A stretch of 64,000 nt of DNA. It comes from Roseimaritima multifibrata. GTDB lineage: Bacteria; Planctomycetota; Planctomycetia; Pirellulales; Pirellulaceae. The notes under the pieces were generated by a model. It was given only the letters and a program-made list of their open reading frames with translations, was not told where the DNA came from and did no database searches. The position numbers and the translations under genes are program-made. Positions 1 through 64,000 of this stretch are shown in pieces. The stretch lies in assembly GCF_007741495.1 (NCBI RefSeq), contig NZ_CP036262.1, positions 6,448,001 to 6,512,000 of the forward strand, read 5' to 3'. Position 1 is the stretch's first letter, and every line of letters starts with the position of its first letter.

Positions 1-2418
1 GGTATCGCGGCGAGGCACCTCGGGAGTGCCAATCGCGGGTGGCGACTGCGCCAAATAGTTGGCTCCGGAAACCATCGAGGGATGGTCACGCCGCCAGCCG
101 CCGTACATCCGCATCAACATTCCAACCGCCGTCATCGTCCGCGTTGGCGTACGACCATGCCGCTGGGATGCATTCAAACCGGCATACGGGTTGTAGCGAT
201 AGCGGTCGGCTTGCCCCACACCTTGTTGAGCGGCCTGCAACCATTTTTCGATCCCTTCGTAGGTCTGGTCGGGAACTTGAAGCCCGGACAATTCGCCACT
301 CTTAAGGGCCATCATCATCCATCCGCTGACACTGGTATCGCTGCTGTTGCGAGGCTGATAACGCCAACCGCCACGCGTCGGATGCTGGCTGTCGACAATG
401 AAGTTAAGCGACTTCTGCGCGGGCAACATCAACTGGGGATCTTGAGTCATCCCGTAGGCCTCACAAAGTGCAAGCGACGCGATGGCGTGGCTGTACATCC
501 AGACATTGCGGTTGCTTACGGAATCCTCGGGCCGAAAGAGATCCCCATCATCACGTTGGCTTTCCCTCAAGAAATTCAGTCCTTTAGCAACCGTCCCCGC
601 ATACTGATGTTTGCGATGCGTATACCCCGCTCCTTGAAACGCCAACAGGCATAACCCGGTCGCTGCGGTATCGCTGTGCAGCAAAATCTTTTCGCCTGGT
701 TGCTGCAGCGACCAACTGCCATCTTTGTTCTGTAGTTTGGCAAGGTATTCCAACCCCAGTTCAATCGCCTCTTCCGTTTCGGGTCCGACCATTCCCGCAG
801 GCGCTGGCGCTGCGGCACCACTGGTTCGCATCACACGGCGTTGGAACGATTCCACCGATGCGACTTGGCTACCGGCAGGTTTAATCGGGCCACCGACCTC
901 GCGTCGCCGCATCGGTTCACGCCCCAGATCGATCGCGGCGGAATCAGGCAGGTCAGGATTCGCCCCCAAACCAACGCGTTCCGCCAAGCGGTCGCCCAGA
1001 CCGGCGGGCCCCATGGGGGCTCGGATATCAAGTGGGTTCGGAGCTCCCGAGGCAGCAGCCGCCAATGCACTGGACGGCGAATCAAGTTCACGACGTGCCA
1101 TTCCATTGCCAACGGCCATCTGCGGAGCGTCATCGGCCTGCCCTTGCTGAGCCGCATCTGCAGCCGCCGCGGCGATCGCACTCATGTTGGGCGGTCCAAC
1201 GGGCAAGTTGGGCGAATTCGATCGACTGATCCGTGAGCGTCCAGCCGTTTGCGAAGCGACTCCACTGGAAACCTGCGGCATTCCAGACTGCGGCACCGGC
1301 TGGCCGATCGCTCCGGTAGCCGCTGCGGAGCGAGAATCGCTTTTCGACAACGCGGGTCCGGTCGCTCCGATCTCGGCAAGCGAGGGCATATTGGCAGCCG
1401 CCGACCGAGAAGTCGCGGAAGATTCAGGACTTAACTGACGGGTCGCTTCAGGCGAAAGCCGAGCAACTGAAACCGTGGGGACCGATGGAGCGGCACCGGC
1501 GGGAGGCGTCACCTTAGGCGTCCTAGCCTCACGCGGCCGCGGCTGCTCAGTGGCAGCCATCGCCAACTGAGGCATCGCGTCGGAATCTTTTCTTTGAACC
1601 TCCCGTTTGGGTGCCGTTGGCCGAGCCAAAGGTTCCGGTGTCGGCATTGTCAACGACGCCGCGGACGCCTGCGAACGGTTCACTCGCACATCCTGTCGCT
1701 GCTGAACGTTTTCAGAAACCTGCTTAGCGGGTGCCACTTCAGGCGCGTCAACGGTGATCTTCGGATCGGGAACCCGTTCGGCTTCGCGTCGCGCCAGTTT
1801 TCCTGGGTCACTCCGTGGCGACGGCATGCGTTCAGCCGCCTCCTGCCGTTCGATCATCTGCTTACGAAGTTCGTGTTCGGTCTTCGGTTGCTCGGTTGGC
1901 ATCTCCAATTTGACCGAAGTTTTTTCCATCGGCGGAATCTCACGCGATTCCTCTGGCACGACGCGAGAGGCCGTTTGCACATCGACCGGCTTGGCCCAGT
2001 CGGGTTGTTTGGTGTTTTCGCTCTGCCGTTGGAAAAGATGTTCGGGGACCGTCTTTCGGACCGGGGATCGTTCTGGCTGGGTTCCAGTGAACGTATCGGG
2101 CCAGTACTGACTAAAGATCACGACGTTGACCGCCACGATCAGCAACAGCAGGTGCAGAAAGATGGCGACTAAGAAACCGATCTCGACCGACCGCTGGAAC
2201 AGGCGACCGGTAATCTGCCGGAGCAAAAAAGCGGAGATAAAGAATAGGCAAGTAACAATCGCCACGTAGGTCCAGGCGTTGTACAACCACCGCGAATCGT
2301 CAAACCCTAAACGGGTCGCCGCGACGTAGATGACCAATCCCCCCAGCGCCATCAGGGCAACATCGATCGGCCACATCGCCTCCATTCGAGCGCGTGAATC
2401 CTGGGATGGATGATCCAT
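1..2418 (-). CDS. Membrane-anchored protein with squalene-cyclase-like repeats (3' end outside window)
   Basis: Partial: 806 codons lie in the window and the gene continues past position 1. The start ATG follows the exbD-like stop directly (TAA then ATG), so translation is probably coupled. Three membrane segments are visible at about residues 18-36, 49-66 and 81-102. A long Pro/Ala/Arg-rich, low-complexity stretch follows to about residue 545. The last 260 residues contain repeated helical units with motifs such as GSWSLQ, TAATGLCLLAF, YSHAIASLALCEAYG and SGWMMMALKSG, which resemble the alpha-alpha toroid of prenyltransferase/squalene-cyclase-like proteins. That fold is known both in enzymes and in non-catalytic planctomycete surface proteins; I see no cyclase DXDD motif in the visible part. 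As the last gene of the TPR-exbB-exbD operon it may be the envelope partner of that complex, which is inference. Confidence 0.8.
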   Translation of the reverse strand, partial: MDHPSQDSRARMEAMWPIDVALMALGGLVIYVAATRLGFDDSRWLYNAWTYVAIVTCLFFISAFLLRQITGRLFQRSVEIGFLVAIFLHLLLLIVAVNVVIFSQYWPDTFTGTQPERSPVRKTVPEHLFQRQSENTKQPDWAKPVDVQTASRVVPEESREIPPMEKTSVKLEMPTEQPKTEHELRKQMIERQEAAERMPSPRSDPGKLARREAERVPDPKITVDAPEVAPAKQVSENVQQRQDVRVNRSQASAASLTMPTPEPLARPTAPKREVQRKDSDAMPQLAMAATEQPRPREARTPKVTPPAGAAPSVPTVSVARLSPEATRQLSPESSATSRSAAANMPSLAEIGATGPALSKSDSRSAAATGAIGQPVPQSGMPQVSSGVASQTAGRSRISRSNSPNLPVGPPNMSAIAAAAADAAQQGQADDAPQMAVGNGMARRELDSPSSALAAAASGAPNPLDIRAPMGPAGLGDRLAERVGLGANPDLPDSAAIDLGREPMRRREVGGPIKPAGSQVASVESFQRRVMRTSGAAAPAPAGMVGPETEEAIELGLEYLAKLQNKDGSWSLQQPGEKILLHSDTAATGLCLLAFQGAGYTHRKHQYAGTVAKGLNFLRESQRDDGDLFRPEDSVSNRNVWMYSHAIASLALCEAYGMTQDPQLMLPAQKSLNFIVDSQHPTRGGWRYQPRNSSDTSVSGWMMMALKSGELSGLQVPDQTYEGIEKWLQAAQQGVGQADRYRYNPYAGLNASQRHGRTPTRTMTAVGMLMRMYGGWRRDHPSMVSGANYLAQSPPAIGTPEVPRRDT

Positions 2419-2847
2419 TTAAGGCGTCCCCTCCGGTCCATCTTGAGTGGTCACCGAGTAATCGCTAACGCCGGTACGATTGCACAGGTCCATCACACTA
2501 ACAACCGGCTGAAAGGGGACCTCTTTGTCGGCTCGAATCACCACCGATTGATTGGTCGGATTGTCGGCAACCGCACGCGTCAACAGCTCTTCCAACTCGG
2601 GCATTGCCATCCGTTTTCCGCCCACGTGCGTCTCCCCTTTGGCGTTGATATCGATGACAAACTCTTTCGTCTGCGTGGTCATCGGGCTAGCGCTGGTCGC
2701 ACTGGGGAGGACGATGTCCAGCTTCCGTTCTTCTTCTTCGAATTCGCTGGTGACCAAAAAGAAAATCAACAACAGAAACACGACATCGATCAGCGGCGTG
2801 AGGCTGAGAGTCGATGCGGCACGCGATTTTTTTAACTCTAAAGCCAT
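2419..2847 (-). CDS. ExbD/TolR family biopolymer transport protein
   Basis: 142 residues, the usual length for ExbD/TolR. A short cytoplasmic N-terminus is followed by one membrane helix at about residues 16-33, with the hallmark LTPLIDVVFLLLIFF in which the Asp is the conserved proton-path residue of the family. The rest is a small periplasmic domain with the expected ending DLCNRTGVSDYSV. The ATG has an AGGGG Shine-Dalgarno 8 nt upstream. It lies 5 nt after the exbB-like gene and abuts the next gene. The family uses the proton gradient with ExbB/TolQ to drive work at the outer envelope; the substrate here is unknown. Confidence 0.93.
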   Translation of the reverse strand: MALELKKSRAASTLSLTPLIDVVFLLLIFFLVTSEFEEEERKLDIVLPSATSASPMTTQTKEFVIDINAKGETHVGGKRMAMPELEELLTRAVADNPTNQSVVIRADKEVPFQPVVSVMDLCNRTGVSDYSVTTQDGPEGTP

Positions 2848-2852
2848 CGCGA

Positions 2853-3884
2853 CTACCCCTGCTGTGCGGTGGTAGAGTCTTTCGCCGTACGTTTTCCATC
2901 GGCGGATCGATTACTTTTTTGTGTTCCGCCAGCGACGGGTGGAGGCGATACGTCACGGCGGATCGGGCTGATACCGGTCCGGGGATCGAACCGCATGCGT
3001 CCCGCAAACCGTTCGAAACCAGGAGCGACCGTAAACGTCAATTCTTCAATCCGATGGAACAGCCGAATCAGGCGGTTTTCCAAATACTGAGCCATAATCG
3101 CGGCGGGAATGGCGACGATCAAACCTGCCAAGGTCGTTACCAAGGCGGTATAGATTCCTTCCGACAATTGTTCGCTACGGCTGCGATCGACCGTCAACGT
3201 GGTCGATTCATGGAAGGCGACGATCATTCCCCAAACCGTTCCCAACAACCCCATCAACGGGGTCGCCGCGGCGGCCAGGTTCAGCCACCGAATCGGCCCC
3301 CCGAAATCGTCGGCTTTGCGCTGGGTTGCTTCGGTTGCAATCCGCTCGATCTCGCTAACCGGTTGCCCGGTCCGCTGGAGCATGGCGATCACAACATCAG
3401 CAGCGACGGATCGATTTTCTTGGCATGCTTTATAAGCCGCTTTCGGATCAAATTCGGTAACCGGATCGGCCAGTTGCTGCAAGCGTTTCACCAATCGACG
3501 CGGCACAACCCTTCCGCGACGCAGACTGATAAAGCGTTCCACCGAAAGGGTAACCACCAACATCGACATCACAGCGATCGGGATCATGAATTTCCCGCCG
3601 CTACCGATCAACGTCATCAAATCGATGCCGCTTGGTTTAGCATCCTGCTCCGCGCCGCCGGGAGGGACGTTATCAGCGGGATCGGGCAGAAGTAAATCTT
3701 CGATCGCCGATTCAGAAACAGGGACGTCTTGGCCCCATGCTTCCAATCCAACGCCGAACGGGCTTACCGCAAGCAGGGTCACCACGACGATAGCCGCCCA
3801 GGCAGATCCACGCCAAAGCGATGACGACGCGGATCCAGCACCTTGATCCGAGGGTTGAAAATTCAACGTCAAGAGAGGGCTCAC
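2853..3884 (-). CDS. MotA/TolQ/ExbB proton channel family protein
   Basis: 343 residues from a GTG start. No upstream in-frame ATG and no clear ribosome site were seen, so the start is uncertain. Residues 25-45 look like a signal or first membrane segment, an N-terminal extension common in planctomycete ExbB proteins. Further membrane segments lie near 97-115, 202-225 and 245-268. The MotA/TolQ/ExbB signature TPLMGLLGTVWGM is at about 208-220, followed by the second channel helix with TTLAGLIVAIPAA. The C-terminal 50 residues are polar and probably cytoplasmic. It is 5 nt upstream of its ExbD partner and 43 nt downstream of the TPR gene, so the three are likely one transcript. A flagellar MotA role is less likely because no MotB-like peptidoglycan-binding gene is present. 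Confidence 0.92.
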   Translation of the reverse strand: MSPLLTLNFQPSDQGAGSASSSLWRGSAWAAIVVVTLLAVSPFGVGLEAWGQDVPVSESAIEDLLLPDPADNVPPGGAEQDAKPSGIDLMTLIGSGGKFMIPIAVMSMLVVTLSVERFISLRRGRVVPRRLVKRLQQLADPVTEFDPKAAYKACQENRSVAADVVIAMLQRTGQPVSEIERIATEATQRKADDFGGPIRWLNLAAAATPLMGLLGTVWGMIVAFHESTTLTVDRSRSEQLSEGIYTALVTTLAGLIVAIPAAIMAQYLENRLIRLFHRIEELTFTVAPGFERFAGRMRFDPRTGISPIRRDVSPPPVAGGTQKSNRSADGKRTAKDSTTAQQG

Positions 3885-3927
3885 TATTTAATGAAATGAT
3901 CTAAACGGGAACGGAAGGGGGTTCCCC

Positions 3928-6900
3928 TTACAGACGCTGCAAGACTTCCATCCGTTCCTTGGCCTTGGCTGCCAATTCATGATCGGGATGTTTTTCGATC
4001 ACAAACCCGAAGAACTCGCGAGCGTATTTGATCGCGGCGTCGCGGCGTGCCCCTTGCGTTGACTGAATCAACAATTCCGCACAACGCCCCGCTTCAAAAC
4101 CACTCTTAGCTTGCCAGTTCTTGATCGCCGCTGGAGCCTTATCAGCTCCAAAACCGTACATCACACGCTGAAATTCCGGGATCGCTTTTGCCATGTCACG
4201 ACGTCCAAAATAGACTTCGCCCATCATGAATCGAGAACGAGCCGCGGTTTCATCACGGTATTTACTGGCAACCTGGTTGTATAGTTTTAAAGCTTGTTCC
4301 TCATCCCCCAATTGTTGGGATGCGTAGGCCGTTTGGAAAAAGGCTTGAGGGAGGTAATTGGTATTTGGGAACCTCGATCGCAATGTATCGAACCATTCGA
4401 CCGACTCCTTCCATTTCTCCAGCTGCCCCAAACTTTGGCCTCCGTGAAGGTAAACCAATTCACGAATCTGGCGTTGTTCGGGTGAATCGATAGTTTTGCT
4501 GCTTTCGTCATTCGCTTCGATTCGTTCTCGAGCCTTCTGATAGGCCTGCGAGGCCAATTCAAATTGCTCCAATTTGAACCTCGACTCTCCCGTCATCAGC
4601 AAACCATCCAAGATAAGTTTCCCTTCTGGGAAACGGGTTACCTGGTCTGCAAATACTTTTTCCGCCGCCGCAAAATCGGGTTGCCGGAACAGCGACCAAC
4701 CTTGGTTATACAAACCTTTCTCGGCCAGCTCGGGATCCTTGGATAATTCGGCAGCCCGTCCAAACGCGGCGGCCGATTCTTTCCATTTCCTGGCAGCGTA
4801 CTGTTGCTCGCCAATGAAGTACGAGGCCTCCGCCGCCAGCGGATTGTCAGGATCCTTTTGAATCAAATTCTCAAAAGCCTTTGCCGCTTCCGCCTCTTCC
4901 CCCGCTTCTTTCAAAGACCATGCAAGGTCATACAGAACTCGTCCTGTCGTCGGATATTGTGGGACTTCGTCCACAATCCTCTGCAGCCGCACAACGGCCT
5001 CGGCGTGACGTTCCTTTTCGATATCAATCTGAGCCAGTTCATAAAGAGCATGTCCCAGCGAAATACCTTGCGGATTTGTATCGAGAATCGCCGTCAATTG
5101 CTTTTCGGCTTCAGGCAGTTCGCTGGCTTTGCGTAACGTGATTCCATATGCCAACTGTGTCTGATTCCGGAGCGGATGCGATTCATACTCATCCAGCATC
5201 CGTTTCAACAGTGGCTTTGCCTCCGCCAGTTTGTCTTGCTGTAAGAAACACCAACCCTGATTGAAGAGTGCATACGGAATAAGTCCGGGGTCACTATCAC
5301 GCTTAAGAATCTGTGCATAAGCAGCGATGGCTGCAGGAAAATCTTGCTTTCCAGCCGCCTGCTGACCGAGGCGGAAATAAGCCTGATCGGCCATCCGGTT
5401 TTTTGGATAGGTCGCGACCAATTTCTGCCAAGTCTTGACGGCCGCCTCCGCATCTTCGGCTTGAAGCTGAGCTTGCCCGAGCAGCAACATCGCTTCGCTA
5501 GCCTTTGCCCACTCCGCATCCAGCTTAAGCGATTCCTGCAAACCGCTGATCGCGTCTTGGGGGCGTTGAGCAAAAAGGTGGCTGGCTCCGACAAGGAACT
5601 GAGCTTCTGCTTTCTCAGCAGGCGCCTGCAGCGCCACCATTTGAGCCTTCGCTAGTTCGATCGCCGAATCGTACTGACCCGCCAAGTAGTGAGCCGTGAT
5701 GGCTCGCAAAATCCAAACCGAGCGTTGTGGATTTTCGTCCGTTTCCTTTAACAGTGCTTCGTACGCTTTGGCCGCCTCCGCATGACTGCCGGCCAACAAT
5801 TTCGCTTCCGCATCGATGTAGCGAACGTCGCTGCGGAGCGGGTCTTTTTCGTATCGCTTTAGGAATTGTCCCGAGAGATCGACCGCTTGCTGCAGACTGC
5901 CCGACTGCAAAGCCGCAAAGGCCGCGCTGTAGAGCGCCCGCGGGGCCAACGAACTGTTTGGGTCTTCGCGGTAAACCGCAGCAAACAAGTCCAATGATTC
6001 TTTGGCTTTCCCGGGCAACAAAGATACCGCTTCGGCCTGATCCAGTTTCAACGCCAACGCGTACTGACCGGCAACTCCTTTCTTGATCTGTTCGGCCGCC
6101 ACTTTCTCGGCCTCTTCCGCACTCCCTTTGCGAAGTGCAATCTGAGCCAACCAGTGAGCCGCTTCGGTCGCTTCCGCTTGATTGGGTTGATTCAGAACTT
6201 CGCGAAAACGTTTGCTGGCAGCTTCGATATCGCCAGCAACGTAAGAACTTTGGGCGGAAGCCAGCACGGCTGCCGAACTGTATTTGGAATCGGGAAATTC
6301 CTTGATCAGCTGTTCATAGGTTTTCGCAGCCCCGGCCGAATCACCCGACTGAGCCAACGCAAAGGCTTGACGGAACCTTGCATAGGGAGCGTTGCTGCCA
6401 CCCTGCTTGGCAGCCTCGGCAAACACGGTGACCGCCGCAGCGTTATCTTTTTGCAGTAGCAGCACGTCGCCCATCCGGACGCGGACTTCCTCAGCCAATT
6501 CAGCGTCCGATTCGGCACAACTTTCCAGCAATCCTTTATAGGCCTGCACAGCACCTGCGTAATCTTTCAATTCCTCCTGAGCCACGCCGCGAGCGTACAA
6601 AGTATCACAGCGCAGCGGACTCTCGGCCGCTTTGGGCCACTTGAGCAACTGGTCGTAAAACCGGATCGCTTGCTTCGAATCCCCGAGCGCGTAGGCAGCT
6701 TCACCACTAAAAAAGTAAGCCTGATCCAAAAAGTCACTTTTGGGATATTCTTTGCTCAGTTGCTGAAAAGTCTGAATCGTCTCTTTCAACAATTTGGGAT
6801 CGCGGGCTTCCCCCGGTTCGACCCCTTGGCCGGAAGCCGCATAGAGGCACCAACCACGGTTCGCGAAGCTTTCCTCGCGCAGATCGTACTTTTTATCTGC

Positions 6901-7212
6901 CAACGCTTTGGCAAATGCGGCGGCGGCTGCCTTATAATCAGGCATCTCGCGTTGCATGTAGCAGACCCCCAGATAATGGGCCGCTTTGGGGGCTAAAGGA
7001 TCATTAGCGTACTGGGATAAAAACTCTTCCCAAGCAGTAATTGCTAGGTCCATTGCCGCATTGGTCTGGAAATTGGCGGCATCGGCGTATTTTGCTATCG
7101 CCTCATCGCTCGATTTCTCAGCGTCCTGGGCATAGCCAAGCTGGACCGTTGCTACCAACAAGATGCCAATCAACCAGGCAAATGTACGATTGGCGGAATG
7201 CTTCCGTTTCAT
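3928..7212 (-). CDS. Large secreted/periplasmic TPR-repeat protein
   Basis: 1094 residues from the ATG at 7212; a GTG lies one codon upstream. A signal peptide is visible (basic MKRKHSANR, hydrophobic core to about residue 25, then YAQDA). Nearly the whole remainder is tetratricopeptide repeats, with recurring pairs such as APKAAHYLGVCYM, ADQAYFRLGQ and ALYELAQIDIEKERHAEA. It resembles the YbgF/CpoB and BamD-like TPR proteins that accompany Tol-type systems, but with far more repeats than those proteins carry. It is the first gene of the operon that continues into exbB, exbD and the cyclase-like gene. The likely role is a scaffold for a trans-envelope complex; the partner proteins are not identified. 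Confidence 0.88.
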   Translation of the reverse strand: MKRKHSANRTFAWLIGILLVATVQLGYAQDAEKSSDEAIAKYADAANFQTNAAMDLAITAWEEFLSQYANDPLAPKAAHYLGVCYMQREMPDYKAAAAAFAKALADKKYDLREESFANRGWCLYAASGQGVEPGEARDPKLLKETIQTFQQLSKEYPKSDFLDQAYFFSGEAAYALGDSKQAIRFYDQLLKWPKAAESPLRCDTLYARGVAQEELKDYAGAVQAYKGLLESCAESDAELAEEVRVRMGDVLLLQKDNAAAVTVFAEAAKQGGSNAPYARFRQAFALAQSGDSAGAAKTYEQLIKEFPDSKYSSAAVLASAQSSYVAGDIEAASKRFREVLNQPNQAEATEAAHWLAQIALRKGSAEEAEKVAAEQIKKGVAGQYALALKLDQAEAVSLLPGKAKESLDLFAAVYREDPNSSLAPRALYSAAFAALQSGSLQQAVDLSGQFLKRYEKDPLRSDVRYIDAEAKLLAGSHAEAAKAYEALLKETDENPQRSVWILRAITAHYLAGQYDSAIELAKAQMVALQAPAEKAEAQFLVGASHLFAQRPQDAISGLQESLKLDAEWAKASEAMLLLGQAQLQAEDAEAAVKTWQKLVATYPKNRMADQAYFRLGQQAAGKQDFPAAIAAYAQILKRDSDPGLIPYALFNQGWCFLQQDKLAEAKPLLKRMLDEYESHPLRNQTQLAYGITLRKASELPEAEKQLTAILDTNPQGISLGHALYELAQIDIEKERHAEAVVRLQRIVDEVPQYPTTGRVLYDLAWSLKEAGEEAEAAKAFENLIQKDPDNPLAAEASYFIGEQQYAARKWKESAAAFGRAAELSKDPELAEKGLYNQGWSLFRQPDFAAAEKVFADQVTRFPEGKLILDGLLMTGESRFKLEQFELASQAYQKARERIEANDESSKTIDSPEQRQIRELVYLHGGQSLGQLEKWKESVEWFDTLRSRFPNTNYLPQAFFQTAYASQQLGDEEQALKLYNQVASKYRDETAARSRFMMGEVYFGRRDMAKAIPEFQRVMYGFGADKAPAAIKNWQAKSGFEAGRCAELLIQSTQGARRDAAIKYAREFFGFVIEKHPDHELAAKAKERMEVLQRL

Positions 7213-7215
7213 CAC

Positions 7216-7810
7216 TTCCAGTTCCCCACATGTAGCGGCTTGGATAGGCCATATTGCAAAAGCTATTTGCAGTCTACCGGGCAGACCTCAAATCGAAAAG
7301 GTTTCACTTCACTCCCCCCATTCACCCAGGTCAACGCATTTAGCCCGAAGTGCCAAACAAAAGGCCGAAGAACGACCTGAATCTCAACCTGCGAATGACT
7401 CTCTGAGAGCGCAAGTACATCACTTCATCGTTCTTTTGGGAGCGCTTCTTGAAGGCGCACCGGTCGCGAGGGATCAGAGATCGATCAATGGCGGGCAGAG
7501 GCAGGGCATAGAGTGACATTACCGCTTGAAATACGAGGCGTTAGCCGAGCATTCACGGCAAAATCGCCTCGCCAAAATTCTTCCTCTCCGCCAAGCAGTT
7601 CAAGCAGGTTGCGTCACATGCCATCTACTTTCTTAGCGGAACGGCGCGGACCGTCCGGCAATCGCAGAGAAAACACAAGGAATTTGCCGGTCGATTTGCG
7701 CCGACACGCAAGAAAATCCGTCCGCAGATGCCAAAGTAAATGGCATTGAAGTAGCGTCCGCAGACGCTACTTTTAAGAAACGAAAGGCGACAATATCCGT
7801 TTCCGGATGT
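7216..7810. other. Intergenic region, no gene recognised
   Basis: About 595 bases between the 5' end of the TPR gene and the 3' end of the DUF1080/dehydrogenase gene. The right end holds a perfect hairpin (listed separately) and the left end must carry the promoter of the TPR/exbBD operon. No reading frame with family features or a good ribosome site was seen. Confidence 0.6.
7749..7772. terminator. Hairpin 3' of the dehydrogenase gene
   Basis: Perfect 10-bp inverted repeat: AAGTAGCGTC, loop CGCA, GACGCTACTT. It sits about 40 nt past the stop of the minus-strand gene. The run of Ts is on the plus side, so as a terminator for the minus-strand gene it would be imperfect. Similar GTAGCG hairpins occur elsewhere in the window (37829-37853), so it may instead be a dispersed palindrome. 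Confidence 0.4.
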
Positions 7811-10800
7811 CTACTGATACCTTTTGTCTTCCGGATTGCCGGCGCTCATCAGGTACTGCATCAGATCATTCACCTCGGCAGGCGATAGCGCATCTAGCAA
7901 TTCCTTTGGCATCTGCGAAATCGGCGAAGGATTGATCTCTTCAACCGTCTCCGCATCGACGGTTACCGGTTTTGCGTCCGGATCACTTGGATAGACAACC
8001 AATTGGCCAGTCCCTTCGGATGCGTCCTGATTGGCGACCACCAACCCGGTGACAATCTGCCCGCTGTCCAGGAGGACGACCGACGAACCATATTGATCGG
8101 AAATATCCTTGCTCGGATCAACGATCGCTTCGATGACATAACGAGTATCAAATTTATTGGGGATACTTGTCAGGTCAGGGCCGACGGTCCCCCCCAGTCC
8201 GCCCATACGATGACAGGAGGCACACTTGGCGGCAAAAAACAATGATCGACCTCGTTCGAAATTCGGTTTTCCGCGGACCGCTTGAGCCGCTTGCTGAACG
8301 TCCCAAACTTTTCCCGGCCCTTTCACCGGAGCGATCTCGAAGTCAGGTTCGGGGTCAAAGCTCTCGCCGGTAATGTCCTGCAGTGCCGTCCGTTCGGCGT
8401 TACTGCAATTGCCAAGTGCCTCGTCGCGAATTCGGGTTAGGTACCCCGGATAGCTAGCGCCACCGGAAGCCTTGGCGGCTTCATTCAAAAAGGTGAAATA
8501 GGCGCGCCGTTGCTCGAGCGTCCAACCGCTGCGAAGGGAACGCAGCATGAAGGCATACTGAATTTCTCGGGCAGGAGGCGGGTTTTTCATTAATTCTTGA
8601 ATGCGTGCTCCGTAGCCTCGATTTCGAGAGGCGAGATCCGACCAGTCAGGAAAGACGGTTGGCTCTCGATCAACGATCATCGGGATCACTTTCGACACGA
8701 TTCCTGGAGCACGAAGCTTGACCAGGACGCGAATCAGTTCCGTATTCACATCGTCACTGCGATGAGGCAACATCGGATCTAACTTCGCAATCACTGCGGC
8801 CTGCTCTTCTGCGGTTGGGCTTCCCAAGCGGATGAATGCCAACGCGTAGGCTCGCAGTGCCCCCAACAACTGCGAATCACTAAGCGTCTCCAAATCCAAT
8901 GCGTTCAGACTTGCAAGCAACCCGGCTCGGTCGGTCTCTTCGCCCATCCGTGCCAATGCGACGGCTCCGGTAATTCGTGTTTGTGCATCGTCGCTTGTGA
9001 GGACTTGATCGCGCCAAGAATCAACAGGTTGGCTTTCGATCGCAACTCGAGCGGCATGCCGCAAGAAACGGTCTGGGGATGCCAGGAATGGCAAAGCGGC
9101 GGCAACCGCAGCAGGATCTTGCTTGCCATGAAACGCTTCCAATTGTCGGCGGCTTTCCCGAGCCGCAACCGCTTTGGGATCGGTCGCGGTCGGTGCTTCC
9201 TTGGAGGCATCGCCAACATATCGCACACGAAACAGACCGGACTTCGCCCCCCGTCCCCCGACGGTGAAGTAGAGCGAGCCATCTTTGCCAACAATCGCGT
9301 CGGTTACCGGCAACGGAGCTCCATAGACAAAAGGCTCTGCGACTCCCGTGTATCCCGCCCCCGAAGCCTCCAGATGGATCGCGTAGATCGTGCCAAAGGT
9401 CCAATCGAGCGCGTAGAGCGCGTCCTGGTACTTGGTTGGGAAATCCGTCCCTTCGCCGCTCACCACCCCGGTCGGTGATCCAGGACCAATATCCACAACC
9501 GGCGGCAAACTATCCTCGTAGTAGGCAGGCCATTTTCCGGATCCACTGCGCCAACCGTAATCGGCTCCGCTAACGACGTGACAGATTCGCGTGGGGCGGT
9601 ACCAGGGAAGCCCCAAATCCCATTCCATATCGGCATCGTAGGTGAACAGATCCCCGTTGCGGTTCAAATCGATATCGTACTGATTGCGGAAACCGATCGT
9701 ATGAAGCGTCTGCTGCAGCGTTTTCGGATCCAGCCGAGTCACCCAACCACCTGGCGCCAATTTGCCTCTGGCATGCCCATTGGCATCCCACATCCGAGGC
9801 AACAACAGATCTTCGTCCCAGGTGGGGACACGACTGCCGGCCAATTCGCCAAGCGGTGCGTGGTTCCCGCCATCCATATAGATCGCGTTCCCATCTTCGG
9901 TAACGACCAAACCATGATTGCCATGCTCACCACCGCCCGTTCCACCCGCGATCTGTTCAGCGGTATCTAACCGATCATCACCGTTGGCATCTGTCAGACG
10001 ATAAAGATGCCCACCGTTGCGATGGAACCAAAGGGCATCAAAAGCCCAAAGCAAACCTTGAGCGGCTTTCAGAGGTTCACCGTTAAAGGAGACATCCACT
10101 TTTTCGACTTTGGGGTCGCCCTGCCCTTCGTCTGCCATGGTGATGCGGTAGAGCCCTTTGTCCTGTTGATCACACGCGTAGAGCCGCCCTTGCGGATCGA
10201 CCGTCAGTGCGACCCAGCTTCCCTGTTCTTTTGGAACGGCATAGATGCGTTCGACCACAAACCCTGGCGGCGACATAATATTTTTAGCCGCCAGCGGATC
10301 GGCGGCCTGTCCGGAATCGGAGCCCGATTTGCTGTAATTCGGAATCCCCCAAGGGCCGGCTCCCAATTGTTTTTTGCTGACGCTGACCGCTTGCCAAGCG
10401 GAATCATCAAATTCAGCGGCCAGCCAGTTCGTCGGTTTCTCGCCAGTCAGTTTCCATTGACCATCGGTCACCAGTTGGAACTTCGAACCATCTTGGTTGG
10501 TAACCACCAGTTTCAAAACCAAACCGGCGACTCCCCCTTCGTTCTGTCCTTCGACAGCCAACTGATTTTTACCGACGACCAACGCCTTGGTGACGTCCAG
10601 TTCGATCGGTTTTGCCCAGTTGTCGCTTACCCCCATTTCTTTTCCGTTCAGCCATAATTTGATTTGGTTGTCGCAGGTTGCGTACAGCCGAGCGGTGCGT
10701 GCTTTTCCAGCGAGCTCAAATCCTCGACGAAACCAAACCTTTTGATTGTTTTTATGTTCAGCAGCCCAAACCCAGTGGGCGGCCGGGGCATCGGTCAGCC

Positions 10801-11623
10801 AAGACGAATCACTGGCAGGCGGGACCTCAAGTGCCCCTTCGTCGCTTGCTTTAGCGGGGGCCGGCTGCCCATCTTTGATCGCTTGGGCCAGCACTTGCTT
10901 GCGATCCGCATCAGTCAATTGCCGCAGCAACAGACCACGAAATTCAGCTTTCATCGCTGGCCCTGCGTGCAACTGCAAACCAATTCGGCCTTTCTGTTTT
11001 GCATCGGCAAACCGATCCGTGACATCAACCGTCGTGATTCCGTTGACCTGATGAATGACTCGGTTACCAACCGCAACGATCCGCAAATCGTTCCACTCTT
11101 GGTCGACCAAAGCCGAATCGTCGCCGACCTTGCCGACAACTTTTTTCTTCCCGTCGGGAGCGATCTGCACCTTTTGGCCTCGAGTGGCCACGATCCCGCG
11201 TCCAGTTTTTTCGCTGTACAACATTCCGAAATACTCGGCCTTTGGATGCAGGTCAGCTTGATTGCCAGCCATCACAAAGCCTGCGGCGTCGGTAACATCA
11301 CTGCGGTACATGACGCCTGTGTTGTTTCCCTCGAATCGAACCTTGCAGCGAAAATCAAAATCACCGATCTCCTCTCCATTCCAAATCAGAAAAGTGTTTC
11401 CAGGCAGAGGCTTAGCGGGATCGGTTTGCCCCAAAATCGCCCCATCGACGACACTCCAAAGTTCGGGATTGCCTTCCCAACCGGCCAGACTTTTGCCGTC
11501 AAACAGGACTTCGAAAACCCCGTCTTCGGCGTTGGACGTTGAACCAAAAGCAATCGCAAAAAGAGTTAGAAACAACACCCCCATGGCTAGGGAGCGAGAA
11601 GCCTTCAAAGTCAGTGAATTCAT
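7811..11623 (-). CDS. DUF1080, dehydrogenase, HEAT and cytochrome c fusion protein
   Basis: 1270 residues from the ATG at 11623, chosen because a signal peptide begins there (MNSLTLKASR, hydrophobic core, then NAED); an in-frame start 48 nt further upstream would spoil it. Domains in order: DUF1080/laminin-G-like sugar-binding fold at about 35-240 (VLFDGKSLAGWEG, GVMYRSD); a galactose-binding-like jelly roll at about 275-425 (lacking a clear catalytic site); a PVC-type glucose/sorbosone-dehydrogenase-like beta-propeller at about 440-820; HEAT-like helical repeats at about 840-1060; and a class I haem site CASCH at 1134-1138 with a distal stretch for the Met ligand near the C-terminus. Such proteins are exported and thought to oxidise sugars and pass electrons to haem. 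The DUF1080 plus dehydrogenase fusion in one chain is unusual in length. Confidence 0.9.
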   Translation of the reverse strand: MNSLTLKASRSLAMGVLFLTLFAIAFGSTSNAEDGVFEVLFDGKSLAGWEGNPELWSVVDGAILGQTDPAKPLPGNTFLIWNGEEIGDFDFRCKVRFEGNNTGVMYRSDVTDAAGFVMAGNQADLHPKAEYFGMLYSEKTGRGIVATRGQKVQIAPDGKKKVVGKVGDDSALVDQEWNDLRIVAVGNRVIHQVNGITTVDVTDRFADAKQKGRIGLQLHAGPAMKAEFRGLLLRQLTDADRKQVLAQAIKDGQPAPAKASDEGALEVPPASDSSWLTDAPAAHWVWAAEHKNNQKVWFRRGFELAGKARTARLYATCDNQIKLWLNGKEMGVSDNWAKPIELDVTKALVVGKNQLAVEGQNEGGVAGLVLKLVVTNQDGSKFQLVTDGQWKLTGEKPTNWLAAEFDDSAWQAVSVSKKQLGAGPWGIPNYSKSGSDSGQAADPLAAKNIMSPPGFVVERIYAVPKEQGSWVALTVDPQGRLYACDQQDKGLYRITMADEGQGDPKVEKVDVSFNGEPLKAAQGLLWAFDALWFHRNGGHLYRLTDANGDDRLDTAEQIAGGTGGGEHGNHGLVVTEDGNAIYMDGGNHAPLGELAGSRVPTWDEDLLLPRMWDANGHARGKLAPGGWVTRLDPKTLQQTLHTIGFRNQYDIDLNRNGDLFTYDADMEWDLGLPWYRPTRICHVVSGADYGWRSGSGKWPAYYEDSLPPVVDIGPGSPTGVVSGEGTDFPTKYQDALYALDWTFGTIYAIHLEASGAGYTGVAEPFVYGAPLPVTDAIVGKDGSLYFTVGGRGAKSGLFRVRYVGDASKEAPTATDPKAVAARESRRQLEAFHGKQDPAAVAAALPFLASPDRFLRHAARVAIESQPVDSWRDQVLTSDDAQTRITGAVALARMGEETDRAGLLASLNALDLETLSDSQLLGALRAYALAFIRLGSPTAEEQAAVIAKLDPMLPHRSDDVNTELIRVLVKLRAPGIVSKVIPMIVDREPTVFPDWSDLASRNRGYGARIQELMKNPPPAREIQYAFMLRSLRSGWTLEQRRAYFTFLNEAAKASGGASYPGYLTRIRDEALGNCSNAERTALQDITGESFDPEPDFEIAPVKGPGKVWDVQQAAQAVRGKPNFERGRSLFFAAKCASCHRMGGLGGTVGPDLTSIPNKFDTRYVIEAIVDPSKDISDQYGSSVVLLDSGQIVTGLVVANQDASEGTGQLVVYPSDPDAKPVTVDAETVEEINPSPISQMPKELLDALSPAEVNDLMQYLMSAGNPEDKRYQ

Positions 11624-11953
11624 AGGGTCTATCGAGTAGGAATGCAAAGGTGAGAACAGAATCCGTGGCACAAGCCAGCCACCGGTGCCTATTTTAACTG
11701 AACAAACGACGTGGGGTCAGTTCTCTACCGCAATCCTTTTTTAACAGCGATTGCTGTGTAAAAAACGTCATTGAGAAACGGGGGATCCCGAGCATGACGA
11801 TGGCAAAACCGTCACGCTTTCAGCTTGACCACTCCCGCAGCGTCCGTGAACCAAACCGCAGGCAGAACCGTAGCAACAGAACCGACAGTAAAAATTCTCT
11901 ACTTCCATTTTCCTTCGACGCGTCCAAGCGTCCTGTTCAGCAAGGATCTCTGC

Positions 11954-12937
11954 GTGACGACGTCATTGGTAACCGGAGGCTCAGGCTTCATTGGCTCGCA
12001 TCTTGTGGAATCCCTTCTTGAGCGTGGGGATCACGTCATCGTTGTCGATGACCTGTCTACCGGAAACCTGGCCAACATCACCGGCTTTCGCGATCACCCC
12101 AAGCTGGAGTGGATCGAAGGGACTATTGAGAACAAAGAATTGGTGACTCAGGTAGTCGACCGAGCCGACGAGGTCTACCACCTGGCGGCGGCGGTCGGGG
12201 TTGCTCTGATTGCGAAACAACCGATTCAGACTATTGAGCGGAATATTTACCCGACTCAGTTGATCTTGAATCGACTTGGCGAACGGGTCAAAGAGGGTGA
12301 CAAAGTACGCTGCTTCATCGCCAGCACAAGCGAAGTCTACGGCAAGAACCCCAAACCGACGTGGTCTGAAGAAGACGATTTGGTGTTCGGTTCGACCACC
12401 AAGCCTCGCTGGAGCTACGGAGCCTCGAAAGCGATCGACGAATTCCTGGCGCTGGCATTTCATCGCCAGCACAACCTGAATGTTGTCGTCGGCAGGTTCT
12501 TTAATGTTGTCGGTCCACGGCAGACGGGCGCCTACGGAATGGTCCTGCCCAGGTTTGTCGAAGCGGCCGTCGCGGGTCGTCCGATCACGGTCCACGACGA
12601 TGGAAAACAGACCCGCTGCTTTGCCCACGTGCACGACGTTCGCCGCGCAATCCTGGACCTGGTCGCAACCGATGCATGTATGGGTCGAGTCTTTAACATC
12701 GGTAGCGACCAACCGATCTCGATCCTCGAACTGGCCCAACGTGTCCAAGAACGGGTCAATCCCGACTGCGGGATCACCTTCCAATCGTATGCAGACGCCT
12801 ACGACAACAGCTTCGAAGACATCCGCCGCCGAGTCCCCGACCTCACCCGAATCCAAGAGGCCATCGGCTACAAACGGGACTACGATCTAAACGCCATCAT
12901 CGACGCAGTCGCCGCCTACAAGCGAGCCGAAGCGTAA
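11954..12937 (+). CDS. NAD-dependent epimerase/dehydratase, extended SDR family
   Basis: 327 residues from a GTG at 11954, preceded by AAGGAT 7 nt upstream; the frame is open further 5' but those residues are not family-like. The dinucleotide-binding motif GGSGFIG is at residues 8-14, Asp32-Asp33 follow the second strand as expected for NAD binding, and the catalytic triad is Thr125/Ser126, Tyr155 and Lys159 (YGASK). The substrate-side sequence GRFFNVVGPRQTGAYGMVLPRF and the FAHVHDVRRAI segment are typical of UDP-glucuronate decarboxylase and UDP-glucose epimerase relatives. It most likely modifies a nucleotide sugar for cell-surface glycans. I cannot tell epimerase from decarboxylase by reading. 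It stands alone on the plus strand. Confidence 0.9.
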   Translation: MTTSLVTGGSGFIGSHLVESLLERGDHVIVVDDLSTGNLANITGFRDHPKLEWIEGTIENKELVTQVVDRADEVYHLAAAVGVALIAKQPIQTIERNIYPTQLILNRLGERVKEGDKVRCFIASTSEVYGKNPKPTWSEEDDLVFGSTTKPRWSYGASKAIDEFLALAFHRQHNLNVVVGRFFNVVGPRQTGAYGMVLPRFVEAAVAGRPITVHDDGKQTRCFAHVHDVRRAILDLVATDACMGRVFNIGSDQPISILELAQRVQERVNPDCGITFQSYADAYDNSFEDIRRRVPDLTRIQEAIGYKRDYDLNAIIDAVAAYKRAEA

Positions 12938-12952
12938 CCTGCCCTACGTAGC

Positions 12953-12971
12953 CGCGTCTCTCCGAGACGTG
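12953..12971 (+). terminator. Possible terminator hairpin after the epimerase
   Basis: Stem CGTCTC, loop TCC, GAGACG, extended by a wobble and one more pair, about 16 nt after the stop codon. No T-tract follows, so a rho-independent role is doubtful. A sibling palindrome, GAGTCTC-GGA-GAGACTC, occurs at 24878-24894, which favours a dispersed repeat. Confidence 0.3.
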
Positions 12972-13009
12972 CGATAAATAAGTTGCAAGTGTGGCAGGGA
13001 GAAAAGACT

Positions 13010-13110
13010 CCACGCCAGCTTGTCTGGCATGACGCCAAGATTTGAAATTAGTTTGCATCTCTAGTTTCAAATCTAGCGTCCCTGTCGGACAAGCCGACGA
13101 AGGGACGTGG
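13010..13110 (+). repeat. Three-hairpin dispersed repeat, copy C (short)
   Basis: Contains GCCAG-CTTGT-CTGGC, then AAGATTTGAAATTAG paired with CTAGTTTCAAATCT across a 9-nt loop, then TGTCGG-ACAAG-CCGAC. The order and sequence match copies near 24.6, 24.95 and 51.1 kb. This copy has the shortest spacer between the arms of the central stem and lacks the downstream conserved block. Confidence 0.75.
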
Positions 13111-13442
13111 GGGGGGGGCCGACGGTGCTCGCTTCCGCTGCATTCCGCTAGGAAACCTTAACTTATAAATCGCGTGCTCCCCGCGAAAGTAGCGTGGCGG
13201 TAGCGTCCCTTTGCGGAGCGACAGGCGACGCGAACGGAACTCTCGGTGTCTTAGGCGAAAAAGGAGTTTCTAACGTCTTTTGGTCCTGCAGGATTTACTG
13301 CGCACTCCCTCTAGATTCCTTCCCAAACTCGCTGCAAGGCATGGCATTTACTTGCCAACACGGTGCATCGCACCTAAAATCTACGGAAGCGTAGATTTAA
13401 GCATGACATCGTAAACAGCACTTTTTCTGTAAAGGCATGACC

Positions 13443-13703
13443 ATGTCGACTCAAATTTCAGCGAACATTTCACCAGAGACTCGCGAGCTGCTGGAACGTT
13501 ATGTGGCGACTTACGGCGTGAAAAAATCTCACTTGATCGAAACGGCTGTTTTGCATCATTTGAAAGCGTTGGACGAGATACCTGCTGACTTATTGATTCC
13601 TCCGGAAATTGAGATTTCACTGGCAAGTGGTGAGAGGCTGGTCAAGTCGATCGAGACCCCAAAACGTCCGACCAAGGCGATGCGTGAGCTATACCGTGAT
13701 TAA
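13443..13703 (+). CDS. Ribbon-helix-helix antitoxin-like protein
   Basis: 86 residues from the ATG at 13443, chosen because AAAGG lies 7 nt before it; an ATG two codons earlier is too close to that site. The N-terminal 50 residues fit a ribbon-helix-helix DNA-binding fold: a short strand (STQISANIS), helix (PETRELLERYVATYG), turn and helix (KKSHLIETAVLHHLKAL). The C-terminal tail is charged and probably disordered until bound, as in antitoxins that wrap their toxin. The stop codon overlaps the start of the GNAT gene by 8 nt, the classic arrangement of a toxin-antitoxin operon. It probably represses its own promoter just upstream. The specific RHH family was not identified. Confidence 0.8.
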   Translation: MSTQISANISPETRELLERYVATYGVKKSHLIETAVLHHLKALDEIPADLLIPPEIEISLASGERLVKSIETPKRPTKAMRELYRD

Positions 13704-14208
13704 AGTCCGTCCTCTACGGCCTGATGACCGGCGCGACGAGTTCACTAGCGGAGACATCGATTTAGATCGTTTCTTTCAAAAGTTCGCAGGACAGAACCAG
13801 TTTCGCCTGCATATTGGCACGACCTATGTCGCAGTCAATGCCGAATGCATCGTCGGGTTTGTGACCGTTTCGGCGACCTCGATCGTGATCACGGACTTAC
13901 CCAAGGGGCTGCGCAACCGCTTGCCAAAGTATCCGCTGCCCGCTCTTCGGTTGGCGCGACTGGCAGTCGCCAGGAATGAGCAAGGACGAGGTATTGGCAA
14001 ACTCCTTTTACGAGCAACATTCGACCTTGCCCGTGAAATGGCCAAGCGAACCGGCTGCATTGGCGTCGTGGTCGATGCGAAACCGGACGCGATTCAGTTT
14101 TACAAACGATACGGCTTCGAGTCACTCGAAGTGATTAGCGGAAAGCTGGGCGACCGACCGGCTCCACAACCGATGTTCTTGCCGCTCGGTTCGATTCCCA
14201 AACGTTAG
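13696..14208 (+). CDS. GNAT-family acetyltransferase, probable toxin of a TA pair
   Basis: 170 residues from a GTG at 13696 that overlaps the antitoxin end (GTGATTAA); upstream in-frame starts would give an unrelated N-terminus. The GNAT acetyl-CoA site is clear: LARLAVARNEQGRGIGKLLL with the Q/RxxGxG/A motif. The early DLDRFFQKFAGQNQF block and the late Tyr in AIQFYKRYGFE match TacT/AtaT-type toxins, which acetylate the amino group of aminoacyl-tRNA and stop translation. In this family the Tyr near the C-terminus acts as general acid. Size matches (about 160-175 residues). A non-toxin acetyltransferase is possible, but the overlap with an RHH gene argues for a toxin. Confidence 0.85.
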   Translation: MIKVRPLRPDDRRDEFTSGDIDLDRFFQKFAGQNQFRLHIGTTYVAVNAECIVGFVTVSATSIVITDLPKGLRNRLPKYPLPALRLARLAVARNEQGRGIGKLLLRATFDLAREMAKRTGCIGVVVDAKPDAIQFYKRYGFESLEVISGKLGDRPAPQPMFLPLGSIPKR

Positions 14209-14287
14209 TGGGTGGTCTTGCCGCGCACTTGCATAAATTCAATGCCTTCAAAGGTCAGATATCTTTCGGGCATGGTCACGCGAGGGT

Positions 14288-17269
14288 TCAATTCCTTGGT
14301 GGCTCTGTTTCGCGTTTGTCCATTACGGCCTCATCAGCACCCCTTTCTTTGGCGGCTGAATGGGGTTGGTTCATCATCGCGTTCAGAGAGTCGGCGGTTA
14401 GCTCGACGGACTCTTTATCTCCCTTTAGAACAACGATTCTGTTCTTGCCATCGACGCTGATCGTTGCTGAAGTTGAAGCGTTGGTTGGGGCGGGAGTATC
14501 CACCGCGTTGGACTCCTCGTCCGATCCCGTTCGCTTGAGGAACACCACCTTCACGAAAACGTCCAGATCTGCATCTTTAATGCTAGCCGGTCGTCCGTGT
14601 GGTTTGATTTGATCTTCACGAGCGAAACAGAGTGCAATCGAAGAGCGGCTTGCTTCGACGATTCCGTGCCACCGAGAAGGTCCGCCATCAGCAGCGCCAG
14701 CGGTTGCGTATAGGTCAATCCAGAATGGCGCCTCCTCCGGTTGAGGGAAGTTCGGTTGAATGTCGTAAGTGAATTGCAACGGTACGGTTTCATCACCCGA
14801 AGCAGCGATCATCCCACCGTTGCCAGCGAACGCCGCGATTCCCGAACGCTTCGGTTTCCCAGGGCTTGATATCTCAATCTCCCATGTCCCAGTAAGCAGA
14901 TTGCCTGTCGTCGAACCACTATCGATGCCAAAATCGTGCGGCGACGACGCAAAGGGCTCCGGTGACGGTGCTGTGGCCTGTTTCTCCGCAGCTGGACCTA
15001 CGGCGTTGGACTCCTTTTTGGTTTCCTGAATTACAGCAACATCCTGCGTAAGTCTCGGAATACCCAAAGCGTCCATTTTTTCAGCAAATTGCTTGGTTGG
15101 AGTTGGACGTTGGCGATCGAGCAATAGTTCGTGCAATCTGTAATCGATAATAATAAACTCTTCGGAATTCTTGTCTTGGCCTGGTGCAAACGCAAGCCAA
15201 CGTTTCGCAATCTCCAGTTCTTCTAGTCCACGCTTTCCATCAATGACGAACTCTTTGGCCTCTGCAATGGTTTGGAACGACGTCACTTTTCGTTCGGTCA
15301 AACGGTCTACACGATTTAGCATCTTTTCGAATTCCTTCTCTTCCAGAGGCGAATGGGCCAGAAAAAATGCCTTTGAGCGTTCCTCTCTTTCGGGCTTCTC
15401 AATACCACCTTTCATTGGGAAATAGGTATTGATGATTGTTGGAATACCCTTCCTTGGAGCCGAGTGCGAGAACTGCTGAGCGTTGTAACCGGAAAGAATC
15501 ACACCACGCACATCCGCATCTGGATCCACATTCCAATTCCAATTTGCGACGCTATAACAATTTAGGACGATCACCATTGGCTTGCCTGTTGATTTCACGA
15601 ACACCTCAATCGGTTGATGATTGACAGGCCCATAGCACCCAACAACATGAACTTGTGTGTCGATGGGCAAGTCTTCGAGAGAATCGAAGTTGATCGAGTT
15701 TTCATTGGCCGCTGGTTTCACCGGGGTTGCCGCCAATTCGACGCTCGACAGGCTCAACTTGACACGTTCTTCCCCACGGCGTTTTAGCGAAACGAGACCT
15801 TTGTCAACGACGACACCATCAAACTCTCCGTCGATCTCCACAAAGTAGTTTCCAGCAGCAATCTGAACGGATTCGGTGCCTTTGTTTACGGTTAGTACCT
15901 CCACGACATCGTCACCCTGCATAATCCGAATTGGCACGTCGTCCGCATCGGACTCGATCGTCAGCGTCCCCTTGTTCATTTCCAGGACGACCAGAAATCC
16001 CGCAAACAACAACGAGAATGCAGCGAATCCAATGTAGAACCAATGTCTCCAAACTTTTCTGCCAGAACCGCCGCTTAGGGCCAATGGAAGCCGTTGAGTC
16101 AACGGCTCTACACGTTTTGGTAGCGGTGTCGCCGTGGGATGCTGCACATGAGCAAGGCAATCCTCCAGCAACTCGGCGACTTGTTCGGCCGAGCCAAAGC
16201 GACCTTCTCGCGATTTGGAAAGCAGTTTCATCACGATGCTTTCTAGCCAATCGGGGATATCGGGATTGAGTTGGCGTATCGGACGCGCCGTGTCGTCGGT
16301 GATGCGACGGAGGACGGCGTAGCTGGTTTCGGCGCGGAATGGTGGATGACCGGTACACAGGGCATACAACACACAGCCGAGACCGAACAAATCGCTCCGT
16401 CCGTCGATTGCATCGCCCCGTACTTGCTCGGGCGACATGTAGTGCGGGGTGCCAGGATGAAAACCGCTGCGTGTCAAACAGGCATCGTCTTCGGCACGGG
16501 CCAAACCGAAATCGGTTAGCAAGGCTCGTTCGACACCTTCATCGAGCAGGATGTTCGATGGTTTGACATCGCGATGAATCAACCCTTGAGCGTGTGCGGC
16601 GGCGAGCCCTTTGGCGGTCTGCATCCCGATACGGAGAATCTCGCCGACTTCCAAGGGGCCGTTTCGGTCGAGCGTTTCTTGAAGCGATCCGCCAGCAACG
16701 TATTGCATCACTAGAAAGGGCGGATCGTTTTCCGATTCGACGTTGTAAATTGGGACAACATGGTCGTCGACCACGCCCGCTGCCGAACGAGCCTCGCGAG
16801 CAAACCGGTTCCTGGCCGATCCGCTCTCCGCCAAATAGGGAGCCAGCAATTTCACCGCCACCGGACGATTCAGTTCCGTATCGTACGCTTTGAAGACGAC
16901 CCCCATGCCGCCACTTCCGATCAGTCGTTCCACGTCATAGCGACCGATCCGGCCGAGCAATTCGGGATGCGATGGTGGCGCGAGCAGCGCCTTGGCCACC
17001 GACTCGCTCCAAGCAACCGGGCGGCGATTCAAGGGGAATGCCAACTCATCGGCTTTGGCACTGCCCGTAGCGGGCTCATGACTGCTCGTCAGTACCTCCT
17101 GGGCTTCTTGCCACAGGCCCGATTCGGCTGCCATCTGTTCCAAACGGACTTGGCACGCCGTGCAAGAATCAACGTGCTGAAGTGCCGATTGGTAACCGTG
17201 ACTCGATTCGTCCTCTCTCAGCAGGCTGTATAGCCCAGCGTCGTTGCACGCATTTTCACTGACAATCAT
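14288..17269 (-). CDS. Membrane Ser/Thr protein kinase with N-terminal zinc-finger-like motif
   Basis: 993 residues. The first 45 residues hold H32-x3-C36-x2-C39, a zinc anti-sigma-like (ZAS) motif. The kinase domain covers about 110-375: glycine loop GSGGMG 118-123, catalytic Lys140, HRDVKPSN 232-239, DFG 253-255 and SPEQ 279-282, so it should be active. One membrane helix lies at about 409-430. The extracytoplasmic part of about 560 residues starts with a PEGA-like beta segment and is otherwise unrecognised, with a lipocalin-like or TIGR03067-like beta region near the end. The start overlaps the stop of the ECF sigma gene by 4 nt (ATGA). The likely role is to sense an outside signal and control that sigma factor, as known for planctomycete sigma/kinase pairs; the link is inferred from gene order. 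Confidence 0.93.
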   Translation of the reverse strand: MIVSENACNDAGLYSLLREDESSHGYQSALQHVDSCTACQVRLEQMAAESGLWQEAQEVLTSSHEPATGSAKADELAFPLNRRPVAWSESVAKALLAPPSHPELLGRIGRYDVERLIGSGGMGVVFKAYDTELNRPVAVKLLAPYLAESGSARNRFAREARSAAGVVDDHVVPIYNVESENDPPFLVMQYVAGGSLQETLDRNGPLEVGEILRIGMQTAKGLAAAHAQGLIHRDVKPSNILLDEGVERALLTDFGLARAEDDACLTRSGFHPGTPHYMSPEQVRGDAIDGRSDLFGLGCVLYALCTGHPPFRAETSYAVLRRITDDTARPIRQLNPDIPDWLESIVMKLLSKSREGRFGSAEQVAELLEDCLAHVQHPTATPLPKRVEPLTQRLPLALSGGSGRKVWRHWFYIGFAAFSLLFAGFLVVLEMNKGTLTIESDADDVPIRIMQGDDVVEVLTVNKGTESVQIAAGNYFVEIDGEFDGVVVDKGLVSLKRRGEERVKLSLSSVELAATPVKPAANENSINFDSLEDLPIDTQVHVVGCYGPVNHQPIEVFVKSTGKPMVIVLNCYSVANWNWNVDPDADVRGVILSGYNAQQFSHSAPRKGIPTIINTYFPMKGGIEKPEREERSKAFFLAHSPLEEKEFEKMLNRVDRLTERKVTSFQTIAEAKEFVIDGKRGLEELEIAKRWLAFAPGQDKNSEEFIIIDYRLHELLLDRQRPTPTKQFAEKMDALGIPRLTQDVAVIQETKKESNAVGPAAEKQATAPSPEPFASSPHDFGIDSGSTTGNLLTGTWEIEISSPGKPKRSGIAAFAGNGGMIAASGDETVPLQFTYDIQPNFPQPEEAPFWIDLYATAGAADGGPSRWHGIVEASRSSIALCFAREDQIKPHGRPASIKDADLDVFVKVVFLKRTGSDEESNAVDTPAPTNASTSATISVDGKNRIVVLKGDKESVELTADSLNAMMNQPHSAAKERGADEAVMDKRETEPPRN

Positions 17270-17868
17270 TTTGTTACCTCGTATTGTTTGACAACTTCCT
17301 GCAGTCGATTCATGACTCGTGATCGGCTGACGTACACGGTGCCCACGGTGACTCTGAGTCGCTTCGCCACATCGGCAACGGTTTCGCCTTCGACGTGGGT
17401 CATCCAGAATGCGGACCAGGTTGCTTCAGCCACTTGGTCTCGCACCTGAGCCGCCGCCCAACGAAAGACCTCGCGGCGATATTCCAAATCAAACTGGCCA
17501 GAAATATCCGCTGCCGGTGACTCAACATCGGCCAACATGCCTGCCGCGTCGTCGCCGCCAGCCGCCAGCGACCGGGTGCCACGGCGGGTGAGAAGGTTCA
17601 AGGCTGCATTCCGAGCAATCGCTAGTAACCAAGTACGAAACCCACCACGATCGGGACGTTCAAGCCAATCAGAGACCGAGCGGGCGATCGCCGAGAAAAC
17701 TTCCTGGACCAAATCATCCGCATCGGCGGGCTGCATCCCCTGGGCAACCGCCAAGCGGCGAATCAACGGAGCATAGATCGCGACCGCTTCGTCCCAAGCC
17801 ACCACATCCGCCGCGTCGGGCAGACGCAGAATCAAGCTAGCTCGAGTTTCAAGTGGACTAGGAAGCAT
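17266..17868 (-). CDS. ECF-type RNA polymerase sigma factor
   Basis: 200 residues. Region 2 includes YAPLIRRLAVAQGMQPADADDLVQ-type sequence with DLVQEVFSAIARS, the core-binding and -10 recognition helix, then FRTWLLAIARNAALNLL. Region 4 is near the C-terminus: VADVAKRLRVTVGTVYVSRSRVMNRL, a helix-turn-helix for -35 recognition. The ATG is at 17868. The stop overlaps the kinase start by 4 nt, so both are translated together. The kinase with its ZAS-like motif is the probable regulator. No separate anti-sigma gene is present. Confidence 0.93.
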   Translation of the reverse strand: MLPSPLETRASLILRLPDAADVVAWDEAVAIYAPLIRRLAVAQGMQPADADDLVQEVFSAIARSVSDWLERPDRGGFRTWLLAIARNAALNLLTRRGTRSLAAGGDDAAGMLADVESPAADISGQFDLEYRREVFRWAAAQVRDQVAEATWSAFWMTHVEGETVADVAKRLRVTVGTVYVSRSRVMNRLQEVVKQYEVTK

Positions 17869-18181
17869 GCAAACGTGCCTGAGGAATGAAAAACGACGAC
17901 CATTTAACAGGAAGACACAGCCGTTTGCCGTTTATTGCACGCTCGGTTAAAAAAACTTTCGTTTTCACGAATCGCTTCGCAGTTCCCAACGACTTTTCAA
18001 AATCGGCCAGCAAACCGTTCGACGTCGCTGAAAGTGGGCGGCCACATCGTTCGACCTTCCTACTTTTCGAGCGGCGAAGCCGCTTATTGTTGAACAATTG
18101 CCTCTATTGATTATTACATGGGCAGGACTGCTGCTGAAACCACCGCCTAGCGACGGTAACTACATGCGTCAGAACGTAGGC
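17869..18181. other. Intergenic region upstream of the sigma/kinase operon
   Basis: 313 bases between the 3' end of the RNase H-like/TPR gene and the ECF sigma gene, both on the minus strand. It must carry the sigma operon promoter. I see no gene and no strong repeat. Confidence 0.5.
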
Positions 18182-20554
18182 CTAGTGATAGTGGAATCGC
18201 ATTTGCGTTTGGACTTCTAGTAGATGATGCGGGGCAGGACGTTTTAATGCATTGTTCAACGCTTGCAGCATCGCCGCTGCGGCGGGCAACGAATCTCCTA
18301 CCGCTTCGATTGCTTCGATAGCTTCATCATAAAAATGCTGGTCATCGAAACAACAATAAGCTGCCGTTCCTACACAGGCGGTTAACAACTGCATCGTTAC
18401 GCCTCGATGGCGCGCCGCCAAGGTTACTAACGCGAGGTCAAACCATTTCGATGCGGCTTGCGTTTCCTTGACGTTCCACAAAATGCAAGCTCGATAGAAA
18501 GCGATCTCCGGCCACGGTTCGCCCTCCCCCATCGTCCAGTCTTCGCGAGATGCGACATACCGATCCGTCGCATCACGCAGCAACGGATCCGAGCCATAGG
18601 CTGTCATGGCGCGAAGGATTAAACGATGACGATAACGGTCCTGCCTGCGGTCGTGATCTTCAATCAGACTGGTCACCAAATCATCTGGATTGCCTACCGC
18701 TTCTTGCAGTTTCTCATACCAATCATCCGCCTGTTGATCGAGCGCATTATGAGCTCGATAGCCGGCCGGAATTTCTCGCCATGAGCCCAAACTGGGGAGC
18801 GCTTTTGCGGCCGCATCCATCAGCGTTATCGCTTGTGCCAACCGGCCTTCCGCTTCTTCGTGAAATCCGCCTGCCGCCAAGAATCGTCCCAACGTCGTCA
18901 GGACTTTGGCACGTAAGAACCGAGGCAAAAAAGGGAAGCGTTCATCGTGAGCCCAATCTTCGGCGATCAAAATGGCTTGGTCAAATTCCAGCCGATCGGC
19001 CGCAACCCCGGCCAGATGAAGGTCACACTCCACCGCCAGATCCGGGACATCCTCCAGCGCCTCATCACGAATCGATTCATACTGTGCAATCAATTCAGTG
19101 ACGCGGTATGGATCGCCATCGTAGTTCGCACTCTGAAATTGCACGGCTGTGGAAAGCAGGCGAGCCCGGACGCCCTGTTGCTCGGGGGTGATCGACACAA
19201 TCCGCTGAACGACATCGACCGCTTTTTCCAGCTTGCGCAAATCGCGGCTCCGGTGCTGATAACGGCGATCGAGCGTTTCCAATAAGCGGAGCTGCAAATC
19301 CCTGCGATCGCTCAACCGACGACGGACATCTTCGACCAACAGGTCGCCCATCCGAGTCTTTTGCAACTGAACCGCCAGATCCAAGAAACTTTCGACATCC
19401 CCGTTTTCTTCAAGATGCTCAAGCCTTTTCAGCCGCTCTACCAGGTCCATTGTAAGGGGCACGTAACCGGGCAGTTCCTTGAAGTTCGCAACCTCACCAA
19501 GAGCACGATTGTTCTTGGTGCTTTCCCGAGCTAAGTAAGCCAACTGATCGGCATACGCGATGTAGCTATCGATTCGATCCAAGTCGTACCAGGAAACTTC
19601 TTGAATGTCATACCTAGCGAAGCGTTGATTCCCGCGCAGCAACCCTTGAAAGAAATCGGTCTGGTCATAGCCATGCGGATGTCGCGAATCGTGGTCCATC
19701 CAAATTTTTAGGCTTGCCGGTTTCCCATCGACCGGCAACAACCAGCCAAGCACAATCTGAATGCTTGCCTGCAGCAGATCATCGTAGTGTTGGCTCGCCT
19801 GGCCCGACCGATCATCCAAGCGAATCGGCATGATAAAAGGCAATGCCTGCGGGCAGCGAAACAACTGCTCCAAAATCCCATACGCGGCGAGCGAGGCGTA
19901 GCGGTGATCCTTGGCACGTGGCAAACGGTCAAAGTCAGGTTCGCTGCCTTGCCAGACGACCCCGGCGATCACTCCTTCGCTGCCATGTTTGCCTTTTTGA
20001 GGCCAAGTTTCATCAATGCAGATCAAGAACGAATCGGAATCCCGCCCCCAATCGGTCGCACTAGGCATTTCCAAGCGAGCCCGTTCCAAACGTTGCTGGG
20101 CAATTCGAACCTGCTTGATCCCCTTTGTTGTTTTCTGACGGGCAGGCGAGGAACCGGACGAACCGACAGAACCGGCGCCCCCGCTGGACGTTTTTGCGAT
20201 GCCCGCATACGGCGCCGGTCGACGATGCAAATAGTTCGCTTCAAAGATCGGGATCAAGATCTTGGGAACTTGCTGGCTGCTCAGTAGCGAGCGAACACGC
20301 TGCAACGATTTCTCATGAGCCTTGAAATACGGGTTTAGCAGTTTGCCCATTTCGCCTTGAGCAACCTGCAAGGCATTCGCTTGACTGCCGGTCGGTATCC
20401 AGGATTGCAATGGTCCGCAAGCCAAACCTTGGCGTTCCAGGTCGTCCAAAACGACCTTCAGATGCGGATCCAACTTGCTGGAGCGACCGCTCTTGATGAA
20501 CCGGGGCGCCAGTCGCTGCCAAGCTTTCCACCAACGCGGCGATTGTTTACTCAT
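18182..20554 (-). CDS. Unrecognised protein: possible RNase H-like core plus helical repeat region
   Basis: 790 residues from the ATG at 20554 (AGAGG 8 nt upstream); a GTG three codons earlier is less likely. I do not recognise the family with certainty. The N-terminal 120 residues are helical, followed by a Gly/Ser-rich linker. Residues about 174-350 look like an alpha/beta core with acidic residues at strand ends: FLICIDET (Asp181), KIWMDHDSRH (Asp287) and a closing IDSYIAYADQLAYL (Asp336). This order resembles DUF3800-type RNase H-fold proteins, which start with IDES and end with an Asp in an ADL-like helix. The C-terminal 430 residues are helical and TPR-like (RLEFDQAILIAEDWA, ASKWFDLALVTLA). 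It lies 11 nt after an NhaC-type antiporter gene and likely shares its transcript. Confidence 0.75.
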   Translation of the reverse strand: MSKQSPRWWKAWQRLAPRFIKSGRSSKLDPHLKVVLDDLERQGLACGPLQSWIPTGSQANALQVAQGEMGKLLNPYFKAHEKSLQRVRSLLSSQQVPKILIPIFEANYLHRRPAPYAGIAKTSSGGAGSVGSSGSSPARQKTTKGIKQVRIAQQRLERARLEMPSATDWGRDSDSFLICIDETWPQKGKHGSEGVIAGVVWQGSEPDFDRLPRAKDHRYASLAAYGILEQLFRCPQALPFIMPIRLDDRSGQASQHYDDLLQASIQIVLGWLLPVDGKPASLKIWMDHDSRHPHGYDQTDFFQGLLRGNQRFARYDIQEVSWYDLDRIDSYIAYADQLAYLARESTKNNRALGEVANFKELPGYVPLTMDLVERLKRLEHLEENGDVESFLDLAVQLQKTRMGDLLVEDVRRRLSDRRDLQLRLLETLDRRYQHRSRDLRKLEKAVDVVQRIVSITPEQQGVRARLLSTAVQFQSANYDGDPYRVTELIAQYESIRDEALEDVPDLAVECDLHLAGVAADRLEFDQAILIAEDWAHDERFPFLPRFLRAKVLTTLGRFLAAGGFHEEAEGRLAQAITLMDAAAKALPSLGSWREIPAGYRAHNALDQQADDWYEKLQEAVGNPDDLVTSLIEDHDRRQDRYRHRLILRAMTAYGSDPLLRDATDRYVASREDWTMGEGEPWPEIAFYRACILWNVKETQAASKWFDLALVTLAARHRGVTMQLLTACVGTAAYCCFDDQHFYDEAIEAIEAVGDSLPAAAAMLQALNNALKRPAPHHLLEVQTQMRFHYH

Positions 20555-20565
20555 CTTCGACACCT

Positions 20566-22227
20566 CTATGACATTTCCTCCTCAACGGCAAGCAAGGAAA
20601 CGTCTTGACCGCAGAACCGAACCACCCCGTACAACGCGGCTGCCCCGATAACCATTCCAATCCAAGGAGACATCCCCATGGCGGCGGGCAACGTCCCGGC
20701 CCCCACAGCGACTCCTCCCGCTAGCAGAGAATAAGGCATTTGAGTCCTCACATGTTGTACGTGGTCACATCCACAGGCTCGACTCGAAAGGACCGTGGTA
20801 TCGGAGATCGGTGAACAATGATCCCCCATAATCGAACCGGCGAGAACCGCTCCGGTTGCAGCCAGTACCGAGGCATTCACTTCGGCCCCACCGGAGACTT
20901 GAAATCCTAATTGGACAGCCAGCGGAGTCAGCAGCGCCATCGTCCCCCAGCTGGTCCCCGTCGAAAAAGCGACCAGCGCGGCGACCAAAAAAACGACCGT
21001 CGGCAGCGCCCACTCAGCCAATCGATCACTGATCTGGTTTTTCAAATAACCGCCCGCATCCAGATGCCCTTCGTCCGCCATCGCCGAGAGCGCCCAGGCC
21101 AACCACAACACAAACATTGCCGGCATGATCTGCCATGCCCCACGGAGGATTCCGATCCCCAACGTACGCAATCCGGCAAAAGTGAAATCAGCCATCCAGC
21201 CCAACAGGACGGCCGCCAACAACCCCGTCGCCCCACCAATAACCAATGCGTTGTAGGAATCGGCGTTCCCGATAATCAGCCCCCAACCTTCGACGCCCGG
21301 CGGAATCCGATCCCCCGATTCAAGCAGAGTTGCAGTCCCGGTTTGATACAACGACCATCCCACAGCAAACACGCAGAGGACTACCGGCAAAACTGCGGAT
21401 ATCCATTGCCATCCCCGCGCAGGCGGCAGAATGGCATCCGAATCGGGCTGGTCATTCGACGCATTTTCACCCGCCGGAATGCCTCGAACCGCTTCCCGTT
21501 CTGCGGCCAGCATCGGCCCAAAATCACGCCCTGTCCGAGCGATCACCAAAACAAGAATCAACGCAAAAACAGGATAAAAGCGATAAGCAATCGACTGCAA
21601 GAAAAGCGAAAAGGCCGTCACGTCGACCCCTTCGGGAATCCCTTCGCCGATCAAACTGATCTCGGTTGCAACCCATGTACTGACAACAGCCAAACCGGCC
21701 ACCGGAGCGGCTGTCGAATCGACCAGATAGGCCAGCTTCGCCCGCGAGATTCGCAATTTGTCACTCACACGTCGCATCGTCCCGCCCAGCAGCAACGTGT
21801 TGGCATAGTCATCGAAAAAGATCGCCAATCCCATTCCAGCGATCAAAGACTGCCCACCTTTCCGACCACGGATCCGAGCCGCCAAAGTCTGCATGACCGC
21901 GCGCATCGATTGGCTGGCTTCCAAGACTCCGGTCATTCCACCTAGCAAGAGGCTAAAGACCAGCACTCGAATGTGATCAAAATCGAACACCGAAAAATAG
22001 AGGTGGCTTCCCAGGTACCCTAGCGAACGCAGCGGAAACGAACCGCGGAACGCTTCGGGCAGCATGCTTCCTTCGCCAAACGGTTCCGGTGAAACCGGCA
22101 ATCGCCACGCCAGCAACAGGGCCCCAACCACCACCGCAATCCCTAGCGAGGCCAACACTCGTCGCGTGATGATCGCCAAGAGAATGGCGATGGCCGATGG
22201 CAGCAGACTAAGAATTCCAAACGTCAC
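20566..22227 (-). CDS. NhaC-family Na+/H+ antiporter-like membrane protein
   Basis: 553 residues from a GTG start; no nearby in-frame ATG. About a dozen membrane segments are visible. Family motifs include LAIFFDDYANTLLLGGTM followed by RVSDKLRISRAKLAYLVD and the STAAPVAGLAVVSTW helix, which matches NhaC-type transporters; the second half repeats the pattern with STGTSWGTMALLTPL and GDHCSPISDTTVL. These motifs are the substrate-path signatures of the family, which exchanges Na+ or organic substrates for H+. The gene is 33 nt after a histidine kinase and 11 nt before the RNase H-like gene, suggesting a co-regulated unit. The transported substrate cannot be read from sequence. Confidence 0.9.
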   Translation of the reverse strand: MTFGILSLLPSAIAILLAIITRRVLASLGIAVVVGALLLAWRLPVSPEPFGEGSMLPEAFRGSFPLRSLGYLGSHLYFSVFDFDHIRVLVFSLLLGGMTGVLEASQSMRAVMQTLAARIRGRKGGQSLIAGMGLAIFFDDYANTLLLGGTMRRVSDKLRISRAKLAYLVDSTAAPVAGLAVVSTWVATEISLIGEGIPEGVDVTAFSLFLQSIAYRFYPVFALILVLVIARTGRDFGPMLAAEREAVRGIPAGENASNDQPDSDAILPPARGWQWISAVLPVVLCVFAVGWSLYQTGTATLLESGDRIPPGVEGWGLIIGNADSYNALVIGGATGLLAAVLLGWMADFTFAGLRTLGIGILRGAWQIMPAMFVLWLAWALSAMADEGHLDAGGYLKNQISDRLAEWALPTVVFLVAALVAFSTGTSWGTMALLTPLAVQLGFQVSGGAEVNASVLAATGAVLAGSIMGDHCSPISDTTVLSSRACGCDHVQHVRTQMPYSLLAGGVAVGAGTLPAAMGMSPWIGMVIGAAALYGVVRFCGQDVSLLAVEEEMS

Positions 22228-22260
22228 GAGAGGCCATTCAATCGAATTAGTGCAGAGGAA

Positions 22261-23559
22261 TCAGCGATTCAGAAACCAAAAGCGAGCCACACAGCCCGCG
22301 ATCGCGCTATTCAGCGTCGCATCGCCGCCATGCAATTTGGCAACCCGATAGACCCTGCACAACCCCAGCCCTAAGCCTCGACCGGCTTCGCGGCCGCTGT
22401 AATAAGGATCAAACGCATGACGCCGCGATTCTTCGGACAGACCGGGACCACTATCGGACACGCGGACCCAGACCTTGCCATCACGTTCGCCCCAGTCGAC
22501 GAGGATCTGCCCGCCGGTGCCAATCGCTTCGACCGAATTTCGCAAGAGAGCCGCCACCGCATCATGGATCATCGCACGATCTGCCTGACACTGAATGCCT
22601 GGCGCCGGTTCGACCGACAAACGAATCGAAAGGGATGCACACGTATCTTGATACGACTGCACGACCTCCGAGACGACGCTTCCCAAATCGATCTTTTCGA
22701 CACTGGGCTGCGGCGGATGTGCATAGAACATGACATCGGAAATCATCTCGTGAGCACGCATCGCCTGGTCGACGACTCGCTGCAAAGAGGCTTTGCGTTT
22801 GTCATCCGGTTCCGTCGACTTCAACTGTTCGCTTCGCGTCACAATGTTCGCAAGCGGATTGTTGATCTCGTGAGTCAGTCCATACGCAAACTGTTTCAAC
22901 GAAGCCAATTTCTCATCGTGCAGAACCGTTCCGAAATGACTCCGCGTTCGCTCCTCACGCAACACCAACCCAGCAAGTCGATCCAGGGCAAGAGGCTGCG
23001 GTTCGTATCGGGGAAGCGGGCAAGAGGCATCCGCTTGCTTAAGATCCTCTGCATCCCCATCCTGGTGTGAATTGCCTGCGGTCGATTGCAATTGCGGCCA
23101 ATAGGCTTGCCAACCGACCGGCGCGGGCGGCCCGGTTTGCTGCAACCACCGAGGTGCCGTCAGCAACCACTGGGAAACCGGTCTCTGCCGGCACTCCGCT
23201 GCTAGTTCTTGCCACTCCCGACGCATCGAAGCGGAGACTTCGGGGGCTGCTAAGAATCGATCGGGCTGTTGAAACCAGACCGGCAATCGAGCGGTCATCC
23301 AAGTCGCCAGACGATCCAGACCTAAACGGTCCGGGGGACGTTTACTGGCTCCGTCACAGCTCCGCAGCAATCCATAGATCAGGAAAGCCGGATCGCGCTG
23401 CAATAAATCGCGTATCGACGCCACGTGCTGCACGCGCGAAGCATGATCTGCAAGCTGACTTGCATCCATTAAAACGGCCGCCAACGTATTGGCAGTCGCC
23501 CCATCTAGCGGCAACCACCAGCGATGTTGTCCCCACCGCAAACACGGTAGTAACTCCAT
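22261..23559 (-). CDS. Sensor histidine kinase with HDOD-like N-terminus
   Basis: 432 residues from the ATG at 23559, with AAGGAG 8 nt upstream. The phospho-acceptor box is FAYGLTHEINNPLANI with His230. The HATPase domain has the N box (RNSVEAI), G1 box DSGPG and G2 box GRGLGLGL, all intact. No membrane segment is seen, so it is cytoplasmic. The N-terminal 150 residues include DPAFLIYGLLRSC, which resembles the DPxLxxxLLR signature of HDOD signalling domains, but the match is weak. It lies 33 nt after a receiver-domain regulator, its likely partner, and 33 nt before the antiporter. Confidence 0.92.
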   Translation of the reverse strand: MELLPCLRWGQHRWWLPLDGATANTLAAVLMDASQLADHASRVQHVASIRDLLQRDPAFLIYGLLRSCDGASKRPPDRLGLDRLATWMTARLPVWFQQPDRFLAAPEVSASMRREWQELAAECRQRPVSQWLLTAPRWLQQTGPPAPVGWQAYWPQLQSTAGNSHQDGDAEDLKQADASCPLPRYEPQPLALDRLAGLVLREERTRSHFGTVLHDEKLASLKQFAYGLTHEINNPLANIVTRSEQLKSTEPDDKRKASLQRVVDQAMRAHEMISDVMFYAHPPQPSVEKIDLGSVVSEVVQSYQDTCASLSIRLSVEPAPGIQCQADRAMIHDAVAALLRNSVEAIGTGGQILVDWGERDGKVWVRVSDSGPGLSEESRRHAFDPYYSGREAGRGLGLGLCRVYRVAKLHGGDATLNSAIAGCVARFWFLNR

Positions 23560-23592
23560 CACCGGGTCTCCTTGCTGTTTATTAAACGTAGC

Positions 23593-24180
23593 TTAACTTG
23601 GGATCGTGCGTTCGAGGTCAACCAATTCACATGCACGAATGATCAAATCATCAATCGCGAACGGTTTTTGCATAAAATCGTCGGCTCCAGCTTCTTTGAG
23701 CGATGCGACTTTATCCTGCTCAACCATCCCTGAAATACAAAGAATCTTAACTTGATCAAGGGCGGTGTCACTACGGACACGCTGGCACACTTCCTTACCG
23801 TTGATGTCGGGAAGCATGACGTCCAAGACGACTAGGTCGGGGCGAAATTCACGGACGCCCATCCCTGCATCAAAACCGTTGTTGGCGGTCCGGATATCGA
23901 ATCGTTTGTCCCGCTCGAAGCCGTCCGAAATCAAATCGACCAAATCTTGATCGTCGTCCACGATCAGGACTTTTTTCTTCCCACTCTGCAGTGCATCGGT
24001 CGGAATTCCGTTCTCTTTCATAAAGCTGAACAGATGATCGCGTGGAATCCGCCGGAATTTGCTTCCAGGAACGCGAAATCCTCGAAGTGAACCGTTATCG
24101 AAACAGCGAATGATTGTTTGCTGGCTAACCTTGCAAATTTTCGCAGCTTCGCCCGTCGTAAAGACCGTCTTAGTGGTCAT
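23593..24180 (-). CDS. Response regulator: excisionase/MerR-like HTH fused to a receiver domain
   Basis: 195 residues. Residues 6-55 form a DNA-binding domain of the excisionase/MerR type (FTTGEAAKICKVSQQTIIRCFDNG, then GSKFRRIPRDHLFSFM). Residues about 69-190 are a receiver: acidic pair Asp75/Asp76, phospho-acceptor Asp120 in VVLDVMLPD, Ser150 and Lys172 in QKPF. The order is DNA-binding first, receiver second, the reverse of most response regulators. It heads a run of four minus-strand genes (kinase, antiporter, RNase H-like/TPR). It may control that run or act elsewhere. Confidence 0.92.
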   Translation of the reverse strand: MTTKTVFTTGEAAKICKVSQQTIIRCFDNGSLRGFRVPGSKFRRIPRDHLFSFMKENGIPTDALQSGKKKVLIVDDDQDLVDLISDGFERDKRFDIRTANNGFDAGMGVREFRPDLVVLDVMLPDINGKEVCQRVRSDTALDQVKILCISGMVEQDKVASLKEAGADDFMQKPFAIDDLIIRACELVDLERTIPS

Positions 24181-24566
24181 GGCAGAATTTATCCTCCCTG
24201 TGAGCGGCTTGCTTGTCCATTAACGTAACTCCCTTTAGCAAATTTCCGTTTCCCCGCACTACCACAATTCCGTGATAAACTGCGCTGAAACCGTAGGCGA
24301 CAAGAACCCCCGCTCCTGCCTCAACCACCAAAATTGCCAAGCTGGCGGAATTATACCTAAACCACACCTTGGGTCAATATTGAAATTTACGCCACAACTC
24401 GTTGACACCAAAGCACTTAAGGACACACACGGTGTTTCTGACGGCAAAATAGGCAATTTTTACCGACCCCCAATTCGAGCGGAAGAGAGAACGCCAAGTT
24501 GATGGCGATACTAAAATGGCACTTCCCATCGGCTTGGTTAGATGAGCTGCGAAGCAAACTTTCGTA

Positions 24567-24855
24567 GCGGAATCGGCCCCATGCCAGCTTGCCTGGCATG
24601 AAGCAAAGATTTGAAGTTAGATCACATGCCTTAAATAGCTCACTCTCCGGTTCGGCTTGCCGCTGAAAGCGGCAAGCCGAACCGGTGGGAAGACGTGAGG
24701 ATGACCTCTGCTAATTTCAAATCTTTCGTTCCTGTCGGATAAACCGACAAGGGGACGCTGTGCCAGGGCGTTTCGTTAATCAATGTTGGTTGCGTCTTCC
24801 GGGGCGAGCGCATGGGAAGCAAACAATCCGTCACGAATGCGACCGACCTCCCCCG
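24567..24855 (+). repeat. Three-hairpin dispersed repeat, copy A
   Basis: Order of elements: hairpin CATGCCAG-CTTGC-CTGGCATG (24580-24600); left arm AAAGATTTGAAGTTAG (24605-24620); right arm CTAATTTCAAATCTTT (24711-24726), 16 pairs with one G-U; hairpin TGTCGG-ATAAA-CCGACA (24733-24749); then a conserved block to about 24855 (GGGGACGCTGTGCCAG, GTTGGTTGCGTCTTCC). Between the arms lies an extra perfect 18-bp hairpin (24647-24685). Copy B, 370 nt downstream, is nearly identical apart from a 45-nt difference. Confidence 0.85.
24647..24685. repeat. Perfect 18-bp inverted repeat inside copy A
   Basis: The arm CCGGTTCGGCTTGCCGCT (24647-24664), loop GAA, and its exact complement (24668-24685). Copy B retains only the left arm. 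As RNA or DNA it would form a very stable hairpin with a three-base loop. Confidence 0.85.
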
Positions 24856-24935
24856 AGGTGGAGAATTCAGCAAGCACGAGTCTCGGAGAGACTCTACTAC
24901 GTGCCGTTTACATACGACCGATTTGCAGCTTCCCA

Positions 24936-25181
24936 AGCGGAATCAGCCCCATGCCAGCTTGCCTGGCATGGAGCAAAGATTTGAAGTTAGATCACATGTC
25001 TTAAATAGCTCACCCTCCGGTTCGGCTTGCCGCTGCTAATTTCAAATCTTCCGTTCCTGTCGGATAAACCGACAAGGGGACGCTGTGCCAGGGCGTTTCA
25101 TTAATCAATGTTGGTTGCGTCTTCCGGGGCGAGCGCATGGGAAGCAAACAATCCGTCACGAATGCAACCGACGTCCCCCGC
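24936..25181 (+). repeat. Three-hairpin dispersed repeat, copy B
   Basis: Same order as copy A: the CATGCCAG hairpin, AAAGATTTGAAGTTAG and CTAATTTCAAATCTTC arms, TGTCGG-ATAAA-CCGACA hairpin and the conserved 3' block. It lacks 45 nt relative to copy A, including the right arm of the extra 18-bp hairpin. It ends about 40 nt before the stop codon of mnmG. Confidence 0.85.
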
Positions 25182-25220
25182 TAAGAAATGGGGATCGCGA
25201 TATCGCAATCCGCTTCGCGA

Positions 25221-27074
25221 TTAAACATCCCCTACTGGCTTTGATTTTGGTTTTCGATTTTCCAAATGAGCCATCAACAGCGCGATATCGGCCGGAGTGA
25301 TTCCGCTGATCCGCCGAGCCTGAGCCAACGTGACCGGCTGGACCTTTGCCAGTTTTTGTTTGGCTTCATTTCGCAAAGGTTTAATCGATTCGAAATCAAA
25401 CGCGGGGGGAATTTTGCGTTCGGCCAAGCGATGCTGCTTCGCCACATCTTCTTGCTGGCGGACAATATACCCTGCGTACTTAACGTCGTATTCAACCTGC
25501 TGAGCCGCTTCGGCGGGGATCGTGGCCAGTTCCGGTACATGCGACACGATCTGCTCCCACGTGACTTCAGGTCGTTTCAGATACCTGTCCGCGGGAGCTT
25601 TTTCAATGCGGCCCGCCTGCAACAGCTCCATACCGCGGGCAATATCGGACAACTTTTGATTCAAGCGATCCATTCGCGGCTGATCGGTCAGGCCGATCGA
25701 ATGTGCCATCGGAGTTAGGCGTCTATCCGCGTTGTCTTGGCGAAGCAACAACCGATATTCCGCTCGACTGGTAAACATCCGATAGGGTTCATCGGTGCCG
25801 GACGTTACCAGGTCATCGATCAGAACGCCGATATAGGCTTCATCGCGTTGCGGCAGGAATAGAGGTTTTCCAGCAACCTGTAAGGCAGCGTTTGCTCCAG
25901 CAACCAACCCCTGTCCGGCCGCCTCTTCATAACCGGTCGTTCCATTGATTTGGCCCGCAAGAAAGAGCCCGGCAACTTTCTTCGATTCCAAGTGGGGCCA
26001 GAGTTGCGTGGGGGGCGAAAAATCGTATTCCACGGCATACCCATACCGCATGATTTGGGCATTTTCCAAACCGGGAATCTGCTTCATGATCTGATCTTGA
26101 ACGTCCCGCGGCAGGCTGGTTGAAATCCCGTTCACGTAAATTTCGTGCGTCCGTCGTCCCTCGGGCTCGAGAAATAACTGGTGCTTATCTTTATCCGCAA
26201 AGCGAACGACCTTGTCTTCGATCGAAGGGCAGTACCGCGGTCCCTGAGAATCGATTTGCCCGCTGTACATAGGCGCTCGATGCAGGTTTGCGCGGATCAG
26301 ATCATGGACCTTTTCATTTGTATAGGTGACGAAACAATCCATCTGCGGCGTCGGCAGCTGATCGGTCAGGAACGAAAACGGCTGCGGTTGATCATCACCG
26401 GGCTGGCGTTCGGTTTGGCTCCAGTCGATCGTCCTACCGTTCAAGCGTGGCGGGGTTCCTGTTTTGAAACGTTCCAGTTCCAATCCCAGATCACGAAGGG
26501 CTCCGCTAATTCCGCTGGTGGTCCCCTCCCCTGCGCGGCCTCCTGCGACCTGTTCTTCCCCGGTATGCATGATCGCTTTGAGGAAGGTGCCGGTCGTCAG
26601 CACAACCGTCGGCGCCTGGTATGTAACGCCCCCACGCACGTGCACGCCTCGGATCCGCGTTCCTTCGCTGGTCTGTTCGGTCCACAGCCCTTCGACGGTC
26701 TCTTGCAGCAGATCCAAATTCGGTTGGGATTCCACCAACCATTTGATTTCGTTTTGGTAGGCCTTTTTATCGGCCTGGGCGCGAGGGCTGTGCATCGCCG
26801 GCCCTTTGCGACAATTCAGCAGACGAAACTGAATTCCGGTCGCATCGATCGCTTTGCCCATCAACCCGCCAAGCGCGTCGACTTCACGGACAATCTGGCC
26901 CTTAGCCACTCCTCCGATCGCTGGGTTGCAACTCATCTGACCGACAGTGTCGATATTGGTGGTCAAAAGTGCGGTCCGGGCGCCCAAACGGGCGGACGCT
27001 GCCGCCGCCTCGGTACCAGCATGCCCTGCCCCGATCACGATCACGTCATAGTGCAGAACCGAAGAAGTCTTCAA
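25221..27074 (-). CDS. mnmG: tRNA uridine-5-carboxymethylaminomethyl modification enzyme MnmG (GidA)
   Basis: 617 residues from a TTG at 27074 that has AGG 7 nt upstream; another TTG at 27089 is possible and no ATG is in range. MnmG, with MnmE, builds the cmnm5 group on U34 of several tRNAs. The FAD-binding motif [14 protein letters not shown] is at the N-terminus; [17 protein letters not shown] and the [16 protein letters not shown] segments are family hallmarks, the latter with a conserved Cys. The C-terminal helical domain, which contacts MnmE and tRNA, ends with [15 protein letters not shown]. Length matches the family (about 620-630). No mnmE or rsmG gene is adjacent, although in many bacteria they are. 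Confidence 0.97.
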
Positions 27075-27345
27075 AAAAACACCTATCAATCAAACGAAAA
27101 ACGAAGGCTAAGCAACCACAAAAGGGGATGCACGCAACCCCCATAAAAAACCCCAACTATCAAACAATAAGTCTCAAGCCGGATAACCGTTCCTGCCGAT
27201 GAAGACCGATGGATGGCCGCGACTCCATTTGGGACGATTCCTGCTGGAGTCGCAGGAGTGATTGTAGCCGGCAACACGCCTACAAAAAATCCTCCCGTCA
27301 CTCTTCCTCAAGAGAACCAGCGCCGCGGAGGCGTTCGCCCCAATC

Positions 27346-29751
27346 ATGCGAAAACACCTACGAGCCCTACTGATCGCGACCATCTGCTCGGTTCCCGTCG
27401 CAGCTCAGGCCCAGTATGGACAATCGCAGTACGGGCAATCGCAACCGGGACAAGTACCCTACACGCCCGAAGCAAACGCGGCCGCTCAAAACACCAATTT
27501 CGCTGCGCACGTGCCCCGGCCCAGTGGCCAGCCAACGCGCCCCCAAACTTCCGGTACCCAGCAAACGGAAGCACGAGGCATTTTCCTAAACGTTCCTCAG
27601 TTCGATATCCCATTCTCCGTCGCTTCGGTCGGAACGCAACCGCAAGAAGTCCAATTATATTTGTCGCGGGACGCTGGGGCGCGATGGGAATTGTTCGCAC
27701 GGCAACCAGCCAACAGCCGGAATTTTCCCTTCACCGCCCCAGAAGATGGGGATTACTGGTTTGCCACGCGGACCATTGACGTCAGTGGTGCAGCGCACCC
27801 AGCGGGCCCCGTCCAGCCTCAACTGCGGGTGACGGTCGATACCGAAAATCCGAACTTGGAAGCACGTGCCGACGCCGACGGGAACGGCCAGGTCATCGTG
27901 GACTACCGGATCACCGACGTCGCTCCGGAAGCGAAAAGCCTTCGCGTTGAATACATGACCGATTCCGTCCGTCAATGGATGGCCGTCGATTCGGCTTCGC
28001 AGCCCGTGAACGAAGAGAAGCAAGGCGTTTCGGAAGGGCGATTGGTTTGGGTCCCCGAATCGGACTGGCGACATGTTTATATTCGCCTGATCGTTCGCGA
28101 CCGGGCGGGCAATCAAACGGTCTTGACCCGTCAAGTCGAAAAACCGCGAATGGCTCGCCAAGAAATTCCTGCCAAACTGGCTAGTTCGCCACTCTTGCCG
28201 CCGCCACCGTTGCCCGATAACCAGCCACCGGTATACGCCAACCCGGCCGCCATCGAAGCGATAGCGGCAAGCCAGCGAAGCAACGGACCGCTGACCGGAC
28301 ATCCGCAGCGGTCAAACATGGCGCAGCAACCCTTCAATCCGGTCTACAACCCGCCGGCGCCGCGGCAACCAGTAGCCCAACAGGTTCAGCAGGCACCTGC
28401 CGCAGCGGCTCCAGCGACGCCAAATTGGCCCACTCCGTCAGCCTTTTCGCAGGCCGCCCCCGGCGCTGCCAACTTGCCAGCGACCGCAGCAAATGGGCAG
28501 GGAAACCCAACCCCGCCAGCTAGAGAAAATCGCTGGTCACCACCGGCAACGCAGTACGTTGCGCAAACCCCTTCCTCCCATACCATTCGTGGCATGGAAG
28601 GACCGTTGGCCAACAGTAATCCACAAACGACCAACGCCTATCCAACTTCCCACGACGCTCAAATTCCCACGGCAAACAATCCTTCGATGGAACGCAGCAG
28701 CGCTCCACCGGAATTTGGGCTGAATCCCCCGCTGTCGACTCGAACCAATCCAGAATCGACGCCAGCGGACGCCGGAACGCCAGCGAACTCAGAACCGCCA
28801 GCTCCGCGGACGCCCCAAGACGCACTGCGTCCCCTGGCGGTTGAAACGAGTGAGAATTCACGAACGCAACTCACAGCCTCGGGGCAGCGGACTTCGGCGT
28901 CGAACACTGAAATGGTTCCCACCCCGCCCGCCACCGCCGACACCTACACATCGGCCCCATCCCGCAGCACCCCAGCCACTTCCGCAAACGCGGACAACGA
29001 ACCGACCGATACGGTCCAAAGCCAACGACCAGCATTGCAGTTTACGCAGTCGATCTCCGTCGATGACATGTTGGCGTCCGGTGCGGCGATCCGGCAGAGC
29101 GATACGCGTACGTTCAGCTTGGACTACGAAGTCGAATCGATTGGCCGCCAAGGTGTCGAGACCGTTGAACTGTGGGCAACCAAAGATGTTGGCAGATCCT
29201 GGACGCGATGGGACGCCGATCCGGACGGGCAAAGTCCATTTGACATTATCACCGGTGGAGACGGGGTTTACGGATTCCGAATCGTAGTCATCGGGCGAAA
29301 CGGGCTGGCCAGCCCACGCCCACAGGCAGGAGAAGACGCGGACATCTTTGTCCTTGTCGACACCACCAAGCCTACGGTCCGAATCACCGGGGCTCGCTAT
29401 GGCGAACAAGATGACACGGGAAAACTGCTGATCACCTACCAGTGCGAAGATTCCCAAAACAACCTGGCCCGACGCCCGGTAACCCTGAAATTTTCCGAAA
29501 CCCCTCAGGGTCCGTGGACCACGATCGCAACCGGGCTGGAAAACGATGGCTTTTACGCTTGGCCCGCAGACCCAGAACTTCCCAGCAAGATCTACCTACG
29601 CGTCGAAGCGACCGACCGAGCCGAAAACGTCGGTCACGATACGCTCGACCAGCCGATCGCTGTGGAAGGGCTTGCCCCGCGAGCAAGAATTCGCGGATTC
29701 CAACCGGTGCACGAAGAGTCAGCGGAAGTTCCAGCGGCACGCTTCCGCTAA
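27346..29751 (+). CDS. Secreted protein with two related beta-domains and a long Pro/Ala-rich linker
   Basis: 801 residues, family not recognised. A signal peptide is clear (MRKHLRALLIATICSVPVAAQA). A short YGQSQ repeat follows. Residues about 80-250 and about 560-790 look like two copies of the same kind of domain: QEVQLYLSRDAGARWELF against ETVELWATKDVGRSWTRW, and PEDGDYWFATRTID against GGDGVYGFRIVVIG. Each is followed by an Ig-like segment starting TVDTENP or LVDTTKP. The 300 residues between are Pro/Ala/Ser/Thr-rich and probably disordered. It is divergent from mnmG. It is probably exported to the envelope or surface; function unknown. Confidence 0.85.
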   Translation: MRKHLRALLIATICSVPVAAQAQYGQSQYGQSQPGQVPYTPEANAAAQNTNFAAHVPRPSGQPTRPQTSGTQQTEARGIFLNVPQFDIPFSVASVGTQPQEVQLYLSRDAGARWELFARQPANSRNFPFTAPEDGDYWFATRTIDVSGAAHPAGPVQPQLRVTVDTENPNLEARADADGNGQVIVDYRITDVAPEAKSLRVEYMTDSVRQWMAVDSASQPVNEEKQGVSEGRLVWVPESDWRHVYIRLIVRDRAGNQTVLTRQVEKPRMARQEIPAKLASSPLLPPPPLPDNQPPVYANPAAIEAIAASQRSNGPLTGHPQRSNMAQQPFNPVYNPPAPRQPVAQQVQQAPAAAAPATPNWPTPSAFSQAAPGAANLPATAANGQGNPTPPARENRWSPPATQYVAQTPSSHTIRGMEGPLANSNPQTTNAYPTSHDAQIPTANNPSMERSSAPPEFGLNPPLSTRTNPESTPADAGTPANSEPPAPRTPQDALRPLAVETSENSRTQLTASGQRTSASNTEMVPTPPATADTYTSAPSRSTPATSANADNEPTDTVQSQRPALQFTQSISVDDMLASGAAIRQSDTRTFSLDYEVESIGRQGVETVELWATKDVGRSWTRWDADPDGQSPFDIITGGDGVYGFRIVVIGRNGLASPRPQAGEDADIFVLVDTTKPTVRITGARYGEQDDTGKLLITYQCEDSQNNLARRPVTLKFSETPQGPWTTIATGLENDGFYAWPADPELPSKIYLRVEATDRAENVGHDTLDQPIAVEGLAPRARIRGFQPVHEESAEVPAARFR

Positions 29752-30205
29752 AGCGGTTTCTTCACGGGGTTTCCAAAACCCCGCGGCAGCCAAAATTCTG
29801 CCCCACCGCGTCACGGACTGCGGTATCGATCGGAAGCGAAGGGCGACAATCCCTAAATCAACAAGCCGGTCAGCGAGGGATCGCGTCCAGTCCTTACGGT
29901 TGCTCGCTTGCGAGTTTTGAAGTTGCGATATTTGGATGCATTCCCCTCTGCCTTTGTGTCGACCCTGCCTTTGTGTCGACCCTTCGGGCCTTACGTTAGC
30001 ACGTTTTCCCATTCCGGGGGCTTCACCCCCGGCAGAGATTGTGTCGACCCTCCGGGCCTGGAAAGTACGGGAGCTGTTCGCTCTCCTGGAATAAGCCCCG
30101 TCAATGTCATCGCAGCATGGAGGGAAACATCTTGGGTTGATAATTCGTTACCAATAGATCCCGCGTCCCCAGGGGCTCGCGTTTGAACGAGGTGACGGAG
30201 AATCA
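29752..30205. other. Intergenic region between convergent genes
   Basis: 454 bases with a hairpin after the plus-strand gene, another hairpin CCGGGGG-CTTCA-CCCCCGG (30014-30032), and a repeated TTGTGTCGACCCT segment (near 29955, 29972 and 30040). The string AAATCAACAAGCCGG (about 29870) recurs near 51267. No gene was recognised. Confidence 0.5.
29765..29783 (+). terminator. Hairpin after the secreted-protein gene
   Basis: Stem CGGGGTTT, loop CCA, AAACCCCG: eight perfect pairs, starting 14 nt after the stop codon. No T-tract follows, so it is a possible but not a standard rho-independent terminator. Confidence 0.45.
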
Positions 30206-30631
30206 CTAGTCCTTCGACGTCATCGTGATGTCGTGTTCCAAGGCGTCCGCAGCCACTGTGATCCGCAGCACCGAAGCTCGGTTGTATTTGCCCGGGATGG
30301 TTTCCTTTCGATCAATATCTAAGCCACGCTCTACCTCTTCGGCGGTTGGATTTTCTTTCCGCACTTCTTGAGGGGACGTCACCTGGACGGCCAACTCGCC
30401 TGGCGAAACCTCTGCGGTGTACTCACCGTCGATGATTTCGCCGCCACTGGTCGTCCCTTGGCCGCTGACCGGCATGAAACTGATCGTGCCAGAGTTGACC
30501 GGTTCTCCATCCATCGTGACCTTCCCCGAAATGTCAAGCATTCCATTATCAGGCGTGCATCCGGAAAGCACAAAAACGCAGATCGACAGCAAAAGCAAGG
30601 AAATACGAGGCAGCAACATCACAACATCCAT
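30206..30631 (-). CDS. Small planctomycete lipoprotein, transthyretin-like fold
   Basis: 141 residues (137 if the ATG at 30619 is used, which has a GGATG-like site upstream). A lipoprotein signal ends in the lipobox LSGC at about residues 22-25. The mature part begins ISGKVTMDGEPVNSGTISFMPV and continues DGEYTAEVSPGELAVQV, the pattern of carboxypeptidase-regulatory or transthyretin-like beta-sandwich lipoproteins that are abundant in planctomycetes. It is about 95 nt downstream of a DUF1559 gene on the same strand, a pairing found very often in the phylum. Function unknown; likely envelope-attached. Confidence 0.88.
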   Translation of the reverse strand: MDVVMLLPRISLLLLSICVFVLSGCTPDNGMLDISGKVTMDGEPVNSGTISFMPVSGQGTTSGGEIIDGEYTAEVSPGELAVQVTSPQEVRKENPTAEEVERGLDIDRKETIPGKYNRASVLRITVAADALEHDITMTSKD

Positions 30632-30780
30632 TCAGGTAAATACCAAAACAAGGGGACCGCTCATCGCACAAAGGAGGTGGCGAAAACCCGATGGTTCTCG
30701 GCGGCAGAAAGCGCGTGCTATTCCGCCGTACCACATCTTCTTTGATGAACCGTCCCCGAAGAAAATCAAGCAACCGATAA

Positions 30781-31728
30781 TTAGAGCGAACTGACTTCGC
30801 CACCCTGTGCGGTCGAAGCATCACGCCAAGTCTGCAGGTTGATCGTTTCGGAAACGAAACGGACCGAACCATCAGCCAAAGCCGACTGCACACCACCAGG
30901 ATGGAGACTCATCGAAGCAAAGGTCGCCGAGCGCCAGTTGTCTCCACCGTTGTGGCAAGGGATTCGCCGCGGGCTGAAATCAGCCGGATCCCAACATCGC
31001 CGTCCCCCGTCAACCGAGGCCGACGTATTGGGCGACAGGTAGGTCGTAAACCCAGCACCAGAAGTGTAAATCGTCGCGGCATACATCCCTTGCCAACCGG
31101 TTGCATTCTGGTTGATAGGGACCTCGCTGAGCAGCAAAGTATTGCTCAAACCATCCGTAATGATCGAAAAGTTATGGGCTGCGTTTACCTTAAATGGAGC
31201 TCCACCAAAGTTGTAGGTCCAGACTCCATCCCAGTTATTGGGGTTTTCTTGACCGTAATTGGTATTCCCCATATTCACCGCGTAACTACCACGCTGATGA
31301 TTCCAAGTCGGCGAGGCATTCGATTCCCCCAATACCATATTCTCCGAGGGGCACGACATCATATCCAGCTGCGTCGAACGATAGAGAGGCGAATTCCCGC
31401 CATTAACGCGCACATTGAAGTCGATCGTATCGTATAGCGCCTGCTGCTCGACAAACGGCAAAACCCGAGCTACCCAGGAGTGAGTGTCCAGGTTCACACC
31501 GTAATAATCGAAACCAACCGAAGGAAGGGCTAGGTTGGTGTCGTGGTAATTGTGCATCGCCAAAGCAATCTGCTTCAGATTGTTGCCACAGGACATCCGC
31601 CGAGCCGCTTCACGAGCCGCTTGTACGGCGGGCAAAAGCAGCCCGACCAGAACCCCGATGATCGCAATCACAACGAGTAATTCGACCAGCGTGAACGCCG
31701 CTCGATCCCGATTCAAATGAGAACGCAT
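30781..31728 (-). CDS. DUF1559 protein with type IV prepilin-like N-terminus
   Basis: 315 residues from the ATG at 31728; a TTG two codons earlier is the other option. The prepilin cleavage and methylation motif [16 protein letters not shown] is near the N-terminus, followed by the phylum-typical [15 protein letters not shown] and [15 protein letters not shown]. The C-terminus carries the DUF1559 signature FASMHPGG-type segment (here [19 protein letters not shown]). These proteins occur in many copies in planctomycete genomes and are thought to form pseudopilus-like surface structures. The neighbouring lipoprotein is a usual companion. Confidence 0.93.
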
Positions 31729-31734
31729 ATTCAA

Positions 31735-32246
31735 TTAAACTCCCAAAAAATAACAAAGACAAAAATTCTCAGCCTGATACTCTCCCTCAACAAAGGTGAG
31801 AGCCTAAGCCACCAAAAGAAGCGAACAGGACCAATCGGCACCCACCCGCTAAAACAGCGCAGAACGCACCATTAGAGCCCTCACACCGTGACGCTCAGGC
31901 CCATTCATTGTAATTGTCATTCCATAACCAGCCATGAGATCCAGCGTTTTTTTATTGAGATATATTGTCATCATCCGCAACATCCTCAAAAACGTGATAT
32001 CCGCGACAGAGGGCTTTACGCGGGTGGGGATTGATTCAACCCCCATTCAGATCGGCGACGGGACACCGCGATGATGAAGATCGCGACCGGCCCACCCGCT
32101 AAAGATGCGGCTTCCCTTCGTGTCTGGCGGGGACCGAACGGGGAAAGAACCATGGCTTCTTTGGAGCCTTCATCGAATTCCCGATGACTGGGCAGCCGCG
32201 ACAAGAATGGCCATACTCTATAGAGATTCATCCTCTTTAAACTGAC
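31735..32246. other. Divergent intergenic region
   Basis: 512 bases between the DUF1559 gene and holA, which face away from each other, so promoters for both lie here. The 13-mer CCCACCCGCTAAA occurs at 31841-31853 and again at 32091-32103 in the same orientation. No coding sequence was recognised. Confidence 0.5.
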
Positions 32247-32255
32247 GTGTCCACA

Positions 32256-33341
32256 ATGGCGACCCTTCACGCTTTTGATCTCCTTGCGAAAGTCAACGCG
32301 GACACCGGAACGCTTCCTGACGAAGTGACGGAAACGTTGCCGGAAGTGATCCTTCTTGTTGGAAGCGATTCGACTCTCCGCACTTGGTGCCGCCCGCTGC
32401 TTACCGGCGATGCAGACATCACCGAGGCCGAAGGTGAATCGGCGATGTGGCCCGATTTGCGAGACGATCTTTCGACCGCGTCACTCTTCGCATTCGGCGA
32501 ACGTCGCTCCGTCGTGATTCGTGGCGGAGACGCTTTTGTGAAACGCTACCGAGCGGAACTGGAGACCTATGCCGCCGAACCAAGCTCGGCCGGCCGCTTG
32601 GTAATGGAACTGGATACGCTCGCTTCCAATACTCGGCTGTACAAAGCGGCCTCAAAGAAGGGATGGATCATCGAGTGCAAACCTCCCGTCATCAAAGCGG
32701 GGCGTTCGACGCGGCCGGACGTACAACGCTTGCGCACGTTCTTGATGGAATTCGTGGCACCTCGACATCGCTGTCAAATCAACCAAAGCGCGACCGACCG
32801 CTTGATCGAACTGATCGGGGATGATGTCGGCCTGCTTGATACCGAAATTGCCAAACTGGCCGTCCACCTACCGGTCAACGGTAAAATTAACGAAGCCCTG
32901 GTCATCGACATTGTCGCAGGCTGGAAGGGCAAAACGATGTGGGACATCATCGAAGCCGCCGCATCCGGAAACACCGCAGAAGCGCTCCAGCATGTCGATC
33001 GTTTACTGACCAGCGGACAACGACCGATCGCCTTGCTTCCACAACTTGCCTGGTCGCTGCGACGTCTGGGAATGGCGACCGCCGCCGTCGATGCGGCCGA
33101 ACAGCAGGGCCGAAAAATCAGCCTGACCGAGGCCTTTAAAACATCCGGCTTCCGAGGCTCGCCGCAAGACATGCAACAGGCCGAACGACAATTAAAGCAA
33201 ATAGGACGGCATCGAGGGCGACAAATCCTTCCCTGGCTGCTGGAAGCCGACCTCCGGCTGAAGGGAAGCCACAGCGTCGAAGGACGAGACCGCTGGGTCC
33301 TGGAAGAACTGTTCTTAAAATTTGCTCGCGAAGCAAACTAA
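32256..33341 (+). CDS. holA: DNA polymerase III subunit delta
   Basis: 361 residues from the ATG at 32256; a GTG three codons earlier is the other choice. HolA is the clamp-loader subunit that opens the sliding clamp. The pattern fits: an AAA-like N-terminal domain without Walker motifs (VILLVGSDSTLRTWC, STASLFAFGERRSVVIRGGD), a middle with GDDVGLLDTEIAKLAVHL, the linker WDIIEAAASGNTAEALQHVDRLL, and the C-terminal collar helices (LLPQLAWSLRRL, RGSPQDMQQAERQLKQIG). The N-terminus is atypical, as often in planctomycetes. It is followed after 171 nt by an unrelated exported protein. Confidence 0.92.
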   Translation: MATLHAFDLLAKVNADTGTLPDEVTETLPEVILLVGSDSTLRTWCRPLLTGDADITEAEGESAMWPDLRDDLSTASLFAFGERRSVVIRGGDAFVKRYRAELETYAAEPSSAGRLVMELDTLASNTRLYKAASKKGWIIECKPPVIKAGRSTRPDVQRLRTFLMEFVAPRHRCQINQSATDRLIELIGDDVGLLDTEIAKLAVHLPVNGKINEALVIDIVAGWKGKTMWDIIEAAASGNTAEALQHVDRLLTSGQRPIALLPQLAWSLRRLGMATAAVDAAEQQGRKISLTEAFKTSGFRGSPQDMQQAERQLKQIGRHRGRQILPWLLEADLRLKGSHSVEGRDRWVLEELFLKFAREAN

Positions 33342-33512
33342 TACATGGCCTGACGACGGCAATCGCGGGAAGGATACCAACCCGTGCGAACCGCCGTCTG
33401 GCGACCACAGATACGTTCGCCAAACGCGTGGCACCATGCGGCGACGGCTTGGTTTCGTTTTCGTTATACTTGGAGCCTCCATCCTGCATCTGCCCAACCT
33501 AGGTCCTCACCA

Positions 33513-36500
33513 ATGCCGACTCATGCAATTGGCTACCTACTAAGCCTGCTGACCTGCCTGCTACTTCCTGCCAAACTTTTTGCGGATTCTCCACAGGCGG
33601 CAACAACCCAAATTGGCGACATTCAGTTCACGGTCGCTCCGGGTTTAAAAATCGAAAAGGTTTCGACGGACGATCTAACCACCTGGCCAATCGTGATCGA
33701 CTGGGACCGCGAGGGAAACCTTGTCATCGCCGAATCAGGAGGAGTCAGTAAACCGATCGCGGAGCATAACGCACTTGGCTTGCACAAGATCATCCGCTTA
33801 AAAGACGTGGACGGCGACGGCCAATTCGATACTCGTCAAATCGTCGCGGACAACATGCCGTTTCCCGAAGGTGTGTTATGCCTGGGCGACGACATCCTGG
33901 TCGCGGCCCCACCGCAAATCTGGCGACTATCGGACAAAGATGGCGATGGCGTTTGCGAAGAACGCAGCATCTGGTTTGACGGCAAAACACTCACCGGATG
34001 CGCAAACGATTTGCATGGCCCATTCCTTGGTCCCGATGGCTGGGTTTATTGGTGCAAGGCCGCGTTTGCTGAACAAGAACATGAACTACTCGATGGGCGG
34101 ACCTTCACGTCATCGGCTTCCCATATCTATCGCAGAAAGCTGTCGGGTGGACCTGTCGAAGCGATTTTCACCGGCGGTATGGACAATGTGGTCGAAGTCG
34201 CTTTTCTACCCAACGGGGACTCGTTCTTCACAAGTACCTTCCTCGAATATCCTCATGACGGACTGCGGGACGGAATCGCCCACGCGGTCTTTGGTGGTTT
34301 GTACGGGAAACAAAATGCGGTCCTCGCTGGACATGCACGAACCGGAGGGCTGATGCCGATCCTGTCGCAGCTTGGACCTGCTGCCCCCAGCGGACTCGCA
34401 ACCTTAACAACCAACCAGCTGTTTCCTAACGACACTTCTGCAACTCCACAGCCAACCCTTGTAGCGGCATTATTCAACCTCCAAAAAGTAACCGCTCATC
34501 AGCTCTCGCCTTTGGGTGCCAGTTACCGTTCCAAAGATATCGACCTGGTGGTTGCCGACCGAGTCGACTTCCATCCGACGGATGTCCTAGAGGACAGCGA
34601 TGGCAGTTTGCTGATCGTCGACACCGGCGGCTGGTATGGGCTCTGCTGCCCCACATCACGAATCGACCAAACGACAGCAACCGGAGGCATTTACCGTCTC
34701 TCACCAGCGGGTGATGCTCCCGCACAGTCTGCGAAACAAATAGCCGATCGCTCGCCGATCGACTGGGCCAAGCAATCCGCCGGCGATCTAGTGCAGCTTA
34801 GCTTTGACGGTCAACCTTGGGTTCGACGTGAAGCGAATCGCAACCTATCGCAAAACCCCTCCAGCGAAGCGATCGATGCTTTTGCCACCATCCTCAATGA
34901 TTCGAACAGTCCGCTAACCCAACGTCAGTCGGCCGCTTGGTCTCTCTGCCAACTAGGCACTCCGCAAGCCCTTGACGTCCTAAGCAAACAGATCGCTGCC
35001 GACGATCCTTCGCTACAACAGATCGCATGCCATGCGGTCGGCCTGCATCGATACCAACCGGCAACGACCGCTTTGCTTCAACAACTGAAAACAGAAAGCG
35101 AAATCGATCCAATCGAAGACCAAGCGTCCGTCATTCGCTCCCTTGCCGAAGCCCTCGGGCACGTTGGCGATTCAGCCGCACAGTCTCAACTTCTTGTCAC
35201 GCTAGACAAATCCGCAAACGACCGATTTCTTGAACACGCATTGATCCATGCGATGCTGGAAATTGAACGGCGAAGCGAAGCCGGCAACCTGCTTCAACAG
35301 GCCACAAGCGATGCCCAGTATCGTGCGGCTCTTTTTGTGGTGGCTCAAACGGCCGCTGCAAATGCATTGCACCCCGACACTTTCTTTACCGCTTTTACTC
35401 GCAACGACAAACGCCTGCATTCGACGGCCGCCTCATTCCTGGCCGAGCATCCCGAATGGGCAAGCCAATCAACCGACTCGCTAGACAAACTATTTGCCAG
35501 CCTAGCGACAACGGATGCAGAACCCACACGCAACCAATTGGCCGAAACCCTTCAAGAAATCTTGGGAGCCTGGAAATATGAAGCCAGCCTTCAAGCGTGG
35601 GTACAAGAAAAACTGTTGTCATCAGAGAGCCTTTCTCCCTTCCAAGCGACCTTCTTGGCGACCTCGATCGCCTCGTTCTCTCCTCCCACTCTGCCCGACG
35701 GATGGGTTCCCGCACTTTCCCAATGGCTGACCGCAGCCTCCCCTGAAATCCGGCAAGCGTTGATCGCCAACCTGACCAAAATCAAAGTTTCTAGCGGCCC
35801 CTCCGCAACCCTTGCCAAGACCATTGAATCATTGGCAAATGACACCGACCAAGAAGCGGACAGACTTACCCTCCTTTCGGCGATGCCGCCCAACAGCCTG
35901 CTCCAGTCCCAAGATCTGGAATCGCAGGTCGTGAGTGCATTCTTAAGCGACGATGAACGTCAGAACCTTCTGGCAGCGGCGGTGATCGCACGTCTCCGAT
36001 TGTCGCCGTCCAACACCGAAAGGCTGACCGACCACCTGCACTCGATCCCTTCCAGCCAATTGAGCGCTGTGATTGAAACCATTCACCGCAGTGGCAACGA
36101 CGCGGCCAAGCAGAAGACTCTGGAAACCATCGCCAGCGTGCCAGCGGCTCGAGGCCTTCCCGATACTTTCCTGGTTAACCTATATCGTTCCGCCTCCCCC
36201 GAACTGCGTGAACAAGCCAGCAAGACCGCCAACGAACTGAAGCGACCACCTGCCGACATCGAAACCGCGGTCCGCGACCAAATGAAAAAACTAAAACCGG
36301 GCGATGCCATCAAAGGCTTGCAAGTCTTTCGGAGCAGCAAAGCCGGTTGCAGCAGCTGCCACCGAATCGGCTATGTTGGCAAAGAACTAGGCCCCGATCT
36401 ATCGCGAATCGGCGGCAGCCGAACCGCCGAAGCGATCCTGACGGCAATCTTGTTCCCCAGCGCTCGGCTTGAGCAAAGCTACCACACAACCCAAGTCCTA

Positions 36501-36716
36501 ACCGTCGACGGCCAGCTTCACAGCGGATTGGTGCAACATTCGACGGCTCAGGAAATCAAGCTGCAGATCGACGCCCAGAAAACCGTGACCATTCCTCGGG
36601 ATGAAATCGAAGAAACCCAACCGGGAAAAGTCTCGATCATGCCTGCAGGAATTGGCGAGCAATTGACGATTGAGGAATTATCGGATCTGATGACGTTCCT
36701 GAAATCGACCCAATAG
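33513..36716 (+). CDS. PVC-type membrane-bound dehydrogenase with haem-binding C-terminus
   Basis: 1067 residues from the ATG at 33513, where a signal peptide starts (MPTHAIGYLLSLLTCLLLPAKLFAD); the open frame upstream is not signal-like. A beta-propeller of the glucose/sorbosone dehydrogenase type covers about 40-400 (LHKIIRLKDVDGDGQFDT, CANDLHGPFLGPDGWVYW, DSDGSLLIVDTGGWYG). HEAT-like repeats follow to about 900. The C-terminal cytochrome c-like domain has CSSCH at residues 946-950 and a typical ELGPDLSRIGGS segment. The family is exported and probably oxidises sugars or related compounds, passing electrons to haem. It shares architecture with the gene at 7811-11623 but lacks the DUF1080 domain. 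Confidence 0.92.
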   Translation: MPTHAIGYLLSLLTCLLLPAKLFADSPQAATTQIGDIQFTVAPGLKIEKVSTDDLTTWPIVIDWDREGNLVIAESGGVSKPIAEHNALGLHKIIRLKDVDGDGQFDTRQIVADNMPFPEGVLCLGDDILVAAPPQIWRLSDKDGDGVCEERSIWFDGKTLTGCANDLHGPFLGPDGWVYWCKAAFAEQEHELLDGRTFTSSASHIYRRKLSGGPVEAIFTGGMDNVVEVAFLPNGDSFFTSTFLEYPHDGLRDGIAHAVFGGLYGKQNAVLAGHARTGGLMPILSQLGPAAPSGLATLTTNQLFPNDTSATPQPTLVAALFNLQKVTAHQLSPLGASYRSKDIDLVVADRVDFHPTDVLEDSDGSLLIVDTGGWYGLCCPTSRIDQTTATGGIYRLSPAGDAPAQSAKQIADRSPIDWAKQSAGDLVQLSFDGQPWVRREANRNLSQNPSSEAIDAFATILNDSNSPLTQRQSAAWSLCQLGTPQALDVLSKQIAADDPSLQQIACHAVGLHRYQPATTALLQQLKTESEIDPIEDQASVIRSLAEALGHVGDSAAQSQLLVTLDKSANDRFLEHALIHAMLEIERRSEAGNLLQQATSDAQYRAALFVVAQTAAANALHPDTFFTAFTRNDKRLHSTAASFLAEHPEWASQSTDSLDKLFASLATTDAEPTRNQLAETLQEILGAWKYEASLQAWVQEKLLSSESLSPFQATFLATSIASFSPPTLPDGWVPALSQWLTAASPEIRQALIANLTKIKVSSGPSATLAKTIESLANDTDQEADRLTLLSAMPPNSLLQSQDLESQVVSAFLSDDERQNLLAAAVIARLRLSPSNTERLTDHLHSIPSSQLSAVIETIHRSGNDAAKQKTLETIASVPAARGLPDTFLVNLYRSASPELREQASKTANELKRPPADIETAVRDQMKKLKPGDAIKGLQVFRSSKAGCSSCHRIGYVGKELGPDLSRIGGSRTAEAILTAILFPSARLEQSYHTTQVLTVDGQLHSGLVQHSTAQEIKLQIDAQKTVTIPRDEIEETQPGKVSIMPAGIGEQLTIEELSDLMTFLKSTQ

Positions 36717-36749
36717 GACCACAACCCTACTCATTGCGACGCTTCCTTG

Positions 36750-37781
36750 ATGCCAACTTTGATCCACGCGTACAGCACCCTGCGTCAGTTACCAACCGCT
36801 AGTTTCGACTGCCTTTCCTCTGAATACCAAGACCACACGGACCCTTTGCTGAGGCAAGAACTTCACCGTCTGCAGCAGGAATTGACTGAAGACGATCCGC
36901 AGGCGATGACGGCGACGCGGTACGCGATCCTTCGCCATCTAGAGCGAACGGAACATCACGCATGCTTTTCCGTCGACTCGGCCGAAGATGCCGCGTTGAC
37001 GGAATGGGCCTGGGAAAGCAACGCGATCTTGCGATACCCCGACAATTCGTATCGAGACCCTGCCGGCAAGCGATTGCTGGATTCGGCGACCGGAAACCCC
37101 GACCCCACCGCTCAGCTCCCCTTCCCTGCCGATGCCCGACAACGCAAGTCACAGACCGAACTGCTGCTCCGCAATCGGCTGATCGACGTTCCTGCAGAGC
37201 TTCCACCGATCGCGAGCGAACGCGAAGTTCAATTTAGAGATCCCACCCAGGTGGCGCGTCGAGCTTTAGCGATCTTCATCGTCGCGGTCCGAGCGGAATC
37301 GCTTGCCACCGGTCAACCGATTTCAGTCGAAAATCTCCGCAGCAAAGCTCCCGAGGCCTTTGTCGCACTCAGCCCCCAAGAGTCCGCGTTCTTAGCAGAA
37401 TCAACGCCCAGCCAACAAAGCGTGGTCAATGCAGCGTGGCGTTACGAATCGCTCTTTGCATTGCAATGGGCGCTTGGCATGCATGCGGAACTTCCCTTTG
37501 CCGACACGATTTGCGACGTACCAACCGTCGCTCAGATCATGTTACAGATCCCGCACGGCGACTGGATCGAAACGGCTCGGTTACGTCCAACCACCGAAAT
37601 TCTCGACGCGATCGACTTCAACCAAAGACTACTGTGGGCGGCTCGAGAAGCCAACAACAACAGCCAACCGGCTCCAGCAGCGATCGATGGCGGGGTGATC
37701 AGCGAACGACAACACGCCTTCAACTGGTTGATTCAATTCGAAGAAGCCGACTGGGACGACGTCGACATCCCGTCGTTTTAG
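36750..37781 (+). CDS. DUF4272 domain protein
   Basis: 343 residues from the ATG at 36750. The C-terminal two thirds match my memory of DUF4272: REVQFRDPTQVARRALAIFIVA, then VVNAAWRYESLFALQWALGM and ELPFADTICDV, with the family's WRYE and WALG elements intact. The N-terminal 110 residues are helical and not assigned. The protein has no signal peptide or membrane helix, so it should be cytoplasmic. DUF4272 has no established function. It lies 33 nt after the dehydrogenase gene but is unlikely to work with an exported enzyme; it may only share a transcript. Confidence 0.82.
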   Translation: MPTLIHAYSTLRQLPTASFDCLSSEYQDHTDPLLRQELHRLQQELTEDDPQAMTATRYAILRHLERTEHHACFSVDSAEDAALTEWAWESNAILRYPDNSYRDPAGKRLLDSATGNPDPTAQLPFPADARQRKSQTELLLRNRLIDVPAELPPIASEREVQFRDPTQVARRALAIFIVAVRAESLATGQPISVENLRSKAPEAFVALSPQESAFLAESTPSQQSVVNAAWRYESLFALQWALGMHAELPFADTICDVPTVAQIMLQIPHGDWIETARLRPTTEILDAIDFNQRLLWAAREANNNSQPAPAAIDGGVISERQHAFNWLIQFEEADWDDVDIPSF

Positions 37782-37828
37782 TGCCGCCTTTCAGTGACGC
37801 ATACCGGCCTGCCCACGCTCTGGCGAGC

Positions 37829-37853
37829 GTAGCGACGGCACTACCGTCGCTAC
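37829..37853. terminator. Hairpin between convergent genes
   Basis: Perfect 10-bp stem GTAGCGACGG, loop CACTA, CCGTCGCTAC, lying between the DUF4272 gene and proS, which converge. An overlapping hairpin ACGCTC-TGGC-GAGCGT sits just upstream (37815-37830). Position suits a two-way terminator, though T-tracts are absent. Confidence 0.45.
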
Positions 37854-37884
37854 CTTGAAGCCAGGCAAACTGGCACGAAGCCGA

Positions 37885-39399
37885 TTAGTAAGCCTTGGCA
37901 AAGATCCCTTGTTTCGCTGCCGGTTTGCCGGTCAAGAAACATTTTCCTGGCTGATCATTATTGACCTGCGGGATGCAGCGGATCGTTACCTTCAACTCTT
38001 TCAGCAGCGGTTCCAGATCCTTTTCCTCCGCGAAGTAGCAATACGCGAATCCACCGTGAGGTTCCGGTGAATCTTCATTCTTCGGCGTGAAATAGGCTCG
38101 GAAATCGGCTTCGTTATCGATCTTGCATGAATTGTCTTCACGATGCTTTAAAGCGCGATCGAACAGTTCCTGCTGGATATCGGCAAGCAAATCCCCGATC
38201 GATTCCACCAATTCTTCGCGGCCAAGGGGAACCGATTTCCCTGTGTCACGACGCGAAACGAAGGCAGCTTGTTTAGCGATATCTTTGGGTCCGACTTCGA
38301 CGCGAATCGGGACGCCTCGCTTGACGTGGTACCATTTCTTTTCGCCACCACGCATATCGCGATCGTCGATATCGACGCGAATCGGAGCGCCCGCCATCGT
38401 CTGAGACTGCAGTTCCTTCTTCAGGTCATGGACATATTCTAGAACGTAGTCGCGTTGTTGCTCGTCACGGTAGATCGGCAACAAGACAACTTGCGTCGGT
38501 GCCAATCGCGGCGGCAGGACCAAGCCATCGTCGTCGCTGTGGGTCATGATCAGGGCACCGATCAAGCGAGTCGAAACGCCCCAGCTGGTTGTCCAGGCGT
38601 ACTGCAGATCGCCGTCGTGATCTTGAAACTGAATCTGCTGAGCCTTCGAGAAGTTCTGTCCCAAAAAGTGACTCGTACCAGCCTGCAAAGCTTTGCGATC
38701 CTGCATCATCGCTTCGATCGAAAGCGTGTCGACGGCTCCAGGAAATCGCTCCGCCGCGGTTTTTGATCCACGGATCACCGGCATCGCCATCCAGCCCTCA
38801 GCGAACTCCGCATAGACATCTACCATCATCTGAGTCTCTTCGATCGCTTCTTCAGCCGTGGCATGGACGGTATGCCCTTCCTGCCAGAGAAACTCTGCGG
38901 TCCGCAGGAACAAGCGAGTCCGCATTTCCCAGCGGAGGACGTTGGCCCATTGGTTGATTTTGATCGGCAGGTCACGCCAGCTTTGAACCCACTTTGCGTA
39001 GCTGGCTCCAATAATCGTTTCGCTGGTAGGGCGAATGATCAAAGGCTCTTCCAGCGGTCCTGCCGGACGCAAGCCTCCGTTTGGATCGGGTTCCAGTCGA
39101 TGGTGAGTCACCACGGCACATTCCTTGGCGAACCCTTCGACGTGCTCGGCTTCTTTTTCCAAAAAGCTCATCGGAATGAGAAGCGGGAAATAGGCGTTCT
39201 GATGGCCGGTTTCCTTGAACTTGTCATCGAGTGCACGCTGCATATTTTCCCAGAGCATGTACCCCCAGGGTTTGATCACCATACAGCCGCGCACCGGCGA
39301 GGCTTCTGCCATGTCCGCCGCCTTAATGACCTGCTGATACCATTCGGGGTAATCTTCAGACCGAGTCGGGGAGATCGCGTTTTGAGGTGCCTTAGCCAT
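37885..39399 (-). CDS. proS: Prolyl-tRNA synthetase, archaeal/eukaryotic type
   Basis: 504 residues from the ATG at 39399; a TTG 51 nt upstream is also in frame but gives a non-family extension. It charges tRNA-Pro. The catalytic core shows class II motif 2 (NVLRWEMRTRLFLRTAEFLWQEGH) and motif 3 (GLVLPPRLAPTQVVLLPI), with RPTSETIIG between motifs 1 and 2. There is no inserted editing domain. The anticodon-binding domain is followed by a C-terminal extension with Cys residues (YCYF, RCIP, KCFLTGKPA) and a terminal Tyr, all features of the eukaryote/archaea-like ProRS found in some bacteria, unlike the longer E. coli type. Length agrees (about 480-510). Confidence 0.96.
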   Translation of the reverse strand: MAKAPQNAISPTRSEDYPEWYQQVIKAADMAEASPVRGCMVIKPWGYMLWENMQRALDDKFKETGHQNAYFPLLIPMSFLEKEAEHVEGFAKECAVVTHHRLEPDPNGGLRPAGPLEEPLIIRPTSETIIGASYAKWVQSWRDLPIKINQWANVLRWEMRTRLFLRTAEFLWQEGHTVHATAEEAIEETQMMVDVYAEFAEGWMAMPVIRGSKTAAERFPGAVDTLSIEAMMQDRKALQAGTSHFLGQNFSKAQQIQFQDHDGDLQYAWTTSWGVSTRLIGALIMTHSDDDGLVLPPRLAPTQVVLLPIYRDEQQRDYVLEYVHDLKKELQSQTMAGAPIRVDIDDRDMRGGEKKWYHVKRGVPIRVEVGPKDIAKQAAFVSRRDTGKSVPLGREELVESIGDLLADIQQELFDRALKHREDNSCKIDNEADFRAYFTPKNEDSPEPHGGFAYCYFAEEKDLEPLLKELKVTIRCIPQVNNDQPGKCFLTGKPAAKQGIFAKAY

Positions 39400-39668
39400 G
39401 CCGTTATCGTAGCGCAAGGGGGAAGAAATGGGGGGGAATACAACAGCCAAAAAATGCCCACAGCGTCGCAGGGGGCCGAATTGTACCGGCCGATCCGCCC
39501 TCTGGGGCGAGGATTTGCCTTTTCAGTTCATCCTGCGAGAATAGAGGGAATTACAATCGATGCAAGGACTGTTCGGCGAAGAACCGTGCGACAACCAGAA
39601 ACCTCAACGATTTCCTTGCTTTTTCGCTACTGTAAACCTCCCATCTCCAAGCGTTTCAAGGCCTCACA

Positions 39669-40496
39669 ATGCCCCGTTTTGCACCGACTTTGCTTATTCC
39701 GGCCCTGATCGCGGCGGCGTTCAGCTGCCAATCGACCGCCTCGGCCCAAATCGTGCAGATTGGGCCCGCCGGTGGAGTCGGCATTCGAGCTCCATTTGTC
39801 AGCGTCGACGTAGGCCGCTTTGGTGGTACGCGCGTGCGAGCTCCGTTCACAGCGGTCGACACCGCAGGTTACCCGTACGGTCCACGCCGCCTTCGCCGAT
39901 CCGCTGTCGTGGCGCCAGGAGTCACCGTGGTTCGCCCGCCAATCATTAGCGTCCGGGGGCAAACAATCGTCGATATCGCACCTTCGCCGCGGCAACCGCC
40001 AGAGGATTACCGGCCGCAGCCACAAGCAGACGGTGAAGAGACCTACTCGCTCACAGAGGACCAGCTCTTTTTAGAACTGGAAATCGCAACTTCGGCTTTG
40101 CAAAATGCACTCCAAGCAGAGCCGGAAGGTGAAGGCTGGATCCAGTACCTTCAACCGGCTCAGATAGCCGATCTAGCGATCGCCGGGAAAACAGCCAGCC
40201 TTGAAGCGTTGCTGCGGAACTATTTGGGCACCGAACGCAATCGCGACTTTGCCTGGGTCGCAAACGCCCCCGGATTTTCGGCGACTCGCGACCTGATCGA
40301 AGAAATCATCCTTCGCCAAACGCAAGCGGGCAACGTTACCGTCGCTCGACCTCGTTCCGCACCTCCCGCCCAAACCGCCCCCACTCCGGTACAACCAACG
40401 CGAGAAGCGATCGAAAAAAGCAAGGACATGAAACCCGAACTGGAAAGCCTCCCCGCACCCCAGCCCAACGCCAGCCAACCGCAATACGACGCATAA
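39669..40496 (+). CDS. Exported protein of unknown function
   Basis: 275 residues. A signal peptide is visible (MPRFAPTLLIPALIAAAFSCQSTASAQ). The first 70 mature residues are rich in Gly/Arg/Val with repeats of the type RAPFVSVDVG and RAPFTAVDTAG. Residues about 120-220 are helical (LFLELEIATSALQNAL, YLQPAQIADLAIAGKTASLEALLRNY). The C-terminus is Pro/Gln-rich. I do not recognise the family. It is divergent from proS, and downstream are the REP and RAYT sequences. Confidence 0.82.
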   Translation: MPRFAPTLLIPALIAAAFSCQSTASAQIVQIGPAGGVGIRAPFVSVDVGRFGGTRVRAPFTAVDTAGYPYGPRRLRRSAVVAPGVTVVRPPIISVRGQTIVDIAPSPRQPPEDYRPQPQADGEETYSLTEDQLFLELEIATSALQNALQAEPEGEGWIQYLQPAQIADLAIAGKTASLEALLRNYLGTERNRDFAWVANAPGFSATRDLIEEIILRQTQAGNVTVARPRSAPPAQTAPTPVQPTREAIEKSKDMKPELESLPAPQPNASQPQYDA

Positions 40497-40517
40497 AATC
40501 CCGCAGCCAAGAAAAAA

Positions 40518-40555
40518 GTAGGCCGGATCAAGGAGCGAAGCGACGCAGCTCCGGC
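40518..40555 (+). repeat. REP sequence 1
   Basis: 38-nt palindromic repeat running GTAGGCCGGATC to AGCTCCGGC with nested complementary ends (GCCGGA/TCCGGC and GGAGC/GCTCC). One of six copies around the two RAYT genes. Confidence 0.88.
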
Positions 40556-40564
40556 GCCAGAAAA

Positions 40565-40602
40565 GTAGGCCGGACCAAGGAGCGAAGCGACGCAGCTCCG
40601 GC
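40565..40602 (+). repeat. REP sequence 2
   Basis: Same as copy 1 with one change (GGACCAAGG for GGATCAAGG). It marks the left end of the first RAYT unit. Confidence 0.88.
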
Positions 40603-40670
40603 AATCCCAAACCACCAAAAAGCGATTCGACAAATCCCACTCACGGACCTAATCCGACTCGCCGTTACAT

Positions 40671-41219
40671 CTATTCCCCCCAATCATCCTCGACGCCGCC
40701 AGGAGCTGTTCCGCCCCAATCGATATCGTATTGCCCCAACCTTACGAACCGATGGAACGACGACCACTGCCAATCACGAACTCGATCGACCAGTTTGTGC
40801 TTTCGAGGGTTCCAGTGAACGTAATCCGCACACCTTTCGAGATCTGCTTCATCACGAACGGTGTGTTCCCAGTATCGTGGCTGCCAAATCCCTCGTTCGC
40901 CACGCTTTCTTTGTGATTCGGTCACCACCGGCTCGGGCAACTCAGCTTCAAGCCATTGATCCGTAAACTTCGCCTTAATTTGTTTCATTCGCAGCGAGTA
41001 GCGATCATCGCCGGATGGCAATTGCATAATGAGATGCCAATGATCGGGCAACAATACGTTCGCCACAAGCAAAAAGGGGTGCCGCTTCCTTACCGACGTG
41101 AGGGAATTACGAAGGAACTCACGACCATCATCGGTAGTCAGAATCGGCCGGCGACCATACGTAACCACGGTGAAGAAAAACGTCCCCCCGGGCACAAAGT
41201 ACCGCCGATAATCAGACAT
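40671..41219 (-). CDS. REP-associated tyrosine transposase (RAYT), copy 1
   Basis: 182 residues, Y1/HUH single-strand nuclease family related to IS200/IS605 TnpA. The metal-binding HUH motif is in PDHWHLIMQLPS, and the catalytic Tyr is probably in CADYVHWNPRKHKLV, both standard for RAYTs. RAYTs cut and join single-stranded REP sequences. Both flanks carry REPs in inverted orientation. It differs from copy 2 by two residues (Glu/Gly and Arg/Gly), so the duplication is recent. The frame is intact and likely functional. RAYTs are domesticated and usually immobile; here duplication shows recent activity or recombination between REPs. Confidence 0.95.
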   Translation of the reverse strand: MSDYRRYFVPGGTFFFTVVTYGRRPILTTDDGREFLRNSLTSVRKRHPFLLVANVLLPDHWHLIMQLPSGDDRYSLRMKQIKAKFTDQWLEAELPEPVVTESQRKRGERGIWQPRYWEHTVRDEADLERCADYVHWNPRKHKLVDRVRDWQWSSFHRFVRLGQYDIDWGGTAPGGVEDDWGE

Positions 41220-41259
41220 CGCCCCTCCAGCTTCTTTGCACGAACCGCGTAGTTGCCCA

Positions 41260-41297
41260 GCCGGAGCTGCGTCGCTTCGCTCCTTGATCCGGCCTAC
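41260..41297 (-). repeat. REP sequence 3 (inverted)
   Basis: Exact reverse complement of REP copy 1, on the 5' side of RAYT copy 1. Confidence 0.88.
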
Positions 41298-41317
41298 TTT
41301 TCTTGTGACACCGATTA

Positions 41318-41355
41318 GTAGGCCGGATCAAGGAGCGAAGCGACGCAGCTCCGGC
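41318..41355 (+). repeat. REP sequence 4
   Basis: Identical to REP copy 1; left end of RAYT unit 2. Confidence 0.88.
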
Positions 41356-41424
41356 AATCCCAAACCACCAAAAAGCGATTCGACAAATCCCACTCACAGA
41401 CCTATACCCGACTCGCCGTTACAT

Positions 41425-41973
41425 CTATTCCCCCCAATCATCCTCGACGCCGCCAGGAGCTGTTCCGCCCCAATCGATATCGTATTGCCCCAACCTTACG
41501 AACCGATGGAACGACGACCACTGCCAATCACGAACTCGATCGACCAGTTTGTGCTTTCGAGGGTTCCAGTGAACGTAATCCGCACACCTTTCGAGATCTG
41601 CTTCATCACGAACAGTGTGTTCCCAATATCGTGGCTGCCAAATTCCTCGTTCGCCACGCTTTCCTTGTGATTCGGTCACCACCGGCTCGGGCAACCCAGC
41701 TTCAAGCCATTGATCCGTAAACTTCGCCTTAATTTGTTTCATTCGCAGTGAGTAGCGATCATCGCCGGATGGCAATTGCATAATGAGATGCCAATGATCG
41801 GGCAACAATACGTTCGCCACAAGCAAAAAGGGGTGCCGCTTCCTTACCGACGTGAGGGAATTACGAAGGAACTCACGACCATCATCGGTAGTCAGAATCG
41901 GCCGGCGACCATACGTAACCACGGTGAAGAAAAACGTCCCCCCGGGCACAAAGTATCGCCGATAATCAGACAT
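41425..41973 (-). CDS. REP-associated tyrosine transposase (RAYT), copy 2
   Basis: 182 residues, identical to copy 1 apart from two positions (EAGLPEPV and SQGKRGERG here, EAELPEPV and SQRKRGERG there). The HUH motif HWHLIM and the Tyr-containing CADYVHWNP segment are intact. The gene has the same promoter-proximal sequence as copy 1, since the whole unit was duplicated. Two functional copies side by side are unusual, because RAYTs are normally single copy per REP family in a genome. Confidence 0.95.
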   Translation of the reverse strand: MSDYRRYFVPGGTFFFTVVTYGRRPILTTDDGREFLRNSLTSVRKRHPFLLVANVLLPDHWHLIMQLPSGDDRYSLRMKQIKAKFTDQWLEAGLPEPVVTESQGKRGERGIWQPRYWEHTVRDEADLERCADYVHWNPRKHKLVDRVRDWQWSSFHRFVRLGQYDIDWGGTAPGGVEDDWGE

Positions 41974-42013
41974 CGCCCCTCCAGCTTCTTTGCACGAACC
42001 GCGTAGTTGCCCA

Positions 42014-42051
42014 GCCGGAGCTGCGTCGCTTCGCTCCTTGATCCGGCCTAC
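42014..42051 (-). repeat. REP sequence 5 (inverted)
   Basis: Reverse complement of REP copy 1, on the 5' side of RAYT copy 2. Confidence 0.88.
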
Positions 42052-42084
42052 TTATTCTGTGCCGGCGTATATCGCTGCTGCCCA

Positions 42085-42122
42085 GCCGGAGCTGCGTCGC
42101 TTCGCTCCTTGATCCGGCCTAC
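42085..42122 (-). repeat. REP sequence 6 (inverted)
   Basis: Additional inverted REP, 33 nt beyond copy 5, ending about 25 nt from the 3' end of the DUF1501 gene. Confidence 0.88.
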
Positions 42123-42145
42123 TATTCTACTATTCGGCGCGGGGA

Positions 42146-43612
42146 TTAGGCGTGTGGGGAACTTGGTGGCGGTGAAGATAACATCTGATGGATAACGTGT
42201 CCCTCGACATTGGTTAAACGCCGCTGCACTCCGTTGTGCTCGAACGTTAAGCGTTCATGATCCAGCCCCAACAGATGCAGGATCGTTGCGTTTAGATCGT
42301 ACAACGGATGAATGTCCTCGACCGCTTTACGCCCCAGTTCATCCGTCACGCCGTGACTGACACCTCTCTGGACTCCGGCTCCCGTCATCCAACAGGTAAA
42401 TCCATCCGGATTGTGGTCGCGTCCCTGGGCACCCTTTTGGAACATTGGCATTCGTCCGAATTCGGTACACCAGACGATCAACGTATCCTCCAGCATCCCA
42501 CGAGATTTCATGTCGCGAATCATTGCGGCGACCGGTTGGTCGAGAATGGCTGAGTGCCTGTCGTACTGCTCTTTCAGTTTGCTATGCCCATCCCAGTTCA
42601 ATTCGCCGCCGCTTGCATAAGCACCATTAAACAGCTGCACAAAACGCACCCCTTGCTCGATCAGCCGCCGGGCAAGAATACAATTTTTCGCAAAGGCAGC
42701 CTTGGTCGGATTGGACGTGTCGTCCGCTCCGTATGCCCGTAAAGTCGCCGCGGTTTCGGTACTTAGATCACTGATCTCCGGGACACTTAATTGCATCCGG
42801 GCGGCCAGTTCATAACTTGCGATCCTTGCCGCCAGCATCCCTTCGGTTGGATTCTGTTCTAGGTGGCGTTGATTCAGTTGTTTAAGCAATTGCCGCGAAG
42901 CGAGATTGCTCTCCCGCGAGATCCCAGCGGGTGTCGACAAGTGCCGAATCGGATTCTTGGAACTAAATGGCGTCCCTTGGAACTCGGCGGGCAGAAATCC
43001 TGAACCCCAATTATTGACACTCGCCTGAGGGACTCCACGGGGATCGGGAATCGCGACAAATGCGGGCAGATTTTGATTCTCGCTCCCCAAGGCGTAGGTG
43101 ATCCAGCTGCCATTGCTAGGAAAGCCATCTTCGACAAAACCGGTCGAAAGGAAATTCTCCGCCGGCCCATGCGTATTCGATTTGCTTGTCAGCGAATGCA
43201 CAAACGCAAACTCATCTGTCAATTCAGCCAGATGCGGCAGCATGTCGGAAACCATTTTCCCGGTTTCCCCACGAGGCCGAAAAGCGTACTGCGGCCTCGC
43301 CAGTTCCCCCGCGGGTCCCTGGAACGTGACCGCGGGCCCCCCCTTCAAAGGCTTGCCATCCTGCTTGATTAATTCGGGTTTGTAATCCCACGTTTCCAGT
43401 TGGCTGACCGCACCTGCACAAAACACCACAATGACATTTTTGGCCGCCGCCGGGTAATGCGACGGTCGCGGCGCATAGGGCTGGGACGGATCAATGATTG
43501 GTTGATCGCCCGCTCGCCCCTGTTTTTGCAACAAGCTGGCTAATGCGATCGATCCGATCCCTGTAGTGGAATCGTTTAGAAAGCGGCGACGATTATAAGA
43601 AAATGGATTCAT
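42146..43612 (-). CDS. DUF1501 family protein, Tat-exported
   Basis: 488 residues from the ATG at 43612, which overlaps the stop of the upstream PSCyt gene (TAATG), implying coupled translation. The N-terminus is a twin-arginine signal ([14 protein letters not shown], then a hydrophobic stretch). The rest is the DUF1501 sulfatase-like fold: [70 protein letters not shown] and a final [15 protein letters not shown]-type segment. DUF1501 genes nearly always follow PSCyt genes in planctomycetes. The reaction is unknown; relation to alkaline phosphatase/sulfatase proteins is by fold only. Confidence 0.95.
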
Positions 43613-46305
43613 TACGGGATAAACAAAAACTCGTTCGTGTTGAACAAGGTCCGGCAAAGAGTTGACAAGGAATGGGATTCGACGACGGGCAATGCAATTG
43701 CGATTTCTTCTTCACTCGGATTTCTACCCAAAGCTAATTCAAAGGCTCGTGCGATCTGCGTTTCCGGATCGTCACCAACTTCCGTTTCAATCCGACTGGC
43801 GAACGCGTTCGCTTCGTCCATCGTGAACCGACTGTTAAACAGATTGAGGGCTTGAATGGGCGTCGTAGACTGAGGCCGTTTGGCGGCACTTTGCCCTGCG
43901 TCGGGGCAATCGAAGGCTCCAAACACAGCCTCCCGCTCCATCCGAATTTTGTGGGCATAAATCATTCGCCGGAGCCCGTCTCCTTGGAACGATTCGATCG
44001 GAGGAAACCCACTCAGGCCTCCACGCGATTTGAACAGATCAAAACCGGGACCTCCCGTTTCCAAATTCAAGCGGCCACTGATCGCCAACATTGAATCACG
44101 AATCGCTTCGGCTTCCATACGACGGGTGGGAAAACGCCACCACCAACGCGTCTCGGCATCGATACGCTGCGAATCGATCGAAATTTGGCTGGACTGACGA
44201 TAGGTTTGCGAAAGGACCATCAATCGGTGCATGTGCTTAACCGACCATCCCGACCGAATAAATTCCCCCGCCAACCAGTCGAGCAGTTCTGGATGCGTGG
44301 GGGCGGCACCACTGCGACCGAAATCACTTGGCGTCGAAACCAATCCATTGCCGAAGTGCCACTGCCAAATTCGGTTCCCCATGACTCGGGCGGTCAGTGG
44401 ATTGTCGGGACTAGCGATCCAGTCGGCCAATTTCTGACGACGAAGTTGATCCGGAGCGTCCATTGGCAACGACACATCTCCCAAGGCAGCCAGCACCGCA
44501 GGAGGGACTTCCTCGGCGGGCTGCTCAGGATCGCCCCGTGAAAGCCGATAGGTTGGCTCGGGAGTTCCAAAGATTCCGGCGAAGACTTTGGGGACCTTGT
44601 TCAGATTTGCGATTTTCGCTTCCAAGACTTGCTGATCTTCACGCAGCGCCTTCGATTTCTGGATCTGTGCTTCCGTCCAACCGGCCACCACTTCCATCGA
44701 ATCGCTCTCGCCGCCAACCTCCAGCGTGTAAACCGTCGGCAACCGGTCCTTCAACTTTCCCTCGCGGTCGCGGCTCCAGACAACACGTTCAACACTCATC
44801 GCTTTAGGCAGTTCAATCTGAACCCAACCGCGACCTTTGGTATCGGACATCCAACTGTGGCTGTTCCCATACACTCCGTCATTCAAATGAACCAATTTGT
44901 GCGATCCGGATTCACGACTTCCCGAAGCCGTCGCAATCGCTCCGTTCGACGACAGGGCGACATTCTTCTCGGAATCCTCACTGCCGTAAATTTCGAACTC
45001 ATCGAGACACGGTTCGATCAGCCCAAGCGAAGGATGTAGGTTTGCGTCGTGGATCGTGAAGCGGACAAACCGGACCGGATCGGATTCAACAACCAATTCA
45101 TTGCGAACGGGATCGGTTTCCGGTAGTCCACTCTGTTCATGAAAGGCTTTCAACGCCTGCTTGGCCTTGGCCAACTGCGGCACCAAAGCTTCTCTTTCTT
45201 TTTGAATCTGAAGATTCTGATCGGTCTGAATCGGCCTGCTTCCGTATTTGACGCCGCTAAAGAAAGCCTGCATCGTGTAATAATCGCGCTGCGAGATCGC
45301 GTCAAATTTATGATCATGACAGCGAGCACAGCCGACGCTCAAACCGAGAAACGCTTCCCCTGTGTTGATGATGATTTCGGCAAGTTCGTCCTGCCTAGCC
45401 AACCGTTTTGAAATATCGTCTTTACCAATTTGCCCTGGCAGCAATGCGGCTGCGGTTACCAGAAAACCGGTGGCGGCATCGTTCTGTGATTGGTCCCCGG
45501 TTAATTGCTGGCGAACAAACTGATCGTACGGAAGGTCTTCATTAAATGCTTGGATGACATAATCGCGGTAGGGCCAAGCATCAGGACGAGGTGTATTGAC
45601 TTCAAATCCATGCGTATCGGCATAGCGGACCACGTCCAACCAATGCTGTGCCCAGTGTTCGCCATATCGAGGCGAAGCAAGCAAACGCTCGACAACTCGC
45701 TCGAAAGCTTCCGTCGAATCATCCGCTTCAAACGCAGCCAATTGCTCAGGCGTCGGAGGCAAGCCCGTGAGATCCAAACTGACTCGGCGAAGCCAATTTG
45801 CACGACTTGCAGGAGCCGAAGCCTGCAAGCCATGCTGCTCTAATTGAATGCGAATGAACTGGTCAATCGATCCGTTGGGATCATAGGACAACGGCTTAAA
45901 AGACCAATGGTCGGTGCGATCTTCCAGCGTCGCGGAATCGACTCCGTCCGGCCAATCAGCCCCTTGTTCGATCCATGACCGGATCAGGTCGATTTCGGCT
46001 TTCTTCAACCCCGGCCCCGAAGGTGGCATCCGGGTGTCTTCGTCTTCACTCGCGATCAGTTCGAGCAGCGGGCTATCGTCGCTCTCACCGGGGACAAGGC
46101 TGGGGCCGTAACCGTCGCCCCCGCCAAACGCTTCCGATTTAATGTCTAACCGCAAACCGCTTTTTTGCTTCTCCGCTCCATGACAGCGATAGCAGTGCTG
46201 TTCCAGCAGCGGCTGGATGTCGCGAACAAAATCAACCTTCTCGGCCGAAACGCAATTTCCGGCTAAGAAAACCGTACTGGCAATCAGTATCCAACAAAAT
46301 CGCAT
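43612..46305 (-). CDS. PSCyt protein: cytochrome c, DUF1549, discoidin-like and DUF1553 domains
   Basis: 897 residues from the ATG at 46305 (AGGGA 8 nt upstream). A signal peptide ([21 protein letters not shown]) precedes a cytochrome-like domain with CYRCH at residues 38-42. DUF1549 covers about 145-350 and contains the second haem motif CARCH at 326-330. Between it and DUF1553 (about 620-870) lies a domain with [14 protein letters not shown] and [17 protein letters not shown], a discoidin/F5-8-like beta-sandwich that may bind sugars. It precedes a DUF1501 gene with a one-base overlap. The pair is exported and thought to act in degradation of organic matter. Confidence 0.94.
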
Positions 46306-46494
46306 CAATGTTCCCTAAATCTCATACGGTCGGTTTACGATGGACTGCGGATCAGTCGACGAATGGTTTCCCTATCCGCTGAAGCCTTATCGAACGAATG
46401 GATGCAATCCGCGCGGCTTTGCGGCGTCCTAGAACCTGAGGGAGGCTCCGCTAAATGCTGGTGAGGTATCTGGATGGCGTGAAATCTTATTGTA

Positions 46495-47436
46495 CTACAA
46501 ACCCGATACGTCCGTGCGGGGCAAATCACTCCCGACCGGTACCGGCAATCCGGAAACGGGCATCGCTCCGGCGTGCAAAATCGCCTGTTTGCCGCGAACC
46601 GTTAAATCACTGATAAAGCGAAACTGATCGCGCATATCGAAGGGATAAGCCTTGATTTTGTAGTGCGTTCCCCATGGCTCCTCTTCAAGCATGACCGCAA
46701 CCGGTTTGTCGAATTCCAGATAGCAACTGGTCATGGCAACCATCCGCAGGCCCTGCCGGACTTGAACCGCATCGTGATCCGGCCGCACATAGAAATCCGC
46801 AACGCACATTAAAGTTTGTGCACCATCGTTGGAATTTTTAATATTACTGGTCCAGAAATTATCGTTGGGGATGGTGACAATGTCATCCGATGGCGTTCGA
46901 ATCCTCAGTGCCCGCATCCCTACCGTAACGATTTCGCCGTAGTCGCCTTCAATTTCAACCCAGTCACCAGGTCGATAGGGTCGTTCAAAAACCGCGACGA
47001 CCCCCGCGATCAAACTGCTGGCGTAATCTTTAAATGCGAAACCGATGGCAACACTGGTTGCCCCGGCGACGACAAAAAAGTTCTGCACACTAACGTCAAA
47101 GACTAGCGGGACAATCGCAATCGTCGCACTGACCAACAGGATCAATCGAGTGATTGGCACCGCCCCCAACAGGTACATCCGCAGCTGACTAGGGCCTCGT
47201 TCCGCGACAAACGGGACAGCCCGCTGAATAAACACAATCGCTGCCCAGGTTCCGACAACGATCAGTACGATTTCGACGAAGGGGATATCTTGGATGTCGT
47301 TAAAAAAGCGAGAGAACTTTGCTTGCCCTTCACGCAGTGCGTCTCCTGCAGACTTGCCCGCTTTGGACATATTGCCAGCGGTCATTTCTGCAGATCCGGC
47401 AGCGTTGGCGATCCCGTTGAATGCATAAAAAATCAT
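46495..47436 (-). CDS. Mechanosensitive channel, MscS family
   Basis: 313 residues. Membrane segments lie near 50-70 (VEIVLIVVGTWAAIVFIQ), 88-110 and 120-150. The pore helix and following beta-domain are typical: AGATSVAIGFAFKDYASSLIAGVVAVFERPYRPGDWVEIEGDYGEIVTVGMRALRIRTPSDDIVTIPN spans the conserved region, with the Gly/Ala-rich pore pattern and the PN motif. MscS channels open under membrane tension to release solutes. The gene begins 3 nt after the stop of an unrecognised gene on the same strand, so the two are translated together. Confidence 0.94.
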   Translation of the reverse strand: MIFYAFNGIANAAGSAEMTAGNMSKAGKSAGDALREGQAKFSRFFNDIQDIPFVEIVLIVVGTWAAIVFIQRAVPFVAERGPSQLRMYLLGAVPITRLILLVSATIAIVPLVFDVSVQNFFVVAGATSVAIGFAFKDYASSLIAGVVAVFERPYRPGDWVEIEGDYGEIVTVGMRALRIRTPSDDIVTIPNDNFWTSNIKNSNDGAQTLMCVADFYVRPDHDAVQVRQGLRMVAMTSCYLEFDKPVAVMLEEEPWGTHYKIKAYPFDMRDQFRFISDLTVRGKQAILHAGAMPVSGLPVPVGSDLPRTDVSGL

Positions 47437-47439
47437 CGT

Positions 47440-48627
47440 TTACAAATCCCCTTTCGGAAAACCGCGGCTGATCAAAATCCTCCGCACGGTCGGGTAGGCG
47501 GCATCGCTACAGCACAGATAACCGTTCCGGCGCCGCACGATTCCCAGGGCATCCAAAACCGACAAAACCTCCATTTCATGACCAGCAGGAAGCACCATCC
47601 GGAGCGTCTCCTTGCTCAATGCACCATGGATCAATAACGCGTGCAAGATCAAAGCGGCATCGCGCTGATAACGTCCCGGCAGTGCGAACTCTTCCGGATC
47701 GGCCACCCATAGCGTATTGCGATCGGAACCCTCAGGGAGTTCCGGACGATCTTCTTGACGTTCATCCGTTTCCGTACTTTTCTGACGCCGGAGGCAACGC
47801 CGCCATTGGCTCCACGCGACCCATGGGATTCCCAAACTGCTTGCTGACAACCGCCGAAAGTAGTCTCCGCAGCCCGACCGTTCTTCCAGCGACAGCAATG
47901 TTTCCCCGGTTTGAACGGACCTAAAAAGATCATCGCTGCTCTCGGTCTGCTTGACCAGATCAAGGAACCACTGCAGCAAACGATCGGCTGCGAAGGCTTG
48001 CAGGGCAAGAGGATTCCGCAAGATGGAATCAGCCCGCATCGCTTTGCACAAAAAACGCCAGCCCCAGGCGTTGCAGCCAATCAGGACCGGCCGGGCAACT
48101 TGCTCCACTCGATCGAGCAATCGCACTAAACAGTCGATTCCATTCTCGTGACGCAGGAACCACTCCTCTAAAGCAGGAATCACCAACAACCCCTCCCCTT
48201 CTATTTCCAGCGGAAAGGGATCTTGTCGGTCAAGCAATAGACGTTCGCGGTCCGGGGGGTGCAAAACGGCATGCCCTTCGGCTTCCGCCCAACCCTGCAA
48301 AACCGATCGATTCTCACTCGGCGGCAACACGATCAATCGCGTGGTCGTCGATTCGCCGTTTTGAAAATCATAGGTTCGATACCATTCGCTTAGGTCTTGC
48401 CAGTACGGCATGCAGTTCTGCTGCCCTGACACGGATCCCATCCGTTCGGCTTTTGCATATTCCAACGCTGCAGAGTCAATCACGGGGCTGCGGCCATCAT
48501 CATCGAACAACTGCTTCCCCATCGACCACCAATGCCTCACCGTGTCATCTGTCGGCATTGGCGGAGGCCGAAAATCGGCTAGCGGAATTAGCGGCTGTAT
48601 CAATTCGTCGGCTTGTTTGGAATCCAC
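47440..48627 (-). CDS. Unrecognised protein with pseudo-ATPase-like core and C-terminal winged helix
   Basis: 395 residues from a GTG at 48627 (AGG 8 nt upstream); a TTG two codons earlier is possible. Family not recognised. The middle looks like a P-loop NTPase fold without the P-loop: TRLIVLPPSENRSVLQGW stands where a Walker A would be, and EGLLVIPALEEWFLRH resembles a Walker B strand with two Glu, followed by VARPVLIGCNAWGWRFLC. The last 90 residues (LILHALLIHGALSKETLRMVL, VLDALGIVRRRNGYLCCSD) look like a winged helix. No signal or membrane segment. It sits 3 nt upstream of an MscS channel gene and may modulate it or act in the same response; that is inference. Confidence 0.78.
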   Translation of the reverse strand: MDSKQADELIQPLIPLADFRPPPMPTDDTVRHWWSMGKQLFDDDGRSPVIDSAALEYAKAERMGSVSGQQNCMPYWQDLSEWYRTYDFQNGESTTTRLIVLPPSENRSVLQGWAEAEGHAVLHPPDRERLLLDRQDPFPLEIEGEGLLVIPALEEWFLRHENGIDCLVRLLDRVEQVARPVLIGCNAWGWRFLCKAMRADSILRNPLALQAFAADRLLQWFLDLVKQTESSDDLFRSVQTGETLLSLEERSGCGDYFRRLSASSLGIPWVAWSQWRRCLRRQKSTETDERQEDRPELPEGSDRNTLWVADPEEFALPGRYQRDAALILHALLIHGALSKETLRMVLPAGHEMEVLSVLDALGIVRRRNGYLCCSDAAYPTVRRILISRGFPKGDL

Positions 48628-48811
48628 ACCCAAGACCTTTCACTCGATGGACGGCAACGTTCGCCTAATAGTATTGGTCTCCGGGAATACCTACGACCTG
48701 AAAAAGAGGCCTCAAACCGCGATAAATCAACAAGTTCGCCCTCCTAATGATCTGAAAAAGCTCTCCGAACGCCCAAACGGTGGACGGCGACGGAGAATCC
48801 GCGTTGAAGTC

Positions 48812-49216
48812 TCAATCGTTGATCTGATCGACCGCGAACGCTTCGATCTCGAAGGGGTTGTTGCGGTAGTAATCCCGCCCACGACAGGCAACGTACAGCG
48901 ACGCCAAAAGATATGCGGGTCCCATGAAGGGCCCCCAACGCTCGAACTGCCGCACATGAACGCGTTCATGAGCCCTGGTCAATTCCAACAAGACGGGGGT
49001 CTGCGCCAAAACCGTATGCCCCAGCGTTACCGCCGCGGCGCGAGGAGGCAAACGCATTAGAAACGCCGCGACTCGGGGGCCATGGATTTCGATCACGCCA
49101 TCGACGATCTTCATCTCTCCCCGCAACAGAATCCCCAGCAGCAGCCCGCCCAACGTGTAAGGCGCAGCCCATAACCGGGCAAGCCAGCGAACGATTTTGG
49201 TGACCGAAGAAGACAT
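48812..49216 (-). CDS. Small membrane protein with HExxH zinc-protease motif
   Basis: 134 residues from the ATG at 49216 (GGGCGG just upstream); a TTG nine codons earlier is possible. A hydrophobic N-terminus (APYTLGGLLLGILL) is followed by a beta-rich middle and HERVH at residues 83-87, the gluzincin zinc motif. A downstream NNPFEIEAFA (about 119-128) offers a Glu as third ligand. A second hydrophobic segment is MGPAYLLASLYVAC. Small planctomycete and other bacterial proteins of this kind are usually left as hypothetical. It could be an active peptidase or a degenerate relative; function not known. It is on the same strand as the flanking MscS and sigma genes. Confidence 0.8.
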   Translation of the reverse strand: MSSSVTKIVRWLARLWAAPYTLGGLLLGILLRGEMKIVDGVIEIHGPRVAAFLMRLPPRAAAVTLGHTVLAQTPVLLELTRAHERVHVRQFERWGPFMGPAYLLASLYVACRGRDYYRNNPFEIEAFAVDQIND

Positions 49217-49382
49217 CCGCCCATTGTACCGTCCGAACGCCAATCGGATCGCAGACCAGTTTATAAACGGACGGTTTTCGCTCCCTTTGACACCTCAAAA
49301 TACCCAGACGCCAGGCCCTTTCAGCCGTTAAGTTGAAAGAGCCCGACGTTGGGCAATTGCGGTACAGCCGAATAGGAGTTGG

Positions 49383-49964
49383 CTAAACGGCTTGAGCAAC
49401 ATCCATGTGTTTGGCCAGTCGTTTACGGGCAACGTGCAAACGTCGCTTGATCGTACCGACCGGAGCATCGAAGGCTTCGCTCATTTCAATCAACGACTGA
49501 CCATTCATGTAAAACGCCTGCAGCGTCTGCCGGTCCATGATTCCCAACTGATCGACGGCCGCACGCACTCCCGCCGCTTCTTCACGATGCAGCGCGACAT
49601 CATCGGGCGTTCCGATCGCGAAGCAAGTCGCTTCCAAAGTCTCTGGATCGCAAGCGTGCGTAGGAGGTCGTCGGGTCAGCCGATTGATCGCCATCCGGTG
49701 AACAATCCGCCGCAACCAACCACCAAACGCTTCGGGAACACGGAGTTGACCGATTTTCTCCATCGCTTGGATAAAGACATCCTGAGCCAATTCTTCCGCT
49801 TCGTCCGCGTTCCGCACCCGTCGTAGCGCAAGGGCTACGATTCCTGGCCGGTATCGCTGAAACAGCTCACCAAACGCCAACCGGTCACCCTCTTGGGCCG
49901 AGCGGACCAATTCAACAACCGTCATCGCCTGCAGTTCTTCCGTCAAAGTCATAGTCACTGTCAT
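49383..49964 (-). CDS. ECF-type RNA polymerase sigma factor
   Basis: 193 residues from the ATG at 49964, with AAGGA 8 nt upstream; a TTG two codons earlier is too close to that site. Region 2 reads FGELFQRYRPGIVALALRRV then DEAEELAQDVFIQAMEKIGQ and WLRRIVHRMAINRL. Region 4 includes LQAFYMNGQSLIEMSEAFDAPVGTIKRRLHVARKRLAKH, a helix-turn-helix. No anti-sigma gene follows; the next gene downstream is the HExxH membrane protein. The upstream spacer is long and may hold a small gene. Confidence 0.93.
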   Translation of the reverse strand: MTVTMTLTEELQAMTVVELVRSAQEGDRLAFGELFQRYRPGIVALALRRVRNADEAEELAQDVFIQAMEKIGQLRVPEAFGGWLRRIVHRMAINRLTRRPPTHACDPETLEATCFAIGTPDDVALHREEAAGVRAAVDQLGIMDRQTLQAFYMNGQSLIEMSEAFDAPVGTIKRRLHVARKRLAKHMDVAQAV

Positions 49965-50218
49965 TTTCAAATTCCTTCATCGCACCCCGCGCGCTTGACG
50001 TGCCAGCGGTCGATTCGACCCGCATGGACATACGAAAGCACCGGAATATTGCCAGGAGATCTTTTCAGCGACCGCATTGATCGTTTGAACGGCTGCCTTC
50101 TCCCCCGAGCCATAGCTCATTCAGGATGAAGCGCAACGAAGTCCACGAAATCACGAGAACTGAAAAACAAGGGGAGTCGTTCCTACAAAGTTCGAAACCG
50201 AACTTTTCTGGAACCGAG

Positions 50219-50452
50219 TTAGGCACTTACCATTGCTAGCGATAATCTGTCGCTGCGTTTGCCTAGCCATGACCTGCCGCGTTCTAAGCGACAGGGCATC
50301 GGATCGCTGCCTGTTGGCAGCATCCCCATATATGTCTGTCGATGCTGGAGGTGAAACGCATTGGCGATATCACGAGCGACAGCCGATTTCGTGCACTCAA
50401 CTTGAGCGACGACAAAACGGATAGCGGCAGCGATAAATCGTTGAATACGCAT
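50219..50452 (-). CDS. Possible small basic protein
   Basis: 77 residues. The reason to list it is the ribosome site: GGAGG exactly 7 nt before an ATG, better than that of most genes here. The N-terminus MRIQRFIAAAIRFVVAQVE is amphipathic and could be a membrane-surface helix; the rest is basic and without a recognised domain. It is 250 nt upstream of the ECF sigma gene on the same strand. It may be chance. Codon use cannot be judged with so few codons. Confidence 0.4.
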   Translation of the reverse strand: MRIQRFIAAAIRFVVAQVECTKSAVARDIANAFHLQHRQTYMGMLPTGSDPMPCRLERGRSWLGKRSDRLSLAMVSA

Positions 50453-50960
50453 TTCGGTTCCTCCCCGCGCTTCAGATGCACGGACAGAGCGATGAAAGAA
50501 GTTATTCCAGGCGACCGACGGCCGCCTGCTCTACTGGATTCTAACCGCAGCCTTCCCGAATGCAAAACTGCAAAAAACGGAAGATTCCGACAATGGTTAA
50601 AATGCCAGCAGGTGACTCTATAGACGAAAACGGCACAAACGGGTTCGCGGAAAAAACAAAAAAAGTGAAATTTCGGGAAAAAGAGCGACAGGACATCTGA
50701 ACGCATAGAGCGTATGAAGCCGCAAAACGTGCAAGATCCGGGCGTCTGGCAGTCAGGCTAGCCACGGCGATTCGTCAGCGAAACAGCCTGAACCGGCCGC
50801 CCACTCCATCAGTCCCTTTGCCTAATCCGGCTTGTTGATCCTAGTGAGTGTCGCTTTTCGCTCGGGAGGTGCGATTTATAAATGACAGGTTTGGACTTCG
50901 CTGCGCCGATGGAATCCCACTCCGCGACGTAAGTTTTGAAGTTGCGATTTTTAGCGTTGG

Positions 50961-51150
50961 TTATTTTGCTTCCTCCGGGCTGGTCCCCAAAAGGTACAAC
51001 CAATGTTGACCGCCTAAACGCGCTGGCACAGCGTCCCCTGGTCGGTTTGTCCGACAGGAACGAAAGATTTGAAATTAGCAGCGGTCACCCTGATCTAACT
51101 TCAAATCTTTGCTTCATGCCAGGCAAGCTGGCATGGGGCCGACTCCGTTT
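50961..51150 (-). repeat. Three-hairpin dispersed repeat, copy D (inverted)
   Basis: On the minus strand it reads: CATGCCAG-CTTGC-CTGGCATG, then AAAGATTTGAAGTTAG, a 16-nt spacer, CTAATTTCAAATCTTT, TGTCGG-ACAAA-CCGAC, then GGGGACGCTGTGCCAG and a degraded form of the 3' block. The same order as copies A and B, in the opposite orientation. Confidence 0.82.
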
Positions 51151-51373
51151 GGCTACCGGAAGATCGACCACTTATAAATCGCACGCCCCCGCGAAAGAAC
51201 GCTCCCTCGAAGCTACTTTCGCGGTGCCAAAGGCGACAATCTTTCTCCGCTTTCGATTAAATCAACAAGCCGGCTTGCCAGACGACCGACGCCGTCTGGA
51301 AACCGACAAAGACATTATCAAAAACATCACACTCCCCCGGAATATCTTGACTTGTGTTGGCGAAGCGATCGCA

Positions 51374-54300
51374 TCAGCTTTCCCATTCCCCTAGACGAGC
51401 CGTCAGCCGTTTGATGTGCTTTTTCTGTTTCTCAATCATGGTCAAACCGACCAGAATCAGAATCCCACTACCAATCCCGAAGGCCCACCACGGCCAGGTT
51501 CGATCGAGTGCCGCTTGAGCATGCCAGACCATACTTAACACTCCGACCAGAATAAAAAACGTCCCCAAGTACAAGAACGACCGGACTCGCAGCAACACTC
51601 CACAAAGGACTCCAAGCATCGCTAACACGACCAAAAAGATAGGTCCCCAAATCGTCTGCCCAATTTCTTGCAACAACATGTCAGCGGTACTACTGACGTA
51701 AATCACCAACATCGCGCTATACCGGATGCCCGCTAAGAGTGCCGGTTTCAACCGTTTGCGTTCCAGATGGGCTGCCATCAAAACACAGATCGCTGGCGGG
51801 ATAAGCCACAACTGTGGATGTTCCCAGAACCCCCAAAATTCGGATTGCGTCAGACCGACCCACAACGCCGCGTTTCCCAGCAGGACGCCAAGAATCTTGG
51901 GCCATCGCTGGTCCGGCCAAATAATCGACACGCCGATATAGTAGATCCCAGCGACCGCTAACAGCACGGCATAGTCAACCTGTCCGCCAATATATAACCA
52001 TTCCGAATTCGCCCCTCCTACCCAATACCCAACCGCTGGGACCAGTGGCAGCAGTAGCGATGACTGACGCAGCGTGCCCGCCAAAAGCGTATCCTTGCGG
52101 CGCCGAGCCCATTCGACGATCGCCACGCTGAAAAATGCCAAGCCCATGACAACAAAGGGCCAATAGGCACGCAGCCCGATCGTGGCCAAGGGACTCTTGC
52201 AAAGATAGAGGTGCAGCCAAGTCAAGAAACCGATGATTTGCGCCGCGTAAATCGCAGCCCGACGAACCTCAGGACTAAGGATAGGCAAGACGCTTCGATC
52301 CTCTGGGTCATTTCGGCGAAGCGCAAGCAAGCTGACAGCCACACAAGTTGCCGCCAACAAACCGGCAATCCCCAAAACCAATGCCCTTGGCAAGGATTCG
52401 ACGGAACCATCGTCCCGAGCCATCAGTTCCAAACCGAACATGGCGACCAAAGCGATAACGGCGACGGTCAATCCTGCGCCCGCACCAACTCGCAACGGAC
52501 GCTTCCAATCGCCATCGGCCAGTCCCATCGTTCGAGGTACAAGCCAACCGAAAAGAGGCAGCAAAGCGATCCCCACGACCAACATCCGCATAACCACCAC
52601 CAATTCGCGAAAAGCACTTTGATGAGGAATAGCGATCGCAAGCAACAGGAACGCCCCGACAAACAGCAGCACCGTCGCGGTTCGCAACCAAGCATAGCGA
52701 ACCCCTGTTGCGATCGTTGCTAACGCCCATCCCGCCAAGAAGACCGCTGCGATCGCAAAGTAACGTGTCATCGGATGCGGTTCTTCCCACGCCGCATAGG
52801 TTGCAAACAAGAACAGTCCGCCAGCGGTCATCACGATCACGCGGTTGATTCGGAGGTTTGCGTTTTGATCCTCGGTTGCGTTCCAGCCCAGCCCCCAAAT
52901 CATCAGCTGCTTGCGTAAGATTTGGCGAAGGGGCCAAGCCCAGCAAAACAGTGCCAAGGTAAATCCTACGGCCAATGGCGGCAGCGCCAGCCGACGCTCC
53001 GCCGACAAAGCGGGCTGCACTGCGTCTGCGATCAAGACAATACTTGCCATCATCAGCAGGAAGGCCCCTTCCACCTGCAATGGCCTGCCGATCCGCAATA
53101 CCGTCGACACGGCAATCAAACTGGTCCCCAGCACGGCAACCCCCGCGATTCCCCACGCTACCTCCGTGGCCGGCATATCGGCAAACTGAGCCAACACCAC
53201 TCCGACAAGCGAGAACACGGCCAGGATTAATCCGACGGGCTCCGAAGCAACGTATTGATTCGGAAGTGGACGCGAAACGCTCAAGCGAGCAAGCAACAAA
53301 GTCCCTGCAGTCCAGACAAACACCAGCAACAAGGCTTGCGTGGTCCCATCGGCATACCATCCACAATACAAACAACCCGCCAGCACTCCCGCACAACCCG
53401 ACAATTGCCCAACCCCGTACGACAATCGCTTTGCCGCCCCGGCAGCATTGGAAAACAGCGTTGCTAAACTGCCCGTCTGGTGAAGCACCACGCAGCCGAC
53501 CAAACCAAACATCATCCCCATGTCATCATTGGGCATAAGACTCCACGCGACTCCGGCGACGACGCCTCCCTTCAGAACCGCTGCCCACCAATCTTGGATT
53601 CGTTTTGAATCCCAGTGGACCATCACCGCATCGCATACGGCCGACAGACTAAAGCCCCCTAACAACCAAATTTTCGCGTCCGCGGCTCCCACCCATCCAC
53701 GGCCGATCGCCAACGCAATGACAGGCGACCACAGCAGAATCACAAGATTGCTTGCGTTAATGCCCAGCCCGCACGTTCGCTTCCCAAGCCAACGACCTAA
53801 CAAGAGCGCCGCCCCGACGAAACTGACGTTCGCGATCGAGACGTTTTGTCCCGCAGAAAACGGCTCAAACCAAACCCACGGAATACAGATCACCGCAAAT
53901 GCAACCGCCAGAATAAATGCAGCAGTGGTCAGACCTTGAACAGGTAACGGCCAAGCACCTTCATATTTGGTAGCGAGCTGAAGATTTCCCGTGTCTGGGG
54001 TGGACGGCTGTGACACCTCACGAAGCGAGTGCCTTTCTATCTGGCGAACCAATCCGGAAATCACCGCCAACCGCTGTAGCGCGACAGCAAGCAAGATTCC
54101 CCAACCGATGACCGCCCACTGCTGCCAACCGTCATCCAACCAAAGGACTGCGGTCAGATAAGCAACAAAGGGAACAAGAACGGCCGCCCAAGCCCCCATG
54201 ATCTCTTTTCGCAGCACGACTGAAGCGATTGAAAAACCGAGTATCGCGACCACACCCCAACCGACAAGCACTGCGATGGTATTCGATCCATCGGAAGAAA

Positions 54301-57001
54301 CTTGATCGCCAAACCAAGGCAGATGGTTTATCAACAGCAGACAGGTGAAAGCCGTTACAACCAATCCACCCCAGATCGTGCCTTGAGAGACAAACGCTTT
54401 CCAGACCGGTTCTCTCGACATTTGCTTGCGACTGGAAAAATCATTTCGCTGCGTGCAAGCGATCCACCAGGCAACCGTTAGCAACACACTCGTCAATACA
54501 ATAAGGGCGGAACCGATCCACAGCAGACGGTCGGGTCGGTCGGCAAAAGCCCATCCAAACCACCAAGTCATCCCCGCAAAAAACGACCAAGCCAGCAGGC
54601 TAATCCACTTTTGCCGCTGGGCAGAGACAAGCAGGCAATAGGAGACTACCCACGCACTAACAATCGCCATTGCCACAGCGGGAAGCAACGGAATCTCATT
54701 CAGCATGACAAGCGAATACTCGCCTGCTCCGGATTCGGCAAGGACCAACCGCACGACTGCCAGGATGCCTAAGACACCAATCGCCAGAAAAGCGATTCCC
54801 CCACAAATAATGTCGGGCGTCCACTCGCGAAATCCTCCGCTAAGTCGCAGCGGAAAGACTTTTCGGACCGTTCCTCTGAGGAGGTTCCAAACGAGTCCAT
54901 ACGCGGCCAGTGCACCGATCCACCACCATGCGGCGTCTCCGTCGACAATCGCGTCTAGACCAATCAAGCGATCGGGCAGCAACCGAGCCATCGTAAAACC
55001 GATCGCCAACAAACAGGTCAGTTGCCCGATTCGCAACATCCACAATCGATAGCGCCGAACCGTCATGTCTAGCGGTTGACGATGAGCATCGTGAGGTCGT
55101 TTGTTTATGACAACCGAAGCCATGATGGCGATCAGGCCGATCACTCCCAACACGCCAACCGCCGATGGCCAGGACCGGTCAAGACTGGCGAACGACCAAC
55201 CAAGCCAAGCACAGGCAACGGCCAACACAACGGCACTTACCAACCAAAAAGCTCCGGCGACTGCCAAACTGAACGACCAGGATGTCCGCTTCAAACTTGG
55301 AACCACGGGTAAGTTCGCAAGTGCTGCAGGACGCCCTTGTCCGGTATCGACGGATACGCAACGCGACAACAACAGCAACCCAACCCCATACAGCGTCGCC
55401 AACCAAAGCGCTTCATCCGTCAGCAAGAACCACCACAGCGTAGACAATCGTCCCCAAGGCTGATCTCCCATCCACCAGGGAAACAAGAGCATTGCCGAAG
55501 CGCCAACCGCCATCGCTGCAACGCCTAGCAATGCGTCAATTCGCAAACGGAAAGCCATCAGCACGGCCGGAACCGCAATCAGCACTCCCCATGCAAGCAA
55601 CCACCGTGGCTGTCCCAAGACTGCGGGAAATATTCCGGCCAGCAGCAGCATCGATGTCAATGCAATCGCCACCCCTGCAAAGGCTTGCCACTTCCGCGTC
55701 GACCGCCGCAACCGCCACCCCATTCCACAACCAGCCAAGCCAAGCGGCGTTATGGCAACCGCAATCAAAACAAACGTGGTTGCCGTGCGGGGAACCTGCA
55801 ACACCAAGAACCCGACTAAGACCAACATTGCGTACAACCCGACGCCAAACACCAGCAGAAGATTCCAACCGGCGACAGGACGAACGATCTGTAGAAATTC
55901 TCCACGACGCGAGCGACGTCCAGCCAACATCACGATCGCCAATGCGACCAAACTTGAAACACCAATCAATCCCCAGCATGCATTCATCCCAAACTGACGC
56001 AACAGTGCAGGAACCGCTGGCAGCACCATGGTTGGCGCCCCAATCGCAACCATCCACCACACGGTGTTGTGTTGTCGGACCAACGCTTTGCCCGCCAACC
56101 ACAAGGCGACCAAATAACAGATTGCTCCGACAAAAACAAAACCAAGGGTTGCCGGATCGCCCAGACGCACCGGGGTCTCTCCTGCACTGGCAACGGCCAT
56201 CCCCGTCACCACACTCAAGGGGATCAACAAAGATGCGATCGTCAATACGGCTCGGCTGGTTTGTCGCAGACGCCAGCGTTTCAGCGTGTATAGCCCGGCT
56301 CCCTCAATTGCCAGCGTGCCCCCCAAGAAAACGAGCGAAGGAAGTAACCGATGGGTTTCGGTCAATGGGCTCCAAAGGCTGATCACCAGTCCTATCGAGC
56401 AAAACACAATCAATAGTCCGGCGATCAATTCGCCCCAGCGAATGTTATGGGCCACCAAGAAGTGGCTGAGTATTTCGGCGAAGGCTCGCCGCGCCGGCGG
56501 AGGAGGCACGCGATCGACCTGCGCTGCCCCGGCGACCAAACCTGCTTCGACCACAGGAACGGCAGCCACTGGCGGTTCCTCTTGATCAAGAGGATGAACG
56601 CCTGCGGGGTACTGATTGGCTGGGCTGGGACGGAGAGGGATCGGACTGGTAGCAGCAAACGGTTTGTCTGCAGAGGATGCCGGTTGGTCTTGGACAAGCG
56701 AAGCGGAGATCGGGCTGTCGGGAAAGACCAGACTCGCCTGTTCGCGTCCCAGGTCATGCAGTCGATCCGATTCGGCGGCATCCAAACGTCCCCGTTCGGT
56801 TAGCGCATCGACCACTCGCTTATAACCGAAAAGATCCCGTTGCTGAGCGACTCGAGGGTCCGCAGCCTCTACCGGGCGTTCCACTATAGAGGCAGAACTA
56901 CCGAATAATCCACGCAGTACGAATGCGACGGATATCCAGATTACATGGCCAACCAGCGTGACCACCAGCAAGATAACGGCGAAGACAATCAGATAAGTCA
57001 T
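51374..57001 (-). CDS. Giant polytopic membrane protein of unknown function
   Basis: 1875 residues from the ATG at 57001; a TTG six codons earlier is the other option. The N-terminus has one membrane helix (MTYLIVFAVILLVVTLVGHVIWISVAFVL), then a cytoplasmic stretch to about residue 180 with a short helical segment (FGYKRVVDALTERGRLDAAESD). The remaining 1700 residues are several dozen hydrophobic segments in near-continuous series, with short loops containing Trp and Arg (WRLRQTSRAVLTIASLL, GWGLGWNATED). No recognised transporter motif, glycosyltransferase or nucleotide-binding site was found. The C-terminus is basic (KQKKHIKRLTARLGEWES). It stands alone on its strand. It is intact and uninterrupted, so it is not a decaying gene. 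Relation to DUF2157/DUF2339-type membrane proteins is a guess. Confidence 0.88.
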   Translation of the reverse strand: MTYLIVFAVILLVVTLVGHVIWISVAFVLRGLFGSSASIVERPVEAADPRVAQQRDLFGYKRVVDALTERGRLDAAESDRLHDLGREQASLVFPDSPISASLVQDQPASSADKPFAATSPIPLRPSPANQYPAGVHPLDQEEPPVAAVPVVEAGLVAGAAQVDRVPPPPARRAFAEILSHFLVAHNIRWGELIAGLLIVFCSIGLVISLWSPLTETHRLLPSLVFLGGTLAIEGAGLYTLKRWRLRQTSRAVLTIASLLIPLSVVTGMAVASAGETPVRLGDPATLGFVFVGAICYLVALWLAGKALVRQHNTVWWMVAIGAPTMVLPAVPALLRQFGMNACWGLIGVSSLVALAIVMLAGRRSRRGEFLQIVRPVAGWNLLLVFGVGLYAMLVLVGFLVLQVPRTATTFVLIAVAITPLGLAGCGMGWRLRRSTRKWQAFAGVAIALTSMLLLAGIFPAVLGQPRWLLAWGVLIAVPAVLMAFRLRIDALLGVAAMAVGASAMLLFPWWMGDQPWGRLSTLWWFLLTDEALWLATLYGVGLLLLSRCVSVDTGQGRPAALANLPVVPSLKRTSWSFSLAVAGAFWLVSAVVLAVACAWLGWSFASLDRSWPSAVGVLGVIGLIAIMASVVINKRPHDAHRQPLDMTVRRYRLWMLRIGQLTCLLAIGFTMARLLPDRLIGLDAIVDGDAAWWWIGALAAYGLVWNLLRGTVRKVFPLRLSGGFREWTPDIICGGIAFLAIGVLGILAVVRLVLAESGAGEYSLVMLNEIPLLPAVAMAIVSAWVVSYCLLVSAQRQKWISLLAWSFFAGMTWWFGWAFADRPDRLLWIGSALIVLTSVLLTVAWWIACTQRNDFSSRKQMSREPVWKAFVSQGTIWGGLVVTAFTCLLLINHLPWFGDQVSSDGSNTIAVLVGWGVVAILGFSIASVVLRKEIMGAWAAVLVPFVAYLTAVLWLDDGWQQWAVIGWGILLAVALQRLAVISGLVRQIERHSLREVSQPSTPDTGNLQLATKYEGAWPLPVQGLTTAAFILAVAFAVICIPWVWFEPFSAGQNVSIANVSFVGAALLLGRWLGKRTCGLGINASNLVILLWSPVIALAIGRGWVGAADAKIWLLGGFSLSAVCDAVMVHWDSKRIQDWWAAVLKGGVVAGVAWSLMPNDDMGMMFGLVGCVVLHQTGSLATLFSNAAGAAKRLSYGVGQLSGCAGVLAGCLYCGWYADGTTQALLLVFVWTAGTLLLARLSVSRPLPNQYVASEPVGLILAVFSLVGVVLAQFADMPATEVAWGIAGVAVLGTSLIAVSTVLRIGRPLQVEGAFLLMMASIVLIADAVQPALSAERRLALPPLAVGFTLALFCWAWPLRQILRKQLMIWGLGWNATEDQNANLRINRVIVMTAGGLFLFATYAAWEEPHPMTRYFAIAAVFLAGWALATIATGVRYAWLRTATVLLFVGAFLLLAIAIPHQSAFRELVVVMRMLVVGIALLPLFGWLVPRTMGLADGDWKRPLRVGAGAGLTVAVIALVAMFGLELMARDDGSVESLPRALVLGIAGLLAATCVAVSLLALRRNDPEDRSVLPILSPEVRRAAIYAAQIIGFLTWLHLYLCKSPLATIGLRAYWPFVVMGLAFFSVAIVEWARRRKDTLLAGTLRQSSLLLPLVPAVGYWVGGANSEWLYIGGQVDYAVLLAVAGIYYIGVSIIWPDQRWPKILGVLLGNAALWVGLTQSEFWGFWEHPQLWLIPPAICVLMAAHLERKRLKPALLAGIRYSAMLVIYVSSTADMLLQEIGQTIWGPIFLVVLAMLGVLCGVLLRVRSFLYLGTFFILVGVLSMVWHAQAALDRTWPWWAFGIGSGILILVGLTMIEKQKKHIKRLTARLGEWES

Positions 57002-57233
57002 GCAAAGCTCAGCCAGCAAACGAGATAGGTACCTATCTATAGAGAGCCTACCGTTTAAATGGCTACGCGTAAAAAAAGCAGATTCCGCCCGTTAACCCGG
57101 AATTCATGCCTGCTTATCACGAAACCAGTGCTTAAATCGCCCCTCCTAAGCCCCATGCCCCGGCCTTTCCTCGCGTGAGTTCAGCGTTCCGCGCGGCATC
57201 GGTATACGCAAGTATCTCCTACACGTCCGTTTT

Positions 57234-58706
57234 CTAGCTGAATAATCCTGTCACGGCGTGACCCTTCACCATCTCTCTTGGTTGATTCAAATGGTTGTAG
57301 ACCATGGTTTCAGGATCGATCCCAAAATTATGGTAGATCGTCGCTAACAATTCGCCGGGATGGACGGGATCTTCCAAGGGTGCACTGGCCGTTTTGTCAC
57401 TTTTGCCGTGCACGTACCCGCGGCGGATGCCAGCTCCTGCCATCAGCGCGGTGTAGCAATAAGGCCAATGATCACGACCATCGTCACTATTGTTGTTTCC
57501 ACTGGTGCTGACGCCACGTTGAGGGCTCCGGCCAAATTCACCGACTGCAACCACCAGGGTCTCTTCCAGCATTCCTCGTTCATCAAGATCTTCGATCAAA
57601 GCGGACAATCCCGAATCGAGCATCGGCGCCGATTGGTCTTTCATCCGTTTGCTCAACCCCGTGTGATGATCCCATGAATGATTATCACTGTTGGCAACCT
57701 TCGGCCAAATCACTTCTACGACTCGGGTTCCCGCTTCCACCAAACGTCTTGCCAACAAACAGCTTTGCCCGAAAGTGTTCTTGCCATATTTTTCTCGCGT
57801 CGTGTCGGATTCCTCAGACAACGCAAACGCATCGCGTGCTCGTCCTGAAACAATCAGCGAAAGTGCACGGTCGTAGTACTCGTCCAGTTCAAACGACTCG
57901 ACCGCTTTATTGATGTCGGGCATTTGCTGATTCAGCAAATCCCGCAAGCGAGCACGACGTTGCAGACGAACGCTGAAAACCTCGGGACGCAACTTGAGGT
58001 CATCGATCTTGATCCGGGACATCTTCTCCATGTCCATGTCGTCGCCCGCGGGATAAAGCGTGTACGGATCGTACGCTTTGCCAAGGAATCCTGCGGTCCC
58101 TCCTTTGCCGATCACATTTGATTCTTGCAACGGCCGTGGCAGCATGACAAATGGCAGCATCGGTTCTTCGACGGGACGCATGCGAATCAGGTTGCTACCA
58201 AAATTCGGAAAGTCTTTCGGGCTTGGCGGTTCCAATTGCCCCGACGGACTGACTTTATCGGTCGTGTAACCGGTCATCATTTGATAGATCGCGGCCGTAT
58301 GGTTAAACAAGCCATTGGGGGTGTACGACATCGACCGGATCGTTGTGTAACGATCGTTCATCTGAGCCAATTTAGGCAGGTTTTCGGTGAATTTAATCCC
58401 GGGCAATTTGGTGCTGATCGGTGAAAAGACACTCTTCATATTGTCTGGCAGATTTTCCTTCGGATCCCACAAATCCAATTGGCTGGGCCCTCCCTGCAAA
58501 TAGACCATGATGATGCTTTTCGCTTTTCCCCATCCCGGCCCGCCATTGATGTTTGCCTTGGCGGCCTGAGCTTGCATTCTTAGCATCGATCCCAATGATA
58601 CGCCCAGCATTCCACCACCGCCGATTCGCAGAATATCACGGCGTGAGGGAGTCAGATGGGGATCACACAAATCTCGAGTGACCGCGGAACCTTTGATAGA
58701 CAACAT
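57234..58706 (-). CDS. DUF1501 family protein, exported
   Basis: 490 residues. The N-terminus includes [21 protein letters not shown], a twin-arginine-type signal set about 20 residues in. The fold follows DUF1501: [85 protein letters not shown] and [12 protein letters not shown]. All the conserved His/Asp segments are present. It starts 15 nt after the stop of the WD40-containing PSCyt gene. It differs clearly from the DUF1501 protein at 42146-43612, which has a shorter N-terminus and no [10 protein letters not shown] motif. Confidence 0.95.
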
Positions 58707-58721
58707 GTTTCGATTCCTTGC

Positions 58722-61700
58722 TTAGCGGTTAAACAAAAATGCGGGACTATTGATCAGCGCCCAGGTTAAATCTTCCGCAACGGTCAAACGAAGATTTTTC
58801 AGTTGCGTTTGGCTTTGCTGGACATCCAGTCGCAGTTGAACCAAACGCAGATCGTCTGGTGTTTCGGTTTGCAAAACCTGCAATCGTTGCTTCAACGCGA
58901 CCACCTGCGAATCTTCGGGAACGACGGCCTTCGCAACGCCAAGGGCTGCCTGAGCCTTCTGCAGGGTGTCATCCGACTTGCTGTAATACTGCGTCAGAGT
59001 TGCCAACTGTGACTCCGTTCGTTGTGCCTGAGGAGTCATGGCAACTGCGGAAAGCGATTCCGGCAGTCCCAGCGGGATATCACCGGGATCCCCGGTCGCA
59101 CTCAAACGGAACTGAGCCAAACGATGATCGACCGCATTGTGGAATTGGTGGATCGTGAATGTCAGCAGAGTTCCTTCGGGGTTTTCGATCGGCTGTTCCG
59201 TCTGCATCGTCGCCCAGTGCACGGTTCCTCCACGCGGATGGACGGCCCAGCCACCTTGGTCATTTGTTTTCCCGTCCAGCATTGCTGCAGGCGAAAACCC
59301 ACCCTGCGAAAAGTCCGCGTTTGATTTCACCAACTTGACCGGCTTTGCTTCAGCCGGCTTCCCCAGTGGAGCTGCCGTCACCTGGAATTCAGTGACCACA
59401 AAATTACCGTTGTCCGGAAATCCTGGCCCACCACCTTTGAGTCCAGGAATCGGCAATGCTTCCAGCCGAAAACCTGTAATCTTTGGCAAATGCGAACGGA
59501 CCGTAATCGTGTAGGTCCCCTTCTCTTTCGGCCCTTCGGCAAGAATGGATCGATCCGACTGAGGCCGCAGAACCGCTTTGTTTGAAGCCGCCAAGGTCGC
59601 CGGTCGAAGCGGCATCCAATCGGTCGCCGTCGATTGTTCTTTAATCCAAGCGGCGATTCGATCACTCGTAGCGGCCTGCACTTCTTCTAACGATTTTGTC
59701 GCAACCGCAATCCGCTGCTCACGCGCTTTCTCCAGCTGAGCTCTCTGGTCTTGAATCGCGACGGTCCGCTCCTTGATCTGTTTTTCGACATCGGCAATCG
59801 CGGCAAGCCTTTGTTTTTCTCGCGTCTCGCGTTCCCCGACCCACCACGCTTCCGTTTCAGCTAGCTTGGCAGTTAGTTGTTCGTGGTCTGTCTGCACTTC
59901 CTCACAAATCATCTGGAAGGCCGCTAGTTCATTAACGTTTGGCATCCGTCCCAAAATTCTCAGAAACAGCTCTTCGGTCAATGCTTCGTCCTCGGGCAAA
60001 TCTTTTACCAAAGTCGCCAAGTCATTGTTCACATCCGAAATCGCGTGTCCGACCGTTGGCCCACTAACAAGAGCCATCACCGGCCCAAGTTGCAAATCGG
60101 TGGAACGTTCGCACTCGCAAGCACTTTCGCGAACCGGCCGGCCTAGGTTTGCTAAAAAGCCATCCGGCAATTGGACGCCGGAATCAGGTAACGCGGACGC
60201 ACGTGTTCCTTTGGGGACTCCAGGAATCTGAGTTTCCGCTCCGGTAACTTTATGAACCGCATCGAACAAGACCTCCGCAGGCAAACGTCGCGGAGTCGCG
60301 TGAGCGTAATTCTGTGAATCGTCATCGTTCCACGAATTCGTTTTCACCGATAGTTGATAGGTCCGACTGGTGCAGATCTCCCGCATCAGCTTCCGCGTAT
60401 CGTAGCCATTGGCAATCATCTGCTCGGTCAAGTATTGCAGCAATTCCGGATTGGAAGCGGGGTTGCCCGCTCGAATATCGTCAACCGGTTCAATCACGCC
60501 GACACCGGTCAAATATCCCCAAACACGATTGACATAGCTGCGGGTGAAATACTGATTATCCGAGGAAACCATCCAAGCGGCCAATCGCTGGCGATCCGTG
60601 GAGGCATCTTCCGCTTTGTATTCGGTTTCGTAAGGGAAGACCGCTTCGGTCGGATTTCCGGTCCGGCCGTGCAAGACCTTACCATTGGCGTTCTCAAAGA
60701 CCTCTTCGTAAAGCGGTTTTGCACCCTCCACGGCGGTCCCGCCAACCTTGCGGTCCTTGCTTATCGGATCGGCTTTTAGGCCTACGCCCCGAAAGAAAGC
60801 GGCCGTTTGGTAGTACTGATCTTGGGTCCATTTTTCAAATGGATGATCGTGGCATTTATTGCAGTTAAAGCGAATCCCTAAAAACAACTGAGTCGTATTT
60901 TCGAGGATCGCTTCCGGTTCCCGGAGGATCTTGTAGTACGCCGCTGCAGGATTTTCGTGATTGGATCCTGAAGCCGTCAGAATCTGTTTAGCGAATTGAT
61001 CGTACGGTCGATTTTCATCGACAGCGGTTCGAATCCAATCGCGGAAACTGGCTGCCCCTTCGACGCCCAAGAATTTTCGATTGACCTGCAACAGGTCCGC
61101 CCACTTGTTGGTCCAGTAATCCACATAGGCGGGACTACCAATCAATTCATCAACAATCGCTTCACGTTTTTCACGCGTCGGTCGTTCATCACTCAAGAAG
61201 GCGCGAACCTGATCGGACGTCGGCGGCAACCCGGTAAGGTCCAGCGTCACGCGGCGAAGGTATTCAGCATCGGTACAGAGCTCGCTTGGCTGTAGTTTTA
61301 AACGTTCCCATTTGGTTGCCACCAAATCATCGATCTTTCCCCATGATTCAGGTTGCTTCCATTCAAAACCGTCACGTTCTCCCATGACGGTTAGGGTGGT
61401 TGCCGCATACGCACCTTCATAGCGAGCCAAGATGGGGGCTTCCCCGCGACGCAGCGAAGTTAGCAATGCCTTCCCGGCAGAAGTTGCGATTTCCGTATTG
61501 CCACTTTCAATGAACGCTTCGCGGGTCACATCCCGTGTGGTTCCATCGGTGTAAAAAGCAACCACACGCATCTGCTGGCTGGCCCCAATTTTTTCCACAA
61601 CCGGTTTCGTTGGCGATAGTTCAATCCGCTCGATTCGCGGACCTTCCAAATCCAAGTTTGCCCCGTCGGCGATCCAGCGTCGCAGCACGGTGTGGTAAGG

Positions 61701-63908
61701 ATCCCCAACGGACATCAAAACGCCCCCTTGGTGAGGCACTACCCCCAGCGGTTTCTGAAGCATCAAACTGACATCTGCGGAAACCGAATTTAAGCGTCGT
61801 CCCATCAGGTCATCAGCGAGCGCGCGAATATCAAACAACGGATCGTAACCGCGAAGCGATAAACGAAAACCATTCTTTCCTTTCTGAGCTCCGTGACAGG
61901 TTCCGGAATTACACCCCAACCGTGAGAGCGTGGGTGCGACATCGCGAACGAAATCATAACTTTCCGAGGAATCAAGATTCGACGTGGTCACATCGATTTC
62001 ACTGGTCAGATCCCCCAGAGAAACGGTCAGTTTTCCGGTCCCATGGGAAACAGGACGCATCAGACCCTGAGCATCCACCGCTACAAAATCGGGCAATGAA
62101 AGCTGACAACTACGAGTGACATCGACTCGCTCGCCGGCCTTCGTTTCGGCGGTCACCAACAACTGATTGTAAGCCAACGATCCATCAAGCGTGATTTTGT
62201 CGGGCGTCAGATGCAGCCGAACCACGTCCTTCAGATCGATGCCGCTGGATTCGATATTGGCATCAGAAAATTCGGTCGTCGCTTTTTCCGCAGCGGCATC
62301 CGCCGCCCATTTGGCCACATCAAAACCGGTGTCGGGTGCGACCTGATCAACCGGGGTCAACGGAGCGGGTTCCCACGTCGCTTCGACCGCTCCATCGCCC
62401 GTCGATAGAATCCGCACCTTTCCATCGGCACTGGCGACGCCCAATCGATTTTGCGGGTCAAATGCAACCGCAAAAACCGCTGCATCGGGAATCGCAAGCT
62501 TGGCAACCTCAGCGACTTCCTGTGACTGGAAACCTTGCAACTTCTTTTTTTCGTCAGCGGTTCGGCTGGCCACGCGTTTCGCTTGGATCGCCTTTATTTC
62601 CGCTGGCAAGTCGCTATTCAACTCATACTGCCAAATGCGAACTTCACTGACTCCGTCCACGGTCGCCGCCGCGGCCAAGCGGGTTCCATCGGGGCTGATA
62701 TCGACACTGAAAATTCGTCCCGGCATGTTTGGCAAGCGACGGATCAGGTTGGCATCGTCGCCGATCTTTCTCGCTGTCTGACGAAAGACACGGTAGATTT
62801 TTGGAGCCCCATCGGCTCCACCGACCAAGATTTCGTCTCGGCTGGGGTGTCGATCAATCGCATTGATCCCTCCAGCCAATGCACCGGGCGTGATCGAAGT
62901 CACGTTATCAACGAACCGCTCGGTAGCCACTTCAGTCAGTTTGACCGTCATGTCACGGCCGACCGACATCAGGTGGGAACCATCCAGCGAATAAACCGTA
63001 TCACGCACCCAATCTTCATGAGCACTCTGATAGAGGACTTGTTTCCCGGTCACTGCGTCGATCGCACGGATCGAAGTATCGGCACACGCGAAAGCCAATT
63101 GACTCCCGTCGGGCGACCAACTAACTCCGGTCAGGGTATCGAATGTTACTGGAACCGAAAGCTGCAGTGCCTGAGTCGCAACGTCCCAGACCTGTAATTC
63201 TCCCTGCAAAGCGGGTGAACCAGCTGCGACCGCCAGACGCTTGCCATCGGGAGAGAACGCGACGGCATTGATCCGTTCACTCATCCCAATCAGGCGTCCC
63301 ACACGTTCTCCGTTTTGCGAATTCACCAAGAGGACTTCATGAAACCCAGCGATTGCGCAGAGATCCTCGGTGGGAGAGAAATCCAACGAAGTGATCGCAG
63401 GCGGGCGACTGTAAAGCGGCGGGTTGTCCGCATCGTATGCCGGTACCGCAGCGACGCGGTCGTCGACGGCTCCATCCAAAATCCATTGTCGGATTTGAGC
63501 GATTTCGATCTCTGACAGCGGAGCGGATTCGCCGCGAGGCATTTCCGCGTGCCCATCGACTGGCGTGATCAGTTCGATCAAGTGGCTCTCGTCGGGTTTG
63601 CCCACAACGATCGCTGGCGATTCGCTCTCACCACCAATCAAAAGAGCCGCAAAATCGGTCATTTGGTAATCACCAAGCTGCTTAGCGCCCTGATGACAAC
63701 CGTAGCAGTGAGCTCGAAAAATCGGCTCGATCGTTGACGAGAAACTCGGCTTGCTTGGCTCGGCGGCAGTCGAGACTTCTTCAGCTTGGACAGGCAACGC
63801 GATCCAGCCTGCCAGCAACAAGGCTGCCAAGACACCAATCCCATTCAAACCGGACTGGCTGCTTCCTCCAGCAACACTTCTTCCAAACTTTTGGAACAAC
63901 CACGACAT
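58722..63908 (-). CDS. Large PSCyt protein: cytochrome c, WD40 propeller, Ig-like, DUF1549 and DUF1553
   Basis: 1728 residues from the ATG at 63908, chosen for GGAG 9 nt upstream and a signal-like N-terminus (SGLNGIGVLAALLLAGWIALPVQA); an ATG at 63974 lacks a ribosome site. Domains in order: haem motif CYGCH at about 68-72; WD40-like repeats at about 165-510 (INAVAFSPDGKRLAVAAG, LTGVSWSPDGSQLAFACA); an Ig-like segment (TVSLGDLTSEIDVTTS); a cytochrome-like segment with CNSGTCHGAQKG; a DUF1549 domain with the motif FNCNKCHDHPFE; DUF1553; and a helical coiled segment (IKERTVAIQDQRAQLEKAREQ) before the end. It is paired with the downstream DUF1501 gene (15 nt). It is likely an exported multi-haem protein for degrading organic matter. 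Confidence 0.94.
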   Translation of the reverse strand: MSWLFQKFGRSVAGGSSQSGLNGIGVLAALLLAGWIALPVQAEEVSTAAEPSKPSFSSTIEPIFRAHCYGCHQGAKQLGDYQMTDFAALLIGGESESPAIVVGKPDESHLIELITPVDGHAEMPRGESAPLSEIEIAQIRQWILDGAVDDRVAAVPAYDADNPPLYSRPPAITSLDFSPTEDLCAIAGFHEVLLVNSQNGERVGRLIGMSERINAVAFSPDGKRLAVAAGSPALQGELQVWDVATQALQLSVPVTFDTLTGVSWSPDGSQLAFACADTSIRAIDAVTGKQVLYQSAHEDWVRDTVYSLDGSHLMSVGRDMTVKLTEVATERFVDNVTSITPGALAGGINAIDRHPSRDEILVGGADGAPKIYRVFRQTARKIGDDANLIRRLPNMPGRIFSVDISPDGTRLAAAATVDGVSEVRIWQYELNSDLPAEIKAIQAKRVASRTADEKKKLQGFQSQEVAEVAKLAIPDAAVFAVAFDPQNRLGVASADGKVRILSTGDGAVEATWEPAPLTPVDQVAPDTGFDVAKWAADAAAEKATTEFSDANIESSGIDLKDVVRLHLTPDKITLDGSLAYNQLLVTAETKAGERVDVTRSCQLSLPDFVAVDAQGLMRPVSHGTGKLTVSLGDLTSEIDVTTSNLDSSESYDFVRDVAPTLSRLGCNSGTCHGAQKGKNGFRLSLRGYDPLFDIRALADDLMGRRLNSVSADVSLMLQKPLGVVPHQGGVLMSVGDPYHTVLRRWIADGANLDLEGPRIERIELSPTKPVVEKIGASQQMRVVAFYTDGTTRDVTREAFIESGNTEIATSAGKALLTSLRRGEAPILARYEGAYAATTLTVMGERDGFEWKQPESWGKIDDLVATKWERLKLQPSELCTDAEYLRRVTLDLTGLPPTSDQVRAFLSDERPTREKREAIVDELIGSPAYVDYWTNKWADLLQVNRKFLGVEGAASFRDWIRTAVDENRPYDQFAKQILTASGSNHENPAAAYYKILREPEAILENTTQLFLGIRFNCNKCHDHPFEKWTQDQYYQTAAFFRGVGLKADPISKDRKVGGTAVEGAKPLYEEVFENANGKVLHGRTGNPTEAVFPYETEYKAEDASTDRQRLAAWMVSSDNQYFTRSYVNRVWGYLTGVGVIEPVDDIRAGNPASNPELLQYLTEQMIANGYDTRKLMREICTSRTYQLSVKTNSWNDDDSQNYAHATPRRLPAEVLFDAVHKVTGAETQIPGVPKGTRASALPDSGVQLPDGFLANLGRPVRESACECERSTDLQLGPVMALVSGPTVGHAISDVNNDLATLVKDLPEDEALTEELFLRILGRMPNVNELAAFQMICEEVQTDHEQLTAKLAETEAWWVGERETREKQRLAAIADVEKQIKERTVAIQDQRAQLEKAREQRIAVATKSLEEVQAATSDRIAAWIKEQSTATDWMPLRPATLAASNKAVLRPQSDRSILAEGPKEKGTYTITVRSHLPKITGFRLEALPIPGLKGGGPGFPDNGNFVVTEFQVTAAPLGKPAEAKPVKLVKSNADFSQGGFSPAAMLDGKTNDQGGWAVHPRGGTVHWATMQTEQPIENPEGTLLTFTIHQFHNAVDHRLAQFRLSATGDPGDIPLGLPESLSAVAMTPQAQRTESQLATLTQYYSKSDDTLQKAQAALGVAKAVVPEDSQVVALKQRLQVLQTETPDDLRLVQLRLDVQQSQTQLKNLRLTVAEDLTWALINSPAFLFNR

Positions 63909-63936
63909 AACGTCAATCTCCACTTGGCCAAGCAAT

Positions 63937-63966
63937 ATCGATTTGCGTTGAATCGATTTGCGTTGA
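63937..63966. repeat. 15-bp tandem direct repeat upstream of the large PSCyt gene
   Basis: ATCGATTTGCGTTGA occurs twice back to back (63937-63951 and 63952-63966), 29 nt upstream of the chosen start. It preserves frame with the possible longer N-terminus, so it could be a microduplication in coding or in leader sequence. Confidence 0.8.
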
Positions 63967-64000
63967 CCAAACATTGGTGGGTAGGCGGGAGGGGAGGCGA

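Follow-up and report, generated by a model that had tools for sequence, protein, structure and literature searches.

The repeat that occurs four times in the window (the whole 64-kb stretch of DNA analysed here, bases 6448001-6512000 of a single contig of 7,216,590 bp) forms the core of a mobile unit that is larger than the repeat itself and is bounded by terminal inverted repeats (TIRs). The unit is present in many copies across the genome, it lies within hairpins far more often than expected by chance, a single nucleotide is duplicated where it has inserted, and the fold of its core has been conserved over a long time. We consider it probable that the copies, some of them decayed, are those of a non-autonomous, MITE-like transposon that has a preference for hairpins and is moved in trans.

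Four copies in the window

The preliminary description had placed copies of the repeat at 13010-13110, 24567-24855, 24936-25181 and, inverted, 50961-51150, and all four are present at these places. The extent first given was too small for the first and the last of them, which run from TIR to TIR (12964-13180 and 50864-51189). The four copies are as follows.

12964-13180, plus strand: copy A, 217 bp from TIR to TIR, with one and four TIR mismatches; core at 13005-13107, without the apical hairpin
24567-24855, plus strand: copy B, no recognisable TIR; core at 24574-24757 with all three stem-loops and with the 3' block after it
24936-25181, plus strand: copy C, core at 24944-25082 with the 5' arm only of the apical hairpin; no recognisable TIR
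50864-51189, minus strand: copy D, 326 bp from TIR to TIR, with one TIR mismatch at each end; core at 51032-51141

The same ordered parts had been ascribed to all four copies. The hairpin H1 (arms CATGCCAG/CTGGCATG), the long-range stem of the core (15 bp, AAGATTTGAARTTAG/CTAATTTCAAATCTT) and the hairpin H3 (CTGTCGG/CCGACA on a CGTTCC/GGGGACG base) can indeed be aligned over all of them, with one broken pair in H1 of copy A (CACGCCAG/CTGGCATG). The apical hairpin, however, is missing from D as well as from A and is incomplete in C, and the 3' block that had been called conserved is found in B, C and D but is absent from A. Copies B and C form a local tandem pair. The left end of copy A adjoins the repeat palindrome CGTCTCTCCGAGACG, and this copy has no flanking stem (score 2); copy D lies inside a hairpin with the arms TTTCGC/GCGAAA, a flanking stem of 6 bp. 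Beside copy D there is also an open frame of 1,881 aa (window 51374-57019) that has no Pfam match at E 1e-5.

A unit bounded by terminal inverted repeats

Although four copies were correctly counted in the window, the repeat is not restricted to it. A DNA search of the 7.2-Mb genome gave 71 matches, some of which are the same palindromic place read on the opposite strand. From the fetched loci we extracted 44 cores by pattern, and 35 of these were aligned, identical ones being left out. A covariance model was built from the 35-core alignment, and the genome-wide search that had been suggested as a check returned 67 matches in this genome, both strands counted, among them about ten places that lie outside the 44 and outside the alignment.

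The cores, of about 184 nt, are enclosed by a 20-bp TIR with the consensus GGGACGTGCGATTTATAAGT, the middle of which is TT, AT or AA. We observed this TIR to the left of 37 of the 44 cores and to the right of 34; 41 have it on at least one side and 30 on both, and 146 of 1,793 random stretches have one. No TIR is seen at the remaining three, which comprise copies B and C of the window and one further core at 6703322. Allowing up to two mismatches, the inner 15 bases of the TIR occur at 183 sites in the genome, against 7 for the reversed pattern; the corresponding counts are 119 against 5 for the AA form and 118 against 0 for the 20-mer. There are 17 near-intact copies of 292 bp, each with at most two TIR mismatches, and near-identical dispersed copies were found at 12 places (97-100% over a 290-base query). 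TIRs on both sides of a short unit and several near-identical copies at unrelated sites are features of a MITE. Together with the hairpin targets and their empty counterparts, for which the evidence is given below, the common TIRs and the near-identical dispersed copies support the structured mobile element that the preliminary description had offered as one reading.

It is extremely improbable, in our judgement, that the copies are chance palindromes or local duplications only. The tandem pair of B and C would agree with local duplication, as would three further copies in a repeated region that looks Rhs-like by eye, but the 44 cores have mostly unrelated flanks and the excess of the TIR (183 sites to 7) is large. 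The three copies in question, at 3901101, 3903098 and 3906126, have the same orientation, and the peptide encoded by the repeated region around them resembles Rhs/YD repeats by eye; given this location, we rejected the idea that the three cores near 3.90 Mb are the ends of a larger transposon.

Other hairpin-rich elements, for example of about 111, 334 and 404 bp, carry the same TIR without the full core. Among the elements with this TIR, one family (about 394-404 bp) has long palindromic arms, and the 111-bp element is found in a tandem array of four.

Insertion into hairpin loops with a one-nucleotide duplication

For an analysis of the flanks, 68 TIR-bounded elements were taken from four genomes, and 12 with similar flanks were dropped to leave 56. 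The flanks form a perfect stem of 5 bp or more at 26 of the 56, as compared with 10.7% when 5' and 3' flanks are randomly paired, and the highest value among 5,000 such shuffles was 24%. After removal of the common repeat palindromes, stems of this length are found at 10 of 24 elements (null mean 0.8, highest of 10,000 shuffles 5), and among the near-intact 292-bp copies they are found at 12 of 17. The arms differ from copy to copy (e.g. GGCCC..GGGCC, CGATGC..GCATCG, ATTGCCT..AGGCAAT, GATTTC..GAAATC), and at 18 of the 26 elements they start exactly 2 nt from the element ends on both sides.

The base preceding the element is the same as the first base following it in 23 of the 26 cases with a stem (shuffled mean 8.1, maximum 17) and in 38 of all 56 elements, whereas two-base identity is seen in 4 of 56. 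Longer target duplications were rejected, since identities of 2 to 9 nt occur in 0 to 4 of the 56. In 377 kb of fetched sequence there are 52 empty copies of four common target palindromes, and GGA or TCC is the loop of all but one of them (51); these empty hairpins are other copies of the repeat palindromes and not the same locus in a sister strain. Filled palindromes typically read GG-element-GA or TC-element-CC. Given that the empty loops are of 3 nt and the filled ones have this form, we conclude that insertion occurs in the middle of the loop and that the loop centre is duplicated. When 12 empty sites were joined, open frames of 56 to 172 codons ran across them, lengths that point neither to nor away from the disruption of genes by insertion. 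No stem of 5 bp or more is found at 30 of the 56 elements, some of which are decayed copies, and some may have gone into other targets.

Possible relation to transposases of the IS1182 family

In the examined stretches of this genome, inspection by eye found no transposase gene between or beside these TIRs. As candidates for an autonomous copy, we considered and rejected the TIR pairs 987, 2,096 and 2,542 bp apart among the sites listed, which enclose genes that by eye are host-like. The same holds for 31 TIR sites, most of them partnerless, whose surroundings (2.5 kb) contain open frames that are host-like on the same visual grounds.

Some IS1182 elements favour palindromes, and this genome contains three IS copies of 1,795 bp, near 3016493, 4618435 and 6173633, with 100% identical transposases of 551 aa that belong to the IS1182 family (NF033551, 312 bits, cut-off 270). 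All three lie in hairpin loops and have 4 nt of the loop duplicated: the first insertion reads CCGTTGGC-GTAA/GTAA-GCCAACGG, the second CCGGCGGC-GTCA/GTCA-GCCGCCGG, and the third has TTAC/TTAC. A relative in genome G001 also lies in a hairpin loop with a 4-nt duplication, and a copy in genome G196 lies in a palindrome, with no duplication. Given that both insert into hairpin loops, the MITE works like a hairpin inserter of the IS1182 type, which does not in itself establish membership of the family. Indeed, the IS1182 element of this genome duplicates a whole 4-nt loop, against 1 nt for the MITE, and although its TIR (GGGCTGTTGATTTATTC) is loosely like GGGACGTGCGATTTATAA, the similarity is not exceptional: the score of 7 between the IS1182 end CGGGCTGTTGATTTATTC and the MITE TIR is equalled or exceeded by 148 of 5,322 GGG-starting 20-mers, in a control pool that had not been cleared of all decayed TIRs, and the scores of further IS1182 ends range from 3 to 8. 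The IS1182 domains PF13751 and PF05598 have no hit in the TIR-carrying genomes G002, G181, G182 and G244. Whether a trans-acting transposase would belong to the IS1182 family, or resemble it, we regard as evenly balanced.

Hairpin targeting has been described for IS1272 and TnSha1 of staphylococci, both members of the IS1182 family (PMC5678879, PMC4923244). They are TIR-bounded and target hairpins, often terminators, that have little sequence in common; each has its own transposase gene, removes or replaces part of the hairpin on insertion and makes no duplication. The MITE in this genome, in contrast, has no gene and a different TIR, keeps both arms and duplicates one nucleotide of the loop. 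Insertion sequences such as IS1397 recognise particular REP palindromes and so resemble it in having palindromic repeats as targets, but here unrelated hairpins are used too, namely the 10 stems among 24 non-repeat targets.

A few mobile elements are known to choose their targets by the shape of a hairpin, and the choice of DNA hairpins by a transposase is known from a limited number of staphylococcal insertion sites. In full-text searches of open-licence papers we found no description of a MITE with a hairpin-loop target and a 1-nt duplication. The family described here offers dozens of alignable insertions with a 1-nt duplication and with empty counterparts that have a 3-nt loop, and the same genome also holds an IS1182 element that duplicates a 4-nt loop; with so many insertions, the empty 3-nt loops and two sizes of duplication, the geometry of hairpin-directed transposition becomes testable.

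REP-like hairpins in the core

H1 is related to the complement of H3: on the opposite strand, the H1 pattern picks out H3, and the covariance model matches many copies on both strands. Therefore, the core looks like two REP-like hairpins in inverted orientation. H3 ends in GGGGACG, which is CGTCCCC on the other strand, and these bases are paired in the fold; no GTAG tag was found at the ends of the hairpins of the core. REPs tagged with GTAG or CGTC are described in PMC3733652 and PMC6006769.

An arrangement of this kind could be REPIN-like: an inverted REP pair whose multiplication depends on a Y1 (HUH) tyrosine transposase of the RAYT/TIRYT group and whose outer arms are the TIRs. The kinship of H1 with the complement of H3 and the copies matched on both strands would agree with this, and there are 8 Y1 matches in this genome, two of them in the window, named REP-associated tyrosine transposase; but no match of the core to the Y1 loci of this genome was found at E 1e-4 (1.5 kb on each side), where TIR ends and other modules did match. 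In G002, other REP modules that are enclosed by TIR elements are found next to Y1 genes as well (76-78% identity over 211 bp), in a comparison whose control loci themselves contained elements and so were of no use as a control. Since REP modules are enclosed in this way, the TIR element seems to be a carrier of REP pairs. Y1 genes flanked by TIRs have been described (PMC3733652), but of 30 Y1 loci scanned in five genomes a single one has a good TIR nearby, at a distance of about 1 kb and in a separate element, and we therefore rejected Y1 transposases as the owners of the TIR. In addition, the copies end at the TIRs and not at the REP pair, and the Y1 genes of the window are flanked by GTAG-type REPs of a different sequence. 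We judge the REPIN-like explanation rather unlikely. The likeness to REPINs/BIMEs and RAYT/TIRYT systems (PMC3733652, PMC6006769) lies in the inverted pair of REP-like hairpins and in the presence of Y1 genes; the difference is that the moving unit here is bounded by TIRs outside the REP pair and that neither these hairpins nor this TIR were found to accompany a Y1 gene.

In the window, the gene of the REP-associated tyrosine transposase (NF047646) is duplicated within 40502-42128, at 40671-41219 and 41425-41973 on the minus strand, and is surrounded by six copies of a GTAG-type REP palindrome in both orientations, which makes it a tandem REPtron.

Conservation of the fold

Single-copy folding, which covered the core of copy B, bore out the fold into three stem-loops: this core folds far better than 200 dinucleotide shuffles, with a z-score of -9.8 as RNA and -10.0 as DNA. 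The alternation of G-U with A-T in the long stem, which had been pointed out between two of the window copies, holds in the alignment as well, where 20 of the 35 copies have A-U at columns 43/155 and 14 have G-U. Within the genome, changes on both sides of a pair are seen in 12 of the 52 pairs of the 35-row alignment, 11 of the 12 being in the apical hairpin, and the sequence of the outer stems is strongly conserved. The loop of the apical hairpin occurs in both orientations, as GAAA in 10 and as TTTC in 14 of the 35 rows, in copies that are otherwise similar (window 24640-24680 and other copies). Given that a loop within a perfect palindrome is flipped at the level of the DNA, covariation within the genome is poor evidence for selection on RNA; the two orientations point instead to an inversion of the DNA or to repair of the palindrome from a template.

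The core is also found in the two genomes of another family that were searched, G040 and G058; a covariance-model search of 40 genomes found it in two, one of which is this genome, and the TIR pattern has no match in G040 and G058. Between this genome and the other family, both sides have changed in 13 of 35 core pairs, and 96.4% of the cells that should pair do so, in a test whose structure was derived from one of the sequences compared. These values are higher than in any of 500 shuffles and far above slid registers; a weaker measure, further pair types between the families, was equalled by 30 of the 500. The covariation between families indicates that the fold of the core has been kept for long, and it is silent on whether DNA or RNA is the folded molecule. 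Selection on a folded molecule, as proposed in the preliminary description, thus agrees with the long conservation between families, but it draws little from the changes within the genome, which lie mostly in an apical hairpin with a flipping loop.

The strong fold of the core, the 13 of 35 pairs that covary between families and the conserved outer stems might also be expected of a dispersed structured RNA (a small RNA, riboregulator or terminator) under selection on the folded transcript. We hold this to be improbable, given that the copies are TIR-bounded units in unrelated flanks, that the fold is equally exceptional as DNA and as RNA, that flipped loops occur, and that the near-intact element DNA matches this genome alone among the 60 searched. 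Rfam has no match at the gathering score in the 64-kb window, and three matches in 681 bp are below that score; an Rfam family was rejected as an explanation on this ground. A palindrome of mobile DNA can thus pass for a new structured RNA in a covariance search.

A proposed model for transposition

For the MITE-like transposon, we hypothesize that the element would move as one unit, from TIR to TIR, by means of a transposase supplied in trans. Its preferred target would be a hairpin, with shape counting for more than sequence in the recognition, and insertion would take place at the centre of a loop of about 3 nt, with both arms kept and the central nucleotide of the loop duplicated. In the core, H1 and H3 are arranged around the long stem like REP hairpins in an inverted pair, and the fold may serve the element itself, for instance when it is single-stranded or extruded as a cruciform, instead of a host RNA. 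As a more specific and more doubtful proposal, we suggest that the enzyme, perhaps not of the IS1182 type, might recognise the tip of a hairpin or cruciform and join the element ends to positions on the two sides of the loop that are one nucleotide apart, so that both arms remain intact, with REP-type pairs carried inside; the papers searched do not describe such a mode of transposition. REP-type hairpin pairs within a TIR element would amount to palindromes nested in palindromes.

Distribution among relatives

The TIR 20-mer, with up to two mismatches, is present in 11 of 241 genomes of the family. Those with at least five sites are this genome (118), G002 (30), G182 (15), G244 (10) and G181 (5), and the 20-mer is found in neither G001 nor G003, which belong to the same genus. 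The patchy occurrence fits mobile DNA. A scan of the GTDB collection, from which records near this genome may be left out, gave a single TIR hit, in a Nitrospirota MAG, where about 4 are expected by chance, and a search of viral contigs gave none. Genome G010 contains a related type of element with the TIR GGTCGTGCGGTTTAGAAGT, for which there are at least 14 identical TIR sites among the matches listed.
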